Shown here: positions 1 to 64,000 of the stretch, piece by piece
How positions within the stretch are numbered: the stretch's first letter is position 1
Layout: each line of letters begins with the position of its first letter
NCBI GenBank assembly: GCA_037903475.1
Contig: JBAJFG010000309.1
Span: 2,225,001 to 2,289,000, forward strand
Direction of reading: 5' to 3'
From: Ancylostoma caninum
Lineage: Eukaryota; Nematoda; Chromadorea; Rhabditida; Ancylostomatidae
Length of the DNA stretch: 64,000 nucleotides
Notes under the pieces: model-generated
Told to the model about the DNA's origin: nothing
Databases searched by the model: none
What the model saw: the letters and a program-made list of their open reading frames with translations, nothing else
Made by a program: the position numbers and the translations under genes

Positions 1-480
1 AAAGCCACACTTTTCCTCTCAAAATAGGGACTGCATTCGGACAAGACATCGACATGACCGTAGAAACTCGCCAGTCATTACATGTGGATTTCCGTCCGTG
101 AAACTTGATCAGGCTGACGCGGACTTTCTAGAAGCGAACGATATTTATTTGACGAGTACAAAAATACGTGGAGAACGCCAAATTCCACGCGTTTTAGTGG
201 GTCTTGACTATTATCATGACCTAGTTACCATGTAACTAAAACCCCCTCTGGATTACAAATTGCCATGACGGTTTCGGTCTCACAGTTTAAGGTAGTGGGT
301 TGACCGAGGTAAATCATGTTGAATCCGTCAGTTATAACCTGACAGCTATGTGGGAAAACACCGAGGACCACGCTCTCACGCTCTCCAAAAAGGCTCTGGA
401 CTCGGTTTACTGAGAACAAGAGCAAAGAGGCGTAAGAGAGGCGAAAAGCTCTCGAAGTACTCGGATACGTGCAAAAATGA
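1..480 (+). pseudogene. BEL/Pao-type retrotransposon fragment, decayed
   Basis: Bases about 95-235 translate (+) to a segment running from LDQADADFLEAND through IRGERQIPRVLVGLDYYHDLV and then a stop. A short acidic stretch followed by a P-x-L-[LI]-[GV]-x-D-Y-x-x-[DL]-L-V block is characteristic of the aspartic protease-like domain (DUF1758 type) upstream of reverse transcriptase in BEL/Pao elements. After the stop, a further frame reads PSGLQIAMTV and then LTEVNHVESVSYNL, which resembles the region linking protease and RT, but with a frameshift and another stop near 410. It is therefore a relic cut by the window edge. No LTR is visible. The family call rests on motif memory only and is moderate. 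Confidence 0.45.
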
Positions 481-1600
481 AATTTACCACGCCTAGACCT
501 ACCTCATTTTCACTGAAGGAAAATGCGATGGATGTCGCAAAAAACTATTTTGTACTCATGAATAGGCTACAATTTTCACAGCTCCAACGGTCTGCCGTCA
601 ACGTCAAGCCACCTATCACATCGTCCAGCCGCCTTTCGCATCCAGCGTCGCCCAGCCCCTTTCGCCTAAAGCACCTTCAACCCGCGCCATGGCATTTTTC
701 GCCTTATTCAAGAACTTTCCTGCGAAATTTGTCGTTCAGAGACGACTATGTGCGCTGCAATTATCTCACGCAAACACTAACCTTAGTGCCTGTTAGGCTG
801 GGTTAAACCGATATTGATTCTAGATTTTTGATTGGATCTGTGATTCTAGCGCACTTTGGCTCCTAGGATAGACTTTACTAACCTTTTACGGCTCAGGGTG
901 GGCTATGAAATTGCTCTGGTGTGAGCTGTGATGTACGATACCAGCGGTGAACGTGGCTACTATAAGGATCACCGCTTTGTCAATGAAAGGATTCATATTT
1001 TCCCATTATACCCATCCTTATCCGAGTGCCGGCCTCAGGGGTGGCAATTCAAAAGAGGAAGCCTTTAAAAAAACCATTGCAAAAACACTTCACGTTTTTT
1101 TTTCTCAAAATTGAAGACAGTTCCACAAAAGATTATGATTGGAGCGCGCCAGTATACACGGTTTAAGTGCTATGCGGCGTCGAATCCCACCCTGGTCCTT
1201 GTACTAACTTCTCTTTTGAGATAACACCTTCTAAATCCTGCTGGTGAATATCAACCACCTATTGCGACGTCTTCCCTTCTCCTGCCCCTCTCATTCTCAT
1301 TGAACTGAAAAATCTTGCTGTTCAAGCCGGTTTTTTAAGATATTGTTCCGCGGTCAGTGGGCATGAAAAGCAGGTCAACGCCCGACACTCTTCATGTTCG
1401 GGGAAGAACAGCGACGGTCTTGCATCAACCCGAATGGTTCTCCTTTTAGCCCAAGATTCGCCCGACAGCGCGTCTGGCCCACAACATGTGCGGTTCAGCT
1501 AGTAGTTGGCCCGGTATATGTCCTCGTACAAACCTTTCGTCTTTGATTTGCTGGCGGATGGGACGGCACTCGCCCTTGCAATTGTCTGAGCATACGATGA
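480..1600. other. no recognisable gene
   Basis: Only short, unconvincing open frames occur here. The 109-residue plus frame from 477 may be the tail of the retroelement relic to its left, but it has no motif I recognise. No splice-flanked exon chain or inverted repeat was found. Confidence 0.4.
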
Positions 1601-1790
1601 AGGATGGGGCCGAACTCATCGATGACGCAGCTCAGACCCACGCGTTTACGGCCTCGTGGCGGCCGCACGTTCTTTCCACTGAGGATGCACATGCTGCGTA
1701 GTTGGAAGCCCATGGAAGACCTTCGTAAATGGATGCATGCGTCTGATGCACGCGCCCTAGTATAAACTGCCCCATAAAAGAGAAGAGGCG
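1600..1790 (+). repeat. dispersed repeat related to the MITE that hosts the giant palindrome
   Basis: The block with GACGCAGCTCAGACCCACGC near 1625, a GC-rich GGCCGCACGTTCTTT near 1662, AAATGGATGCATGCGTCTGA near 1726 and CTAGTATAAACTGCCCC near 1758 matches, in the same order, the sequences that flank the giant palindrome: AGCTCAGACGCACGCG before 14800 and AAATGGATGCGTGCGACTGA plus CTAGTGTAAATTGCCC after 24938. Here the two halves are contiguous, so this copy shows the arrangement before the insertion. Its outer left end is not clear. Confidence 0.5.
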
Positions 1791-2384
1791 GGTACGATAC
1801 CGATGGAAGGAAGGTGAGCTAGACGGGCGAGAGTTGACACAGATGAGGTCTGCGCTGGCACGGGTGCTGAGGAAATTATAGGAAACGAGCTACTGGTAAG
1901 GAAGAGATGCGCCGGCCCTCAGTAGTGAGGAACACGTCATTGAACGGGTCCATGGCTGCGTCAGTGGTGCGTCGGCGTCCACGGTAAGGGGGATGCCACT
2001 GGATGGGTCCAGAGCTGCGAGTGCGGTGTGGTGGGGCCCAGTAGCGGAGAACGTGCCACTCGAACGAGTGGCGAGCAAAGCGAGACTAAAGGAAGCCTGA
2101 GAGTTTGGGTTAGCAGGAGGATCAGGCCGGTACTACATAATGGATCGTAGAGGACCCACTCTCTACGAGTGTTCAAGGTCGCAGCGCTTATGCTGTACAG
2201 TTCATTCAAATGACGGGAGAAGGGCCATAGACTGATTCGCTGCCATTTTCAATCAATATCAAGCATGCTTGATAATGTGTACAAATATACCGCGTGAATT
2301 TACGTAAATGCACCAACATTTACTCCCTTCCGAACACCGTATACCCATAACTTTCTCAGAGATTCCGGAACGACGAACACAGAC

Positions 2385-3070
2385 CGAACACGTTCTAGTA
2401 CCACTTAACGAGGTGGAAGCTTATTTTTCGCGCCACGAGCTGCGTTAGCCCCGAAAAGGGTGCGTTTCCGGGGCGATGGACTAATTTGCATGTCTCTCAC
2501 CTAGGATCGCAGCTCAATCTGGGCGCAGGGCTGTGTTCCTACTGTAGGCTTGGGTAAGTAGATGTTTACCCAAACTCATCCAAAAATAGTCCCGAACGAG
2601 TACGCGCTTAACGTGACAGCGCTTGGTAGACTCAGCGGTCCCGCGCTGACCTCCAGATACGCGCCGCACCCACACGCATCCGCGCCGCACGGATCTCGTC
2701 TCACCGATTATTGCACATGGCCACGGTTTTACCCGGGCCTCAGCCGGCCTGACGAGACTCGCAGTGCTCGCCTTGCCTAGGTCGAAGCGGGGACACGACT
2801 AAGCTCTGCTGCTCAACCAACGGCTTATGTATACCACCCAAGAGGCGGGTCAACACTTGGCAAGGAGCAGGTAGAACGCAGGACATGGGGGCAGAACGCA
2901 GGTTGGACGGCTTCACAGTCAATCGGGCAGCAACTAGCCCCCACAACGCAGCCGAAACACGGGGTTTGCTGCTCTTAGCGGTCGTAATGCCGCAGTTCTT
3001 CCCCTTGCAGCAATGTCTGTATTCCATTTCTTGAGGGTGCGGCTTGGCAGATTCTGCTGCGTTGCCCTAT
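2385..3070 (+). repeat. dispersed repeat, copy 1 (partner at 9055-10050)
   Basis: Several blocks occur in the same order in both copies: CCGAACAC at 2386, GCTTATTTTTCGC at 2418, TTTGCATG at 2485, CAATCTGGGCGCAG at 2515, a CAGCCG(G/A)CCT block at 2742, TATGTATACC at 2825, GTAGAACGCAGGACATGG at 2871, CGAAACACGG near 2953 and GCCGCAGTTCT at 2989. The copies are clearly diverged. A TATA-like element and a length near 700 bp would suit a solo LTR, but no TG...CA boundary is convincing. The open frames within it look non-coding. Confidence 0.5.
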
Positions 3071-3879
3071 CCAGTTATCTGAGTTGGCGCATTTCATGAA
3101 AATGAAGATGAGAGGTGGTTGAATCTTGAGAATGGAAAGGAAAGTGTGACTGTAATTTTCAGGACTCAGAAGCCAACTGTATGCCGTAGACTCATCCCCA
3201 AGATCAAGAAGACTGTTTCTGGACAAACACTCATTCCACTAGAAGAATTACTGAGGGATCGGTGGTATATCAAGGCAGGTTTCTCTTCTGCTTAAAAACC
3301 TTACAGAACAATTATAATGAGGGGGTCGTAAATGTTGACACAGTCAAATTATTCTGCAGATGAACAGCGTCCTAGAAAATCTTACGCTTGCGCATCCGAG
3401 ATGGGGGCCACGTTTTAGCGAACACAAAAAATCAATTCTTGTTTGGAGCGAGCTTCGTTCCTGTGAAACCAGTCACTATTTCGCCACCAGACATTGTTGC
3501 CGAGGCGCCACAAGTGAAGCATTTTTGTTCCATGTTGCAAAGAGGTCAGCCTCTGGTGACTTGATACATTTATAAAAAGTGAAGCAGGTTTTAGCCCCCA
3601 AGTGCCATATCAAATTCACTCTTTGTTCGCGATATTATCATTGTATTGAAATTTTCGATGAAAAATTTTATAGAAAATCATACAACTGCAACAGTCGCTG
3701 GTTTTTTGCCATTCTTACAGCAGGAGCTCGACTTCCCTGCTTCAAAAACCTGTGAACTGCGAGGCAAGGGAGTGAGTCGGGCAGTGCTAGAGGTCACTGG
3801 CTTCGGCAAATCGATTCTCGTTCAATAGACATTCTTGTGGTCTGATAATCGGCGCATGGTTAGAGCTAAATTAATGCTA
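3070..3879. other. no recognisable gene
   Basis: AT-rich DNA with scattered open frames of 60-83 residues and no motif or splice pattern that I recognise. Confidence 0.35.
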
Positions 3880-3981
3880 TTAGGCTGGTGAGGAACTCTT
3901 GAGCCGTTTGAGACTTTTTTCTGTTTCATTTTATTACTCAGCATAAAGTGAAATTTGCTCAACAATATAATAAACAGTAAG

Positions 3982-4660
3982 TCACTGCATTGTCCCACCT
4001 AATGGGCAGGTCCGCGGTCTCCTTCTCCCAGAACTGGAGGAGGTGGGAGCCAAAGAAATCGCTGACCGCCCTCTCAACATCGTCAACTTTGGTAAATTTT
4101 TCCTTAGCTCGGAATGCCTTGGAGAAGCAAAATAAATGTCAGTGGAAGGGGCAACGTCAACAGTAGGGTCGGTGGGGAACCGTGACCCAGCCGAGCTACT
4201 CCGATTTTCACTAGACTCTTTAGCTAAATTGCGCCTAGCGTCATCACGACATAGGTGTACTAGAAACGCGTTTCGTTCGTTTTTCTCGAACAGCATCCGC
4301 GACTTTCTCGAGCTGATTTGCGTAGGTTCTATCGGTGACTGTGTGTGTTTGCGGGAGCAGCTCGTAATACAACATTCCGCGCGAATTCCAGAAGTAGCAG
4401 AGGAAACACTTGTTTGGGTGGGGTGCGATTTGACGGATCTTCTCCTCTACGGATCCCCATGTATTAGAATCGTAGAGGACCCAATTCTCATCTCCACTTA
4501 TCGGGTATTCCGAAAACTCTTTTCGGTGCGGGCAGAGTAGGAAAAACTGATTACGGCTTGGAGAACCTCTTGTGGTCTTGACGTCGTAATCAAAATTAGG
4601 AAAGACAATTCGGCTACATATGCCTACTATAGAGAAGCCCCGAGTTTGGTCTACAACTCC
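3982..4660 (-). pseudogene. mariner transposase pseudogene
   Basis: Minus-strand translation from about 4500 gives ISGDENWVLYDS, the block around the first catalytic aspartate, followed by a HPNKCFLCYFWNSRG segment and MLYYELLPQTHTVT, which correspond to the usual mariner order of [TS]GDE-x-W, K-x-x-LC-x-WW and Y-x-ELL. After a frameshift near 4250, the frame reading AFRAKEKFTKVDDVER, AVSDFFGS and LPIRWDNAV matches the mariner C-terminus. The central part with the second and third aspartates is not readable. Transposition in trans would need an intact relative. It is clearly non-functional because the frame changes at least once and there is no N-terminal DNA-binding domain. Confidence 0.7.
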
Positions 4661-5264
4661 CACACGGTAGATCATGGGTACCGATCAATAATCAGAAGTT
4701 CTGGAACTTTCAAAAAAATTGGCTCAAAACCTTCTCACCATCCTAATACATAATGGGCAATTAAAAATTTCTCTGGGAGCTCCTCATTTTTCCCGAGAGC
4801 CCGAACAACAAAAATAAAGCGCTCTCCACGGTGTGGCAGAATGGTGTGATTTCCACAGAGCACTTGGAACTTGTCCCAAAATTCCACCGAATAATGTCCG
4901 CAAACTGTTGATATTTGCAGCCTCAGTGGAAGAAATCCCGCTTCAATTCGCTCCAACTCCAGAGAAAAAAAAAGCATGATCAAAATTTTGTTTTACCAAG
5001 TTTGGTCCCACTGCCTGTGACCGCTCCACAATAAAATGGGGAGGGAAAGTACCAGGGAGAATAAATATGGCCTCGAGATTACTTCAGCCAAATTTGGTTA
5101 GTCTCATGCAACTTCATGGTAAAATTTTTATTCGTGCAGTGCAGTTACCGAGTTTGCATTTTTGAAGGGTTCACTCCGAAATTCATCACATTTTCAAATC
5201 GAGGCGAAAAAATATATGTATTTCACTTTCCAATATGTTCGTGGGATCGTGTCCTTTAGATTAG

Positions 5265-5282
5265 ACTTTAGATTAGACTTTG
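5265..5282. repeat. short tandem duplication
   Basis: A TTTAGATTAGAC unit occurs twice in tandem just upstream of the right end of the mariner element. It looks like simple slippage. Confidence 0.5.
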
Positions 5283-5383
5283 GAACATTATCTAGATATG
5301 CGCAAAGTCTTATCTGTTTTCATTCATTAAAAGCCTTTGAAAATGCCTATGTGAAAACAGCGGAAACTTGTGCTACAACCTAA

Positions 5384-6220
5384 TAGTTTTCCTAAAGGAG
5401 ATCCATCTACATCCAACTACAGGAAATTTTTCACCTCCTCGTCTATCATCCAAGCAATCCTTTAAGGGGCATTTTCTTGCTTGTTACAATTAGGGCTGGA
5501 TCCCGAGGATAACCATCGATTCCGTTCCCAGCGGCCTAGAATCGGTAGTTTTCTCAGGATCCAGCTGAATGCGACCAGCTGCACGAGGATGCGCACCGAA
5601 AGGAGCAGAAATCGAGTGGGACTCAGTCAAGAAATCGTCCGGCAACAGTTCTGTGTTCTAAGACGTTGGTGCACTTGTGGTTAACAGCAGCGAACTGCAT
5701 GGACACACTTTAAAGAGAGCGCCCAAGCTCAGGGTCAGTTTGGTATCCGAAGAATGACGATGACGATAAATATGATATTCGTCTCACTCAAAAGTGCAGA
5801 AAACCCTTTTCCATAACTGTTTCATTTCGGGGAAGTAGAGCAGAGTGCACATAGGTAGCTCGTACATGGAGTTGTGCAACGATCTATCGAGCTATTGCTG
5901 TGCTTCTGTGGCCACTCCATGCCGGCATGCGCGCAGAGCCTTGCACTCGACCTCTCGTTTGTACAGCGATATGACATTTTTGAGTTCACGCTCGCTCATC
6001 ACCATAAATTGAATGTTCATAGATTCGGACGTTTGGAACGACGGTGACTTTTACCCACTCTTGGCGGATGCAGGCTTCTGGCAGATAGTCGCGCATGGAG
6101 CAGGAATACTTGCTGAAGGTGCGGATGGAGCAGGAAAACCTGCTGTGAGCGCTCATGAGGCAGGGTATATGCAGGTATCCCTATGTACTGTTTTTGTTTT
6201 CTCCATTGCCAAGTGGTAAC
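5384..6220. other. no recognisable gene
   Basis: No exon chain was found. Near 6090-6160 there are imperfect direct repeats of a GGAGCAGGAA(T/A)A motif spaced about 33 bp apart. The reading frame across 6013-6219 simply follows those repeats. Confidence 0.35.
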
Positions 6221-6227
6221 CGAAGTG

Positions 6228-6446
6228 TATATAAGCCGGCAGACGGCTGTGAAAGCTTAGTCTAGTCTCCGCTCTGGCTGGCCCAGGGTACCAGCCAGAT
6301 AAGGTGCGTGGGATGTGGTCGCGTGTCTACGCGGCGCGGATGGGAAGATCCCCCTCGCCGCAGATGTGGAGCGCTGATGCAGGGAGCACATACGTGCCCG
6401 GCAAACTCATTTTTGCACTATTTTTGTACTCACCGGTTGCAATAAA
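6228..6446 (+). promoter_or_regulatory. TATA box to AATAAA block, possible solo LTR
   Basis: TATATAAG at 6228-6235 is followed by a GC-rich 200-bp stretch and then AATAAA at 6441-6446. A promoter and a polyadenylation signal about 200 bp apart with no open frame between them is the usual layout of an LTR U3-R-U5. No flanking target duplication or TG...CA ends were established, so a small non-coding gene or chance remain possible. Confidence 0.25.
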
Positions 6447-6939
6447 ACATGACCTGCTTTAATCCTGCCATTCCCGTTGTAGGATCACGGCAGGTCGCAT
6501 GCAAGATAAGGAGCAACTAACGGCGGAATAGGCGCGCCAACTCCGCCCACTTTTGCTTTTGTCCCGCAGTGCTACGCTGAAAGAAACGGAGTGGGCCGGC
6601 GCTCCAAACGCCCAAATCTCTGTCGCCCGAGTGGATGTTCGTTGACTTTTATGGCTACCCCTTATTTGGCGCCATTCTACTTTCATGAACCCAAAGATTC
6701 CTCGGAGATTTTTGGGTAAACTTGGCACAAGGGGTGAAAGTTTGTCTGACCTTCTGAGCGCTTATATCGTATTCATTTTGTACCGTAACCCCCTTTTTTG
6801 GGATCACAGAAGGTGTGCTATAGATATGGTACTTTACGAAATCCTCTCAAATCTTGTTTAATGGAGTTTTTGACGCTGATGTCAACATTATCTTGTATGC
6901 CGTCTCCGTTTTCTTCGCATCTGGAACTTGCTTTTCCAA

Positions 6940-7055
6940 AAGCATGTCGACAACTTGGTTTAGCACATCCTTGTCGACAACCTGTTAGCATAAAACCTGG
7001 TCGACAATTTGTTTTCCTTTTCCCTTGCCGACAAGCTGTCGATCGTATGAACTTG
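6940..7055. repeat. degenerate tandem repeat around GTCGACAA
   Basis: Four spaced copies of a motif close to TTGTCGACAACYTGTT lie about 25-30 bp apart. The same motif family recurs in 8320-8560. The internal GTCGAC and TTGTCGACAA cores are palindromic. Confidence 0.6.
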
Positions 7056-8320
7056 TTCTTGACCCATTCTTCACTGACAATCTGTGAGCTCTATAAAATT
7101 GCCCAAGTAGGACTTGTGGAGGATAGCGTAACTGTCTTTCACTAGCAAACAAATTGCTTCACAAAACTGTACCTTAGGAACCATTGCCCTGAGGCCTGAC
7201 GCCGGGACGGCCGTTGGCGCCCATGGCTGGCTGGCCGATGGCAGCCCATCTGACCCTAGAAATTTGGCCAGCGATTCCCACACGTAAGCGCTTCCGCGGA
7301 GGCGCTCCGCGCAGTGCGGCCGGCTCAGACGATATAAGAATTTCTTCGAGAATGCCGTTGAATCTTGTTGGGAACATTTTACTTTACGTGGAAGGGGAGT
7401 CTCTAATAGTAGTCAAAACAATAATTCTTTTTGAGAGAAAGGCAAACTTCTGGCTTCGGTTCTTTGTTCAGTCTTAATTTCTCCTCTGCTCTGCAACACC
7501 TTTGAATGCCGTGACTTTTGCGAATCTCTTCACAGACACAAAAGAACTTTCGTTACTAAAACCGATGTATGTACGAGCATTCTGTTAATAATCGTTATCA
7601 TCACAGTTGCCCATGGTAATACACTACGCTAGGCCTAGTGTTGTTTTAACTGCTGATAGTGATAGTACAATATTTTTAGGAGGTGATAGTACAATATTTT
7701 TGGCAGAACATTTGATAGGCTGCCAATAAAGGCCAGTGAGATACAACAAGTCTTTTTCGAGCTTAACATAATGTATTACCGAGAGCAACAGTGATGCTAG
7801 CCATTATTGACAGACTGCTCCTACCTACTACATCGTTTTCAGTAACAAAAGTCATCGTTTGTGAGGAGACTCGCAAAAGTCACGGCATTCTTTCCTCAAA
7901 AACAAAACGAACACGTCAGCGAAAGAGATCACTTAGAGACGAAATCTAGCGCAAATGAGAAGTATTGGGTGCCGCCCTGTGCGCCTAGCATCGTATCCTT
8001 CAATTTCATTCTAATAAAGTCAAGCATGATTAACACTGAAAAATAAGAGATAAGTCATCATAACTGTAAACACTTGCGCACTTTGGGAAAGAAATACAGC
8101 GCCACATCTTCAAAATTCATAAAATGGCCACGCATGACCCCATCTAAAATAGCGGCCAAGTTTGGCTCACTCATTTGGCCGTTCAGTGATGGCCAAGTGG
8201 TGCGGGCATCACGTTGACCCAGGCTTCTGGCCACTCGTGCCGGCATCAGGCCTCTGGTGTTTTCAATAGTTGGATCGTATGCTACGCGGGTATGGGAACT
8301 TGATTCTCTCTCGTCGACTG
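7055..8320. other. no recognisable gene; short tandem duplication at 7660-7705
   Basis: A 23-24 bp unit GTGATAGTACAATATTTTT is duplicated in tandem near 7660-7705. The rest has open frames of 60-115 residues without recognisable motifs. The GC-rich patch around 7200-7330 contains short inverted segments but no clear element boundaries. Confidence 0.35.
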
Positions 8321-8560
8321 GTTGTTCAGTTAAGAGGTTGTTGACAGGGCCAACAGCTTGTCTGTAAGTTGTTTTCTCGGAGAAGCTGGCCGATAACTTG
8401 TTTTTTTCTCTTGCCTTTCGGCAAGTTGTCAGGAGGAAAGCTTGTCGACTTGGTTTCGTGTGGCATGATGACGTCAAGCTTGTTCTCAACGATTTGATAG
8501 TTAAAAGCTTGTTTGCATACTGTTTTTAGGCAAAGCTGGGCCGACAACTTGTTTTGGATT
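8320..8560. repeat. second cluster of the GTCGACAA-type degenerate repeat
   Basis: Motifs such as AGCTTGTCTGTAAGTTGTTT, GGCCGATAACTTGTTTT, GGCAAGTTGTCAGGAGGAAA and GCCGACAACTTGTTTT recur roughly every 40-60 bp. They belong to the same family as the array near 7 kb, in more diverged form. The 143-residue minus frame over this block is a by-product of the repeat. Confidence 0.55.
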
Positions 8561-9054
8561 CTGAGAATCTTCCGGTACTAATTTTGAGCCAGAAAAAATT
8601 TGATGTTTTTTGGTCGTGGAAGGGAGGTAGTATCAAATAAGCGGTAGCCATAAAAGTCAACAATAAACATCCATTCAATTTATGGTAGAGGGGGAACGGG
8701 AATTCAAAGATGTTACATCGCTGTATACATGTTAGGTCAAATGTGATTCGCAGACATTTGGTGACAGCGGGGCTACCGAACAATTGCGGCGCAACCCGTG
8801 TACGAGCTATCGATGAGACGGGCGCACTATTTCTCCAAAATGATATTGTTTGAGGAATAATTTTCTGCATTTTTGAGTTGAAATACGTACATCCTTCTAA
8901 TCAGCACCTCTCCTAGATTCCTTTGATACCCAGCGTTCCAAATTGACCTTGACCTTGGACATGGCCTTAAGACACCCGTCAAAATAATAATATGACTGTG
9001 ATAGGCTGACTAGCGTTTTCTTTCGACTCAGGGATTAAGGACGGCAACTCAAGC

Positions 9055-10050
9055 CGAACACATTCCAAAAGCAGTCATTCTCCAAGGTCATGGCTTATTT
9101 TCGCCCCATGAGCCGCGATTGATGCAATTCCTTCTCCTTAAATTTGTGATTCGTTTGCATGCCACAAGCCTAGAATGACAACTCAATCTGAGCGCAGAAT
9201 TGTATTTATGCTGAAGGCTAAGGTGAGCGCATGCGTACCCAAGCTTAGGCAAAAGTGCTCCAGTGTTCCTCAACACGTATGAGCTTTCCGGTGCAGCGCT
9301 TCTTGGACGCGGCGGTCCTGCGGTGGACATACATATAGTGGAGTCGTTTTGACAGTGCGTTTTCCGCGACAGCGGCTCCCTGGCATTGGAGCACGCAGCG
9401 CGGTCGGTCAAAAAGTTGACCTATGATTCATCTAGTATCTTTGAAGAGTTTTGTAGCTTGTTTCTTCTTGTATTGTTCTTTCTCAGCTCTTAGAACAAAT
9501 GAAGAAGGGAACAGACGATAAAACCCGTCAGAGAACCCGGATCCAACGTGGGTCAACTGTTTGACCAACCGCACTGCGTGCTCCAATGCCAGCGGGGCCG
9601 CTACTGCGGACAACGCACTGTCAAAACGACTTCACTATATATGTAGTTCCACGCTGCACCCGCGCGCGGGCGCACCGCACGTATCTTGTCTGACCAATTG
9701 TTCATTGGGCCTCGTCTTCCCCCATGTCTCAGCCGACCTAACCAGTCTCGCTAGGCTCACCTTGTTTAGTTGATACAAAGAAAAGACTGAGCTCAGAAGC
9801 GCAACCACTGGCTTCCACTGGCTTATATGTATACGTCTCACAGAGGGTGGGTCGTCGCGTGACAAGGAGTGGGCAGAACACACTTGAACGGCACCATAAT
9901 TAATATGGTCTGCAGCTGATCTCGTAGGCGAAACACGGAGGTGCTGCTCGCAGCAATGGAAATGCAGCAGTTCTCTCTTTTCTTGTGACAGTGGCTTGAC
10001 AGGTCCTGCTGCTTTGCCTTTTCCAGTCATCAGACGACGACAGAGCATTG
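9055..10050 (+). repeat. dispersed repeat, copy 2 (partner at 2385-3070)
   Basis: This shares the ordered blocks listed for the copy at 2385, including CCGAACACATTC, TGGCTTATTTTCGCCCCATG, CAATCTGAGCGCAGAA, CTTATATGTATACG, GACAAGGAGTGGGCAGAACA and CGAAACACGGAGGTGCTGCT. It is about 300 bp longer than its partner, mainly because of the foldback at 9300-9660. Its right end lies some 20 bp before the first recognisable kinase exon, and it may have replaced or displaced that gene's 5' exon. Confidence 0.5.
9300..9660. repeat. foldback (inverted repeat) inside the dispersed repeat
   Basis: About 110 bp on the left (with TGGAGTCGTTTTGACAGTGC, GGCATTGGAGCACGCAG and GGTCAAAAAGTTGACC) reappears in reverse complement at about 9545-9655 (GGGTCAACTGTTTGACCAAC, GCGTGCTCCAATGCCAG, GCACTGTCAAAACGACTTC). 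The loop is about 120 bp. The arms carry many substitutions, so it is not recent. Confidence 0.7.
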
Positions 10051-10072
10051 ACACAGATTTTTCACATTTAAG

Positions 10073-12338
10073 GGACTAATTGGCCATGGAGGATACGGCG
10101 AAATCTACTACGCAATCGATGTGCGTAGTCAAGAAGAAGTAGCAATTAAAGTCGAACCAAAAAAGAGAAAAGGGCGGACTGTTAAAAGAATGATACTAGA
10201 ACAAAAGGTTTTCACGCGCTTTCTAAGACAATACAGTTATTTTCGTTTCTCAGACAGCAGCAAGCTCGAAAATATGACTTAGGTCCTTCTGCGTTTGCAA
10301 GGAAGGCCACACATACCCAAAATGATTGCATCTGGACACGACAACAGGATTAATTTTATTGGTGAGTAATTGGAGTGGATGACAATTTAACATATTTCCG
10401 GCCGTCTCAGCAGTGCAGAATTTTTAAGTGATGCAGCTTCTCAGTGTTAACGTAGGAGACCTAAAAAAGGCCAGCCCTGTGCGTCGATTAGGAAGAAGTA
10501 CAGTAGGAAGAATTCTCCAACAAGTGTGCACCTATGCAACCTTAAGTAGCAAATTGTTTCTATAGAATTGCTTCAATGTTGAGACGGATTTAGGCTATCG
10601 CTGGACTACGAGATGTCCACCTTGGTGGTTACATTCATAGGGATGTAAAACCTGCAAATATGTGCTTCGGGATTTCTCCACAGGTTGGTCTGGCATATTT
10701 CTGCATAAGAGAATTGAGTAAAGGATTCCAGACTCGACATGTGCTTGTACTCGTTGATTTCGGATTAGTGCGCAGGTACAAAAACATGGACGGGACTGTA
10801 CGCCCCCTGAGATCGAGAGCTGGATTTAGGTGGCATTCCTGTTCCCTTGTTCAACATAACAACCTTATTAGATCCTTTTACACATTCTAGGGGAACAGTC
10901 CGCTATGTTTCTATTCGTGTACATGAACGCATAGACCAAGGACCGGCTGATGACCTTGTTTCTCTTGTTTATTCCGGTCAGTGTCGTTAGTTTTTGACTA
11001 CTCTCCTAATCTATAATGTTACGATTCAACCTCTTCTTTCAAAGTCTAGTTGCTCTTGTTTACAACAACTTTAAAGGGAAATTCGTTTAAGATTAGGCTA
11101 GAGCGTAGATACCGCAAAGCTTTAGCTTCTCTGTTACAATTGTTTAAAGCTCACTGAATAATTTTTTCGGTCTCGAATTACTTGTTGGTGACCTACCTTG
11201 GAAATATATCATGAAAGGTGATGATGTGAAGAGGGCGAAACTAGAATTGGTTAGTTTCCGAGTCAGTGACGGTAAGAATCTTAAGAAACCCCACTTCATC
11301 ATATTTTAGCAGTCTGGTGATCCACAAACGTCGTTCTTAGCTTTAACATGTGACTCGTTTCAAGAATTTGCAAGAGCTGTTCTCAGTCTAAACACTGAAG
11401 AAGAACCAAACTATGCTGCTCTACAGGCTCTACTCACGGTCAGCTTGATGAATAATGCAGAATTCTTGCCACTTGAATACGATTCTTTCGAGAGAGTTTA
11501 ACCTACAAGCGAAAAATTTCAATAACATTTCCTTCAAATTTAACTCTCATTGTGGGACAGGATATGCCAGCATGAATCACCACCTTAGGTTGAAAAGCTG
11601 TGTGATTCCGACACATTTCATGTATATGTGCAAATTTTTATCTACTTACTAGAACGACTTTCCCAGTAAGGACTGTTTTGGTTCCCCATTACATGTCGCC
11701 CGACCAAGTATCAGCACACATCACAGTTTACTTTGAGTTAGATTGAGCCCTGTTTTTTGGAAAGTAGTGATGTTCAAGATTAACAGATGAAAAAGATACA
11801 GTGGAAGATATACGTTGGCTCTGTATTTCAGGAGCTTGTAGGTGATCGAAAGATGAGTGACCCATACGACTGGGAAACTAATTATCGCGAGGCCATCGAA
11901 GGTGTGCGGTAAGAACCATTGTTTGTTTCTAGGTTAAACCGCATCTAATACTGCCAAGTGCAGCAAGTCATGCATAAGATTTCCCTTGTCGTCCAGTAAA
12001 TTGGACATCAAGAGGTTTTTTTTCGTGAAAGAGAGCGCTCTGTACGAAAACAACAATTGTGTCCGATAATGATATGTGAACAATATTAACGATTAGTACA
12101 GTCGGTATAGTCGACAGAAGAATGCTTGTATTTCTGACGTAGATATGAAATAGCGCCAGTTCTTCCTAAGGGGGAAGAATGCTCGTAGTATGACGTTTTC
12201 AGTGCGCCCGAAGAAAAAAAAAAGCAATAATTATTTCACCTCCCACCAATGGTCTAAAGTGTGAAAGTTTTTTTTTCAGAGTCTACCCCTACGGGTTCCA
12301 ACCGAAGTGTCGATCCAGACGCCGATGCCATGCTGTGA
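10073..12338 (+). CDS. CK1/TTBK-family protein kinase, 5' exon missing, possibly a pseudogene
   Basis: Ten exons give about 306 codons in consistent phase: 10073-10207, 10283-10361, 10429-10523, 10594-10683, 10732-10829, 10891-10976, 11170-11249, 11310-11438, 11832-11901 and 12280-12338. The kinase motifs come in order: glycine loop GHGGYGEIYYA, VAIK lysine (EEVAIKVEP), VMQLL hinge, YIHRDVKPANM catalytic loop, VDFGLVRRY magnesium loop, then GTVRYVSIRVHER, the CK1-type replacement of APE. The C-lobe has GDLPWKYI and ends in DPYDWE. Worms have a large expansion of this serine/threonine kinase family, much of it sperm-enriched in C. elegans (known of the family, not shown here). Oddities: the strand before the glycine loop and the start codon are missing. 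The acceptor before 11170 reads TTTTTTCG instead of TTTTTCAG. The intron at 10684-10731 is 48 bp, in frame and stop-free. The last exon junction could instead use 11908, which changes the C-terminus. Otherwise the frame is open and the active-site residues are intact, so recent inactivation or a rare splice site are both possible. Confidence 0.85.
11164..11170 (+). other. damaged 3' splice site (CG in place of AG)
   Basis: Phase and protein alignment require exon 7 to begin at 11170 (GT CTC GAA, completing the phase-1 codon left by the exon that ends at 10976). The bases just before are TTTTTTCG. All nine other acceptors in the gene have AG, mostly after a T-rich tract. No in-phase AG nearby restores the CK1 sequence, so the site looks mutated unless the base is a sequencing error. 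Confidence 0.6.
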
Positions 12339-12684
12339 TCGAAGAAGCCTACTAGAATAGATAGTCGCTTAGCCTATTTGTAGCCTTAGCTAAGTTCATC
12401 ACCGAAGAAGTAAAATTTAGTTAGCAGTCATTACTCATTTTCGAACAGTTGTAATAGGACATGTCAATATATGCAAAACAAACAGGAGCTATACCAACTG
12501 ATTGATTAAATATATCGCTTTCAATATTTTCAATTTGGACTGCTCAATGCAGCCACGGAAATTCATGGAAGACGTCACCACATCTATTTTCATACATTTT
12601 ACGCAACTTTTAGGAAATCGAAATATTTGAGCAAAGTCGTGGGCAGAGTTGTGATGTGCGCTAACATTAGGACCAGTTCAAAGC
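12339..12684. other. 3' flank of the kinase gene, nothing further recognised
   Basis: AT-rich sequence follows the stop. A clear AATAAA is not present, although AATATAT-like variants occur near 12510. No further exon was found before the mariner element. Confidence 0.35.
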
Positions 12685-13999
12685 TTAGGTTGGTGCAAAA
12701 ATAATGCGCGTTCTCATGTCTTTGATTCCAAACCTCATAACTCCTTTCAAAATCGACCTTTTCAAAAGGCTTAGAACTCTTGCAATCCGCGAATCTCTGG
12801 GAATAAGGTAGTTGTCTCTGTCTCCGACTACCGTGCTATTTTGACAGGATCTTCTAGAATCGACGAACTTCCGGAGAGCAGTTTTGGTATCACTTCAGCC
12901 TCCGAGAAATTCTTCCGGAAGAAGTCGTACAGGTTCTCGGGGAAGTGGTAGCCGGTGAGCGAGAAGTTTTTGTTGGTTATGATGTAGGAGTCCGAGCTTC
13001 CTAGCTCAGTCGCTCCAGCCTGCGAAGTATCTGTCGTGCAGAGAGTGCCTGGGCGGTGCCGTGCAAGAGTGAGAATCCATTTTATTGAGCAACGCTGGGG
13101 TCACACAGTAAAGTTTCTAATTTCTTTCATTTACATGTACTTACCAGATTAGGAAGAATGAATGAGCTGCAATAAGCAAACTTTGCAGCAGGTCACCACA
13201 AAGTCAGCGTGACCTTATTTTGGTGTTGCTTCGGTTTCTGGGAGTGTTTCGGTGCATCTTCCTCGTCCAACTGTTGAACAACGCACCTCATTCTGTCGAA
13301 GAGGGTCTATTCTTCACATTTGAGTACTAAGCGACCGACTGTTTGGTCGGAATTCTTCCACTACAAAGGCGCGAAGCAGACTACAGATCGCAACTCTTTC
13401 ACTACAAAGGCGCGAACAGACCTCTCAACGAGGATCAATGTGGTACTCGTTCAGTATGCGCGACATCAACTCGTCAAGCTTTTCCATCCTTCCATTTTTA
13501 CTGAAGAGAGGGATGGTCTGGCAACAATTACCGGCGATGTTCTGCGAAACCAAATATGTTGTTTTGGATATGTGCTCTTTGATAACTGTCATCAGTTGGG
13601 GATGCAAACCGCAGGAAGACTTAGGCAACATTCCTTACTTTTGAAACAAGGCACACCAAGCCAAAAAATCCGAAAGCAGCGCGGCGGAATGCATTCGCTC
13701 ACACTCCCTTCACCAAAACTATGGTGGTATTCCGAGCGATTCCAGTTGCGATGTCGCCGAATATCAGCTCGCTGAAGTGAGTTTGGCAAAAAAAAAACTT
13801 ATTTTGGCGCCCTTCGTTCCACAACTAAAAATTCACTTAAAACATGAACTCGCTCAAAATGCGTGGGATGCTTGAAAAGGCCATGAAATTTGCTATAAAA
13901 TCATGTACAAGTTCTCATAGCGATGATAAGAAACACCGGAAGTTTTCTGCACCGAATGTGAAGCAACGGAAAACGCGCATTATTTTTGTGGCAACCTAA
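12685..13999 (-). mobile_element. decayed full-length mariner (1315 bp)
   Basis: The left terminus TTAGGTTGGTGCAAAAATAA at 12685 matches the reverse complement of the right terminus, which ends ...ATTATTTTTGTGGCAACCTAA at 13999; about 22 of the first 28 bases pair. This TIR closely resembles that of the cecropia/Hsmar1 type of mariner (TTAGGTTGGTGCAAAAG...). A TA follows the right end, but the left flank reads GC, so the duplication is eroded on one side. The length is typical of mariner. The interior holds a minus-strand transposase relic. Confidence 0.75.
12830..13650 (-). pseudogene. mariner transposase pseudogene
   Basis: Minus-strand pieces in N-to-C order are NGRMEKLDELMSRILNEY near 13430-13520 (the region before the first aspartate, compare KLDKWVPHEL), PKHSQKPKQHQNKVTLTLW near 13200-13260 (compare KP-x-L-x-x-KKVML-x-WW) and YHFPENLYDFFRKNFSEAE near 12880-12960 (compare YHFF-x-x-L-x-x-FL). 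They lie in different frames with several stops, so the gene is dead. The catalytic aspartates cannot be assigned with certainty. Confidence 0.6.
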
Positions 14000-14637
14000 T
14001 AATTTCCTCGACTTTTTCAAAATACTTGTTATACCTCCCTCTTACCATAATGGGCTCATCATTACAAGCAACAGCCACAATGAATTTCGAGCCTGAGATT
14101 CATAGCGTATAAGAAGGCAAGCACAGACGCAGTAATAGTACGAAGTTTGCCCTCCTCAGACAGCAACACTCTAAAAATCTAGCAAATTGGGAATTACAAC
14201 AACGCATCGTCCAGATGAGTTGCGAGCTAAACGTTTCTTTCTTTCGGGAGTACACAATTTCCTAGCAGGAAATTCATTTTCCACATTCGGTTTTACCTTC
14301 AGTTTCCATCATTGATTTCAAGATCATTCCCCTCACCTTTGCTCTGCGCAAATGGAGGTATTCCGTCATTTTGTGGATGTCTTGCAATGACAAGGGACAA
14401 GCAGCAAATACGCAAGAGCTGGCAGAGTATCAATTTCTCTCAATCCGTGCATCTAGGAGTTCCTTTGCGCATCGCGGGTTTACGTGCTGGTGGATTTCCA
14501 TATTCGTGAGTTTGTAGATATGTTTCGAACAAAAACAGAAAAACAGATAATGCACCAACTTGACCGAACTTCGCATGTGGACTCTTCCTAGACCGTTACG
14601 GGCTACTTTCCACTGAAAATCATCGAGACTTGCCGAT
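14000..14637. other. no recognisable gene
   Basis: This lies between the mariner and the MITE that hosts the palindrome. A plus frame at 14312-14509 lacks motifs and splice support. Confidence 0.35.
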
Positions 14638-14799
14638 TATAGGGCAATTTATACTGGATGCCTGCGACTGACGTGCGTCTATATGATGAAGAATAGGGCC
14701 CAGTCGCATAGCAGTCGCATCTCAGTCGCAGCTCAGACGCACGCGTTTGCGGCTTTGCGGCTTCCGCGCGTTCTTTTGATTGAGAACGTACATGCCGTC
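14638..14799 (+). mobile_element. left half of a MITE split by the giant palindrome
   Basis: The outer end TATAGGGCAATTTATACT at 14638 is the inverted counterpart of AGTGTAAATTGCCCTTATA ending at 25015. The inner parts are continuous in the relative at 1600-1790. The 10.1-kb palindrome therefore sits inside a roughly 240-bp TIR element. An exact target duplication for the palindrome could not be defined. Confidence 0.6.
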
Positions 14800-15052
14800 T
14801 CAGACATTCGTGCGGGAGTCCCGCCTGACAAAATGATGTCTCCCGCTCGAGGGTGAGCGGGAGACAACTAAAAATCAGAGTTTTTGTCCCGCAACATCCC
14901 GATTTTGTCCCGCAAGCTCCGCGGGAGTCCCGATTTTGTCCCGAAATTAAAGCAGCTATTTGTTTGAACAGGTTTCCCATTGAACTACGACCTGGATAGC
15001 TGTTTAGAGCATATATTCGTCTCAATCCATGAGCTACAGTACGAGAGACATT

Positions 15053-16003
15053 TTATTGACTGAATGGAAATGTGTCAGTACAATATACAGGCAAACAGTA
15101 ATTGCATCGTAACAAACAACAACAATAACACCACACGTGAGCAGGTGGCAGTAACACAACATTTACACAACATTTACATAAAAAGAGAATCACGATTACA
15201 CCTCCCGCGTACTGATGCGCCGTACCCCTCACGCGTCGCGGATGCTTAGTTGGGCACTGTGGCCGGTAAATGATGCCTAGATTTTTCTTTTTGACTTCAG
15301 TTTTCGCGACTATTTTCATTACGTGTGAGCATTCATGACTAACAGTTCAAGTTCACGTAACACTACTTCAGTTCTGCTACTTTGGTTCGAGGAAGTTGTC
15401 GTCTTTGAACTTTTTTTTAAAGAAAGTCGTCTTTGAATTTTTTTCTTTAAAGAGACGTTCTTTTACCACTGCTTATTGGGAAGCCGATGTGTTGCATAGG
15501 CTGCAGTACTCACAGTGCTTTATGACCACTTTTCTGCTCTCTACGAAATTTTTTAGGTGAAATGTGTGGGGACAGTTCATCATGCGTCCGGTGTCGAAGT
15601 TATTGACGCCCGACAAGAGTTGCGTCTTCTTGAAATATCTGCTAAGCTGCTAAACTTCTTGTCAACTCAAAAATTTTAGGAAAGATGCCCCCACATAAAG
15701 AAAACATCGTTGTACCTACAAGTAAAAGAGAAATCCTGGCAACAATCGCCAACTACAGCGCCCAGATAATCAGCCGCGCTGCGTCGGAGGTGCGGTGCGC
15801 CAATTCCAATTGACGTTCCCTCTGCAGCACACAATGAGGTTTGTGGTGTCACTCATCCTCTGATGTACAGATGACTCTGCGTTTCTGGAAACATTTTGTT
15901 CACCAACATTAAAACAAAATATTAGGTCTTCAAATATGGAATGTCTGATTTTGACTGAGAAGGTTCCGGGTTCTTTTTCATGAACAAAATGCGAAACGAG
16001 CAA
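15053..16003 (-). CDS. two hypothetical ORFs in left arm (88 and 77 aa)
   Basis: Minus frames at 15053-15319 (88 aa, cysteine-rich middle) and 15770-16003 (77 aa) are identical in translation to plus frames at 24419-24685 and 23735-23968 in the other arm. The identity reflects the duplication, not selection. No domain recognised. The opposite strand of the first contains a polyasparagine run produced by an AAC/AAT repeat. They are listed because they are the open frames in this stretch; the evidence for real genes is weak. Confidence 0.15.
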
Positions 16004-16478
16004 TCCAAATATTCTTCAATACTACTGGCACAGCAGCCTAGAAGTGTAAGAAGCTAATGAGCGATCAAGTGGCGAGGAGTGTATTCAATATTATGTTCAG
16101 ATTTTTGAAAATAACGCTCTTGCTATCGAGGAAAGGCCAATCTCTGTAAGGAGATGTAGTCAAGTAAAACAGGATTGACGAACACGATGTGTGAGGAGTG
16201 GATTTCCATTCCTGTTCCTCTGGTTCAAGCAGCGTCGTTTTGTGAAATATTGTCAGTAATCGGAATTAATCTTTAAAGATGGCAGTAAACCCCTAGTACC
16301 CTGTTTTTCAAGCTCTACCCACTTTGCCTTGTCGATCTGCTTCAAATAGCTCAATACTAAATTTAAATGAACGCCAAACTTTGCTGCTTCTGAAGACCAA
16401 GTGCGGGACACCTATACGCTTCCTCTTCAACTCCTTTTCATCCTTATAAACGTTGATTATAAGGCTCACCTCATAGCC

Positions 16479-17097
16479 TCATATCATCTGAGCAGAACTT
16501 CCCAAACAAACGCTGTTTAGCGCATATATGTACATATTAGCATAATGTCCCCTTAACACTGAAATAAGTAATGTTTCCAGCTCTCCCGGCTTTAAAGCCC
16601 CGAAGATGGAAACCACCTTCGACACTGACAATTTTCGGTCATTGAGTAGTCTCACTAAAAGTACGTTTAAACAGAAATTTGGGAGCCGTTCAATGACCAA
16701 GGAGCTGATTTTAGAAGAGGAAGGATGCCGCTTCACAAAGAAATAAGATGGGAAGTGATCTAGTAAACCTCTAGACCTCTTGATAGTTAGACTTCTACAT
16801 TTTCTACATGTATCATGCAGGAATCTCGGGCGCTGTGAAAAATCTGGGAGGATCATCTAATTCCTTCGATATTCACAAGGATAAGAAATCACAGTTATTG
16901 TCCTTCAACTGCTTCATCTGAGTGCAGCCACTACATACACGGGAGAAGTAATGTCGAAGAAAGTCCATAACGTGTAAGAAATGCTTTTCCTTCCCAGCTC
17001 GAGCTGGTAACGTCCATTTTTCTAGGAGGTCACGCATGTTCATCTCCTGAATCAATGATATTTGGCACTTAAACTGGTAATGAATAGGGAACTTCAC
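16479..17097 (-). CDS. hypothetical proteins of the palindrome arm (125 and 74 aa)
   Basis: The 125-aa frame (16479-16856) and the 74-aa frame (16873-17097) lie 16 bp apart on the minus strand and could be parts of one exon-split product. The 74-aa product contains a CSGCTQMK segment, and the 125-aa product has DTCRKCRS near its N-terminus, giving CxxC pairs that could bind metal. The composition is basic. After the stop of the 125-aa frame, a further lysine- and arginine-rich frame continues for about 40 codons. If the arm was once an autonomous transposon, this is the most gene-like place to look. No similarity was recognised, and the same frames recur at 22641-23259 (+). Confidence 0.3.
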
Positions 17098-17611
17098 CTT
17101 ACAACTTCAACTTACCTTACAACTTCACCTTCACACTTGTAGATTTGAGGGTGTGCTGAGGTTCTTTTTCAATATCCCATCGACTCTCTGTGAGTTTTTG
17201 ATCAGCAAAACAGATCAGGAGTAATTGAGCGTGAAATAAGCGAGAACGTATAATTCTGCCAAAGCGCTGCTGAGTCGCCGACTGATAAGGTTTCCCGAAA
17301 ACCCCTTAAGAATGATGAATATAGGAGCTATCAGGACAGTACTCGAAAATGTGATAAGGCCTCACATTCCCTTGCTAACCTGTGATCTAATCCTCAAGAA
17401 AATGTTTCTAAATAGATTTACACTCATTCGCATCTAGAACTGAATATGCAGTAGTTTTGAGAATATTCTAACACTGGCTAGCATACAGGTACTCGCGGAA
17501 AAGTCCCAAATCCTGCTTTATTCGTGATATTCAATATCATCAAATTTTCGACAAATTTAATGGTTCGTTCCTGTCCCTAGTTCCAGCTGGTAGTGAGAGC
17601 ACACCAATAAC

Positions 17612-18194
17612 GTTAGAGGCAGCATCGCACATCGGAATTGTTTTTGAGATTTCAACGTTAGAGGAATCTCCAGGAGCTGATGATCACAACGGTTTATGTG
17701 ATTCTATGCAAGACTGCTGAAAAACCCCATTTCACAGCCTCATTTTTTAAGGAGCCTTTGGGCGGAGCCGTAGGCTGAGCTAAGTAACTTCCCGAATAAT
17801 TCAGTCTAGGGCAAGCAAGTTATTACGTAGGACGGAAACCCTGTAATCCCGCATTGGCTTCGGGACTAAGGCGGAAATGCAGGGTTTCCGGGCCATGAAC
17901 TCCTTTGTTATTCACACATGGAAGACAGTTTCTATTCTGTCAGGGATTTGGTGAGGAACTCTCACGAGGAATGGGAACTTCCTTAGGAGGTGCGTTTCTA
18001 GACTGAATTATTCGGGAAGTTACTTAGCTCAGCCCCCGGTTCCGCCGAGAGGCTCCCACAAATTGAGGCTCTGAAATGAGGTTTTCCAGCAGTCTTGCAT
18101 AAAATCACATAAACCGTTGTGATCACAAGCTCCTGGAGATTCTTCTAACGTTGAAATCTCAAAAACAATTCTGATGTACGATGCTGCCTCTAAC
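17612..18194. mobile_element. nested palindromic MITE in left arm (583 bp)
   Basis: The outer ends are GTTAGAGGCAGCATCG (17612) and CGATGCTGCCTCTAAC (18194). The arms of about 200 bp pair with small mismatches (for example CATCGGAATTGTTTTTGAGA against TCTCAAAAACAATTCTGATG) and enclose about 180 bp. A second inner inverted block, CTTCCCGAATAATTCAGTCT, lies near 17788 with its reverse near 18000. The mirrored copy is at 21544-22126. Confidence 0.85.
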
Positions 18195-18507
18195 AGCAGA
18201 TTGTTAAAAAGAACAATGGCTAATCAAACCATCACTTCACTTGTTTCCATACGTAGATACAAATCTTCTATACCCAATTTGAGAAAACTGACGATATTGG
18301 AGCTCTATTTTTTATTCCTACTCAAACTGACTCTGTGCCAATGGTAAGCAAGAGCAACGAAACTTCATATATCCTCAACACTTACCCGAACTTGGTTTGG
18401 ACTGCTCATCCTTGGGCTAAGATATGCAAAGATCTTGTGGTGTAAAATCGTGTGTGTGCTAAGTATGTCGCCGCCATTATCATGACTTATAATAACGGGC
18501 TTACTTT

Positions 18508-18540
18508 GTGTGTCACGTGTGTGTGTCTGTGTGTGTAGAA
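18508..18540 (+). repeat. (GT)n microsatellite
   Basis: GTGT runs interrupted by CAC and CT lie just before the minisatellite. The reverse copy is near 21197-21230. Confidence 0.7.
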
Positions 18541-18594
18541 CGAAATTCGAGGGCGTGGCTTAGAGTGATGCCGACCACTCCACCATTACATGAA

Positions 18595-18965
18595 GGGTGC
18601 GCCGGCACCCAAAGTGGGGGGAGACGGGTCCACTGCTGTGATAAGGGTGCGCCGGCGCCCAAAGTGGGGGGAGACGGGTCCACTGCTGTGATAAGGGTGC
18701 GTCGGCGCCCAAAGTGGGGAGGGACGGGTCCACGGCTGTGATAAGGGTGCGCCGGCGCCCAAAGTGGGGGGAGACGGGTCCACTGCTGTAATAGAGGTGC
18801 GTCGGCGCCCAAAGTGGGGGGAGACGGGTCACTACTGTGATAAGGGTGCGTCCGCGCCCAAAGCCCAAAGTGGGGCGGAGACGGGTCCACTGCTGTAATA
18901 GAGGTGCGTCGGCGCCCAAAGTGGGGGGAGACGGGTCCACTGCTGTGATAGGGCTGCGTCTGCGC
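18595..18965 (+). repeat. 50-bp minisatellite, left arm (about 7 units)
   Basis: The unit contains GCCGGCGCCCAAAGTGGGG and GACGGGTCCACTGCTGTGA and repeats at exactly 50 bp (gccggc at 18601 and 18651), with point variants. One unit is distorted by a duplicated CCCAAAG near 18858. All the overlapping proline/tryptophan-rich frames here are translations of the array and not genes. The array is about 105 bp longer than its partner at 20875-21150. Confidence 0.9.
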
Positions 18966-19911
18966 TCAAAAGTGGAGGAGCGCCTGAAAATATAGCTACC
19001 GATGCAGGAGGGGTGCACCGGTGTTCACTACTCAGGGAAATGTCACGAGTTAGGTCCATATTTGTTAAATCGATTCGATGGCGTCTAACATCAATCGTTA
19101 GAAAAACTAGATGTCAGACCACTGCGCGGATTAGTATGCAATCAGTGTGAATCCTTCCTCCTTACGTCCTCCCCCGCGTTCTTCTCTTCTCATTTGTTTA
19201 TGAACACACCGCACCCTCCACTTTTATATGTTCTAACTGACTCTTATCACTTGACCAGTTATAACAAACAAAGAACGATAGATCATTTACTGCGGTCAAT
19301 CCAGGTTGAACCGGTTATATGTAGTTACAAAAAGCATTTTCCGTTGAGCAAATGATGAAATTGCTTCGAGAATATTAATCCTCTTTGATAAGTGCATTTT
19401 CACATGAGAAAAACCAATGGAAAGGGTGTGGGACACATTATAGCAAAAATGTGGAATAGCTGTGACTTTATTTGAATGAAGAAGGGATGAAGCCATGCGA
19501 GCGAAGCGAGCATTGGGAAAAGTCTGGAAGTCCGGCGTCAGCCGGACGGCCAGACTGGTACATAGATAACTAAGGTGGTCACCCACTTGATACTGGAGAA
19601 AGTTCAAAGAATGATCCTTACTATTGTACTGCATTGCACTTCTGACATGGCAAGTGTTATCTCACAAGATAGGTCCTATTCCATTTCGCATTCAGATAGT
19701 TCCCTATTCCATTTCGCATCTTAGCTTCACGGTTGGTTCACTTTAGATAAGCGGTGATAAGTCTGCGATCTGGTGTGAGTTGCAATCCCGCAACATTATG
19801 GGGATAATCCCGCAACAAAACCAAAATCATGTCTCCCGCCGGAGCTCCCGATTTTGTCCCGCAAATGATAAGAGCCCGTTTTGTCAGGCGGGACTCCCAC
19901 CTATGTTCTGA

Positions 19912-19931
19912 ATTGAAGACCGGTCAACACC
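19912..19931. other. 20-bp central spacer of the giant palindrome
   Basis: Only these 20 bases separate the terminal TTCTGA of the left unit from the initial TCAGAC of the right unit. The terminal 12 bases or so of the two inner ends also differ from each other, so perfect symmetry begins about 15 bp from each inner end. Confidence 0.8.
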
Positions 19932-20874
19932 TCAGACATTCGTGCGGGAGTCCCACCTGACAAAACGGGCTCTTATCATTTGCGGAACAAAATCGGGAGC
20001 TCCGGCGGGAGACATGATTTTGGTTTTGTTGCGAGATTATCCCGATAATGTTGCGGGATTGCAATTCACACCAGATCGCAGACTTATCACCGCTTATCCA
20101 AAGTGAACCAACCGCGAAGCTAAGATGCGAAATGGAATAGGGAACTATCTGAATGCGAAATGGAATAGGACCTATCTTGTGAGATAACACTTGCCATGTC
20201 AGAAGTGCAATGCAGTACAATAGTAAGGATCATTCTTTGAACTTTCTCCAGTATCAAGTGGGTGACCACCTTAGTTATCTATGTACCAGTCTGGCCGTCC
20301 GGCTGACGCCGGACTTCCAGACTTTTCCCAATGCTCGCTTCGCTCGCATGGCTTCATCCCTTCTTCATTCAAATAAAGTCACAGCTATTCCACATTTTTG
20401 CTATAATGTGTCCCACACCCTTTCCATTGGTTTTTCTCATGTGAAAATGCACTTATCAAAGAGGATTAATATTCTCGAAGCAATTTCATCATTTGCTCAA
20501 CGGAAAATGCTTTTTGTAACTACATATAACCGGTTCAACCTGGATTGACCGCAGTAAATGATCTATCGTTCTTTGTTTGTTATAACTGGTCAAGTGATAA
20601 GAGTCAGTTAGAACATATAAAAGTGGAGGGTGCGGTGTGTTCATAAACAAATGAGAAGAGAAGAACGCGGGGGAGGACGTAAGGAGGAAGGATTCACACT
20701 GATTGCATACTAATCCGCGCAGTGGTCTGACATCTAGTTTTTCTAACGATTGATGTTAGACGCCATCGAATCGATTTAACAAATATGGACCTAACTCGTG
20801 ACATTTCCCTGAGTAGTGAACACCGGTGCACCCCTCCTGCATCGGTAGCTATATTTTCAGGCGCTCCTCCACTT

Positions 20875-21150
20875 TTGAGCGCAGACGCAGCCCTATCACA
20901 GCAGTGGACCCGTCTCCCCCCACTTTGGGCGCCGACGCACCTCTATTACAGCAGTGGACCCGTCTCCCCCCACTTTGGGCGCCGGCGCACCCTTATCACA
21001 GCCGTGGACCCGTCCCTCCCCACTTTGGGCGCCGACGCACCCTTATCACAGCAGTGGACCCGTCTCCCCCCACTTTGGGCGCCGGCGCACCCTTATCACA
21101 GCAGTGGACCCGTCTCCCCCCACTTTGGGTGCCGGCGCACCCTTCATGTA
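20875..21150 (-). repeat. 50-bp minisatellite, right arm (about 5 units)
   Basis: Same unit as 18595-18965 in reverse orientation, with two fewer units. The proline-rich frames of 65-132 residues here are array translations. Confidence 0.9.
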
Positions 21151-21543
21151 ATGGTGGAGTGGTCGGCATCACTCTAAGCCACGCCCTCGAATTTCGTTCT
21201 ACACACACAGACACACACACGTGACACACAAAGTAAGCCCGTTATTATAAGTCATGATAGTGGCGGCGACATACTTAGCACACACACGATTTTACACCAC
21301 AAGATCTTTGCATATCTTAGCCCAAGGATGAGCAGTCCAAACCAAGTTCGGGTAAGTGTTGAGGATATATGAAGTTTCGTTGCTCTTGCTTACCATTGGC
21401 ACAGAGTCAGTTTGAGTAGGAATAAAAAATAGAGCTCCAATATCGTCAGTTTTCTCAAATTGGGTATAGAAGATTTGTATCTACGTATGGAAACAAGTGA
21501 AGTGATGGTTTGAATTAGCCATTGTTCTTTTTAACAATCTGCT

Positions 21544-22126
21544 GTTAGAGGCAGCATCGTACATCAGAATTGTTTTTGAGATTTCAACGTTAGAAGAATC
21601 TCCAGGAGCTTGTGATCACAACGGTTTATGTGATTTTATGCAAGACTGCTGGAAAACCTCATTTCAGAGCCTCAATTTGTGGGAGCCTCTCGGCGGAACC
21701 GGGGGCTGAGCTAAGTAACTTCCCGAATAATTCAGTCTAGAAACGCACCTCCTAAGGAAGTTCCCATTCCTCGTGAGAGTTCCTCACCAAATCCCTGACA
21801 GAATAGAAACTGTCTTCCATGTGTGAATAACAAAGGAGTTCATGGCCCGGAAACCCTGCATTTCCGCCTTAGTCCCGAAGCCAATGCGGGATTACAGGGT
21901 TTCCGTCCTACGTAATAACTTGCTTGCCCTAGACTGAATTATTCGGGAAGTTACTTAGCTCAGCCTACGGCTCCGCCCAAAGGCTCCTTAAAAAATGAGG
22001 CTGTGAAATGGGGTTTTTCAGCAGTCTTGCATAGAATCACATAAACCGTTGTGATCATCAGCTCCTGGAGATTCCTCTAACGTTGAAATCTCAAAAACAA
22101 TTCCGATGTGCGATGCTGCCTCTAAC
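21544..22126. mobile_element. nested palindromic MITE in right arm (583 bp)
   Basis: Mirror copy of 17612-18194, with the same length and the same terminal GTTAGAGGCAGCATCG / CGATGCTGCCTCTAAC. Confidence 0.85.
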
Positions 22127-22640
22127 GTTATTGGTGTGCTCTCACTACCAGCTGGAACTAGGGACAGGAACGAACCATTAAATTTGTCGAAAATTTGATG
22201 ATATTGAATATCACGAATAAAGCAGGATTTGGGACTTTTCCGCGAGTACCTGTATGCTAGCCAGTGTTAGAATATTCTCAAAACTACTGCATATTCAGTT
22301 CTAGATGCGAATGAGTGTAAATCTATTTAGAAACATTTTCTTGAGGATTAGATCACAGGTTAGCAAGGGAATGTGAGGCCTTATCACATTTTCGAGTACT
22401 GTCCTGATAGCTCCTATATTCATCATTCTTAAGGGGTTTTCGGGAAACCTTATCAGTCGGCGACTCAGCAGCGCTTTGGCAGAATTATACGTTCTCGCTT
22501 ATTTCACGCTCAATTACTCCTGATCTGTTTTGCTGATCAAAAACTCACAGAGAGTCGATGGGATATTGAAAAAGAACCTCAGCACACCCTCAAATCTACA
22601 AGTGTGAAGGTGAAGTTGTAAGGTAAGTTGAAGTTGTAAG

Positions 22641-23259
22641 GTGAAGTTCCCTATTCATTACCAGTTTAAGTGCCAAATATCATTGATTCAGGAGATGAAC
22701 ATGCGTGACCTCCTAGAAAAATGGACGTTACCAGCTCGAGCTGGGAAGGAAAAGCATTTCTTACACGTTATGGACTTTCTTCGACATTACTTCTCCCGTG
22801 TATGTAGTGGCTGCACTCAGATGAAGCAGTTGAAGGACAATAACTGTGATTTCTTATCCTTGTGAATATCGAAGGAATTAGATGATCCTCCCAGATTTTT
22901 CACAGCGCCCGAGATTCCTGCATGATACATGTAGAAAATGTAGAAGTCTAACTATCAAGAGGTCTAGAGGTTTACTAGATCACTTCCCATCTTATTTCTT
23001 TGTGAAGCGGCATCCTTCCTCTTCTAAAATCAGCTCCTTGGTCATTGAACGGCTCCCAAATTTCTGTTTAAACGTACTTTTAGTGAGACTACTCAATGAC
23101 CGAAAATTGTCAGTGTCGAAGGTGGTTTCCATCTTCGGGGCTTTAAAGCCGGGAGAGCTGGAAACATTACTTATTTCAGTGTTAAGGGGACATTATGCTA
23201 ATATGTACATATATGCGCTAAACAGCGTTTGTTTGGGAAGTTCTGCTCAGATGATATGA
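22641..23259 (+). CDS. hypothetical proteins of the palindrome arm, right copy
   Basis: The plus frames 22641-22865 (74 aa) and 22882-23259 (125 aa) are residue-for-residue the same as the minus frames in 16479-17097. Downstream, about 23290-23400 reads as a lysine- and arginine-rich continuation in another frame and ends at a TTTAG that could be a splice acceptor. This suggests, without proving, a multi-exon gene carried by the element. No known family recognised. Confidence 0.3.
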
Positions 23260-24938
23260 GGCTATGAGGTGAGCCTTATAATCAACGTTTATAAGGATGA
23301 AAAGGAGTTGAAGAGGAAGCGTATAGGTGTCCCGCACTTGGTCTTCAGAAGCAGCAAAGTTTGGCGTTCATTTAAATTTAGTATTGAGCTATTTGAAGCA
23401 GATCGACAAGGCAAAGTGGGTAGAGCTTGAAAAACAGGGTACTAGGGGTTTACTGCCATCTTTAAAGATTAATTCCGATTACTGACAATATTTCACAAAA
23501 CGACGCTGCTTGAACCAGAGGAACAGGAATGGAAATCCACTCCTCACACATCGTGTTCGTCAATCCTGTTTTACTTGACTACATCTCCTTACAGAGATTG
23601 GCCTTTCCTCGATAGCAAGAGCGTTATTTTCAAAAATCTGAACATAATATTGAATACACTCCTCGCCACTTGATCGCTCATTAGCTTCTTACACTTCTAG
23701 GCTGCTGTGCCAGTAGTATTGAAGAATATTTGGATTGCTCGTTTCGCATTTTGTTCATGAAAAAGAACCCGGAACCTTCTCAGTCAAAATCAGACATTCC
23801 ATATTTGAAGACCTAATATTTTGTTTTAATGTTGGTGAACAAAATGTTTCCAGAAACGCAGAGTCATCTGTACATCAGAGGATGAGTGACACCACAAACC
23901 TCATTGTGTGCTGCAGAGGGAACGTCAATTGGAATTGGCGCACCGCACCTCCGACGCAGCGCGGCTGATTATCTGGGCGCTGTAGTTGGCGATTGTTGCC
24001 AGGATTTCTCTTTTACTTGTAGGTACAACGATGTTTTCTTTATGTGGGGGCATCTTTCCTAAAATTTTTGAGTTGACAAGAAGTTTAGCAGCTTAGCAGA
24101 TATTTCAAGAAGACGCAACTCTTGTCGGGCGTCAATAACTTCGACACCGGACGCATGATGAACTGTCCCCACACATTTCACCTAAAAAATTTCGTAGAGA
24201 GCAGAAAAGTGGTCATAAAGCACTGTGAGTACTGCAGCCTATGCAACACATCGGCTTCCCAATAAGCAGTGGTAAAAGAACGTCTCTTTAAAGAAAAAAA
24301 TTCAAAGACGACTTTCTTTAAAAAAAAGTTCAAAGACGACAACTTCCTCGAACCAAAGTAGCAGAACTGAAGTAGTGTTACGTGAACTTGAACTGTTAGT
24401 CATGAATGCTCACACGTAATGAAAATAGTCGCGAAAACTGAAGTCAAAAAGAAAAATCTAGGCATCATTTACCGGCCACAGTGCCCAACTAAGCATCCGC
24501 GACGCGTGAGGGGTACGGCGCATCAGTACGCGGGAGGTGTAATCGTGATTCTCTTTTTATGTAAATGTTGTGTAAATGTTGTGTTACTGCCACCTGCTCA
24601 CGTGTGGTGTTATTGTTGTTGTTTGTTACGATGCAATTACTGTTTGCCTGTATATTGTACTGACACATTTCCATTCAGTCAATAAAATGTCTCTCGTACT
24701 GTAGCTCATGGATTGAGACGAATATATGCTCTAAACAGCTATCCAGGTCGTAGTTCAATGGGAAACCTGTTCAAACAAATAGCTGCTTTAATTTCGGGAC
24801 AAAATCGGGACTCCCGCGGAGCTTGTGGGACAAAATCGGGATGTTGCGGGACAAAAACTCTGATTTTTAGTTGTCTCCCGCTCACCCTCGAGCGGGAGAC
24901 ATCATTTTGTCAGCCGGGACTCCCGCACGAATGTCTGA

Positions 24939-25015
24939 GTCGAAACTCCCTTGCAAATGGATGCGTGCGACTGATGCGCGACTGACGCACGCAGCTAGTG
25001 TAAATTGCCCTTATA
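24939..25015 (+). mobile_element. right half of the MITE split by the giant palindrome
   Basis: AAATGGATGCGTGCGACTGA followed by CTAGTGTAAATTGCCCTTATA completes the element begun at 14638 and matches the unsplit relative at 1720-1780. Confidence 0.6.
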
Positions 25016-25129
25016 TCGAGGGAGACGTGGAGGGTTGCATTTAAAGGGTGGATGGGGGGAGGGGGTGTAAGTAGAGGGCTGTTTTAACGAATATATGCAA
25101 CGTGAAAGCTATGGTAGTGGAAAGTCCGC

Positions 25130-26330
25130 GTCTCAATGAACGTTGGCACATTTGCACATTGGTTTTTTTTATTGAGATTTTGAGTTTCAGGCGAGGTTAG
25201 CGCCTAGTTTATTCTGGCTCACGCTTCGGCAGATCGCCGTCTTCAGAGTTGAATTGGTTTACACTGACTAAGGTAGCTAACTATCCGGCCAAATAAACAA
25301 AACTCTAAGTCTGTTTTTGAATCACGAAGCTAGTTGTTGGACCAAACGCTCACCACTTTGATGTCACTGGAGTCACTACTGGAACCGCCGTTAAATGTCT
25401 ACAAGAGCGGATGACTTGCGCGTACGATTGAGAGGCATTCTTATTTCCAGTTCATTTCTGGACCAATTGAATATCTTATTCCCGCCCCATCAGGTTGTTA
25501 CGGTGAACCCTTTACTGACTAACGTTCCAACGAAACCGTCTTCGTCAGAGGTCTGAAAGTGGCGGCTCCAGTTGTTTGATCTGCGTGCTATACGGTCAAG
25601 CGCTTTATCGCGCTTCACGAGTTCTCGACTTTGCCTCAGGCAACATGCGACAGGAGCACCCAGAACCAAGTTTGAACCCATCAGTTGTTACACCGCATGC
25701 GGAAGAGTCTGCACAGCTAACTCGCCATTGCTACAACGGATGAGTGGTTGTTGCCCAACGTCCAGATCTTATTTGATCTACAGATACCTCATATTATGAT
25801 ATTAAAAGAGACAGATCACTTATTAAGGAAAGACATACATTTTTGTTATTCTTTCCTGGGTCTTTGTGAAAATTCAGGCTGCCTCCGGCGCTTTCCTTGC
25901 GGAAGACTCACTTTCATAGGTCAGCATCACACATTTCACATTGAAGTCCTTACCAGCTTGTTGTCTCGAAGTGTTCGATTCTAGTTACCAGCACCAGGTG
26001 GTAATCTGTTCTGATGTTGCAGAATCGAGTATCCGTTGCTGCGTGCAATCTTTGATGCTAATTTTCGCGACCAACACCTTTCGTCTTCGTTCGTGCATTT
26101 GTGACTGTTCTAAACATGTTTCGCACAACAGCAAGTTCAACAGCGGTGAGGTCAGCAGAGTTGGTGTGAAGTATGATGTTATTGGAGCTCTCCTTTTGGT
26201 ACCACGTGATATGCACGATGCCATTTGATACCTTTATCCGGTAAAGGCAGTTTCTCACCTCGTGGGTATCGAGATATAAACGGAATCTGGTCCTACTCGA
26301 CGGGCTGATTCCAATTATGTGCTTGAAATG
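25130..26330 (-). pseudogene. Penelope-like retroelement fragment
   Basis: The minus frame at 26058-26258 reads VHITWYQKESSNNIIL then ELAVVRNMFRTVT. This fits the segment just after the reverse-transcriptase palm in PLEs (WYRKPS-x-KN-x-x-x-x-x-SAHP...VRNMF). At 25200-25260 and 25515-25560 the minus strand has CTGAAGACGGCGATCTGCCG and CTGACGAAGACGGTTTCGTT, each followed by a GAA-type box. These resemble the terminal-repeat motif found in the better-preserved PLE at 27031-28460. Downstream coding parts are too damaged to read, and no GIY-YIG domain is visible in this copy. Confidence 0.5.
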
Positions 26331-26862
26331 TGAAAAAAAAAACGGTTTAAAACCCCTATTTTGAAGGCAAAATCCATTTCTGGATCGAATGAGTTTCCTT
26401 GCTAGGAAGCTAGCGAAAGCGGAGCTGAGGAATTACGGTTGCAAATAAAAATGATTTTTTAAAGGGATTTTTACAGTTTTCAGCATTGTGTGACGCGGCA
26501 CGGCCCGAGAAGTGAACAGCTGCGACCTCATTTCTCGCCTCGAAATGAACTTCCAGCTCGCCGCGTTGCAGCAGCGGCAAAGAATGTCACGAAGCATTGC
26601 TTGCCGTAGCCCGCAAGGCGAGCTCGCAAACTGACACGCCGCGACAGAACTGTGAACGAAACCTCTTGCGGCAGATGACGCTGCGAGCTCGCATGAAGTG
26701 GCACTGCGTTGACGCTGCTCATGCTTAAGCATAGGGCACAGCGCGGCGCATCAAAACTGTAAAAAACCCTCAAGCAGTGGCTATTATCAACTGATCAAGT
26801 ACTGCCGTGTCGGAAAAACATGCCTCACACTCAGCTCGCTCTTGCTGCGGAATGAAGTCTGT

Positions 26863-26904
26863 CGTCCACTGGCCGAGAATTTTGAAGTTCTCGGCTAGTG
26901 GACG
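26863..26904. repeat. short perfect-stem hairpin
   Basis: CGTCCACTGGCCGAGAA pairs with TTCTCGGCTAGTGGACG across an 8-base loop, with one mismatch. It is too small to be an element by itself; it could be a structured RNA or a cruciform-prone remnant. Confidence 0.7.
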
Positions 26905-27078
26905 AAATGAACTCGGAGCTTATGGGGTTTTCGACGTTTCCGCGAAACCTAAAATACATCTTTGTACTCAGCGGCTCGCATATGTTCGACCGATGTTGAA
27001 ATCTCGAACGCGGTCAATAAGCCGTGACATTTGATAAACTTATTAGCCCAACACGAGACTAGTAATACTCTTTATTGG

Positions 27079-27112
27079 CCAACGTTTCGGCGGCTTCGCC
27101 TTCTTCAGGGCC
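27079..27112 (-). ncRNA. hammerhead-ribozyme-like motif, left terminal repeat
   Basis: On the minus strand, CCTGAAGAAGGCG, AAGC, CGCC and GAAACGTTGG occur consecutively. CTGAAGA fits the CUGANGA box, GGCG/CGCC forms a four-base stem with an AAGC loop, and GAAAC is the second core box. PLE terminal repeats are known to carry minimal type I hammerheads with a very short helix III. One extra A lies between the first box and the stem. Activity is not shown. Confidence 0.5.
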
Positions 27113-27346
27113 TGAAAGGATCAAATGATCTATGAAGTTAGCCGCATGAACCCCTCTTCAGTCAAACATCAGAACGAGGCCATACTCCAAAAGCCAGCAA
27201 ACCGCTCTGCAAGTCCACCGAGCGCTAGTGTTGTCAGTGACGACCGAACGCGTTAGACTTGTCAGTAGAGTGAGGCTTTCTGCCAAAAGTCATATCTTGG
27301 CTTAGATATCACATAAATTGAGATATGGAAGGAGTTCATTGGTTCA

Positions 27347-28189
27347 TTGCTCCCTTTTTTGAACGTGCAGATCAACATCTCCGAGCGTAACTTACGAACA
27401 AAGTGGTATCGAGAGCCAAGTAAAAAGAACATCCTTATACGCTGTTTCTCTGCTCATCCTACGCCGATAAAGAAGGCCATCACTGGCAACATGTTCAAGA
27501 GCTCAGCAGGACTCTGTTCTGGGAGCGAAAAGAAACAAGAGTCACTTGGCTTAGCTACTGCAATTTCTAACGGTTATGCTTCGGGAAGATTTCAGAGTTG
27601 GCGGCGAAGCAATCAAACGCGGAAAGAGCACACCAGTATTGAAAACAAAATCTAGTTTTGCATGCCGTTCATCTCCGAAGGTGTTAGCAGAGCCACGCGA
27701 CTCTGTCTGAGAAGAGCAGAATTGGAAGATTTGGTCACGATCGTAGAAATACCATCAAAGAACCTGAAGCACCAATTGGTCCGAAACCGTATTTACGACC
27801 GCCTCTGCATAACACCTAACTGCGTAATTTGCCCGTTTGGCAGAGAAGGTGACTGCATGAGATCGTGTGTGTACATGATCAAATGTAGGAAATGCGGTGA
27901 TGAATACATTGCTGAAAATGCACGGCCACTCTGTGTTCGAATCAAGGAGCACCTTGAGGGGAAATCGACTTCTCGTACATCTACTCCCCTAGGTTGTCAT
28001 CGAATGCGAGTGCCCGACGGTGTCGATTATGAAGTAGAAACCACAATCCTTGAATTTGAAACTGAGATTTCCGCGTGCAAACTCTAGAAGCGTTTTGGAT
28101 ACGCCAAAAATCCAAAAATGAACCGCAAGGAGGAGTGCCTCACCATTACCAATGAACTCCTTCCATATCTCAAATTATGTGACATCTAA
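27347..28189 (+). pseudogene. PLE polyprotein C-terminus: RT tail plus GIY-YIG endonuclease
   Basis: The first frame (27347-27655) begins LPFLNVQINISERN, then KWYREPSKKNILI, CFSAHPTPIKKAI and ISNGYASG, the conserved post-palm part of PLE reverse transcriptases. After a frame change, 27662-28087 reads MPFISEGVSRATRLCLRRAE, the NLKHQLVRNRIYD block, CVICPFGREGDC, then VYMIKCRKCGDEYIAENARP and RIKEHL. The last part is a GIY-YIG nuclease core (usual form VY-x-I-x-C-x-x-CG-x-x-YIGET-x-R); here the second motif reads YIAEN, so a key glycine is replaced. Two CxxC pairs precede or sit within it, as is usual in this clade. Another frameshift near 28085 leads to LEAFWIR and finally NELLPYLKLCDI before the stop at 28187-28189. 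The end of the protein is thus encoded inside the right terminal repeat. At least two frameshifts make it a pseudogene. Confidence 0.8.
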
Positions 28190-28381
28190 GCCGAGATATG
28201 ACTTATGGCAGAAAGCTTCACTCTACTGACAAGTCTAACGCGTTCGGTCGTCACTGACAACACTAGCGTTCGGTGGACCCGCAGAGGGGTTTGCTGGCTT
28301 CTGGAGTATGGCCTCGTTCTGATGTTTGACTGAAGAGGCGTTTGTGCGGCTATCCTCATGAATCGTTTGATCCTTTCAGGC

Positions 28382-28415
28382 CCTGAAGAAGGCGAAGCCG
28401 CCGAAACGTCGGCCT
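28382..28415 (+). ncRNA. hammerhead-ribozyme-like motif, right terminal repeat
   Basis: The same motif lies on the plus strand in the right repeat: CCTGAAGA, A, GGCG-AAGC-CGCC, GAAACGTC. The GTC after the core could serve as a cleavage triplet. Conservation of both core boxes and the stem in both repeats is the main support. Confidence 0.5.
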
Positions 28416-28683
28416 ATAGAAAGTATTACTAACCTCGTGTTTGGCTGATGAGTTTATCAGCTGACTACTATGCGGAGCTTCAATGACGACCGGACTTGGG
28501 AGCTGAGACATTGCCTTTAAGACAATAAAGCCATCCATCACGCGGGGTTTCTCGAGTGAGCCGCATGTATTTTGACTGAACTCTGAAGCATTCTTTCATT
28601 TCATGCTGTGTCGATGTTATTAAACAGGACGGTATGCAATGTACTGATAGTACAGTACCGGCGAACGGGTAAACACTGGTTCT

Positions 28684-29510
28684 TCAGTTCTGGATCATGA
28701 AACATATTGCGAGGATAGGCGCAAGACGTTGGCATACGGCTAGTCCTCGGATCTGAGAAAAGCATTTTTCAGACCAGTTGAAAATGTTACATTTCAGATA
28801 CTCGCGAAAGAGGACCAGTATGCGTGCTTTGCTTAATCCGAAGGTGTTAGTACAGCGAGCATGCTTGTCCAACAATCAAGATAATCCCGACACCGCTGAA
28901 TCGTTCTGTACGTTAGTACACAGCGATGTGGCGTTGAACGATTCCATTACACAGTTAGGGTCAAACTTAGCGCTGTGCAGATGCTGAATGAATTGCTCCG
29001 CATTGGATAGATGCGCCGGTATTTTGGGGAGTAACTGGCTCACAATCTTATTAAGAAACCAAGAAGACCAAGAAGACGGTCTGTAGATCGTCTTGCGCCA
29101 CTTATTATGAGTCTTATTTTGTACATGTCTGTGGAGCTGAAATGCATTTTTTGCAGCTGGATTTTGTGGGTCTTCTTCAGGTTATAGGAAACTGGGCAGC
29201 TGGGGTTATCCAGTTTCTCTCTGTTGTTGAATCTTTCATCCAGTCCCACAGACCTCCCAGCGCTAATACAAACGTCGTTAGGTCTTCCACACTGAGTAAG
29301 GAAGTCCTTCTCCGTTACGCGCTGGTAAACGGTGGTATCCCAAAAATGCACTTCTGTAATGTCTCGGTCCAGCGTTTCATTCCTGGACGTTTCGCATAAA
29401 TCCAGAATGCATTCGGAGTTTTGCGATCTGTAGTTTGAGGTGTGTAATGTTTTCGCGTTAAGATCTTTACAGTAACCACCATAGCGAAGTTAAACATAGA
29501 GATTGTATGA
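28684..29510 (-). pseudogene. Penelope-like reverse transcriptase fragment
   Basis: Reading down the minus strand gives YNLKKTHKIQ, then KIRLIISGARRSTDR, MESFNATSLCTNV, FNWSEKCFSQIRG and RGLAVCQRLAPILAICFM. This is the ordered set of RT blocks of the PLE group: K-x-HK, PIIS, a SFD-x-T-x-LFTN catalytic block, F...RG-x-AMG and LAP-x-LA. The first catalytic aspartate reads N (SFN), and M-G after RGLA is changed to V-C. A stop and frame changes interrupt the region near 28870. The YADD-containing block is missing. It is a dead fragment, oriented opposite to the PLE unit at 27031. Confidence 0.75.
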
Positions 29511-29552
29511 TGTAACACACAAAGCTCACGAGCGACACACCCTTAAACGATT

Positions 29553-29752
29553 GGTTTCTCTTCTTGAACACTCAGATTAACATCACCAACGGCGTCTGCA
29601 GGACCAAGTTGTACCGCATGCTAAGCAACAAAAACTTCTTATTTCATTTTCGCTCTGCCCATCTTGCTCACGCGAGAAAACTCTTGCTACGAACATGTTT
29701 TGAACAGAGACAAAAGTACGTAGCGAATCCGAGAAAAAGTCGGAGTCGCTAG
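29553..29752 (+). pseudogene. PLE RT-tail fragment, inverted relative to its neighbour
   Basis: WFLFLNTQINITNGV, then KLYRMLSNKNFLFHFRSAH and KLLLRTCFEQ, match the post-palm segment seen at 27347 (PFLNVQINI...WYREPSKKN...SAHP). It lies directly next to the minus-strand RT core but points the other way, so the locus has been rearranged or comes from two insertions. Confidence 0.6.
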
Positions 29753-29759
29753 CGCTGCG

Positions 29760-30224
29760 TTCCATAGCATTGCGGCCACAGCATCGCGGCGGGACTCCAG
29801 CCTCTTACTTGAAATATGCTCTCATCATCGTTCAGGTCTTACCGCGTTTCTACAGTTACGGAATTCGTCTATGCTTCCGAGGACTGCTTAGACAATCTCA
29901 GACAATCGAGCAGCTTTAGCCGATAACAACAGCAATTCTATGCGCGTGATTCTTCGAGTAGAGCTGCTGTTTTGGAGAGACAACAGCAGCTTTTTTCAAA
30001 TGGTCCCTCAACAATCATGCCATCGTCGCCCTACAACACCGTATTCTCGAAGGTTTTGTTGCCCTAAAATGCTGGCATGGCACCCCGACAATGGACTGTT
30101 GCACGGCTATTATCGGGCTTGTGAGCCCAACGGTGCTCAAAAGCCCCACAATCCCCCTAGAACAGACGGGGAGGGGGGACTTTCTTAAGTAAATTCAACG
30201 CACGAAACCACAGAATTCGTAATG
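29760..30224. other. no recognisable gene
   Basis: An 82-residue plus frame (29940-30188) has no motif. Nothing else was seen. Confidence 0.35.
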
Positions 30225-30420
30225 AAAGTTTTATTATCGCTTCTAGATTCAGAATAGATTCAATAAAGAGGTGAATGGGTTAACGAGGTAGATAGTCTTG
30301 CATGTTCTTAACATAACAAGAACAAAAACGTAAACGGAATAAGTTCAACAATATTATTTCATTATGGGCTAGTATCGTTAAACTTATTCCGCTCACTTTT
30401 TTCATTTGTTAGAAGAAATT
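30225..30420 (+). repeat. dispersed repeat, copy 1 (partner at 32925-33170)
   Basis: Shared ordered blocks are TTATCGCTTCTA, GAATAGATTCA, AAGAGGTGAATGGGT, ACAAGAAC/ACAACAAGAA and TTCAACAATA followed by GGGCT. The copies are diverged with several indels. Confidence 0.55.
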
Positions 30421-30612
30421 TTTACAATTGCTTCAAAATGCAGAACAGTTTCGACTACTAGGTAAGTACAGTAGCGGACATAAGTATTGCAACAAATCGT
30501 CTTCTGCCCGCAATTTCTTTCAGTGCAGAACTGAGCAACTCTAATTTTCATATGTTTTGTAGGTATGCGTAGAGTACTGGTGCGAATAAATGCGACTTAA
30601 ATTCGTGCATGA

Positions 30613-30647
30613 ATTTCTATGGAAGAACTTTTTTCTTCCATAGAAAT
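30613..30647. repeat. perfect 15-bp hairpin
   Basis: ATTTCTATGGAAGAA pairs exactly with TTCTTCCATAGAAAT over a five-base pyrimidine loop. It may be a MITE core or a structured transcript; no element ends were found around it. Confidence 0.75.
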
Positions 30648-30649
30648 CG

Positions 30650-31400
30650 AAATTTGGGGTCCAACATTGTCGACAATGGCCTACAAGGAAATGTTTACAA
30701 CTAGTCTTAACGTTAATTAGATTTATCACATTAGTCTCGAACCAGTCTCACTCCAAAACGCATGTTGTCACAGGACTCATTCATGTCTGTCGGCTTCGAA
30801 TATGATTGGTTTGTCGGTAGCCCTCTGCCACAATTTCTGGCATTGTAACTCATTACCTCATGTCTGTTATGAGGTAAGCATTTCTCCTCACGATACTGCT
30901 GATCTATCCAAAGATGCGTTTCCCCATTGCGATCTCTATCCCTCTTGGTGAGTGGAGACAACCCATCTGGTTTTGGTAGAGTCAGTAGAGCACATTGCAG
31001 AAGTGCGGCTTGGATTCTTGCCTTACTCGGGAAAAACGATTTCCTCCTACGCTATTGTAAATAAAGAAGAGACAAGTTCTCTAGGATGTTAGCGCAGACA
31101 GTGAAGCTCAAAAGTATCTGATTTCGGAGAGTCAGAAAGTAAATCAACACATACTGTAGTGTGATGAACTACGCCGTCGTCAGAGGGGTGGAGTATACCT
31201 TTTCACTCTTATGGAAGCACGGCAATTCTGTTCAATTCCAATAAAGCGAGACAAATGGAACGTTTGTAGAGCATGTTGCTTCAAACACTATGAGAAAAAT
31301 CATTGCGGAGCAAGGTGGTTTACAGGCTATTGCTGGCTACTACTAGCGCTCAATTTTGAGTCGTAGTATGTCATCAAAACCGCTACGATTCAAATCGCTA
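30650..31400. other. no recognisable gene
   Basis: Short frames only. A possible Tc1-type terminus, TACAGTAGCGGACATAAGTA, lies at about 30468 on the left, but no matching inverted end was found within 2 kb. Confidence 0.3.
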
Positions 31401-31404
31401 CGTA

Positions 31405-32268
31405 TTAGGTTGAGGAGAAAATAATGGAAGAAATTTTTCAAAACTTTCGTGTTACTTATTGCTGGTGATTCGAACAGGCATTGCCGGTTGACGTAGTAGT
31501 TGGAGGTTCCCCAAAGTATTACCCAGTGGCTACTGAAGGACCAGGAAGCGTTTGTTGCTGCAGTTACACCTCCGGTTCTGAGAGGGTGCTTTTACCCCAA
31601 CCTCTGTTATGAGCTGCTCTGCAATGCCTTGGCAAGCACTGGTCTCAGTACCAGCAGCATTGCAATGAATGATGGAATGGCTAAATATTTCACAGTACGC
31701 GACCGCTCTTCGAATCTCGAGATATGGGCGTTTATAAGGAACCACGCCTAGGACGCTCCCATGTCACAACGCTGTGATTCGAGTAGCTCCCACAAGGTAA
31801 GAGAGAGACGGCTACCATCTGGGTTGGCCAGGTCTGAAAACTGTGTGGAGCCATTGGAGAAAAACAACAAAAACGAGAAACCCTGCTCCGCGCCTCTTTT
31901 TTAGATGCCAATTTTCTCACGTTTTTCCTGTTCCAGACTAGCGGGACTTTCCTCCACTCTGGTAACTCACTTTTTTTATTCTCCTGGCTTGTCACTCCCT
32001 AATTACTATCTCATCTCTCCCCTCAGTTTCTTCTTGGACAAAGCAGGGCTCGTTGATTCCGGCCATTTTTGAGCGGGAGTCCCTTTGTATGACCAGCCAC
32101 AGTCTGCGCAGTTCTGAGAGGAGAGAGACAGCGTTCTACCCATGCGTTGGAGTAATGTTGCAGAGTTCAAAGGTGTATACCCAATTCATTGAGAAAAACC
32201 CTCTCAAAAATTAGAAATGAAAATCCGACTTGGATGCCATTTCTTCCATTACTTTCTCCTCAACCTAA
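31405..32268 (+). mobile_element. non-autonomous mariner-type element (864 bp)
   Basis: TTAGGTTGAGGAGAAAATAA at 31405 is matched by its reverse TTACTTTCTCCTCAACCTAA ending at 32268, and both ends are flanked by TA (31403-31404, 32269-32270), the mariner target duplication. The TIR pairs for about 30 bases with one or two mismatches. The interior has no recognisable transposase, but it carries copy A of a dispersed repeat also seen at 50995 and 56683. Confidence 0.75.
31497..31925 (+). repeat. dispersed repeat family, copy A
   Basis: It shares blocks with the copies at 56683-57063 (same strand) and 50995-51300 (opposite strand): TTGTTGCTGCA, GAGAGGGTGCTTTTACC, TGATCTGCTCTGC-like, GTGCAATCAAGGA-like, TGGCTAAATATTTCACA and GTGATTCGAGTAGCTCC. 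This copy is the most diverged of the three. It lies within the TA-flanked element at 31405, so the family may be the internal part of such elements. Confidence 0.6.
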
Positions 32269-32675
32269 TATAAACTGCATTGAAGAGGACATGCAGCTTC
32301 TGCATCTAGAGTGGTTTTCTGATTGAGATCAATTCTTCAAGCAAAACAGAAATCCCAACAATATTTTCGGCAATGTGCACTATTAGCTCCAACAAAACTA
32401 GCTTGGTCACCTCCACTATCCAAAAGGAATAGAAATATATCGTATATCGTAATACATAATAATAATATATCGTATGAACATCTTTAGATAGAGCAGGAGT
32501 AGCATAAGGAGCAATTCTGATCATGGAATAGGTGTGAAATAATGAGTTATAATGGCAGGAATTATGTCGGAGGATTACCAACACACCGATCATAAAGGCT
32601 GGCAGATATGAGTGATTTCTGTTCTAACATGCATTTTCGAGAGAAACTTTGTCAAAAATAATGTAGTAAATCCAG

Positions 32676-32750
32676 CCCCAAATTTCGACTTCACTGGAAA
32701 AAAACTGGACTGGACAACAACGTTGAACCCCAAATTTCGACTTCACTGGA
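32676..32750. repeat. 23-bp direct repeat, two copies
   Basis: CCCCAAATTTCGACTTCACT (plus GGA) occurs at 32676 and again at 32728, 52 bp apart and identical. Confidence 0.8.
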
Positions 32751-32924
32751 TAAAAAACTTCTCCCAGAGAAATTCATGCACGAAATGAAGTCGCATCTAT
32801 TCGCGCCAGTACTACATGCGTATCTGCAGAACATACAAAATTTAGAGCAGCCCAACTCTGCACTGAAAAAAGCTACGGACAGAAGACGACTCGGTGCAAT
32901 ACTTATGCCCGCGACTGTAGATGC

Positions 32925-33170
32925 ATGAGGTGAACCGTAAAACAAGTTCTTCAATATAGCAAGTTTAACAATATTAGCCCACAATGAAATTATGGGCTAA
33001 TATTGTCAAAAGCCCACAACGGAATTTTTACTATTGCTTCTAAATGGAGAATAGATTCAGTGATGAAGTGAATAGGTAAATGACACAAATAGTGAAGCAA
33101 CCTCTTCGAACACAACAAGAAAAAAAGTGAACGCAACATGTTCAACAATAATAGCCCAAAGTTCATACTG
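32925..33170 (+). repeat. dispersed repeat, copy 2, with internal hairpin
   Basis: Partner of 30225-30420. It contains a perfect 14-bp hairpin: ACAATATTAGCCCA at 32968-32981 pairs with TGGGCTAATATTGT at 32993-33006. Confidence 0.6.
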
Positions 33171-35183
33171 GGGACGTCAACTCCCATTTGGCAGGTCACT
33201 CGATGTCGTTTTGGGGCTCGTCGGCGCTCCCTTCCTCAACAAAAACGTGCCGGTAACGGCGGCAGACTCGCTGAAAGAAGCGGATACCGGAATCAAAGGA
33301 GCTCATTCAATGTGAATGCCATATCAGATATGTGAAATTAAAATATCCATGAGCATACCTTGAATGGCTGACAGCGATCTGCTGCGAGCACTTGAACGCG
33401 GAGGCCAACGAACGGAGCCGCCTTCGAGATACGGCGTGCTCCCTCCTTCATCGCGTCCACTCCGTGGTGATGCTCTTTCTGAAAGTACACGACTTGCATA
33501 GTTGTAGTGAACATAAACCAACGAGATAACGAAATCCAGAAAACAGCGCGAAACGTTTAAAAATTCACAGTATAAAGTGTAAGCGACAAGAAGAAACGAA
33601 CAAGGCTAGAGATAAGAAGGAATGGGGAAGAATAAGGAGGAAGCGATATACCACAAAGGTTGGAACAAAAAAAGACTTTTCCTGCGAGTGAAAACTCACG
33701 CGAGGCGCCATGCCCGCGCTGGCTCGAATTTCGAAAATCCGGTTGCCCGCGATCTCACACCACTTTGCGAGCACTTGCGCTCTTGTCCAAGCCTAGAGCT
33801 GCTGAATTGCCATCGATTTTCCGTCCATAGCCCAAAGGCAGGTCTGCTGCGCCTTTTAGCAGCACTAAGCAGCACTGCTGTCCTCGGCAAGAGAGCTGAT
33901 ATTGTCCGGAAGGGGAGGAGCGATGGGCGGGACAGACCTCGCCCTCCGAGGCTAGAGCTGCTCGAATGTCTGAGATAAGAACGGCCGACTCGGACCATCT
34001 ACCAATGGATGACCCGTCGCCTAATCGCGGCTGGGCCGTGAATGGGCCATGGCACGGCTGGTAGTGGGCCTCATGTCGGACTCAATAGCAGAATTGTAAG
34101 GCGACGTCCCTTTCGTCGAAATTCTTTCATTTTCGTTCTGACATGATTCTATTTTTGAAGTTCTGTGATGTAGCTTATGTTTTCGTGGTTGCAATTGTTC
34201 CTTCTGAGGATAGGAATTAAGTACAGATTGACTATATACAGCAAGATCGGCAACCAACGAAACGTAATGTAAAAAATGTAATGGAAAAAGTTTATAGAAT
34301 CATGTGTTCACAACAACCGTATTCGAATCCGGTGAGAAATGAAGAAAAACACTTCAAACAAGGAAAAAAATTCAAGCAAGAGTGCCAATGAACTACTGCG
34401 TTGGGGAATAATTTCGTGCGGTTTTTCAAAGGCATAGAAACCACCACTTTTTATGGACAATGTCAACCACACTTATTGCAACCACAATTACCATCTGAAG
34501 CTCTTTCCCTCTTCTATAAATGCTGCTAGGGACAGGACAGCTCACCTCCATGTCTATGAAAAACTGCGTTGTTTGAAGCGACAAAATTTGTAGCAGGCAA
34601 CCGAACCTCGTGGACCACAGTATATGAAATGAATGAGGAATTTGACAAAATAGGTGGTATGTAACTATAGGAGACTTGTAGAGTCGACAATGGTGGAAAT
34701 CCCCTACATTCGAGTATCGTGCTTGTCGTTTTGGTAAAATTTGCGCAGGGAAATCGAATATACCCAATGTGGACGATCACCTCATATCGGCCATTTTAAA
34801 GTTTTACACCGAACATTTGATTTCAAACCCAAATCTGCCTTCTCTGAATCGGGTACACGACTTCTGTAAAGTTTTCCAACAGTAGAGGTTCCTCACTAGA
34901 AGTCATTGATATCACTAGCCACTTGAACCACCTTTGATCCACGATTGAAGTCGAACGGTAGTCAGTTGCGGGTAAGATCAATTTTGTCTTTTGGAGGGTC
35001 ACACCCCATGCATTAGAAAACAAGAAGAAGCGAGAATCGAGGAACGCGGTTGTGCTACCGGTAAAGAGCATATCAAGAGCTATAAAATGGGCTATGACGA
35101 CAAATCAAGCAAAGCTGAAATCATAGTGGAAAAACAAATTGAAAAAACCGAACTCATTCCCCAACGCAATAACAACGAATCTA
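33170..35183. other. no recognisable gene
   Basis: The longest frames are 118 aa (33622-33978, +) and 113 aa (34426-34767, -). The first overlaps a GC-rich stretch rich in CTGCTG and is open on both strands, which argues against coding. No exon chain, TIR pair or tandem array was found. Confidence 0.35.
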
Positions 35184-36503
35184 TTAGGTTGTTGCGAAAA
35201 TAATTGCCGTTTCACGGTATGCTTGAAAAAAAAACTTTTTTTTTGCCAGTTCAACAACTTCAAGCTAATTTGTGCTAGCTCCTGGTAGGGTTTGCTCTGC
35301 TCTTTCAGATGCTTCTTCAATAATCTGGCTAGCTCTTCCCTGGACTTTTTTATAGGGTCGCAAAAAATGGTGAGCCGACGCGATCGAGTGATCATGTTGT
35401 ACGAGTTCAAACTCAGCCATTCTGCAGCGGAAGCAGCCTGTAATACAGCGCTTGCTTTTGGCACGGACTCTCCTTCCGAAAGAACAGTGAGGTGCTGGTT
35501 CGCAAAATTCTCTTCCGGCGATTTTGATCTCGAAGATAAACGCGATCGTGGTCGAAGAATGTCGCTGGACGATCAAGCACTGAGAGCAGCGGTGGAAACG
35601 AAACCCGATACTACTTTTCGTACGTCGGCGGCAGGCCTCGGGGTTCACTATGCTACGGTTTCAAAACATTCCATTGGCATGGTGAGTAAAATGCAAAAGT
35701 GGACACCCCATGATCTGACCGATGACCAGCAATCCACCCGCTACGAGATCTGTTCTAACCTCCCCCACCTACCCCAGAAAAACGAGCCATTTCTTGACCG
35801 TTTAATAACTGCAGATGAAAAATGGCTCCTATTCGATAATAAGAAACGTGGTTATGTATGGGTAGACAAGTTCTGTACCCCTCCAAGCTTCCCTAAACCA
35901 GATCTTCACCCTAGAATGGTTATGTTGACAGTTTGGTGGTGTTGTAAGGGTGTTATTCATTATAGCCTTCTGCAACCTGGTCAGGCTGCTGTTACATCAG
36001 AGTCTTACTGTTCTGACTTAGACCTGATGTATGAAGAGTTGCAACAAGTGTGGCCGGCAGTGGTAAACAGAGGTGGGCCTCTCCTGCTCCAGGATAACGC
36101 TAGGCCTCACACTTCGAAACTCACCCGGCAAAAACTGACGCAGTTAGGCATCGAGGTTCTCGCTCACCCTCCTTACTCTCCAGACCTCTCCCCTACCGAC
36201 TATCACTTTTTCCGGGCTTTCGAAGCTAACCTGCGTCAGCAGTAGTTTCCTGATTTGGAGCATGTTGAAATTGCCTCCCAAGAGTTCTTAAAATCTTGTG
36301 ATCTCAGTTTCTGTTGTAAAGGTTTAAATGAATTACCGGATCGTTGGCAGAGATATGTAGAATCTAGAATCTGAAGGAAGTGCGATTCAACGTCTCTACT
36401 ATGCTGAAGGACATTATTTTGATAAATAAAGTTGGGTTTGAACAGAGTTACAGCATTTTGAACTGGGCTGGCTATTTCGGCAATTAATTTCGCAACAACC
36501 TGA
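35184..36503 (+). mobile_element. near-intact mariner transposon (1320 bp)
   Basis: The left TIR is TTAGGTTGTTGCGAAAATAA and the right end reads TTAATTTCGCAACAACCTGA. The two pair at about 24 of the first 26 positions. TA flanks both sides (35182-35183 and 36504-36505). Size and ends are typical of mariner. It contains a full-length transposase frame with a single in-frame stop. It is the youngest-looking transposon of its kind in the window. The next foldback element begins only 15 bp beyond its right end. Confidence 0.92.
35367..36374 (+). pseudogene. mariner transposase (DD34D), one premature stop
   Basis: The protein cuts and pastes the element by DNA hydrolysis at the TIRs. The start at 35367 (MVSRRDRVIMLYEF) matches the usual mariner N-terminus; an in-frame upstream ATG at 35292 adds 25 residues that are less typical. 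Residues 1-110 hold the paired helix-turn-helix DNA-binding part (SAAEAA...ERTVRCWFAKF, then GRRMSLDD and HYATVSKH). The linker KWTPHDLTDDQ is the conserved WVPHEL motif. Catalytic aspartates are in ITADEKW, LLQDNARPH and YSPDLSPTDYHFF; the last two are separated by 34 residues, which is the DD34D signature of mariner. The frame stops at 36243 (TAG after LRQQ), but continues in frame with FPDLEHVEIA and LPDRWQRYVES to TGA at 36372. The full length would be 335 residues, as normal for the family. The nonsense codon removes only the C-terminal 43 residues. Confidence 0.9.
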
Positions 36504-36710
36504 TACTAATGAGTACTCACAAGGGAAGTGCAAGAGGCTAACCCCGGGGATCGAAACGAAACACCCATTTTTGGTAACATTGTCTAAGGCTATGTTAATG
36601 TATGTACATCATTTTTGCCCAATGGTCCTGATGCGCGCAGGAGAGCGCGCCAAAGACTTTTCGGCGTCATTCATCTCCCACACGCCCTAGATCTTTGAAA
36701 AGGTCTTCTG

Positions 36711-36926
36711 GACTGAAACTTTGCATACGGGGGTTATTTGAGGTGCTGAATACGAATATCATATCCATTTTGTACCGTAATGCTATTTTTGTACGGTTAC
36801 GGCGAGTGCACCACCCCATACTACCGTGCACCTACCGTAACCCTACAAAAATAGCCTTACGGTACAAAACGGACATGATATTCGTATTCAGCACCTCAAA
36901 TAACCCCCACATGCAAAGTTTCAGTC
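36711..36926. mobile_element. 216-bp palindromic MITE nested in the foldback
   Basis: The left arm (GACTGAAACTTTGCAT, GGGGGTTATTTGAGGTGCTG, TACGAATATCATATCC) is mirrored by the right arm ending GTTTCAGTC at 36926. About 95 bp pair on each side with few mismatches. Related sequence recurs near 6750, 45075, 45196, 45410, 57290 and 58480, so this is a small local MITE family. Confidence 0.85.
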
Positions 36927-37303
36927 AAAAAAATTTTTTTTGAAGAGTTTGGGTTCATGATGGTTGTATAATACCAATTTTCTAGGGCGCTGTCAATGGA
37001 GTCCTGGCTTGGATTCATAGAACTTTGGCCACGCAATCCAGCAGTGGTTGGCGTGATTAGCTGTCCCATGGATCATCGAACGTTTGCAGACGCATTTTTC
37101 AATAACCTGGTTCCGCCTGGTTACGCGACCATGAGTCCTTGCTCCAATCATGGCAGCCGCGATGAGGTGGCCGAGTCAGTAACGAATCGGACGAAGTTCC
37201 TGCAGTAATTCTTGTAATGGCGCACATATCTGATGTGTTTTAGTCATTAGAAATACTCTAAACAAGTTTAAAAGCCTCGAATTCAAAAATGCAAAATGGA
37301 TTC

Positions 37304-37374
37304 CGCGGACGGGATCCAAACCCTCGACCCTCTGGCTGACAATCCGACACGCTACCCACTCATGCCACTCCGCC
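37304..37374 (-). pseudogene. tRNA-like sequence
   Basis: On the minus strand, GCGGAGTGGCATGAGTGGGT contains an A-box-like element and GGGTTTGGATCCC a B-box-like element (the usual form is GGTTCGAATCC). The spacing suits a tRNA, and a 5-bp acceptor pairing GCGGA/TCCGC remains. An anticodon-like GTC sits in the expected place, but the anticodon stem does not pair. It is probably a tRNA-derived pseudogene or SINE head. Confidence 0.35.
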
Positions 37375-37699
37375 ACGGTTGGCATGCCTGTGGCAATTGC
37401 TCATGATCGCATACCCAGCGGAGCAGGATCGTTCACGATTGTGTCTCCAAACACTCTACAGTCCATGAGACAGCTAATTACAGTAATCTCAGTAAGTTTG
37501 AACCGTCAACGTTGCATAAATCGCCTGTAAAATGGACCCCTATGGCAGCGAAGAAGAAAAATCTTGGACGCGCTTTCCTGGGCGCATCCTGACCATTGGG
37601 CAAAAATAATATGTATGCATTATAATCACCTTAGACAAGGCTTCTGAAAATGGGTGGCTCGCTGGGATCCCCGGGGTAAGCCTCTTGCACTTCCCTTGT

Positions 37700-39416
37700 C
37701 AGAAAGGTTTCGCAACGTTCGACGCCCTAGGCCAAACTTCATTTCACGTTTTTGTTGGTAAAAAATTCAAACTTACTGTTCTCTTAAAAATACGTGTGCG
37801 CAATAAAAGTAGCCTGCCAACAGAAAAAATAGTGTGCATATGCGTCAAATGTGTTAGTTGGTAGTTTCTAGGGTGATTCTGGGTGAGAAACGCCGCTATA
37901 CCATCTATAATAAAATCGCGCAACAAAAACAAAAACGAAAAAAAAAACACATTGTCGAATCCGAAAGCATCGAAGTGAAGCTATTAATAATTGGTATAGA
38001 GTAGGCTGCGCTGGGTGGCAAAGACGCATTACGGGAGCCTCCTGAGTTGAAAATCATGTGGCAACTGTCTCCCATCAGCACCGTAGCGGAGTACATTCTG
38101 GAGATATTACAGCCTTGGAAAAGAATACTCATGTTGAAAAAAGAACAAGTATTTCAAGCATAATCCAAGTATGCTGAAAAATGAAAACCCACTCGAGGGC
38201 ATTGATTTCCTCGTCGTTCTCCGTACTCTAAACAGGTCTTGTTCTTCTTGCTTGTTTCTATTCGATTGTCGCAATAGTTTCCCGCCACTTACTTTTCCGT
38301 ACTGCCAGATCTTTCGGCACTGTTCTCAAACTTCTTACCAAGATTATATGCAAATGTTAGTGAATGTTAGCCTACCAACAACCAATTTGTTCGACAATTC
38401 TAGGTATTGCGTTTGTGCCCGAAAAAATCTTCGTAACTTCAGGCATGTTCGTCTGCTACTTACAAGTACAGAAAACACAGCAACGCAAGCGACGTGGCGA
38501 AAAACAGATGTGATGTGATAGGCCTCTTCTCTGCCTCTTAATATACGGAGAAGGTTTGATTCCGCAAGTTTGGAGACATCGTTATCGGGTAGAGATAAAA
38601 CAGGATCTCATCAGTTGAAGTGGATGACGAGTGCCTCCAGAAGCTGGTTGAAAACAACTCGCGTTGTAACACCTAAGAAAAGAAGCTAAGTAAGCTGGTA
38701 AGCAAATCCTGGAGTCATTACAATACAAGGCTATTCATCTGCCTTTACTCGGGAAGACAAGGAAATACGAGGTATGGATACTTCTGAGACCATTAATCTC
38801 AAATGCGGAGAGTGCGTATCTAACTTTTTCGCTTTCCCACGGACTTTCGCTTGAATCGCTAACTTGGTTGCCAGCAATGAGAAGCGGGTTTCTTAGGTAA
38901 ATTACATGAGGAAATGTGATGACTCGTATGCCGGCAACTTTGGATCTTACCAACAAAACGAGAACCTCCTCAGAAAGCAGTGCCCAGTGTATGATGGAAT
39001 TATGAGAGAACCGTTCATTGGAAACTGCTGACAACAAACCTGTTACCGCCGGAGTTCCTGTCAATAATGGCAGCACACAACCTGTGTGAACCTTTATATA
39101 AAAGGAAAATTATTTTGGAAAGGAATCTTGGCTATGGCTGGAAGCTTTCACGACAACCTCATAGAAAGAAGATGATGAAGAAAGCACTCCAGCTATCCAA
39201 AAACAATTAGAAACTGGCAGTGCTGAGAATCAGTTTGAATTCGATGGCACCATCCTCGTATGCACGAATTTCGCGGCTGAAAATGAGTGTTGGGATATGA
39301 AAAGAAATTCTGTGACATGTAATAAGACTCCAAAATCACTTTCTATCTTTACTGGGCATGTGAAACACATGGATGAATCAAATAGAACTTTTAAAACAGA
39401 ACGCATGAAAAAACAG
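37700..39416. other. no recognisable gene
   Basis: Frames up to 115 aa lack motifs. The plus strand at 39180-39290 reads as a polar stretch (EDDEESTPAIQKQLETGSAE) with stops nearby; this is insufficient to call an exon. Confidence 0.3.
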
Positions 39417-40545
39417 TCACACAAAATGCATAACACGCTTTCGAAACAGGGTGAGCTTGACAGAAAAAACTTTAGAACGTGAAACAATATTAAAGTTAGA
39501 GCAGATACTATTAGTGAAAAACTTCAATCTGACTTGAGATCTGGCTGTATTTGTGGAGATTTTGAATGGAATTCCTCTTGTTTTGGACTCATTTACATGG
39601 AAAAAATCGGATGGAAGGTTGATAAGCCCCTCAAATAGCTTGTACGACATTATCAGGTCATTTCTTTTCCTTTTCCACTCAAGTGTTTTTAGACCAAAGA
39701 CTCTGTTGCGCTCAATGCCACTGGAGATTTCTGAACAGGACATGCGATGGGACCTCAGCATAAGTTTTCTGGTGAACCTGTTCTGAACCTCTTCAAGAGA
39801 AATGACTTTTTTCTCTTCGAATGTCCTTTTTCTTATATGGGGAGAAAATAGTAGTACCAGTTTCTAGTAACGGGCGGACTTACGTTTCGTATGCTCTTAA
39901 CAAAACGTTTGCGTCACGCTATCGTAGTACTTTGAAAAGGCTGAATATTCGGCAATGACCTTTGGAAGTTAGAAGCTTGCAGTGACGGGAAAAACTGAGG
40001 TTCTCGTCGTAAACAAAACCAAGATCCCGCACCTCAGACACAGCCTTCAACTTAACCTCGTTTAAAAGGTATTCCGGGTTTCGTGGCTTTCTTCCAATAC
40101 ACAGAACCTGAGTTTTGTAAGATGATAAAGGCAAGCCATTTGATAGCCACTTGAAGATTGTTATCCTGCATTTCCCCTTCAACAGCCCGTTAGATTTTGA
40201 TGTCATCAGCGATCATGTTACGAGGCACTCCTATTGAAGAGAACATAGAAGGGGAATCAACGGTGAATATGTTAAACAATAGCGGCGAAAGCACTCCCCC
40301 TTGTGGCACTCCACTTGAAACTTTGCGAATACTGGAAAAGGAGTCTCCAACCCTGATTTGAAACGTTCTATTTCTGATGAAATCTGCAATCCAATTCCTA
40401 GCCAGAGGATGAAAACCAATGAAGTCCAATTTACAGCGCCTTCTGCAGGGCCGTGAAAGTCCGTAGTCTTTAAAAAGGTTTGTCTTCACACAACTGTTTG
40501 AAATTGACCTTTCTTTACCTTTCACTGCAACCCAGTTCGATTCCA
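39417..40545 (-). pseudogene. LINE (CR1/Jockey-like) reverse transcriptase fragment
   Basis: The minus frame 40190-40525 has KLDFIGFHPLARNWIADF, then FIRNRTFQIRVGDSF, SGVPQGGVLSPLLFNIF and MIADDIKI. These are RT blocks 3-5; the catalytic YADD reads IADD. The next frame (39919-40206) continues with NGLPLSSYKTQVLCIGRK and VSEVRDLGFVYDENL, the thumb region of CR1/Jockey-type LINEs. 39417-39761 reads IERNRVFGLKTLEWKRKRND, LIMSYKLFEGL and RLKFFTNSICSNFNIV, the C-terminal block before the 3' UTR. Frameshifts separate the three parts. The endonuclease and 5' RT portions are missing, so it is a 5'-truncated dead copy, which is typical of LINEs. Confidence 0.8.
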
Positions 40546-41316
40546 GAAACTGGAATTATAGAAAATTTGTGTCGTACAAGAAGGGCTAGTTTTAGGATAA
40601 ATACCCTGACGTCTCCTCATCGACGACTCTCCCTGTTCTGATTGTTTAGACCGAAGCCTAGTAAGTCTTCGACGAAATCCACAAATTCTTTGTTCTTTCC
40701 AAATTTTTGAGCCGGAATTCCGTACTCAGCGCCAGTAGGACCGACCGATCAATGTTTTCCAAGCCCTTCGGTAGATTGCGCAGTGCCGATTCTTGCCCCC
40801 TCCTTCCGTTAAGTCTTACAGCATAGTCCGATGATCTCCGATGTTGGTGAGGTTATCTAAAAGTCCCTATGCAGGCAGTGTAGATTGTCCTCCAGAATCT
40901 GATTTCCAAACACTAACCTGAGGAAGAATGAACTCATATGACGGAGTAATTCTCTGAAAGCAAAGATCGTTCGCTCTTGGCTATCACTTCTCTGCAAATC
41001 GCGCAAATCCGTCTGGAACCATGTAGATTTGCGCCTATTTGTGTACTGAAAGTATAACAGTGTTGAGCAACCGACGGCTGCACACCTCCAAAAATGGCGG
41101 GGATGTCCTTAGGATTCACAATCCCTTCATCAGGTTGTCAATGGATAACTCCGGCTCGTTCTCTTTGTCGTTCGTCTCTTCTTTTGTGTCCAGGCTAATA
41201 TATCTCTCCTTGCGTGCATGACTTGCGAAATGAATTTTGCTCTGCAGGGTTCACATCCCAATAAATGAACAGTGCTTGTTTCCAGAAAAGAATGAACTCA
41301 CTACCCAGACACTTCA
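40546..41316. other. no recognisable gene
   Basis: This may include decayed 5' LINE sequence (a minus frame with GIPAQKFGKNKEFVDFV near 40700), but no RT block could be aligned. Confidence 0.3.
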
Positions 41317-42042
41317 TGCGGCCGGCCTGCTCTACCATTACCGGCCGGAGAACCGGGTTAGAGCCTGGTCGGTTATGGTAGGGGAGGCCGGCCGGCGGTG
41401 GGCTTCCGTTCAGCCGGAACTGCTCCAATAGCCGCTACTACTCAGAATCGCGTACTCAGGGCAACGTTGTCCACGATTACCCTTCAAATGGCAACAAGCA
41501 GTGTAACAACCTCTGGCAGCTCGCCGTCCGGTTGCGCAGTGCCTCGCACAGAAGGGCTCCGGGCTCTACGCAGCTGTGAATCCGTAGTGATAAAACGGCA
41601 GCCCAAATCAGCAAATTCTCATCACGAATTAAAAAAGGTGCCTCTTTGCGAATCCCTCACCTGTTTTCGCAGTGTTAGCTTTCTTCTACCAGCGATTAGA
41701 ATCGAACCAACCTGACCTTCGTTTCTAGCTGTTTGAGAGTCCGCTGCTTTATCCACTCGGTCATCCGTGCTTCTGATTTGTCTATCCTGGCTGATACCTT
41801 CATTTCTTATCACTACACTACTATCACTAACCGAGCATTCCGACCGGGTTGGCCGAAATGCTACCATAGTCGATCGGCTGGCCGGAAGGTTATCATGGTC
41901 GACCGGCCGGTCGTAGATGTGGTAGAGCGGCCGGCCTGTTATGAGCTGCTGCCCAGCCGGTATGCAGTGATGGGCTGGACGCCGGCCAGTGATCAGCAGC
42001 CGCTCGGCCTTTCGGCACCTACTGGTCGGGAGGCCGGCCGCA
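41317..42042. mobile_element. GC-rich TIR element (about 726 bp)
   Basis: TGCGGCCGGCCT at 41317 is mirrored by AGGCCGGCCGCA ending at 42042. Both ends contain dense GGCCGGCC and CCGGCCGG motifs (41330-41400 and 41870-42040), which also form local inverted pairs such as CTCTACCAT / ATGGTAGGGG. The middle (41430-41850) has ordinary composition and holds a tRNA-like sequence, perhaps a nested insertion. No target duplication was identified. Confidence 0.5.
41691..41770 (-). pseudogene. tRNA-derived sequence (SINE-like)
   Basis: The minus strand reads GCACGGATGACCGAGTGGAT (A-box), a 40-base middle and GGTTCGATTCTAATCGC (exact B-box core). The extra length suits a type II tRNA (Leu/Ser), but the acceptor ends do not pair. 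It is likely a pol III-derived repeat. Confidence 0.4.
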
Positions 42043-42049
42043 CCATTGT

Positions 42050-43335
42050 CTAAGTAGGATCCACTGAGCGAAATGTTTCAATTTTAAATCGTAATCTAAT
42101 TCTTGGGAACTTCTGACAGCGGTATTGTTAAAGTTATCAAAATTTATATTACTAATACCCTTTGCGGAGGGGAACTTTATGAATTCCTGAGGATGCGATC
42201 GACTAATTTCACGCATAACCAGTCCATAACAGAAGAAGAACTTTGGAGTGATCTTATAAACAGTATCGTTGAACGTTCTCATGCATTACTGTTAACCAGT
42301 TTGGCGGCTTCGAACGCACTGAAGGCACCATTCTGTATTCAGTCGTACAAGGTTTCAAGATGTCTATTGGGCTCTGCCACTGCTCTATCCAATCCAACAG
42401 CAGAATCGTCATGGATGTCAACGTTATCTAAACATGTTGCATAGAACGCATGGAATTATTGCTTCATCCTTCTTCAGGTAAGCACAGCAGGTTGATGAGG
42501 CTTCTTCTGCGCAAACGGTACGTCATCTTTGGGAAAATAGGGCCAACGACAACGTATGCACGGCACGCTCCCAGGTTAAAAGTTTTGCGTATTGTCATGT
42601 ATTACCGCCTACCTAGTACTGCTCTACAAAAGAACCTTTCTTCGTTTAGCGATCTTGAACAATTTATCTTAATACATCTTGACGTCACAACGTTTTTCCA
42701 TTGAGAACTAACTCCATAATCCATATGAGATATAGTGTTCCGACTCAAAGCCATCATTTTGAATGGAATCAGGACTCCACAGAATAGGCGCTCTGTCACA
42801 GCCAGTCTCGAAAAGAATCCAGAAGCAATCCAGTTCTGTTACATTTGGAACAATCGTAAGTTGAACTCCATCGAGGGATCCCAAACAAAAACTTCTGGAC
42901 CCGATACTTCACAATCCCGGTGCAGAAATGAGGAACCTCGCTTGCTTCATACTCTTTGCTATATATGCAACTCCGCGATACCAGCGGATTTCTATGCTTC
43001 ATGAAACTCCATCCACGTCCACTTCAATTCCTTCAATTCGTTCACTTCCTTGATTATTGGTAAATACATATTAGTGATTTCCTCCTCTATTCTGCACAAA
43101 CGAGTCCGAGATGTGATTTTAGCGTCTACTTAAACTACTTGAACAACAGTTCAATGACTTCTGAGCTGGGCTTAGACCAAGAATAAACATCGCAGGCTGA
43201 AAAGGGGTTGAAGTAGTTGTTCGCCTCCTTCTGAAGCAGGTCGTCCACTCTTAGATAAATGAGGCCAAGTTTCTCGCCTGTACAAATGAGTAATGTTAAT
43301 GCCAACCAAAACAAAACGCCTTCGACACTCGAACC
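42050..43335. other. no recognisable gene
   Basis: A 113-aa plus frame (42103-42444) and an 89-aa frame (42735-43004) were inspected. Neither shows a domain, and both overlap antisense frames of similar length. Confidence 0.3.
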
Positions 43336-43339
43336 GTAG

Positions 43340-43600
43340 GAGTGCAATGTGACGGCCGTCCAAGCGCTCACCGCCAGCGCGGGACGTACGGTCATCGGAG
43401 GCCGCTCGCACAGTCATCGCAGGGCGCTCGCAGCGTAATGATGGAGCGCTCGCACGCTTTTCCCGTGCGAGCGGCGCTCCTACACCGTGTGCGCGGCACA
43501 TCTCCACTATGCGATCGGCCTGCGGTGACCGTGCGAGCGGCCTGCAACCGTATGTCCCGCGCTGGCGGCGTGCGCTCGCACTGTGAGAATGGTCGAGTTG
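43340..43600. repeat. GC-rich palindromic element with GCTCGCAC motifs
   Basis: ACCGCCAGCGCGGGACGTAC near 43368 is mirrored by GTATGTCCCGCGCTGGCGGC near 43551. Between them, CGCTCGCAC or GTGCGAGCG recurs about every 20-40 bp in both orientations. GC content is far above the neighbours. The long open frames on both strands here follow from this composition. Confidence 0.7.
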
Positions 43601-43882
43601 TTCGAATTTAACTGTTGAACTCACTTGGATAGTTTCCTACCTGTGAAACCGCCTATAGAAGGTCGTCTCGCTTAATGGGCACCTGAATTAAAAATGAGGA
43701 GAGCTCGGAGCAATTATGCAGACGATTTTGACAAAAAAAGCGAACCCTTTCCCATGCAGACCACCGTAAAATGCCAATATTTCTCTTGCATATCGCGACA
43801 AGATCAGACAACTGCGGCATTACGTTGACTAGCATCACTATTATGCTCTGCGTGTCCCTCGGTCTTTTGACGTTAACCCTTA

Positions 43883-44627
43883 AAGGCAGCGTCCAGGCAA
43901 AACTTTCGAGCTTGAGTACTCATCAGATTATGATAGCGGGTCGGCTCTATAGGTAATTGCCAAAGATCCAGCGAAAAAGTCGCAGGCAGAAATAAGCGAG
44001 ATATCTGCCGTAGACCTAGTACCCATACCCATCTCCAGTGCCCAGCCCGCAAACCCGGCGTCTGACATTTTACACGCGAAACTGGCGTAACATGGAGCAT
44101 CGTTGAAAAATGTCGAACTGATTGCAGCAGCGTCTCTCCATCGACGTGTATGCGTCTCAAGTTTGTGTATGTCATCTAAACATTGAGGTACTGTCGTTTA
44201 ACACTGTAATTCTTCAATTTAGATGATTCTGAACCTACAGTCTGTGTATTCTTGATGGGTGTTCGACGATTACATTATGTCGGGAAATGGCTATTCACAT
44301 CAAAACATACTTCTTCTTGCTAAAACTGGTCAAAAAATAGTACTTTAGAGAGATGCGGACCCCTGAAGGTGAAGGAACTGCCAGGCTGACGCTAAAATTG
44401 GGGGAGCGAACTGGCCCTATCGATCGATGAAAGACTTCTCTGCGCCCTCTATGACGAGAGTGTTGTCGGATATCTATATCTCGTCCGCATCAGTCAGGAA
44501 GGCGCTTGGAAAATGGTTTTTCCGAACGTTTTGAGATCTTTCAAGTCCATACCTGGTATGAGTGAGTTAAGCTGGCCTAGAAACCACAGAAACCCAGTAT
44601 TAGAAAATTTTGCCTGGACACTGCCTT
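43883..44627. mobile_element. TIR element, 745 bp, type unknown
   Basis: AAGGCAGCGTCCAGGCAAAA at 43883 and its reverse TTTTGCCTGGACACTGCCTT ending at 44627 pair at about 23 of 25 positions when the next bases are included. The interior has no transposase. The flanks show no clear duplication, so the superfamily is open. Confidence 0.6.
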
Positions 44628-45067
44628 CAAAGGCAATACTCATCGTGTGTTGAAGATTTCGCGGTGTATCGGGGCTTTCACGCACCTCGGAGAATGATGA
44701 AGTGGCGTGGGGTGTGGCTCATGATGAGCCAAAAGTGGGTGGGCGATGTGTCTGCGATTGGTTCAATAAAACCCTCGCTCAGCCCTTCAGGACCTACTCG
44801 CACTGATTCGCGCGTGATTTCACCATACTTGCCCCCTTTCAAAGACATTAGAGACAAAATAAATGCAGAAATCTGCCTTTTAAGGGACAACGAGAAACGC
44901 AGTAAGTAGAACAACTCAACTTCAGAGGCTTTTGGAGAAGGATGGAACCAGATCACTACACTTTTAATCCCTAGAGGAACCATTAACATTGCACCTCAAT
45001 CAATTTCGGCCTATTCTACTGGCGGAATCTTCAAGAATTCTTTCTGGCCGAAAAATCGTACAGGGGG

Positions 45068-45500
45068 AGGGGGGTTATTTGAGGTACTGAACGCGAATAT
45101 TGCATCAATTTTGTAACGTAACCCCATTCTTGTAGGGTTACGGCAGGTATACTGCAGACACTCTATGTCACAAAGTCTTCTGGAACTGCATAACTGAGTT
45201 ATTTGAGGTGCTGAACACGAAAATCGTATCCATTATGTAACGTAACCCCATTTTTGTGGAGTTACGGTGGGTGTACGGTAGGAAATTGAGAGAAAATGCC
45301 GACTTCGGGTAGAAAACGGAGGTGGCGTGTAAAATAATGTTGATATTTGTGATCAGAGTCAAAATCTACCCCACTACGCAAGACTTGAGAGGATTGTATG
45401 AGGTACAGCATCATTAGTACACCTACTGTAACCCTACAAAATCGGAGCTACGGTACAGAATGGATACGATATTCGTATCCATTCTGTACCATAGCTATTT
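45068..45500. repeat. three partial copies of the TTATTTGAGGT MITE family
   Basis: GGTTATTTGAGGTACTGAAC at 45072, AGTTATTTGAGGTGCTGAAC at 45197, and a palindromic core at 45446-45496 in which AGCTACGGTACAGAATGGAT pairs with ATCCATTCTGTACCATAGCT around a central TATT. They match the arms of the complete palindrome at 36711-36926. Confidence 0.75.
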
Positions 45501-45521
45501 TTATTATATTTCATTGGGTTT

Positions 45522-45600
45522 CTATTTCTGCCCTCGCGATAGGCGTGATCTCGTCAGCCAATGATGACGCCACTGAGCCCTTGTAAACATGAACCTCAAA
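45522..45600 (+). repeat. dispersed repeat, copy 1 of 3
   Basis: GGGTTTCTATTTCTGCCCTC, GATAGGCGTG and GTCAGCCAATGATGACGCCA match 46912-47005 almost exactly. A diverged third copy is at 47222-47300. Confidence 0.75.
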
Positions 45601-45609
45601 TGAACCCCC

Positions 45610-46910
45610 TACGAGAAGCTCCAGCCGAAAGATTTTCTTAAAGATTTTGGGGCGATTTAGGTTGTGCACAAGCATCCCTGAAAAATAAAGTTCAAGAGAA
45701 GTGCCCTTTTCTCTATAAAAAAAGAACACCATCCCCAAATGGTAGATAACCGCCTGGTCTCATACGAATCATCTTAATATTGGTTTTGAACTAGGCGGTG
45801 AGGGCCATCCAGAAAAGCCCACCCACCGAAATGTACAAAGGTTTCAATGAAGAGTTACAAGAATAACACATATATAAAAAAACACAGACATAGTGCTTCG
45901 GCCGGATTAGAAGAAAAGAATACTATAAGAAGTAAAATAGTAGCATTGACGGCAAGAAATGAGATGTTCATTGGGTTGAACTTACCAACGAACATTTGAA
46001 GTGAGAGTGCAGCGTCGGCGATGGTATTTCGCAATTCACAGGGCGCGGCTTGCCAGCTAACGTTACTTGGGCTGCAGGTCGGCGGCTAAAATTTTAGAGA
46101 TCGCGGGTCGCCGACGAGAATAACTCGAGATACTCTGTTTCATAAATAGCAGCCGAAGAAAGTTTTGTAGTTTGGACACGATAAAATTTTCTTGTGTCAA
46201 GCTAAAGTGAGTGCTCATATGTCACACAGAATGCAATGATCAGTAGATGTCTACAAGTGCAATCATTACAATGGGACCTTTGTAACGGTCAATAAGGCAA
46301 AGATGGTGGCGTTCATAAGAGAAGCTGAGCTCACGCAGCTGGACAGAAAGCTGGCTAGACGTAGGTGGAGGGACGCCTATAACACATTTGGAAAGCTAGT
46401 TTGGCTGGAGAGAAGGAATAAGAAAAAGAGGATGACATTGCAGTTGTAGAAACGCCACTGCTGAGGAGAAAAATTGCGAAGATTCCCACGTATGGGAGGA
46501 AAGGAAATCAAGAAGAAGATGTTGATGACACAGTGGTAGTGGGGGGACTAACACTCATAAAGAAGAGGGCCACTGTCATTAGCAATTAACTGTCATTAGC
46601 AATTAACTGATCGTCTTATCAATTTGTATCAGCAATAGGAAATTGATAGTGACATTGCAGTTTTTTTTTGAAAAACTCAAATAAAAAGCATTGAGGTACC
46701 GAAGGTAATACTGGATCAGAGAAAAAGAGGAAGGGCCACCCCTATCCATATCTCGAAGTGAGAAGCACGAAAAACAATTACTCTGGCAACTGAGTCCAAT
46801 GTTAGAGGTTAATAGCAACTCACGCACTCATCAGCTAATCAAAAGCAGACAGGGGAATTGCGACCCAATCACGATGCGGGGCAATGGCTACTGGCCGACA
46901 TGCTATCGCA
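45610..46910. other. no recognisable gene
   Basis: At 46290-46440 the plus strand is rich in lysine and glutamate codons (REAELTQLDRKLARRRWRD-like), which could be a decayed LINE or exon, but stops and frame changes prevent a call. Confidence 0.3.
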
Positions 46911-46911
46911 G

Positions 46912-47300
46912 GTGGGTTTCTATTTTTGCCCTCGGGATAGGCGTGTAATGTGTGGTCTCGTCAGCCAATGATGACGCCACTGGGCCCTTGTAAACATGAG
47001 TACATGAGATATGCGGCCCTTGCTATGCAAGCTCTGATTAATCATATCAGAGATGATCAATACAGGCTCCAATATTGGAGGCGTCAGAGATAAGGCGTGG
47101 TACACATAAGAAGCGTTAGAGGTGAACAGAATAGCTTATGTTTTACATTTCAGGTTACGACACTAAGCCATTGCAACTGGCCGACCTGTTGAGGCTATCC
47201 TCCTGGATTTCACTGTTGTCCCATAGATAGGCGTGTGATTTGTGTGCTCAGCTAATCATGATGGGGACACTGTGCCCCTGCAGCATGAGTCCTGAGGTAG
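46912..47300 (+). repeat. dispersed repeat, copies 2 and 3
   Basis: Copy 2 (46912-47005) carries an extra TAATGTGTG relative to copy 1. Copy 3 (47222-47300) has GATAGGCGTGTGATTTGTGT and CATGATGGGGACACTGTGCC and is further diverged. The spacing of about 300 bp between copies 2 and 3 may reflect a local duplication. Confidence 0.65.
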
Positions 47301-47944
47301 TTGAACCTTGAAGTGCAAGCTCAGATGGGTCACATCAGAGATATCTGGTATTGCGCGGATTGTCGTAAGTGAGAGTCCGCTCCGAAATTGGTAGATAAAA
47401 GCAAATGTTGAGGCGCAGACGTTTGCGAATGGCGGAAGAATGGATACGATCGCCACTTATGAAAGCTAAAGGTTTAGACAGCGTTTTCAGGGTTTCGCGG
47501 CTGGAGGCGAGTCACTCGCTGGCGGTCTTTAGGCCTCCGGATGAATATCTTTACAAGGTTTTCAGGGTGCATAAAAGACGGAGCAGGATAGCCACTGCTA
47601 CGGTTTCATTATGAGCTGCGCATTTTGCAACATGAACTTGTGCCCACACCGCATAAAGCACCAAGCCGAAGCGCCGCTTCGCGGCGCTTTAACTCGGACC
47701 CACATGCCTCGTACTCTTCCGGCCAACTATACTCAAGGAAGAAGCTAAACCGCGAAGCTCGGAGCTTAATGCTGCGATGGCGCAATGTTTTGAAACGGGC
47801 AAATAGGCACAATTTCTTTGTGAATTTTATTCCCTTTTATCAAAGAACTTTTCATTACATTAATAACTTAATTGAGTTGTATATGGAAATGAGTTTCTGG
47901 AAACTTCTGTTTTGGCATCTTTCGTCTCGAAAATAAAAATTCAA

Positions 47945-48105
47945 CACATGTGAATTTGGTTCAAAATAAACAATTGGATAGAACATGAAATTCTACTACA
48001 AAACCACATATGTACAAATTCTCATATCGGTGGTGATAAAGCCTGAAATTTTCTGCACCGAAGATGATGCAACGAGAAAAAAGCATTATTTTTGCACCAA
48101 CCTAA
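47945..48105. mobile_element. relic right end of a mariner
   Basis: It ends AAGCATTATTTTTGCACCAACCTAA at 48105 followed by TA. The preceding 150 bp resemble 13830-13999 of the mariner at 12685 (shared TGTACAAATTCTCATA, TTTTCTGCACCGAA and GATGCAACG). No matching left end was found, so only the end survives. Confidence 0.6.
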
Positions 48106-48229
48106 TAGCTTATCTGTTGATAGTAACCTGTGAGAATTTCTGCTTGTGAAAAAGCTCTGCAACACTCACATTAAATTTTTTGGAAATGGCTTTCCTCATT
48201 AAAGCAGAATCTCAATTAAGGATATATTT

Positions 48230-49150
48230 ACCAATATTGTGTAGTACCTTCGCCCATCTTTTGGGCAGCTTCTCTTGCCCTTTCTGTCAGAGCTGTGGTG
48301 GCGGTGGGTCGAAAAAACTTTGATACCTCAATTTCGAGTCCCTGTTGATTGTATGCCTCATTTACCGTAGACGGTTGCATTTGGCCAGGAAAAGGTGGCG
48401 GTCTGGAAGGGCCAAGTTTGGCGAGTACGGTAAGGGTGACAGAAATGCCGAACCGAAACCATGCGCGATGTGCGCTCGAGAATTGCCTTGTAGAAGACAA
48501 ACCTTGCGATACCACTATTGAGGAAGTCGTGGTAAAGCATTCTTTGTTGCTTCGCCAGCAGCATAGGAAAACCTTCTTTTACCTTCTTTTTGGGCAGGTC
48601 TGCTTTTGAATGTTCTGGAAATGATTCGGGATATGTAATCCATCGGCGCTGCTGTGCATTGTTCGCGTTCAGAATCAAGCATCCATTCCAACTTGTAATA
48701 TTCTTTACAAAATCCTTCCCATATGGGCGAAGAAGCAGCTGCCGATGCTCACCCGGCACCACTTGCCGGATTCGTATAAGTTGTGGGATACTCATGTCCA
48801 GACAACTTTTTGCTAACCAGGACCGTTAGGATAGTCGATGACGGTCGCGTAGTCGCAGTTGAGTGTCTTGGCAAACTCGGAGGTGCCGGCATCCGGCTTC
48901 GCCCTCAGGACGTCCTGCAAATCCTAGTTATTAGCAGTCTATGCGTGTCCAGAGCGTGGATGACTTTCAAACTTTCTTTCGCCAGACTCGAAGCCCCAGT
49001 AACACCGTGAGACTGTTGAATGGGGAATAACGCTTCCTTCAAACGCAGCACATATACATGTTGGTCAGTCCTTCTTACAGGATGTCCTTGCAGGAAACTA
49101 TAAAAGACGAAAGAGCGAAGTGAGACTCGACTAGCCAAAGGCATTGTTTC
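48230..49150 (-). pseudogene. decayed mariner transposase
   Basis: From 49140 downward, the minus strand reads RSFVFYSFLQGHPVRR (N-terminal helix-turn-helix start), RAKPDAGTSEFAKTLNCDYA (second helix-turn-helix), a VSHNLYESGKW-like WVPHEL relic, then NITSWNGCLILNANNAQQRR near 48690 (region of the first aspartate), and finally REAAQKMGEGTTQYW near 48250, like the mariner C-terminal LPEKW block. The pieces are in order but in several frames with stops. No TIRs were found at suitable positions. Confidence 0.6.
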
Positions 49151-50321
49151 TCAAGTACGAATATGGAATCCTTCGTATGCCCTTCACGTGGAAGACATTC
49201 TACCTTATACCGACACAAGATCCCATCTGTCAAACTGCCTTTGCGTTTTAGAAAAGAAAATGAAAAGTGTTGCAGAACTTTTTCACCAACCCAGTACTTT
49301 ACTTATTTTACTCGGTAGCGCTTGCGCTTTCCGCAAATCGGTGAAGGAAGAGGTACTTCAATATGAAATCGGCTGAATTCATCCTACTCTATAATAAAGC
49401 GCTAGGATATATTACGAAATATGTCTGTCTGTCGCCGGGTGAGTCATCGCCTAAGGGAGTCGAGGGGATGCCGATCTTCTCCTTTTTCGAATAGTGATTA
49501 AGGTTTAGATTTGCAGAAAAAAGATAGGAGAAGATAGAAGAGGGTTCCCACACCTACTGGAACCCACCTCCTTGATCTTGTTACTACTAATAACGTTTCC
49601 GGAATATACATACCACCTATTTCTCCATAAAACTTCATTAGCACTACATCAAAGCTAACAAAATAGGCTCGCGCAGTTCAAAACAAAAGAGGCTCATATA
49701 GAACAGCTAAACTGTAAAAAAAACCTTGTACTGGCCTAAGAGTTCGGGAAAACAGTGTATGTGAAAAGCCACGACAGGGTGAAGAATATCGTAAGGTGCC
49801 ATGGAAAAACGGTTAGCTGCTGTAGCTGAACCACTCGTACAGCCTGCCAAGATAGGTCACTCTTTCACAGTTCCTCTGGTTAGTCATCTAAAAATTGAAT
49901 TCATTTTATTTTAATCAGCCGGAAAAGGAAATACTGTCCCCAGTAACTCCACGGAAAAAAATTAATGGTGCAGATTAGCAGCAAATCACTGTCATTCGCG
50001 AAGCGCGGCAAAGCTGGAGAGTTTTTTTTTTCAGAGTGTAGGTATTCGAGAGGTAACGAAGCGTATTAGCAAATAGGACTGGTGAGTTTTAACTCACTGC
50101 CGAAGAAAGGCAACCCAACAACTAGTTGCCTGCGAGATAAACAAAAAAATGGCACGATCTAAAATTATTTATTTCATCAAATATCCTATTACGGAACATC
50201 ACAATTCGAAACCCGTCATCGATAAGGATTTGGTACTTCTCCACAGTCATCATCATTAGGCAACCGCACCTGCAAATGGATCACAACTGAGAGGAATGGA
50301 AAGACTCATGCCCTCATACAA

Positions 50322-50723
50322 ATGATCCCTAAGCTGAATGTGATTTGCTTTTCAATTAATCACAACTTCGAACTTCTAAGCACGCCCAAGAAAACACTTA
50401 GCAAACCTATTCACCAGACCAAGGACGTGCTCAAAGAAGAAATAAAACCCCAGCCTGAGGTTCAAAATGCTTACTTTAAAAAAGATTCAACTTTTAGAAG
50501 GGGGGGGGGGAAAGAAGAAAGAAGCGAAATATCGTATACGGAAGATGAGCTTCTTCGTTCCTTGAGAAAAATTGGGACACTAACAAATGGCACCAAACAC
50601 CTGTTTGCAGCCTCTGAAACCCAATGGAAAAATTATCTTCAACTGGAAATAATTTGGAAATACCGTCAAGTCAATTTTTCCATCTTTGCACTGTCTATTG
50701 CTTTACTCGTGCCCTTCTATTAA
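50322..50723 (+). CDS. hypothetical 133-aa protein with C-terminal hydrophobic segment
   Basis: An open frame with a lysine-rich first half (KKTLSKPIHQTKDVLKEEIK), a run of three glycines coded by a G-homopolymer, a polar ELLRSLRKIG segment and a hydrophobic end (FSIFALSIALLVPFY) that could be one membrane segment. Its strand matches the Helitron candidate around it. No homologue recognised and no splice evidence. The ten-G run makes the frame vulnerable to a length error. Confidence 0.2.
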   Translation: MIPKLNVICFSINHNFELLSTPKKTLSKPIHQTKDVLKEEIKPQPEVQNAYFKKDSTFRRGGGKEERSEISYTEDELLRSLRKIGTLTNGTKHLFAASETQWKNYLQLEIIWKYRQVNFSIFALSIALLVPFY

Positions 50724-50994
50724 GTGTTGACATGGGTCTTTGCGGATTTTGCCACTTGCATTTCTTTCCTCTCATTTGCTACAATTTCTGCCATACCCCA
50801 TAATTCGAAATCACGATTCTTGCTCCATAACAGTGTCGTAATCATTCCTCTCCGAATGAAGGCAACGCCCACAGAAATTAAGTTTTGATCGTTTTTGAAC
50901 CTTAGCAATAGTCCAAGAAATTGGACGAAGAAAGTAGCACGGAAAACTCGTCCATTTTAGGACATATTATAATTAGTCAAATATTCAAGATCCT

Positions 50995-51300
50995 GGATCA
51001 GCAGGATCAGCAGGGGGTCGTTCGATCGAGTTGTGGCGGCACCGGAGCATTGCTGAATCACAATCACAACAATCACTTCACAACATTGTGGCTTGAGACC
51101 GCCCAAGGCGTGGCTCGTGAGATATTTGGCCACTCTTTCCTTGATTGCACTGGTGTTGTTATTGGCCCCAGTGCCAGCCAAGGTGTTGGAGAGCAGATCA
51201 TAATAGAGGTTAAGTCAAAAAACATCCTTTCACAATTTAAGATGTAGTTCCAGCAATAAGCATTTCCCAGTTCTTCAACAGGCACAAGGTAATACGTTGG
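50995..51300 (-). repeat. dispersed repeat family, copy C (inverted)
   Basis: The reverse complement closely matches 56683-56950: TATTACCTTGTGCCTGTTGA, AATTGTGAAAGGATG, CCACGCCTTGGGCGGTCT and GAGTGGCCAAATATCTCAC. Copies B and C look about 85-90 percent alike by eye. The open frames on both strands translate the same repeat. Confidence 0.75.
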
Positions 51301-51869
51301 GGATAAGGGATAAGAAAGCTTGGAAAATTGAATAGGTCTCAATTCGGCCCAACCTGCTCGAAAGCGATGAGTTAAAGCTTCAAGAAAACGGGGATTCCGA
51401 AGGTTTCGACTGTTTTCAGCATTGTAACAGTGTTCAGCACACGAGATTACCTCGAACTGTGCCAAAATCTCAGGATTGGAAACTTTCGTGGGTGCTGCCT
51501 TTAGGTATACAAAAATGGAGGGCGGAGTTCACGGGAAGTAGCACTACCAACACTCTAGTGTTCACCGAATGGTCACCAAAACTGCTCAATCGATCTTCGC
51601 TCAGAACACTGAAGACGTTGCTCCGGGAAGAACCGTTGGAGAGCAATCTCCGAGGTTCAGAATGGACACATTTACTAAACACTAACACCTATGATCGAGA
51701 AAACTTTTTTTACAAAGGGTCGAGAATGTTTGGAAATTACTAGGAAGCAACGCGATTCGTCTACAGGGATACCATTACTATTTTACCGTTTGAGTGAGGC
51801 AATTTTGCTGAAACCATCCAAGATCAAATGATACTGTTTCATGACTAGCGCCCCTTCGGGACGCTAGAA

Positions 51870-52195
51870 AGTGGGGTGGGGCAGCCACTTGAGGTATGTG
51901 CAAAAGCTCCACACGTGTGAAATGCTTAGAAAATCAGTAAAATAGAAAACTAATCATTAGCTGAACTCAAATACGAAATTTTCCCTATGAGTTGCATATA
52001 CTCTACGGGTCTGGCCGCCTCGCCAACGTCGGGCTTCGAGTCTTCTCGCCATCCTAGCCTTGCCTGCAAACTCCTAATCACGCATTTACATGTAACGCTG
52101 ATTTCCGATACAATGATACTACCTAGTCTTTTTGTCACATGAACAGCCAACAGAGAGGAAAAAGCGGTGGTCTGCTGAGACACGAATGAGCGCGT
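51870..52195. other. no recognisable gene
   Basis: Only short frames; nothing identified. Confidence 0.35.
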
Positions 52196-52199
52196 AGTG

Positions 52200-52690
52200 T
52201 GCCCCTACTCCACCGGCAGACGTGCATCTTGGCGTTTTCCCCACTATTGGGCCACGGCGGTCCCATTCTCCATCACTACACCCGTATCCTGCTGCTTATC
52301 CCATTATTGGGCCAGTTCAGACCCATCCTCCATTTGTGGATCTGTATCCTCGCGTTATTCCCACTACTGGGCCAGCGCAGACCCGATCCATCAGTGGGAC
52401 TCGTATCCCTGCGCTTTCCCCACTAATCGGTCCCTTGCGGGCCCAGTCTTCATCCGTGGACCCGTATTCTGCCGCTTTCTCCAGTATTGTGCCAGACCAG
52501 ACCCAATCCCCATCCGTGGACTCGTCGCCTGGCATTTCCCCGTTAATGGGCTCCTGCAGACCCAATCTTCATCGATGGACCCGTATCCTGGCGTCTCCCC
52601 CACTCCTGGGCCACTGCGAATTCTTTCTCCATCGATGGACCCGTATCTTGCCGTCTTCATACTATTGGACCATGGCGGACTCTTTCTCGA
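52200..52690 (+). repeat. 60-bp minisatellite, about eight diverged units
   Basis: The unit has the form TTGGGCCA, about 10 bases, GACCCATCCTCCATC, then TGGACCCGTATCCTGCCG. The period is 60 bp, as seen from GGGCCA at 52248, 52308 and 52368. Because 60 is divisible by three, all three frames stay open, which explains the 198- and 201-aa proline-rich frames. The unit vaguely resembles the 50-bp minisatellite in the palindrome arms (GTGGACCCGT core). Confidence 0.85.
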
Positions 52691-52701
52691 TCGGTGGACA
52701 C

Positions 52702-52987
52702 CAGTGGCGGACGCAGAAAGTGGGCGGGAGGGGGGAGGGACGTGGGAAAGAAAGTGCGGTCTCCACCGTTTTGAGGATCCAGACGGAGAATAAAACTAAT
52801 AAAAATATTAATTATAATAATAAATAATTAATAAAAATTATATTAGAAATAATATTAAAAATAAACAAGTAAAAGCAAACTAATACAAGATTTTTGTTTG
52901 TATTATAAAGTAATTTCGAAAATTTGGCGACCCATTCTAGGGGGAGGGCGCCCCCCTCCCGCCCCCCCCCCACTGCGTCCGCCACTG
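52702..52987. mobile_element. hAT-type MITE with perfect 8-bp target duplication
   Basis: The ends are CAGTGGCGGACGCAG and its reverse CTGCGTCCGCCACTG. Both sides are flanked by GTGGACAC (52694-52701 and 52988-52995), an exact 8-bp duplication as made by hAT transposases, whose TIRs typically start CAG(T/G)GGCGG. Inside the TIRs lie G-rich or C-rich subterminal stretches and then an AT-only core near 52795-52870. At 286 bp it has no coding capacity. It inserted at the end of the 60-bp minisatellite. Confidence 0.92.
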
Positions 52988-52995
52988 GTGGACAC

Positions 52996-54900
52996 CTATC
53001 ATGATGTTTTTCTGGACTAAGGGGCCCCGGCTCATCCGTTCGCAATCACTGCAGCCGCACTCTTTGCAAATCTCGAAAGTGATGGAACAAAGTTAGGAAG
53101 TATTTAGAAAGTTTGACCAACTGCACAAGTTGCACAAATGGTTTCAGAGAATGTCACAACAGCTTATGGTGACGCGTTCTTCATCCTGTATATTTGATTG
53201 TATTTTTTAAAAACAGACGGATCCTCAGTCTGCATAATCCCCAAAGGACCTCAAAGAGAGGTGCGCAAGGATCGTATCCCAAGTGAGGACACCGAGTGAA
53301 TCCTTCGATACATCCATGCACACTTCTTCTCGAAGCGGTTATCGTCCACTGTTCCAAAGCTGAGTGAAATCAACAACAAAGCTCCGCCGAGGGGCGACTC
53401 TGCTCCGTACATTGCTGCTATGCATCGTCAAATCGTTGTAAACATTGTCTCGCCTGGAGGGCTCGAGACTGCTAGACGGTGGTCCCGCCGCGAAATCCCG
53501 AATGCACCCGACTTCCACTACGTCTATGCACCTATGACGAAACATCGGCCGAATGCCCCATCAGCTTCGCATCCTCGCGAGGCACAGTCTATAACTGAGT
53601 CTCACGGAGCGCGCATGCAATCACGTGCTAGTCCCCCTACGTCTGCGCTCTAGAAAATTTTGTTGCACTACCATGATTTATATAAGAGGATAACGTCAGA
53701 AACCACTCTGCCAGGTCTGTCAAAGTGGTCCTTCAAATGCTCGTTCAATAATCTCTTTCCATTGTGATGACATGTATATTCCACCGAGTTTACAGATTGA
53801 AAAAAATCTTTTGGAAAAACAATCCTTTGTAGAAATCGTGTTTCTTCCTGATTTGGGCTTTTTCTTCTTGAGCCCGAAAACTTTGTAGGGGAAGAAAAGC
53901 GCTTCCAAACAGTATGGAGTACTTAATGGAAGCATGGCAAGGCGACAGAAAAATTGCAACTGAAAAAGGAAGCTCACGGATTTGGACAAGAAGTGGTGTA
54001 AAAAACGCCAAATGGAGTAGCCCTGGCGAGTCCTCACTAGGCACAGTAAAGGGAAGTTTTCATCACACTGCGGACAATGCGCGATAGGTGTGGCAATACA
54101 TCTGCGCATCGAGATATTTGGACAGTCTAATGACGTTAGCAGAATGGGGCATAAGGGTACCATGGGGTAGAATGAGTACGTCCTCGGAAAGGATTGTTAG
54201 AGCTGAATTACTTAATTTAAATAGTAACTTCAAGAGAAATGATTTCCATTCAGACAATACGATTCCTCGTTGAACGGTGTGGTTGGTGTCGCCGGAATCG
54301 AACAAGTCTTCTTTGAAGTTGGAAGGTTGCTGATGAGAGGTTGCTTCAAGCACAACCTTCTTCCATACTTAGCGAAGATCGTTCAAGTAATTTTGGCGGC
54401 TTTCCGAGCTTCAATTAATCGCCAGGCAAACCAGGTTCCGGGATGCTCTTTTTCATGGGCTCAATACTACTTTTCACAGGAATTGATAACAACAATCTTG
54501 TAAAGGATAAATAGCTCTTTCGAATCGTACATGACACGTAGCTAACAAGGGTGCGGAGCAAACTGAAACAGAAAAGTGGCTCAAGAACGTGATTTCTAAA
54601 TTTTTAGAGCCCTGTCAACTAAGGATATGAACCTGTTAATATTAGCGTATAAAATTTGTGTAATACCTTATTGGCGTGTGGTTCCACGTTCATTAATCCC
54701 GACCGAAAACAAGATGTGCTCATGGTTGAAAGAGTTCAGAATAATTATACTAGAAAATTGTTCATTTGAAGGAAACTACTTATTCTGACAATCCCAATTC
54801 GAGTATCAGAAATGGTCGTCTTGGCCTAGCAACCCTTGAACCTCGTATGGTACATAAATTGCTTAAAGGCAGTAGGAGCTGAAATCCTCGACTCCGAGGA
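52996..54900. other. no recognisable gene
   Basis: Includes a 147-aa minus frame (53720-54163) and a 77-aa plus frame (53420-53653) without motifs. No element ends were found. Confidence 0.3.
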
Positions 54901-54901
54901 C

Positions 54902-55049
54902 GGACGAGTTCCCCCCGGCGCAAAAAGGCGTTGCGGTGCGTGGTTTGGCGCAAAGGGAAAGCGAAATGCATTCAATTCACAGGGTTTCATGGCGGGACTT
55001 GGCCAAAACCACGCGCCGCAATGGCTTTCGCGCCGGGGAAAACTCGTCC
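54902..55049. repeat. 148-bp GC-rich palindrome
   Basis: GGACGAGTTCCCCCCGGCGC at 54902 is mirrored by GCGCCGGGGAAAACTCGTCC ending at 55049. Inner parts GTGCGTGGTTTGGC and GCCAAAACCACGCG also pair. It is a likely small MITE; open frames across it follow the GC-rich composition. Confidence 0.75.
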
Positions 55050-55217
55050 GCGCGCGAACACGGCCAGGCGTGTTCGCGACGAATACTCCATTTTCTCTGC
55101 AGGTAAGCCATCATTCTCTGTTTTCACATTTATGATGTGCCGATTCTGTACTTCACCACCCGCAGCTCAGCTCAGAGTCGAGAATTTCAGCTTCTGCTGC
55201 CTTTAACTCTGCAACTA

Positions 55218-56285
55218 CTAGGTTGACTAATGAATTTTTGGAGGTTCATAAATCCATTAATTCAGAAGCTAGATAGACAAACTTTGGACTATTATACAGT
55301 CCAAGATCAGCTCTACCTGTTTCCTAAAAAAGCTTCCTCAATTATATGGTTTCTGCAGACGAAATTGTACGATGAGGCAAAACATGGTTTTTGTGTTCCC
55401 CCAATTTTCAGACTATTTTTTCGCCCTAATAGGATAAAAGCCAGATTTGGTGTTAGCTTTGCATTTGGCCACGTAGTCGTGTTGTAAGCGTGCAGAAGCT
55501 GTGACTAGAGAAACACTTCCAGAACGATACGAGTTCTCAAATTTGACCAGGCGGTAGTCATGAAACTTCACATGTACGAAAGCATAGTTCTGAAGGCGAG
55601 ATGAAAATTCTGAAACGGTCCGTAAAAATGTTAGCAGCTAAGTTGGACGCAACTAAATCACTGATCGTCCTGCCATCTTGGCAGCCAAATATGGAAAATA
55701 TGGGCAAAGTGGATTTTGAACAAAAGCATTGCTGGTCAGTGCTTAACTTGCGACACCATTTACTTTAATCCCTCTAATAAACACTGATGCAAAATTTTCT
55801 GGGAAAATGAGCCTCTTTTGGTGATGAGTGGACATTGCTTATTAAAATGGACTTTTGTCTTGTTTGCATCGCTGAGGGTGATCTGGATATATTCAACGAA
55901 CTTTGACATCTCAGAAAACGGTAACTTTTCTGGGAGATGAAATGCTCCTCGAGGTGTTCGACAGTGGCTAGGTTGGATCTCTCCTTGTAATATTGTGTTG
56001 GCAAGATTTTTGCCTAATAGGGTATCTTTTCGAGCTTGCGGTGAACCGAGTTTTCGGCTAGAAAATTCATGCGAATCAGTGTGTGCTGAAAATTGACCTT
56101 TCGCACTCCGTTGAATCCTGTGATTTAGGCTTTTCTCCTTACATAAGTTTTACTGCACTGCTAAAATGTGCAGGAAATGCAGATCATAATACTTTCTATG
56201 TCAATGGAGAATCTCAAGTTTGAGCTGGGTTACGCACCTTCTAATGCGCACTTCCAAAACGGCCATTATTTATGGGACAACCTAA
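55218..56285. mobile_element. possible mariner-like element, ends only
   Basis: CTAGGTTGACTAATGAATTT at 55218 after TA, and AATTATTTATGGGACAACCTAA-type right end (...TTATTTATGGGACAACCTAA at 56285) before TA. The right end matches a common nematode mariner TIR. The left one agrees at only about half of the positions after TAGGTTG. The interior is not readable as transposase. Confidence 0.35.
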
Positions 56286-56682
56286 TATTAATGCTCTTCA
56301 TTTTTTCAGCATAGCACCCTCAATTATTAGAGGTGGCCCATTTAAAATCGCGTTCCCAAAACCTAAACGTGTAATAAGAGAAACTAGTTTTACTATCAGG
56401 GCAGGAGCTGAATTTATCAAAATAAGCAGGAGAATCCCCCCTCCCCAAAGTGTTCCAGTGCTTCGATCAGACGAGCTGTTAAGTCCAAGATATGTTTAGC
56501 ATAGATGAATATGAAAACTATACGTTTTTCAACACTGGTAACTGCTCAACCAGAGTTTGTATTCTAATTGAGCTGTGTATCCGTAGCGTTGTGAATAGGA
56601 CGCAACAAATCAGTCAAAAACGTAGCTTAACACCAAGGAGAAAGTGATAGAGAAAAATTTCTAAAGCTTTCTTATTCCTTAT

Positions 56683-57063
56683 CCCAAAAGTATTACCCTG
56701 TGTCTGTTGAAGAACCTTGGAATGCTTGTTGCTGCAAGTGCATTTTAAATTGTGAAAGGATGTTTTTGCCTTAACCTCTACTATGATCTGCTCTGCGACA
56801 CCTTGGCTGACACTGAGGCCAATAACAACAGCAGTGCAATCAAGGAGAGAGTGGCCAAATATCTCACAAGCCACGCCTTGGGCGGTCTCGAGCCACAATG
56901 CGAAGTGATTATTGTGATTCGAGTTACTCCTGCGAGACAAGACACACACGCCTATCTTATCGGTAGGCTAGGTATGAAAGCTGAAGGGAACCTTTGAAGA
57001 AAAATGACAAAAACGAAAAATCCTACTCCGCCATAAATTTCACATGCCAATTTCCCGGAAAAC
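56683..57063 (+). repeat. dispersed repeat family, copy B
   Basis: Best matched by copy C (50995-51300, reverse strand). It also shares its 3' extension with copy A (AACAAAAACGA / GACAAAAACGA followed by a CCTACTCCG-like block and GCCAATTT). It ends exactly where the foldback at 57064 begins. Confidence 0.7.
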
Positions 57064-58765
57064 AGAACTTAGGGTCCCATGCCCATGCCGCCACAGCGCC
57101 TGCGGATACGCATGCTGTGCAAAGCGTATAAGAGGGGGCGTGGCTTGCAAATTGCTGGGTAGAGTGTTGGCAGAGTTCCAGAAGAATGTACAAGACAATG
57201 AATTGAACATTATAATTTGTTCGAATTTAAATAAGGCTGTAGTTTAAATTTTAGGGAAAATGGGCGATTTTGAGAAATAAAACATCGATCTAGGGGTTAT
57301 TTGACATGCTGATTACGAAAATGACATCTATTTTGTATCAAAATGCCGTTTTTGAGGTGTTTCAAGCATACACGGCATAATGCATGATTTAACCAGAATT
57401 ACCAGTGCGGCAGTGCTGTTCACGATAGATTCGACAGAGCCAAAGTCGTTGAAAAATTTGACGCCTTGAAGTAAAGCAAATTAAAACAATTGGAATCATT
57501 TTTAGATTTGTAAATGTGATGTAGCATTCTGCGTATAGTACGGGTTTTTAAAATATTTCGTATGCAAGTTTCCCGTAGATATTCTGTTCTATATGTTTTA
57601 TTTCCAGACCGCATATAGTTAATATGCATAAGTTTTTCGTCAAATTAGCCGACTTCAACTTATAAAGGTTTCCGTTCCTGTGTACAAGAGTATTAAATGA
57701 ATGAAAACGAGGAGAATGAAGATGTGGATACGAAAATGTGTGTATTTCGAACGAGTCCAAAAATTTCAATCCTTTCCTTACTTCTCACCTAATTTATCCC
57801 TGGAATTAGAATTTTCAGCGTTTTTAACGAATAATAAAGTGTGATGCTTTACTAGCTCATCGCTTCATAGGATGCTTTATAAAATGTTTCCCATCTACAT
57901 TTATATCCTCTATTGATTATTAGTCCATCGCCAGAGGAGGTTTGAGAAATGTCTAGCAGATACGTACTGTGCCTGCAGGCGTACCTCAAGGATACAATGC
58001 TGTCGCATCGCCACTCCGTACTTGTTTTCTTAATATTGATTTTCTGGAACTAGAAATGCAACAGCCGAATGGACTGCGATCCCAGAGTGAAAAATGTTAA
58101 ATGAACTGATATTTAATAATATTCATAAGGAATCTCGCTCAAGGCACTGCACCACCCTTCTCAGAAGAAAAATTTTCATTCATAGAATTCGTTCTTCGTT
58201 GTCATGAATTAGTTTCCCAGCGGTTTCGAAATTCCAACGTGATAGTGAATCAAGCGAGTGAATTTACGCAAATGTACCTCCTTCAAATGCTTTTTAAATG
58301 CAAATCCAGAAGTTTTAGGAAAGAAAAGTACACCCATCTCAAGCCTTAATAGTTGAAAAAGGACATTACGTTGCAAAACAGGTACTGAATTCGGGATGAG
58401 AAAGTCAAATAATCTTATCAAGTTTCATACGATTCTGAGGGATATCGTACCTACCGAATACACTTGAAACACCTCAAAAACAGCATTTTGATACAAAATA
58501 GATGTCATTTTCGTAATCAGCATGTCAAATAACCCCTAGATCGATGTTTTATTTCTCAAAATCGTCCATTTTCTCTAAAATTTAAACTACAGCCTTATTT
58601 AAATTTAAACAAATTGTAATGTTCAGTTCATTGTCTTGTACATTCTTCAGGAACTCTGCCAACACTCTACCCAGCAATTTGCAAGCCACGCCCCCTCTTA
58701 TGCGCGTTGCACAGCGTGCGTATCCGCAGGCGCTGTGGCGGCATGAGCACGGGACCCTAAGTTCT
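57064..58765. mobile_element. 1.7-kb foldback element with about 300-bp TIRs
   Basis: AGAACTTAGGGTCCCATGCC at 57064 is mirrored by GGGACCCTAAGTTCT ending at 58765. The arms run inward through GCGCCTGCGGATACGC, GGGGGCGTGGCTTGCAAATT, TTCGAATTTAAATAAGGCTG and TTATTTGACATGCTGATTAC to about 57370 and 58465, with roughly 93 percent agreement. The inner edge of each arm carries the TTATTTGA MITE-family sequence. The two 66-67 residue frames in the arms are the same translation twice. No transposase lies in the 1.1-kb interior. Confidence 0.85.
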
Positions 58766-60889
58766 TGGAGCCCTACTCGCACTGGTGAGAATACCTGAAA
58801 ACGGTCTTTGTCACACAGAATCCATTCAGGAAGTTGCGATCAAGACTGGAACGACTACATTCTAGTCGTTTTGACCTAAAAATCCAATAAAGAACTGTGT
58901 CACCCACAGGTTGGATCGTATAAGATTTTTTGAAGACTGTCTCATCACCTCTTTTGATGAACCGTCCATAAAAGTCTTTGAAACCACCTGTAAGGACAGC
59001 ACAACCCATTCTCTTCCGACAATTTATTCTATGGTGCGTATTCTCATTTATATACGCTGGGATTTGCTTCGATTTTTCCTTTCAAAACTTTTTGACAGGC
59101 TCTACTTTTGCAGAGGTGTGAAAGTACGTAAGTGGATGCGGGAATCAGGTGCTAACGAAACATTCAGAGAAAACGAATCATGTTTTTCATTTCTCGTACA
59201 GAGCTCCTCTCTCTTCTTCATAAGCACAATTTATACCAGATCTATGCTCAAATCGTGCCTCAGACCACAGCACACATTTGCGCTGGACTTTCTACGAAAA
59301 CCTTTTGACACGATCTGCACACCAGAAGGAGAGTACTTCGCTTGAATAAACACAACATCATAAAGGCGCGTGTCCAACCTGAGTTGGAGCTCTTCGACTC
59401 TGTACATCCGTCATAAAATAGGTACAAGTTCGCTGAATGCACGCCTAGTATAAAATGACTAGTATGAAATGCTTTATAGACCTCTGATTTCTGCGCCAAA
59501 ATATAACTGGATAGATCGCGCAAGCCGTTCGAGAAAGATTTATAATTGTTTTCTATTAGCGGAAATATTTTTGGTCCAGATGAAATTAAGACGCTTACCT
59601 GTGTTCGCACCTTCGGTCCCGTCACCCGGATGTTCTGCTTTTGCTTCGCGGTCTGACTTTTGGCGCCCACCTGGAAATTGTAAGTCTTGTTTGATGCAGA
59701 TCGTATTACTTTAAACATGCTCAGCTCTTTTAACTGGGAGGACTTGCCCACTGCACCGGCTTATTACCTGCTTTATTCAGAAGATTGCAAATAAGCTAAA
59801 AAAACGGAAAAAGGGATGGATGGCTCTCCCTTCATGATAGAACTGTGAATTTTGGACAATTTTTTTTTATCTCAAGATATCTTAGGTTTCATTCTAACCT
59901 ATGCACATTAGCACTTTTCATGATGAATGTGGTCCAGATTTGTACCGGGCCGTACCAGAACGCCGTCAGGATGCGATGACTCACTGAGCTATACATAGTA
60001 TAATATACATTGCAGGCAAAAATGAGGAAAGCTTCCAAAAAATCTCCATAGTTTCTGTGTTGCTGAAACTTGGTGGGTGTAGTCATTGCAAATGTTCACC
60101 AGAATTGAATGAAGTTCCGGACATCTTCATAGTGACATTTTTTTTCAAGTCTCTTTTGGATTTTTGTGAAGTTTTACAAATACCTTTTCTTCATTTTACA
60201 TTGAAAAACACCAAAATATCTGCTCTATTCACAAGTCACTGCACAGTGGTCTGTAATGGAATTTCCACCAAAATCAAACTTTCCTCCGTGTATAGCTCTC
60301 ACATTTAAGTGATACCCAGCGTTCATAGCTGACATTCACATACCCACATTGGTTGTGCTTAACTCACCGTTAACATCCTGAAAATTTGGGGCTACCGTAG
60401 CTTACCCTCGCAAAATTATTCCGAATTTGGTTTGTTTGGTCGTGACGCTTTTGCTGAAGCAATAAGTCTTCGTCCACTGAGGGTCCTAAGGTGCCTAGAT
60501 CCCGGATCATTACAGATATCTTAGCTGAATATGCTGGAGTGGTGTTGTGCTCATTATGACTGACAAGCTTTGGATTTTTAAATTCCTGAAGAGAGAAAAT
60601 CTTAGCCTTTTCACAGGTGTGGAGGCGCTACGTCTTCCAAATCACCTCAACAGACAAAGCAATGGGGTTGTCCCTATCGATATGAAACCACACTACTAAA
60701 ACTCTAAACCCAAAAGCAAAGAGAAAACCTCCAGATTACATTTTTTTTCCTCGTAAACACCTCTCATCTGAATTTTGAGTCATTCCTCTCAATTTTAGGG
60801 AGGTGACACTCTGATGAGATTCTTTCTACTGTTACTTGAATTTCATTAGCTCAAGCACATAAATACTCAATAGGTATCTCAAATCTGCA
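58766..60889. other. no recognisable gene
   Basis: The longest frames are 163 aa (59260-59751, -) and 144 aa (58911-59345, +). They overlap antisense, and neither has a motif I recognise. The minus frame ends in a cysteine pair (CRSCQKV). A GTAAGC donor-like site near 59610 (-) is a hint of an exon but has no partner. Confidence 0.3.
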
Positions 60890-60960
60890 TCTACTATTAT
60901 AAAGCTTACACGAGTGTTTCGTTGCCGTGGCGGCGTCGGTGGAGGGGCTCGAGGACTAGG
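60890..60960 (+). mobile_element. candidate Helitron 5' terminus
   Basis: TCTACTATTATAAAGCTTAC at 60890, preceded by A (A|T insertion context), followed by GAGTGTTTCGTTGCC. This is the usual style of a Helitron left end. No hairpin plus CTRR terminus was located downstream. Confidence 0.3.
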
Positions 60961-61928
60961 TGCATTTTGCGCTACTCCCCTGAAGCACTCTTTATCGGTC
61001 TACAAGTTTCAAGTTTCTTTTGTTATTACAATGAAAATTCAAAAATGTTTGATTGGAAACGATGTCACAAAACGGGGTTGTTTGCGGGAATTCTCTTTAT
61101 GGAACATGCTCTTAAGTTTCATCAATTTATCAACTTTACCACATATCAAAAGTAGGTTCACTAATGACCACATAGCTGTTTATAAACAAGTCTTCTCATG
61201 TCAAGCATATTAAGTAAACAGAACAGGAAATGCATAGCATTTCTTTGTGGTCTTTTATTCCATACTTCATCGGCAGAAATGGTGCATATCGTGTTCAGAA
61301 CACGAAGAACTCAGGCCAGTGTGCAACTTTCCATTACTCTTCTAACTCAAAACTTCTTTATCAGAACTCCTAACAACATTGACAAGGTAGTTACTTTGTA
61401 CAAAAAGGTGTACGAATTCGGTGTCTTTGCAACTATGCCCAGCGGAGTGATAACGAGGCAACTGTGAAAGTCAAGCTCACCCTTCAGGCATTTCCCTGTC
61501 CTCCGCTGTTACCTACAGGACTAGAGAGGTCATAGCTGTTGTTTTAGCGTGATTGTTCTTTTGAGTAAGGAGTAGAACGTAATGGATAAGACCAAACACA
61601 CTGGAACATTTGGGATTATCTCGTCCATTCTTAATTCGAAATTGTAGAGCACGACTATTTCTAACTAACAGTTTTGTACTGATTCCGGCAACTCATTAAA
61701 TTTGGTTGGATTGGCGTCGTGAAAATTGGAGAACATTAAATAGTGATTAATCGTCAATTTTTAAAACCATCGTAGCACCACTTGTTTTCCTGCAGGCACT
61801 CTCCAAATGTCCAGTCCATAAAAATGCGGTGGTGGTTTCATCCAGTTAATCACTTTTAACCTCGTAGGTTCGATCTTTAATAGAGGGACGCAGAGGGGCG
61901 ACCCCGGGTCGCCCGGGGACAGCCATTT
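60960..61928. other. no recognisable gene
   Basis: The frames at 60914-61213 (99 aa) and 61198-61467 (89 aa) overlap in sequence and share no known motif. The second reads as a mixed polar and aromatic stretch that could be a decayed exon. Confidence 0.3.
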
Positions 61929-62045
61929 GCTAGTGGCTCCGGACCGAACCGTAAGCTCATACAATATTTTTACCTATTTTATAAAGTAATTCCAACATTC
62001 GGCGACCTGTTCTCGGGGGGGGGGGGGTAGGGGCGGGATCTTTTT
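61929..62045. mobile_element. relic related to the hAT MITE at 52702
   Basis: CTAGTGGCTCCGG at 61929, TATTTTATAAAGTAATTCCA and TTCGGCGACCTGTTCTCGGG followed by a G-run match the 3' half of 52702-52987 (TATTATAAAGTAATTTCGAA, TTTGGCGACCCATTCTAGGG). The TIRs are eroded. Confidence 0.5.
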
Positions 62046-62433
62046 CGGGAAGCGCTCCTATGGCATCACTTTGAAATGGATAACAGAGAACATGCAGTAT
62101 TCTTTGCTCTGTTCTGGTCGTTAATGACGCTCGAAATGTCAGGCGAAATGCCAGATCGGTGAAGTTGACTCGGTTTCGATAACGGTACGCAGACTTCTTT
62201 GTGATAGCCTGCGAAGAAGCAGGTAGCAGCCGTCTGTTCCATGAAACTTGTGGTGAATTTTTGCATTCTCATCGCCACGGTAGCATGCTGGTCCGATGAG
62301 GATAGGTACGTTTGCATATTTGTACTAACTTCTTCTCTTTTGCTTTTTTCTTCCCTTCTCAACTGCTGGAAACGTCTACTGAAAGTGTCTAGTTCTCAAC
62401 TTATATGAAAATCTCTTTATTTGCCAACCGCAA

Positions 62434-62516
62434 AACCATTGGATGAGGATTCAAGCCTTTTAGAGACAATGCTTTTACATTGTCTCTAAAAGACTTGAAT
62501 CCTCATCCGATGGTTG
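62434..62516. repeat. long hairpin, about 38-bp stem
   Basis: AACCATTGGATGAGGATTCA, continuing through AGCCTTTTAGAGACAATG, pairs with CATTGTCTCTAAAAGACTTG and onward to GGATGAGGATTCA's complement and ATGGTT's complement, with two or three mismatches and a 6-base CTTTTA loop. The length and near-perfect pairing would suit a miRNA-like precursor or a small MITE. Confidence 0.8.
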
Positions 62517-62519
62517 TCA

Positions 62520-62808
62520 TTGTCTTACGGAAACAGGTAAATTAATTTCACTAGCAAGGTAGATTACTACATAAATTACGTAAATTACACTAGGTAATTT
62601 AATTTCACTAATTTCACCCCGATTTTCGCCGCCGAAAGCCTCTGTTCAATATTCTATTTTTGACATTTCAATGTTAGCATTCGAACAAGCGCCCCGGAGT
62701 AAAGAACTATGACGATCTTGGTTTACTGCTGAAGTTATTCGAGACAATTATTTCGGATAGTTTCATGAAAAACCTCTTTTACACTTATTATATTTACCCT
62801 TTCATTAG
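62520..62808. other. no recognisable gene
   Basis: Contains short direct and inverted repeats of AATTTCACTA and AAATTAC near 62540-62615 and nothing gene-like. Confidence 0.35.
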
Positions 62809-62926
62809 GGCCCTAGTGTGCTTATCTATGATATATTGTTTATATTACTTTTATTACTATTCTTGAACATTTTCGCTGGAATGCATTCACGCAGACTGCA
62901 TCACTTGTGGACTGTCAGTCGCGAAG
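62809..62926 (+). CDS. possible membrane-segment exon upstream of the EGF gene
   Basis: After a TTTCATTAG acceptor, the frame reads YDILFILLLLLFLNIF then AGMHSRRLHHLW, and a GTAACA donor-like site follows. One hydrophobic helix followed by positive residues would suit a signal anchor. No ATG lies in a usable position before the hydrophobic run. A second possible exon after TTTTTTTAG at 63048 reads IPAPEVVNEQADSPIHL in one frame, but its phase does not fit this donor. Linkage to the EGF exons is a guess. Confidence 0.25.
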
Positions 62927-63366
62927 CAAGTAACACACTTGCTACGTGTTTGTACTGTGGAACTCCTACCAATGATTTTTCATTTTCGATTCAAAGCATG
63001 TTTTCACGGCTAATCTATTCCTACATAAATTCATTGTGTTTTTTTTAGTATTCTCATCCCTGCACCGGAAGTTGTCAACGAACAAGCTGACTCACCCATA
63101 CACCTTATCTATGTTCCACAATATCTTCATTTCGGCTGATTAAGCTGCAACTAACAGCGCTAAGAAGATTACCAAACAAAAAGTCACCTCAGTTTTCTGG
63201 GAGATAACACATGAGTTGGGTAGCGTAACGATAAAGGATTTTCATTCCCACGATATGCGAATTCGAAGGGAACGTTTATTTTAAGCAGAAAGGAAAGCAA
63301 CACTAACATAGCTGTTGTAAATTTACTGAAAAATCTGAAATAATATGATAATTTCTCGAGCTTCAG

Positions 63367-63710
63367 ACGATTCTGCGAAGGCCTCGAATGCGAGTCGAGG
63401 GAGGATCTTCTCAAAACTATTCAACAGCTACAAGATGAGAACAGACGCTTGTCAGTGTCTGCATTTCCAGCGGCCACTTCGATTATCTCATTAGAGGGTG
63501 GGGTATTTCCAACAAGCGAGTGAGTTTCTCTCTCTGAAAAGAAATGATGGTATCACAATACTCCCTCCTTTGCTGTAGAAATCCGCTGACCTCGGCACCT
63601 TTCACATCGACTTCTGCTCCAAAGGCACAGTGTGACATCTGTTCATCGCAACCCTGTCTAAATGGTGGTATATGCCATGCTAATGCAGTCAGTCCATGGA
63701 AATCATACTG
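63367..63710 (+). CDS. EGF-like domain protein, two internal exons
   Basis: Exon 63367-63519 follows the acceptor AGCTTCAG and ends before GTGAGT. It encodes RFCEGLECESREDLLKTIQQ, then LQDENRRLSV and SIISLEGGVFPTSE, with a heptad-like stretch that could form a short coiled coil. Exon 63579-63710 follows TGCTGTAG and ends before GTAAGT. It encodes a Ser/Thr/Pro linker and QCDICSSQPCLNGGICHANA, a clear start of an EGF-like domain (C-x-x-x-PC-x-NGG-x-C). Phases agree (GA|A) and the donor and acceptor sites are canonical, so this is a real gene. The product is presumably extracellular or membrane-anchored. The remaining EGF cysteines must lie in the next exon, beyond the window or in its last 290 bases, where I could not find them. 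The family cannot be named from this part. Confidence 0.75.
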
Positions 63711-64000
63711 GTAAGTTCCTCTCTGACGTACGTAGTGGTTAGAGGAAATATTTTCTGAAACATACCAAAATTTCTGAGCTTTTGAGTAAGGTGCAAATTC
63801 AAATACAAATCAGCGGGTTTCAAGCAGAGATGTGCGGATTTGTTCATTTTCTGTTTTACGGTCCACCGGTTTCGGTTCGGCACACGAAAATCCAGGCAAA
63901 CTAAGGCAGAATGAGAATGCATGTTTCCTTTCAAATCTGGTGAGGAGCAGGCCAAGTAACTGAATGTGAGCTATGTATCTAGCTACCAAACAAACTATGA
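63711..64000 (+). other. presumed intron of the EGF gene
   Basis: Starts with the donor GTAAGTTCC. No acceptor followed by a cysteine-rich EGF continuation was found before the end of the window. Confidence 0.4.

What the first reader, a model, noticed from the sequence alone, without database searches (positions are those of the whole stretch)
14800..24938. A 10.1-kb near-perfect palindrome whose edges coincide with transposon-like termini
Two units of 5112 and 5007 bp lie in opposite orientation about a 20-bp spacer. Similarity stops at TCAGA/TCTGA on the outer side, and each arm alone is bounded by related short TIRs. A foldback cloning or sequencing chimera would not be expected to break at element ends. 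A composite palindromic transposon, or an element that duplicated by inverted transposition into its neighbour, would. Such a structure is strongly cruciform- and hairpin-prone.
Basis: partly seen in the sequence, partly recalled or inferred. Interest (0 to 1): 0.75.

Follow-up and report, generated by a model that had tools for sequence, protein, structure and literature searches.

The report
Two opposed transposons fused into palindrome
Two separately inserted copies of one small DNA transposon lie tail to tail about 20 bases apart in a probable hookworm genome, and later recombination made them almost identical and turned round the short stretch between them, so a known kind of event explains a striking 10-kb palindrome.

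Summary
The 10.1-kb near-palindrome is in the sequence and ends at transposon termini. Best reading: not a composite transposon, nor one element copied into its neighbour. It sits in one copy of a ~250-bp repeat (MITE), whose two halves flank it; other copies of the repeat are uninterrupted there. Two copies of a TIR family with 2-bp target duplications (19 of 21 single copies) inserted in opposite orientation, 15 bp apart. The spacer is that 15-bp piece, inverted relative to the flanks; the GT duplication lies crosswise. The arm ends have separate histories: the left tail differs from the C592 copy at 0 of 170 sites, the right tail at 7 of 170. The interior (~4.8 kb, with a nested Helitron whose site is empty in seven other copies) is nearly identical: 65 shared-derived sites against 1 inter-arm difference; ends 0 against 9. 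So: two independent insertions, then arm-to-arm gene conversion and a spacer flip, as known for TE-mediated inversions and Y palindromes. A fold-back artefact does not fit the flanks. The spacer's orientation could still be an assembly error; raw reads are not available. Known mechanism, unusually clean example; superfamily not assigned.

The parts
14642..14798 (+). Left half of the target MITE copy (positions 1-161); its last two bases GT are one copy of the target duplication
   Evidence: 94.4% to MITE 1-161; high-copy repeat
14799..19910 (+). Left arm: TIR transposon, head outward (14799), tail inward; inner terminus damaged
14913..19728 (+). Homogenised interior of the left arm: 1 substitution (18477), one 1-nt indel and one 107-bp minisatellite indel against the right arm
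18480..19558 (+). Nested Helitron-type element (5' TC, 3' hairpin then CTGG, between A and T) with 50-bp tandem repeats, left arm
   Evidence: site empty in L010, L012, L013, L014 and in C164, C603, C592
19729..19898 (+). Left tail: 0 of 170 differences from the C592 copy; the right tail has 7 of 170 against C592
   Evidence: 46 mismatches over arm 2580-3660 and 5 of 137 next to the tail against C592
19899..19913 (+). Damaged inner terminus of the left element and its junction with the spacer
19914..19928 (-). Spacer: the 15-bp MITE piece between the two insertion points (MITE 162-176), inverted relative to both flanks
   Evidence: flipped 14-15 of 15 in 23 of 23 MITE copies found, as it stands at best 9-11 of 15
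19929..19930 (+). AC, reverse complement of the GT duplication at 14797-14798
19931..24939 (-). Right arm: second copy of the transposon, tail inward with intact TIR, head outward
20286..21257 (-). The same nested Helitron at the same site, right arm (107 bp shorter)
24940..25011 (+). Right half of the target MITE copy (positions 177-248); begins with TC, the duplication of the second insertion
   Evidence: 98.6% to MITE 177-248

Best explanation
Two independently inserted, probably non-autonomous copies of one TIR family landed 15 bp apart and in opposite orientation in the same MITE copy, which made a tail-to-tail inverted repeat. Recombination between the arms then (a) converted about 4.8 kb of interior, including a nested Helitron, to one sequence and (b) inverted the 15-bp spacer, leaving the GT target duplication crosswise and one inner terminus scarred. 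Shown here: the two elements, the target, the inverted spacer in this assembly, the different histories of the ends, the uniform interior. Inferred: gene conversion as the agent, its probable direction (right arm to left, because the right arm carries derived variants along its whole length), and a crossover or template switch, probably near the centre, as the cause of the flip.
For: Single copies have exact 2-bp TSDs in 15 of 17 and 4 of 4 further cases. All 23 MITE copies found in 19 loci are uninterrupted there and match the spacer fully or but for one base only when it is flipped. GT at 14797-14798 equals the reverse complement of AC at 19929-19930. Left tail 0 of 170 from C592, right tail 7 of 170. 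Interior 65 shared-derived sites against 1 inter-arm difference, ends 0 against 9, Fisher p 8e-11; 5.9 shared-derived sites expected in the ends, P 0.003 (the boundaries were chosen from the data, so both p values are too small). The Helitron is at the same site in both arms, and that site is empty in seven other copies. Passages in PMC3355041 and PMC2775673 give exchanged TSDs as a mark of recombination between opposed TE copies.
Against: The TC duplication cannot be read at the damaged inner end, so only one of the two TSDs is seen crosswise, and a 2-bp match has a chance of about 1 in 16. Derived variants pair the ends arm by arm (left head 0 of 115 and tail none beyond those shared with C592; right head 2, right tail 3 private and 2 shared with one other copy each), which speaks against a crossover in mid-arm and needs an exchange point near the centre. 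The left head is not C592-like in particular (2 differences in 115, right head 4). The spacer's orientation rests on the assembly. Whether the inversion and the conversion were one event is unknown.
Confidence: 0.75

Rival explanations
1. Hybrid-element insertion: the two ends of one element on sister chromatids inserted together 15 bp away, giving in one step two identical opposed copies, an inverted spacer and exchanged TSDs.
For: Predicts the inverted spacer, the crosswise TSD, the identical interior and the shared Helitron. PMC2775673 (passages) says the outcome is strikingly similar to ectopic recombination except that the copies are identical.
Against: The ends do not look like those of one parent: left tail 0 of 170 from C592, right tail 7 of 170; no shared-derived site in the 285 terminal bases, 5.9 expected, P 0.003 with boundaries chosen from the data. 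It would need later replacement of one tail.
Confidence: 0.1
2. Two independent insertions with gene conversion, but the spacer is not inverted in the animal: the assembler flipped the centre between two nearly identical 4.8-kb stretches.
For: Long, nearly identical arms make the centre's orientation hard to place; derived variants pair arm by arm.
Against: A contig of 9 Mb among those seen (C164) suggests long reads that could span 10 kb, though the read type is not known. The damaged terminus lies exactly at the spacer junction.
Confidence: 0.1
3. Fold-back cloning or sequencing chimera.
For: Long palindromes are a known artefact class (general knowledge).
Against: The outer flanks are two different halves of one MITE copy with the missing 15 bp in the middle; the arms differ in tail sublineage, by 10 substitutions and by a 107-bp indel; both arms stop at TIRs.
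Confidence: 0.02
4. A composite palindromic transposon that moves as a unit.
For: TIRs at both outer ends.
Against: No TSD around the whole (GT and TC); no second pair of whole elements joined tail to tail among 40 scored of 185 candidates. The only other match across the centre, C89, is a short copy with an inverted extra terminus.
Confidence: 0.03

Closest known systems
TE-mediated inversions by ectopic recombination (Galileo in Drosophila buzzatii 2z3, PMC2775673; BuT5 in D. mojavensis, PMC3355041; passages seen)
   Same: Two opposed copies of one family flank an inverted segment, with a target duplication found crosswise
   Different: The inverted segment is 15 bp, not a large chromosome segment; the interior is homogenised, so an exchange point cannot be located; only one of the two TSDs is readable crosswise
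Human Y-chromosome palindrome P6 (PMC3723533, passages seen)
   Same: Arms above 99.9% alike through gene conversion with multi-kb tracts, and occasional inversion
   Different: Arms are transposons of 5 kb with a spacer of about 20 bp; one assembly only, so no rates
Template switching between inverted-repeat arms in yeast (PMC8604942, passages seen)
   Same: Gives arm homogenisation and spacer inversion
   Different: Described there for short repeats and spacers of a few bases

Membership tests
TE-mediated inversion by ectopic recombination | Two copies of one TE family in opposite orientation at the ends of the inverted segment | tested here: met
TE-mediated inversion by ectopic recombination | Segment between them inverted relative to the ancestral order | tested here: met
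   23 of 23 MITE copies found; depends on the assembly
TE-mediated inversion by ectopic recombination | Exchanged target-site duplications | tested here: inconclusive
   GT crosswise; inner copy of TC lost in the damaged terminus
TE-mediated inversion by ectopic recombination | Chimeric copies | tested here: inconclusive
   Tail and interior of the left arm have different histories, but derived variants do not pair crosswise
Gene-converted palindrome | Arm interiors more alike than the arm ends | tested here: met
Hybrid-element insertion product | Two flanking copies identical, from one parent | tested here: not met
   tails from different sublineages; later replacement of one tail is not excluded
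TIR transposon with 2-bp TSD (superfamily) | Related transposase | not tested
   Only frames under about 160 codons inside the palindrome arm; no search for a transposase partner was made; superfamily left open
Helitron (nested element) | 5' TC, 3' CTRR after a hairpin, insertion between A and T without TSD (rules recalled) | tested here: met
   the same ends in L008
Helitron (nested element) | Rep-helicase of an autonomous partner | not tested
   no search made

The most novel reading that the evidence does not exclude
A long, closely spaced palindrome that persists in a nematode germline through repeated arm-to-arm conversion, with a 15-bp spacer that flips back and forth and so records recombination at its centre.
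Probability: 0.2. Interest if true: 0.5.

Novelty: new member of a known kind. Interest (0 to 1): 0.35.

Why it matters
Long inverted repeats with short spacers are held to be unstable (PMC4057610, passages). Here one can be read step by step: target, two insertions, conversion, spacer flip. The known target sequence and the sublineage marks at the arm ends would make it a usable natural marker of palindrome recombination in a nematode. It also warns against reading a palindrome with transposon ends as a new kind of composite transposon.

Tried and rejected
Insertion into hairpin loops as a target rule: mean stem score 4.35 at 17 joined empty sites against 3.70 at 3000 control positions, P 0.05; inconclusive, not claimed.

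A second palindrome of the same make. At C164 two tails face outward; the 1186 bases compared are identical and include about 200 bp of flank, the middle is not palindromic, and one pair of 120-base samples further out does not match. It is a spaced inverted duplication whose limits were not found, not a repeat of this structure. At C89 one match of 81% spans the centre; read out, it is a short copy that carries an inverted extra copy of its terminus, not two whole elements. The inverted pair at C40 seen lies about 10 kb apart; the first member is a separate 625-bp copy, the second was not read.

Coding capacity: open frames inside the palindrome arm stay under about 160 codons, the longest in the minisatellite; some longer frames in the fetched loci lie in flanks or simple repeats and were not followed. 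The RNA family scan at gathering threshold and the tRNA scan of the window found nothing. A test of nematode origin by spliced leader RNA did not complete.

Scripts replaced: the first run of the shared-derived test lost the right arm beyond the Helitron and is replaced. In one search two rows (L068, L069) were in the wrong orientation; one search replaces it. In one search the rows C603 and C149 are not valid (the pattern met the head twice; both were counted); C486 and C619 repeat. So four rows are new, which gives 19 of 21 in all; the two misses are L010 (C486) and L030. In one search rows with fewer than 3 other copies, the Helitron and gaps were left out (3154 interior and 285 end sites counted), four weaker shared sites (SDw) were not counted, and C592's tail was not yet among the copies. 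Two left-tail variants that look private or nearly so there are shared with C592. The one interior substitution (18477, T in the left arm) is also T in C164.

Papers: PMC3355041, PMC2775673, PMC8604942, PMC3723533 and PMC4057610 were seen as passages only; other titles as search listings with starts of abstracts. One search for transposable elements, MITEs and TIRs in Ancylostoma listed three papers, none opened. A search for CMC/Mirage in nematodes listed three, none opened. Helitron end rules are recalled.

Full report
What is there. The window lies in a 348-Mb genome of 638 contigs. A mariner reading frame at 35367-36242 is 88% identical to a protein of the hookworm Ancylostoma ceylanicum, its best hit, so the host is probably a hookworm or near kin; this rests on one mobile gene. 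The inverted arms, 14799-19910 and 19931-24939, are confirmed. Both start at their outer ends with CTCAGACATTCGTGCGGGAGTCCC or one base off, the terminus of a repeat family with many single copies.

The family. In 17 single copies with both ends read, 15 have an exact 2-bp target duplication and none a longer one; four further copies all have one. The misses are L010 and L030. Six copies (L009-L014) are 94.8-96.6% identical to the left arm by substitutions over the parts that align. No long open frame was seen inside the palindrome arm, so the family members here look non-autonomous; the superfamily is open.

The target. The bases left of the palindrome belong to a high-copy repeat (1939 first-look candidates, 40 scored). 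Aligned to an uninterrupted copy from L047, the left flank is MITE 1-161, the right flank is MITE 177-248, and the missing 162-176 is the 15-bp spacer. In 23 of 23 MITE copies found in the 19 loci L047-L065 the spacer matches 14 or 15 of 15 when flipped and at best 9-11 of 15 as it stands; the copies were found with a loose pattern of the uninterrupted stretch, and five of them were also aligned without it. The spacer's core is self-complementary, which explains the partial match. The two insertion points are therefore known: after CCGT (TSD GT) and before TCGAAA (TSD TC). GT is found crosswise, at 14797-14798 and as AC at 19929-19930. The second copy of TC is lost in the damaged left inner terminus.

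History of the arms. Between 14913 and 19728 the arms differ by one substitution, a 1-nt indel and a 107-bp minisatellite indel, while the terminal 115 and 170 bases hold 9 substitutions. Compared with 16 other loci (3 or more at each counted site), the interior has 65 sites where both arms share a state seen in none of the others, against 1 inter-arm difference; the ends have 0 against 9 (Fisher p 8e-11). At the interior rate 5.9 shared sites are expected in the ends (P 0.003). The boundaries were chosen from the data, so these values are too small. The left tail is identical to that of the C592 copy over 170 bases and differs from C603 at 1; the right tail differs from C592 at 7 and from its nearest relatives at 6 (12 tails compared, two of them from one inverted duplication). 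Outside the tail, C592 differs from the left arm at 46 sites over arm 2580-3660 and at 5 of 137 next to the tail, but at only 2 of 156 at the head. So the two elements were most probably separate insertions, and the interior of one was overwritten by the other.

The nested element. Both arms carry a Helitron-type element at the same site: 5' TC, a hairpin and CTGG at the 3' end, between A and T, with 50-bp tandem repeats. The site is empty in L010, L012, L013 and L014 and in C164, C603 and C592. This agrees with copying of the interior, and also with common descent of the arms; the tails decide against common descent.

How the spacer was turned. Recombination between opposed TE copies gives an inverted segment with exchanged target duplications (PMC3355041; PMC2775673). 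Human palindrome P6 shows frequent multi-kb conversion and rare inversion (PMC3723533). Template switching between short inverted-repeat arms gives arm homogenisation and spacer inversion (PMC8604942). Here derived variants pair arm by arm: left head none, left tail only two shared with C592; right head 2, right tail 3 private and 2 shared with one other copy each. A cluster of changes lies at the left inner junction. Both lean to an exchange point near the centre, but this is not proved, and against it the left head is not especially close to C592 (2 of 115; right head 4). Hybrid-element insertion, the best one-step rival, predicts identical copies (PMC2775673) and does not fit the tails unless one was replaced later.

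Other places. Among 40 scored of 185 tail candidates, the window alone matches the whole centre (361 of 361 bases); C89 matches 180 bases across it at 81%, but it is a short copy with an inverted extra terminus. C164 holds a spaced, perfect inverted duplication that includes flank, so this genome or its assembly has other inverted duplications that do not end at element termini.

Limits. No reads could be seen. An assembler could have flipped the centre between two nearly identical 4.8-kb stretches; that would remove the inversion but not the two insertions or the conversion. Searches of the genome score only the best candidates (40 of 255, 40 of 185), so other palindromic pairs may exist.

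Verdict. It is an ordinary pair of insertions made striking by later recombination: a known kind of event on a very small scale.

Noticed in passing
L023 (C603), L029 (C164), L036 (C80): Of 30 loci (29 and the window) whose flanks were compared with the target MITE, three others have the transposon inserted in this MITE family or a divergent relative, and L009 has a MITE piece about 70 bp away. L023 used the same dinucleotide position as the window's second insertion. A preferred target would help explain two insertions 15 bp apart.
   Followed up: partly
L076 and L077 (C164:2698700-2699900 and 2705250-2706450): A perfect inverted duplication, identical over the 1186 bases compared, that includes a transposon tail and about 200 bp of flank; the middle is not palindromic and its limits were not found.
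   Followed up: partly
L081 (C89:100730-101000): A copy of about 230 bp whose terminus is followed by an inverted extra copy of the terminal bases, a small palindromic end.
   Followed up: partly
window 18480-19558 and L008: Abundant Helitron-type family with 50-bp tandem repeats: 4986 first-look candidates for the whole-arm query, most listed matches in this part; ends confirmed in L008.
   Followed up: partly
L010 (C486), 2011-6492: One of two single copies without a 2-bp TSD; joined, its flanks form a stem of GCTCAC and GTGAGC. Possibly a small rearrangement at this site.
   Followed up: no
L021 (C459), about 600-1300: A transposon copy whose interior holds a long run of a 3-base repeat, several hundred bases.
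   Followed up: no
window 35367-36242: Mariner transposase frame, 88% identical to an Ancylostoma ceylanicum protein.
   Followed up: partly
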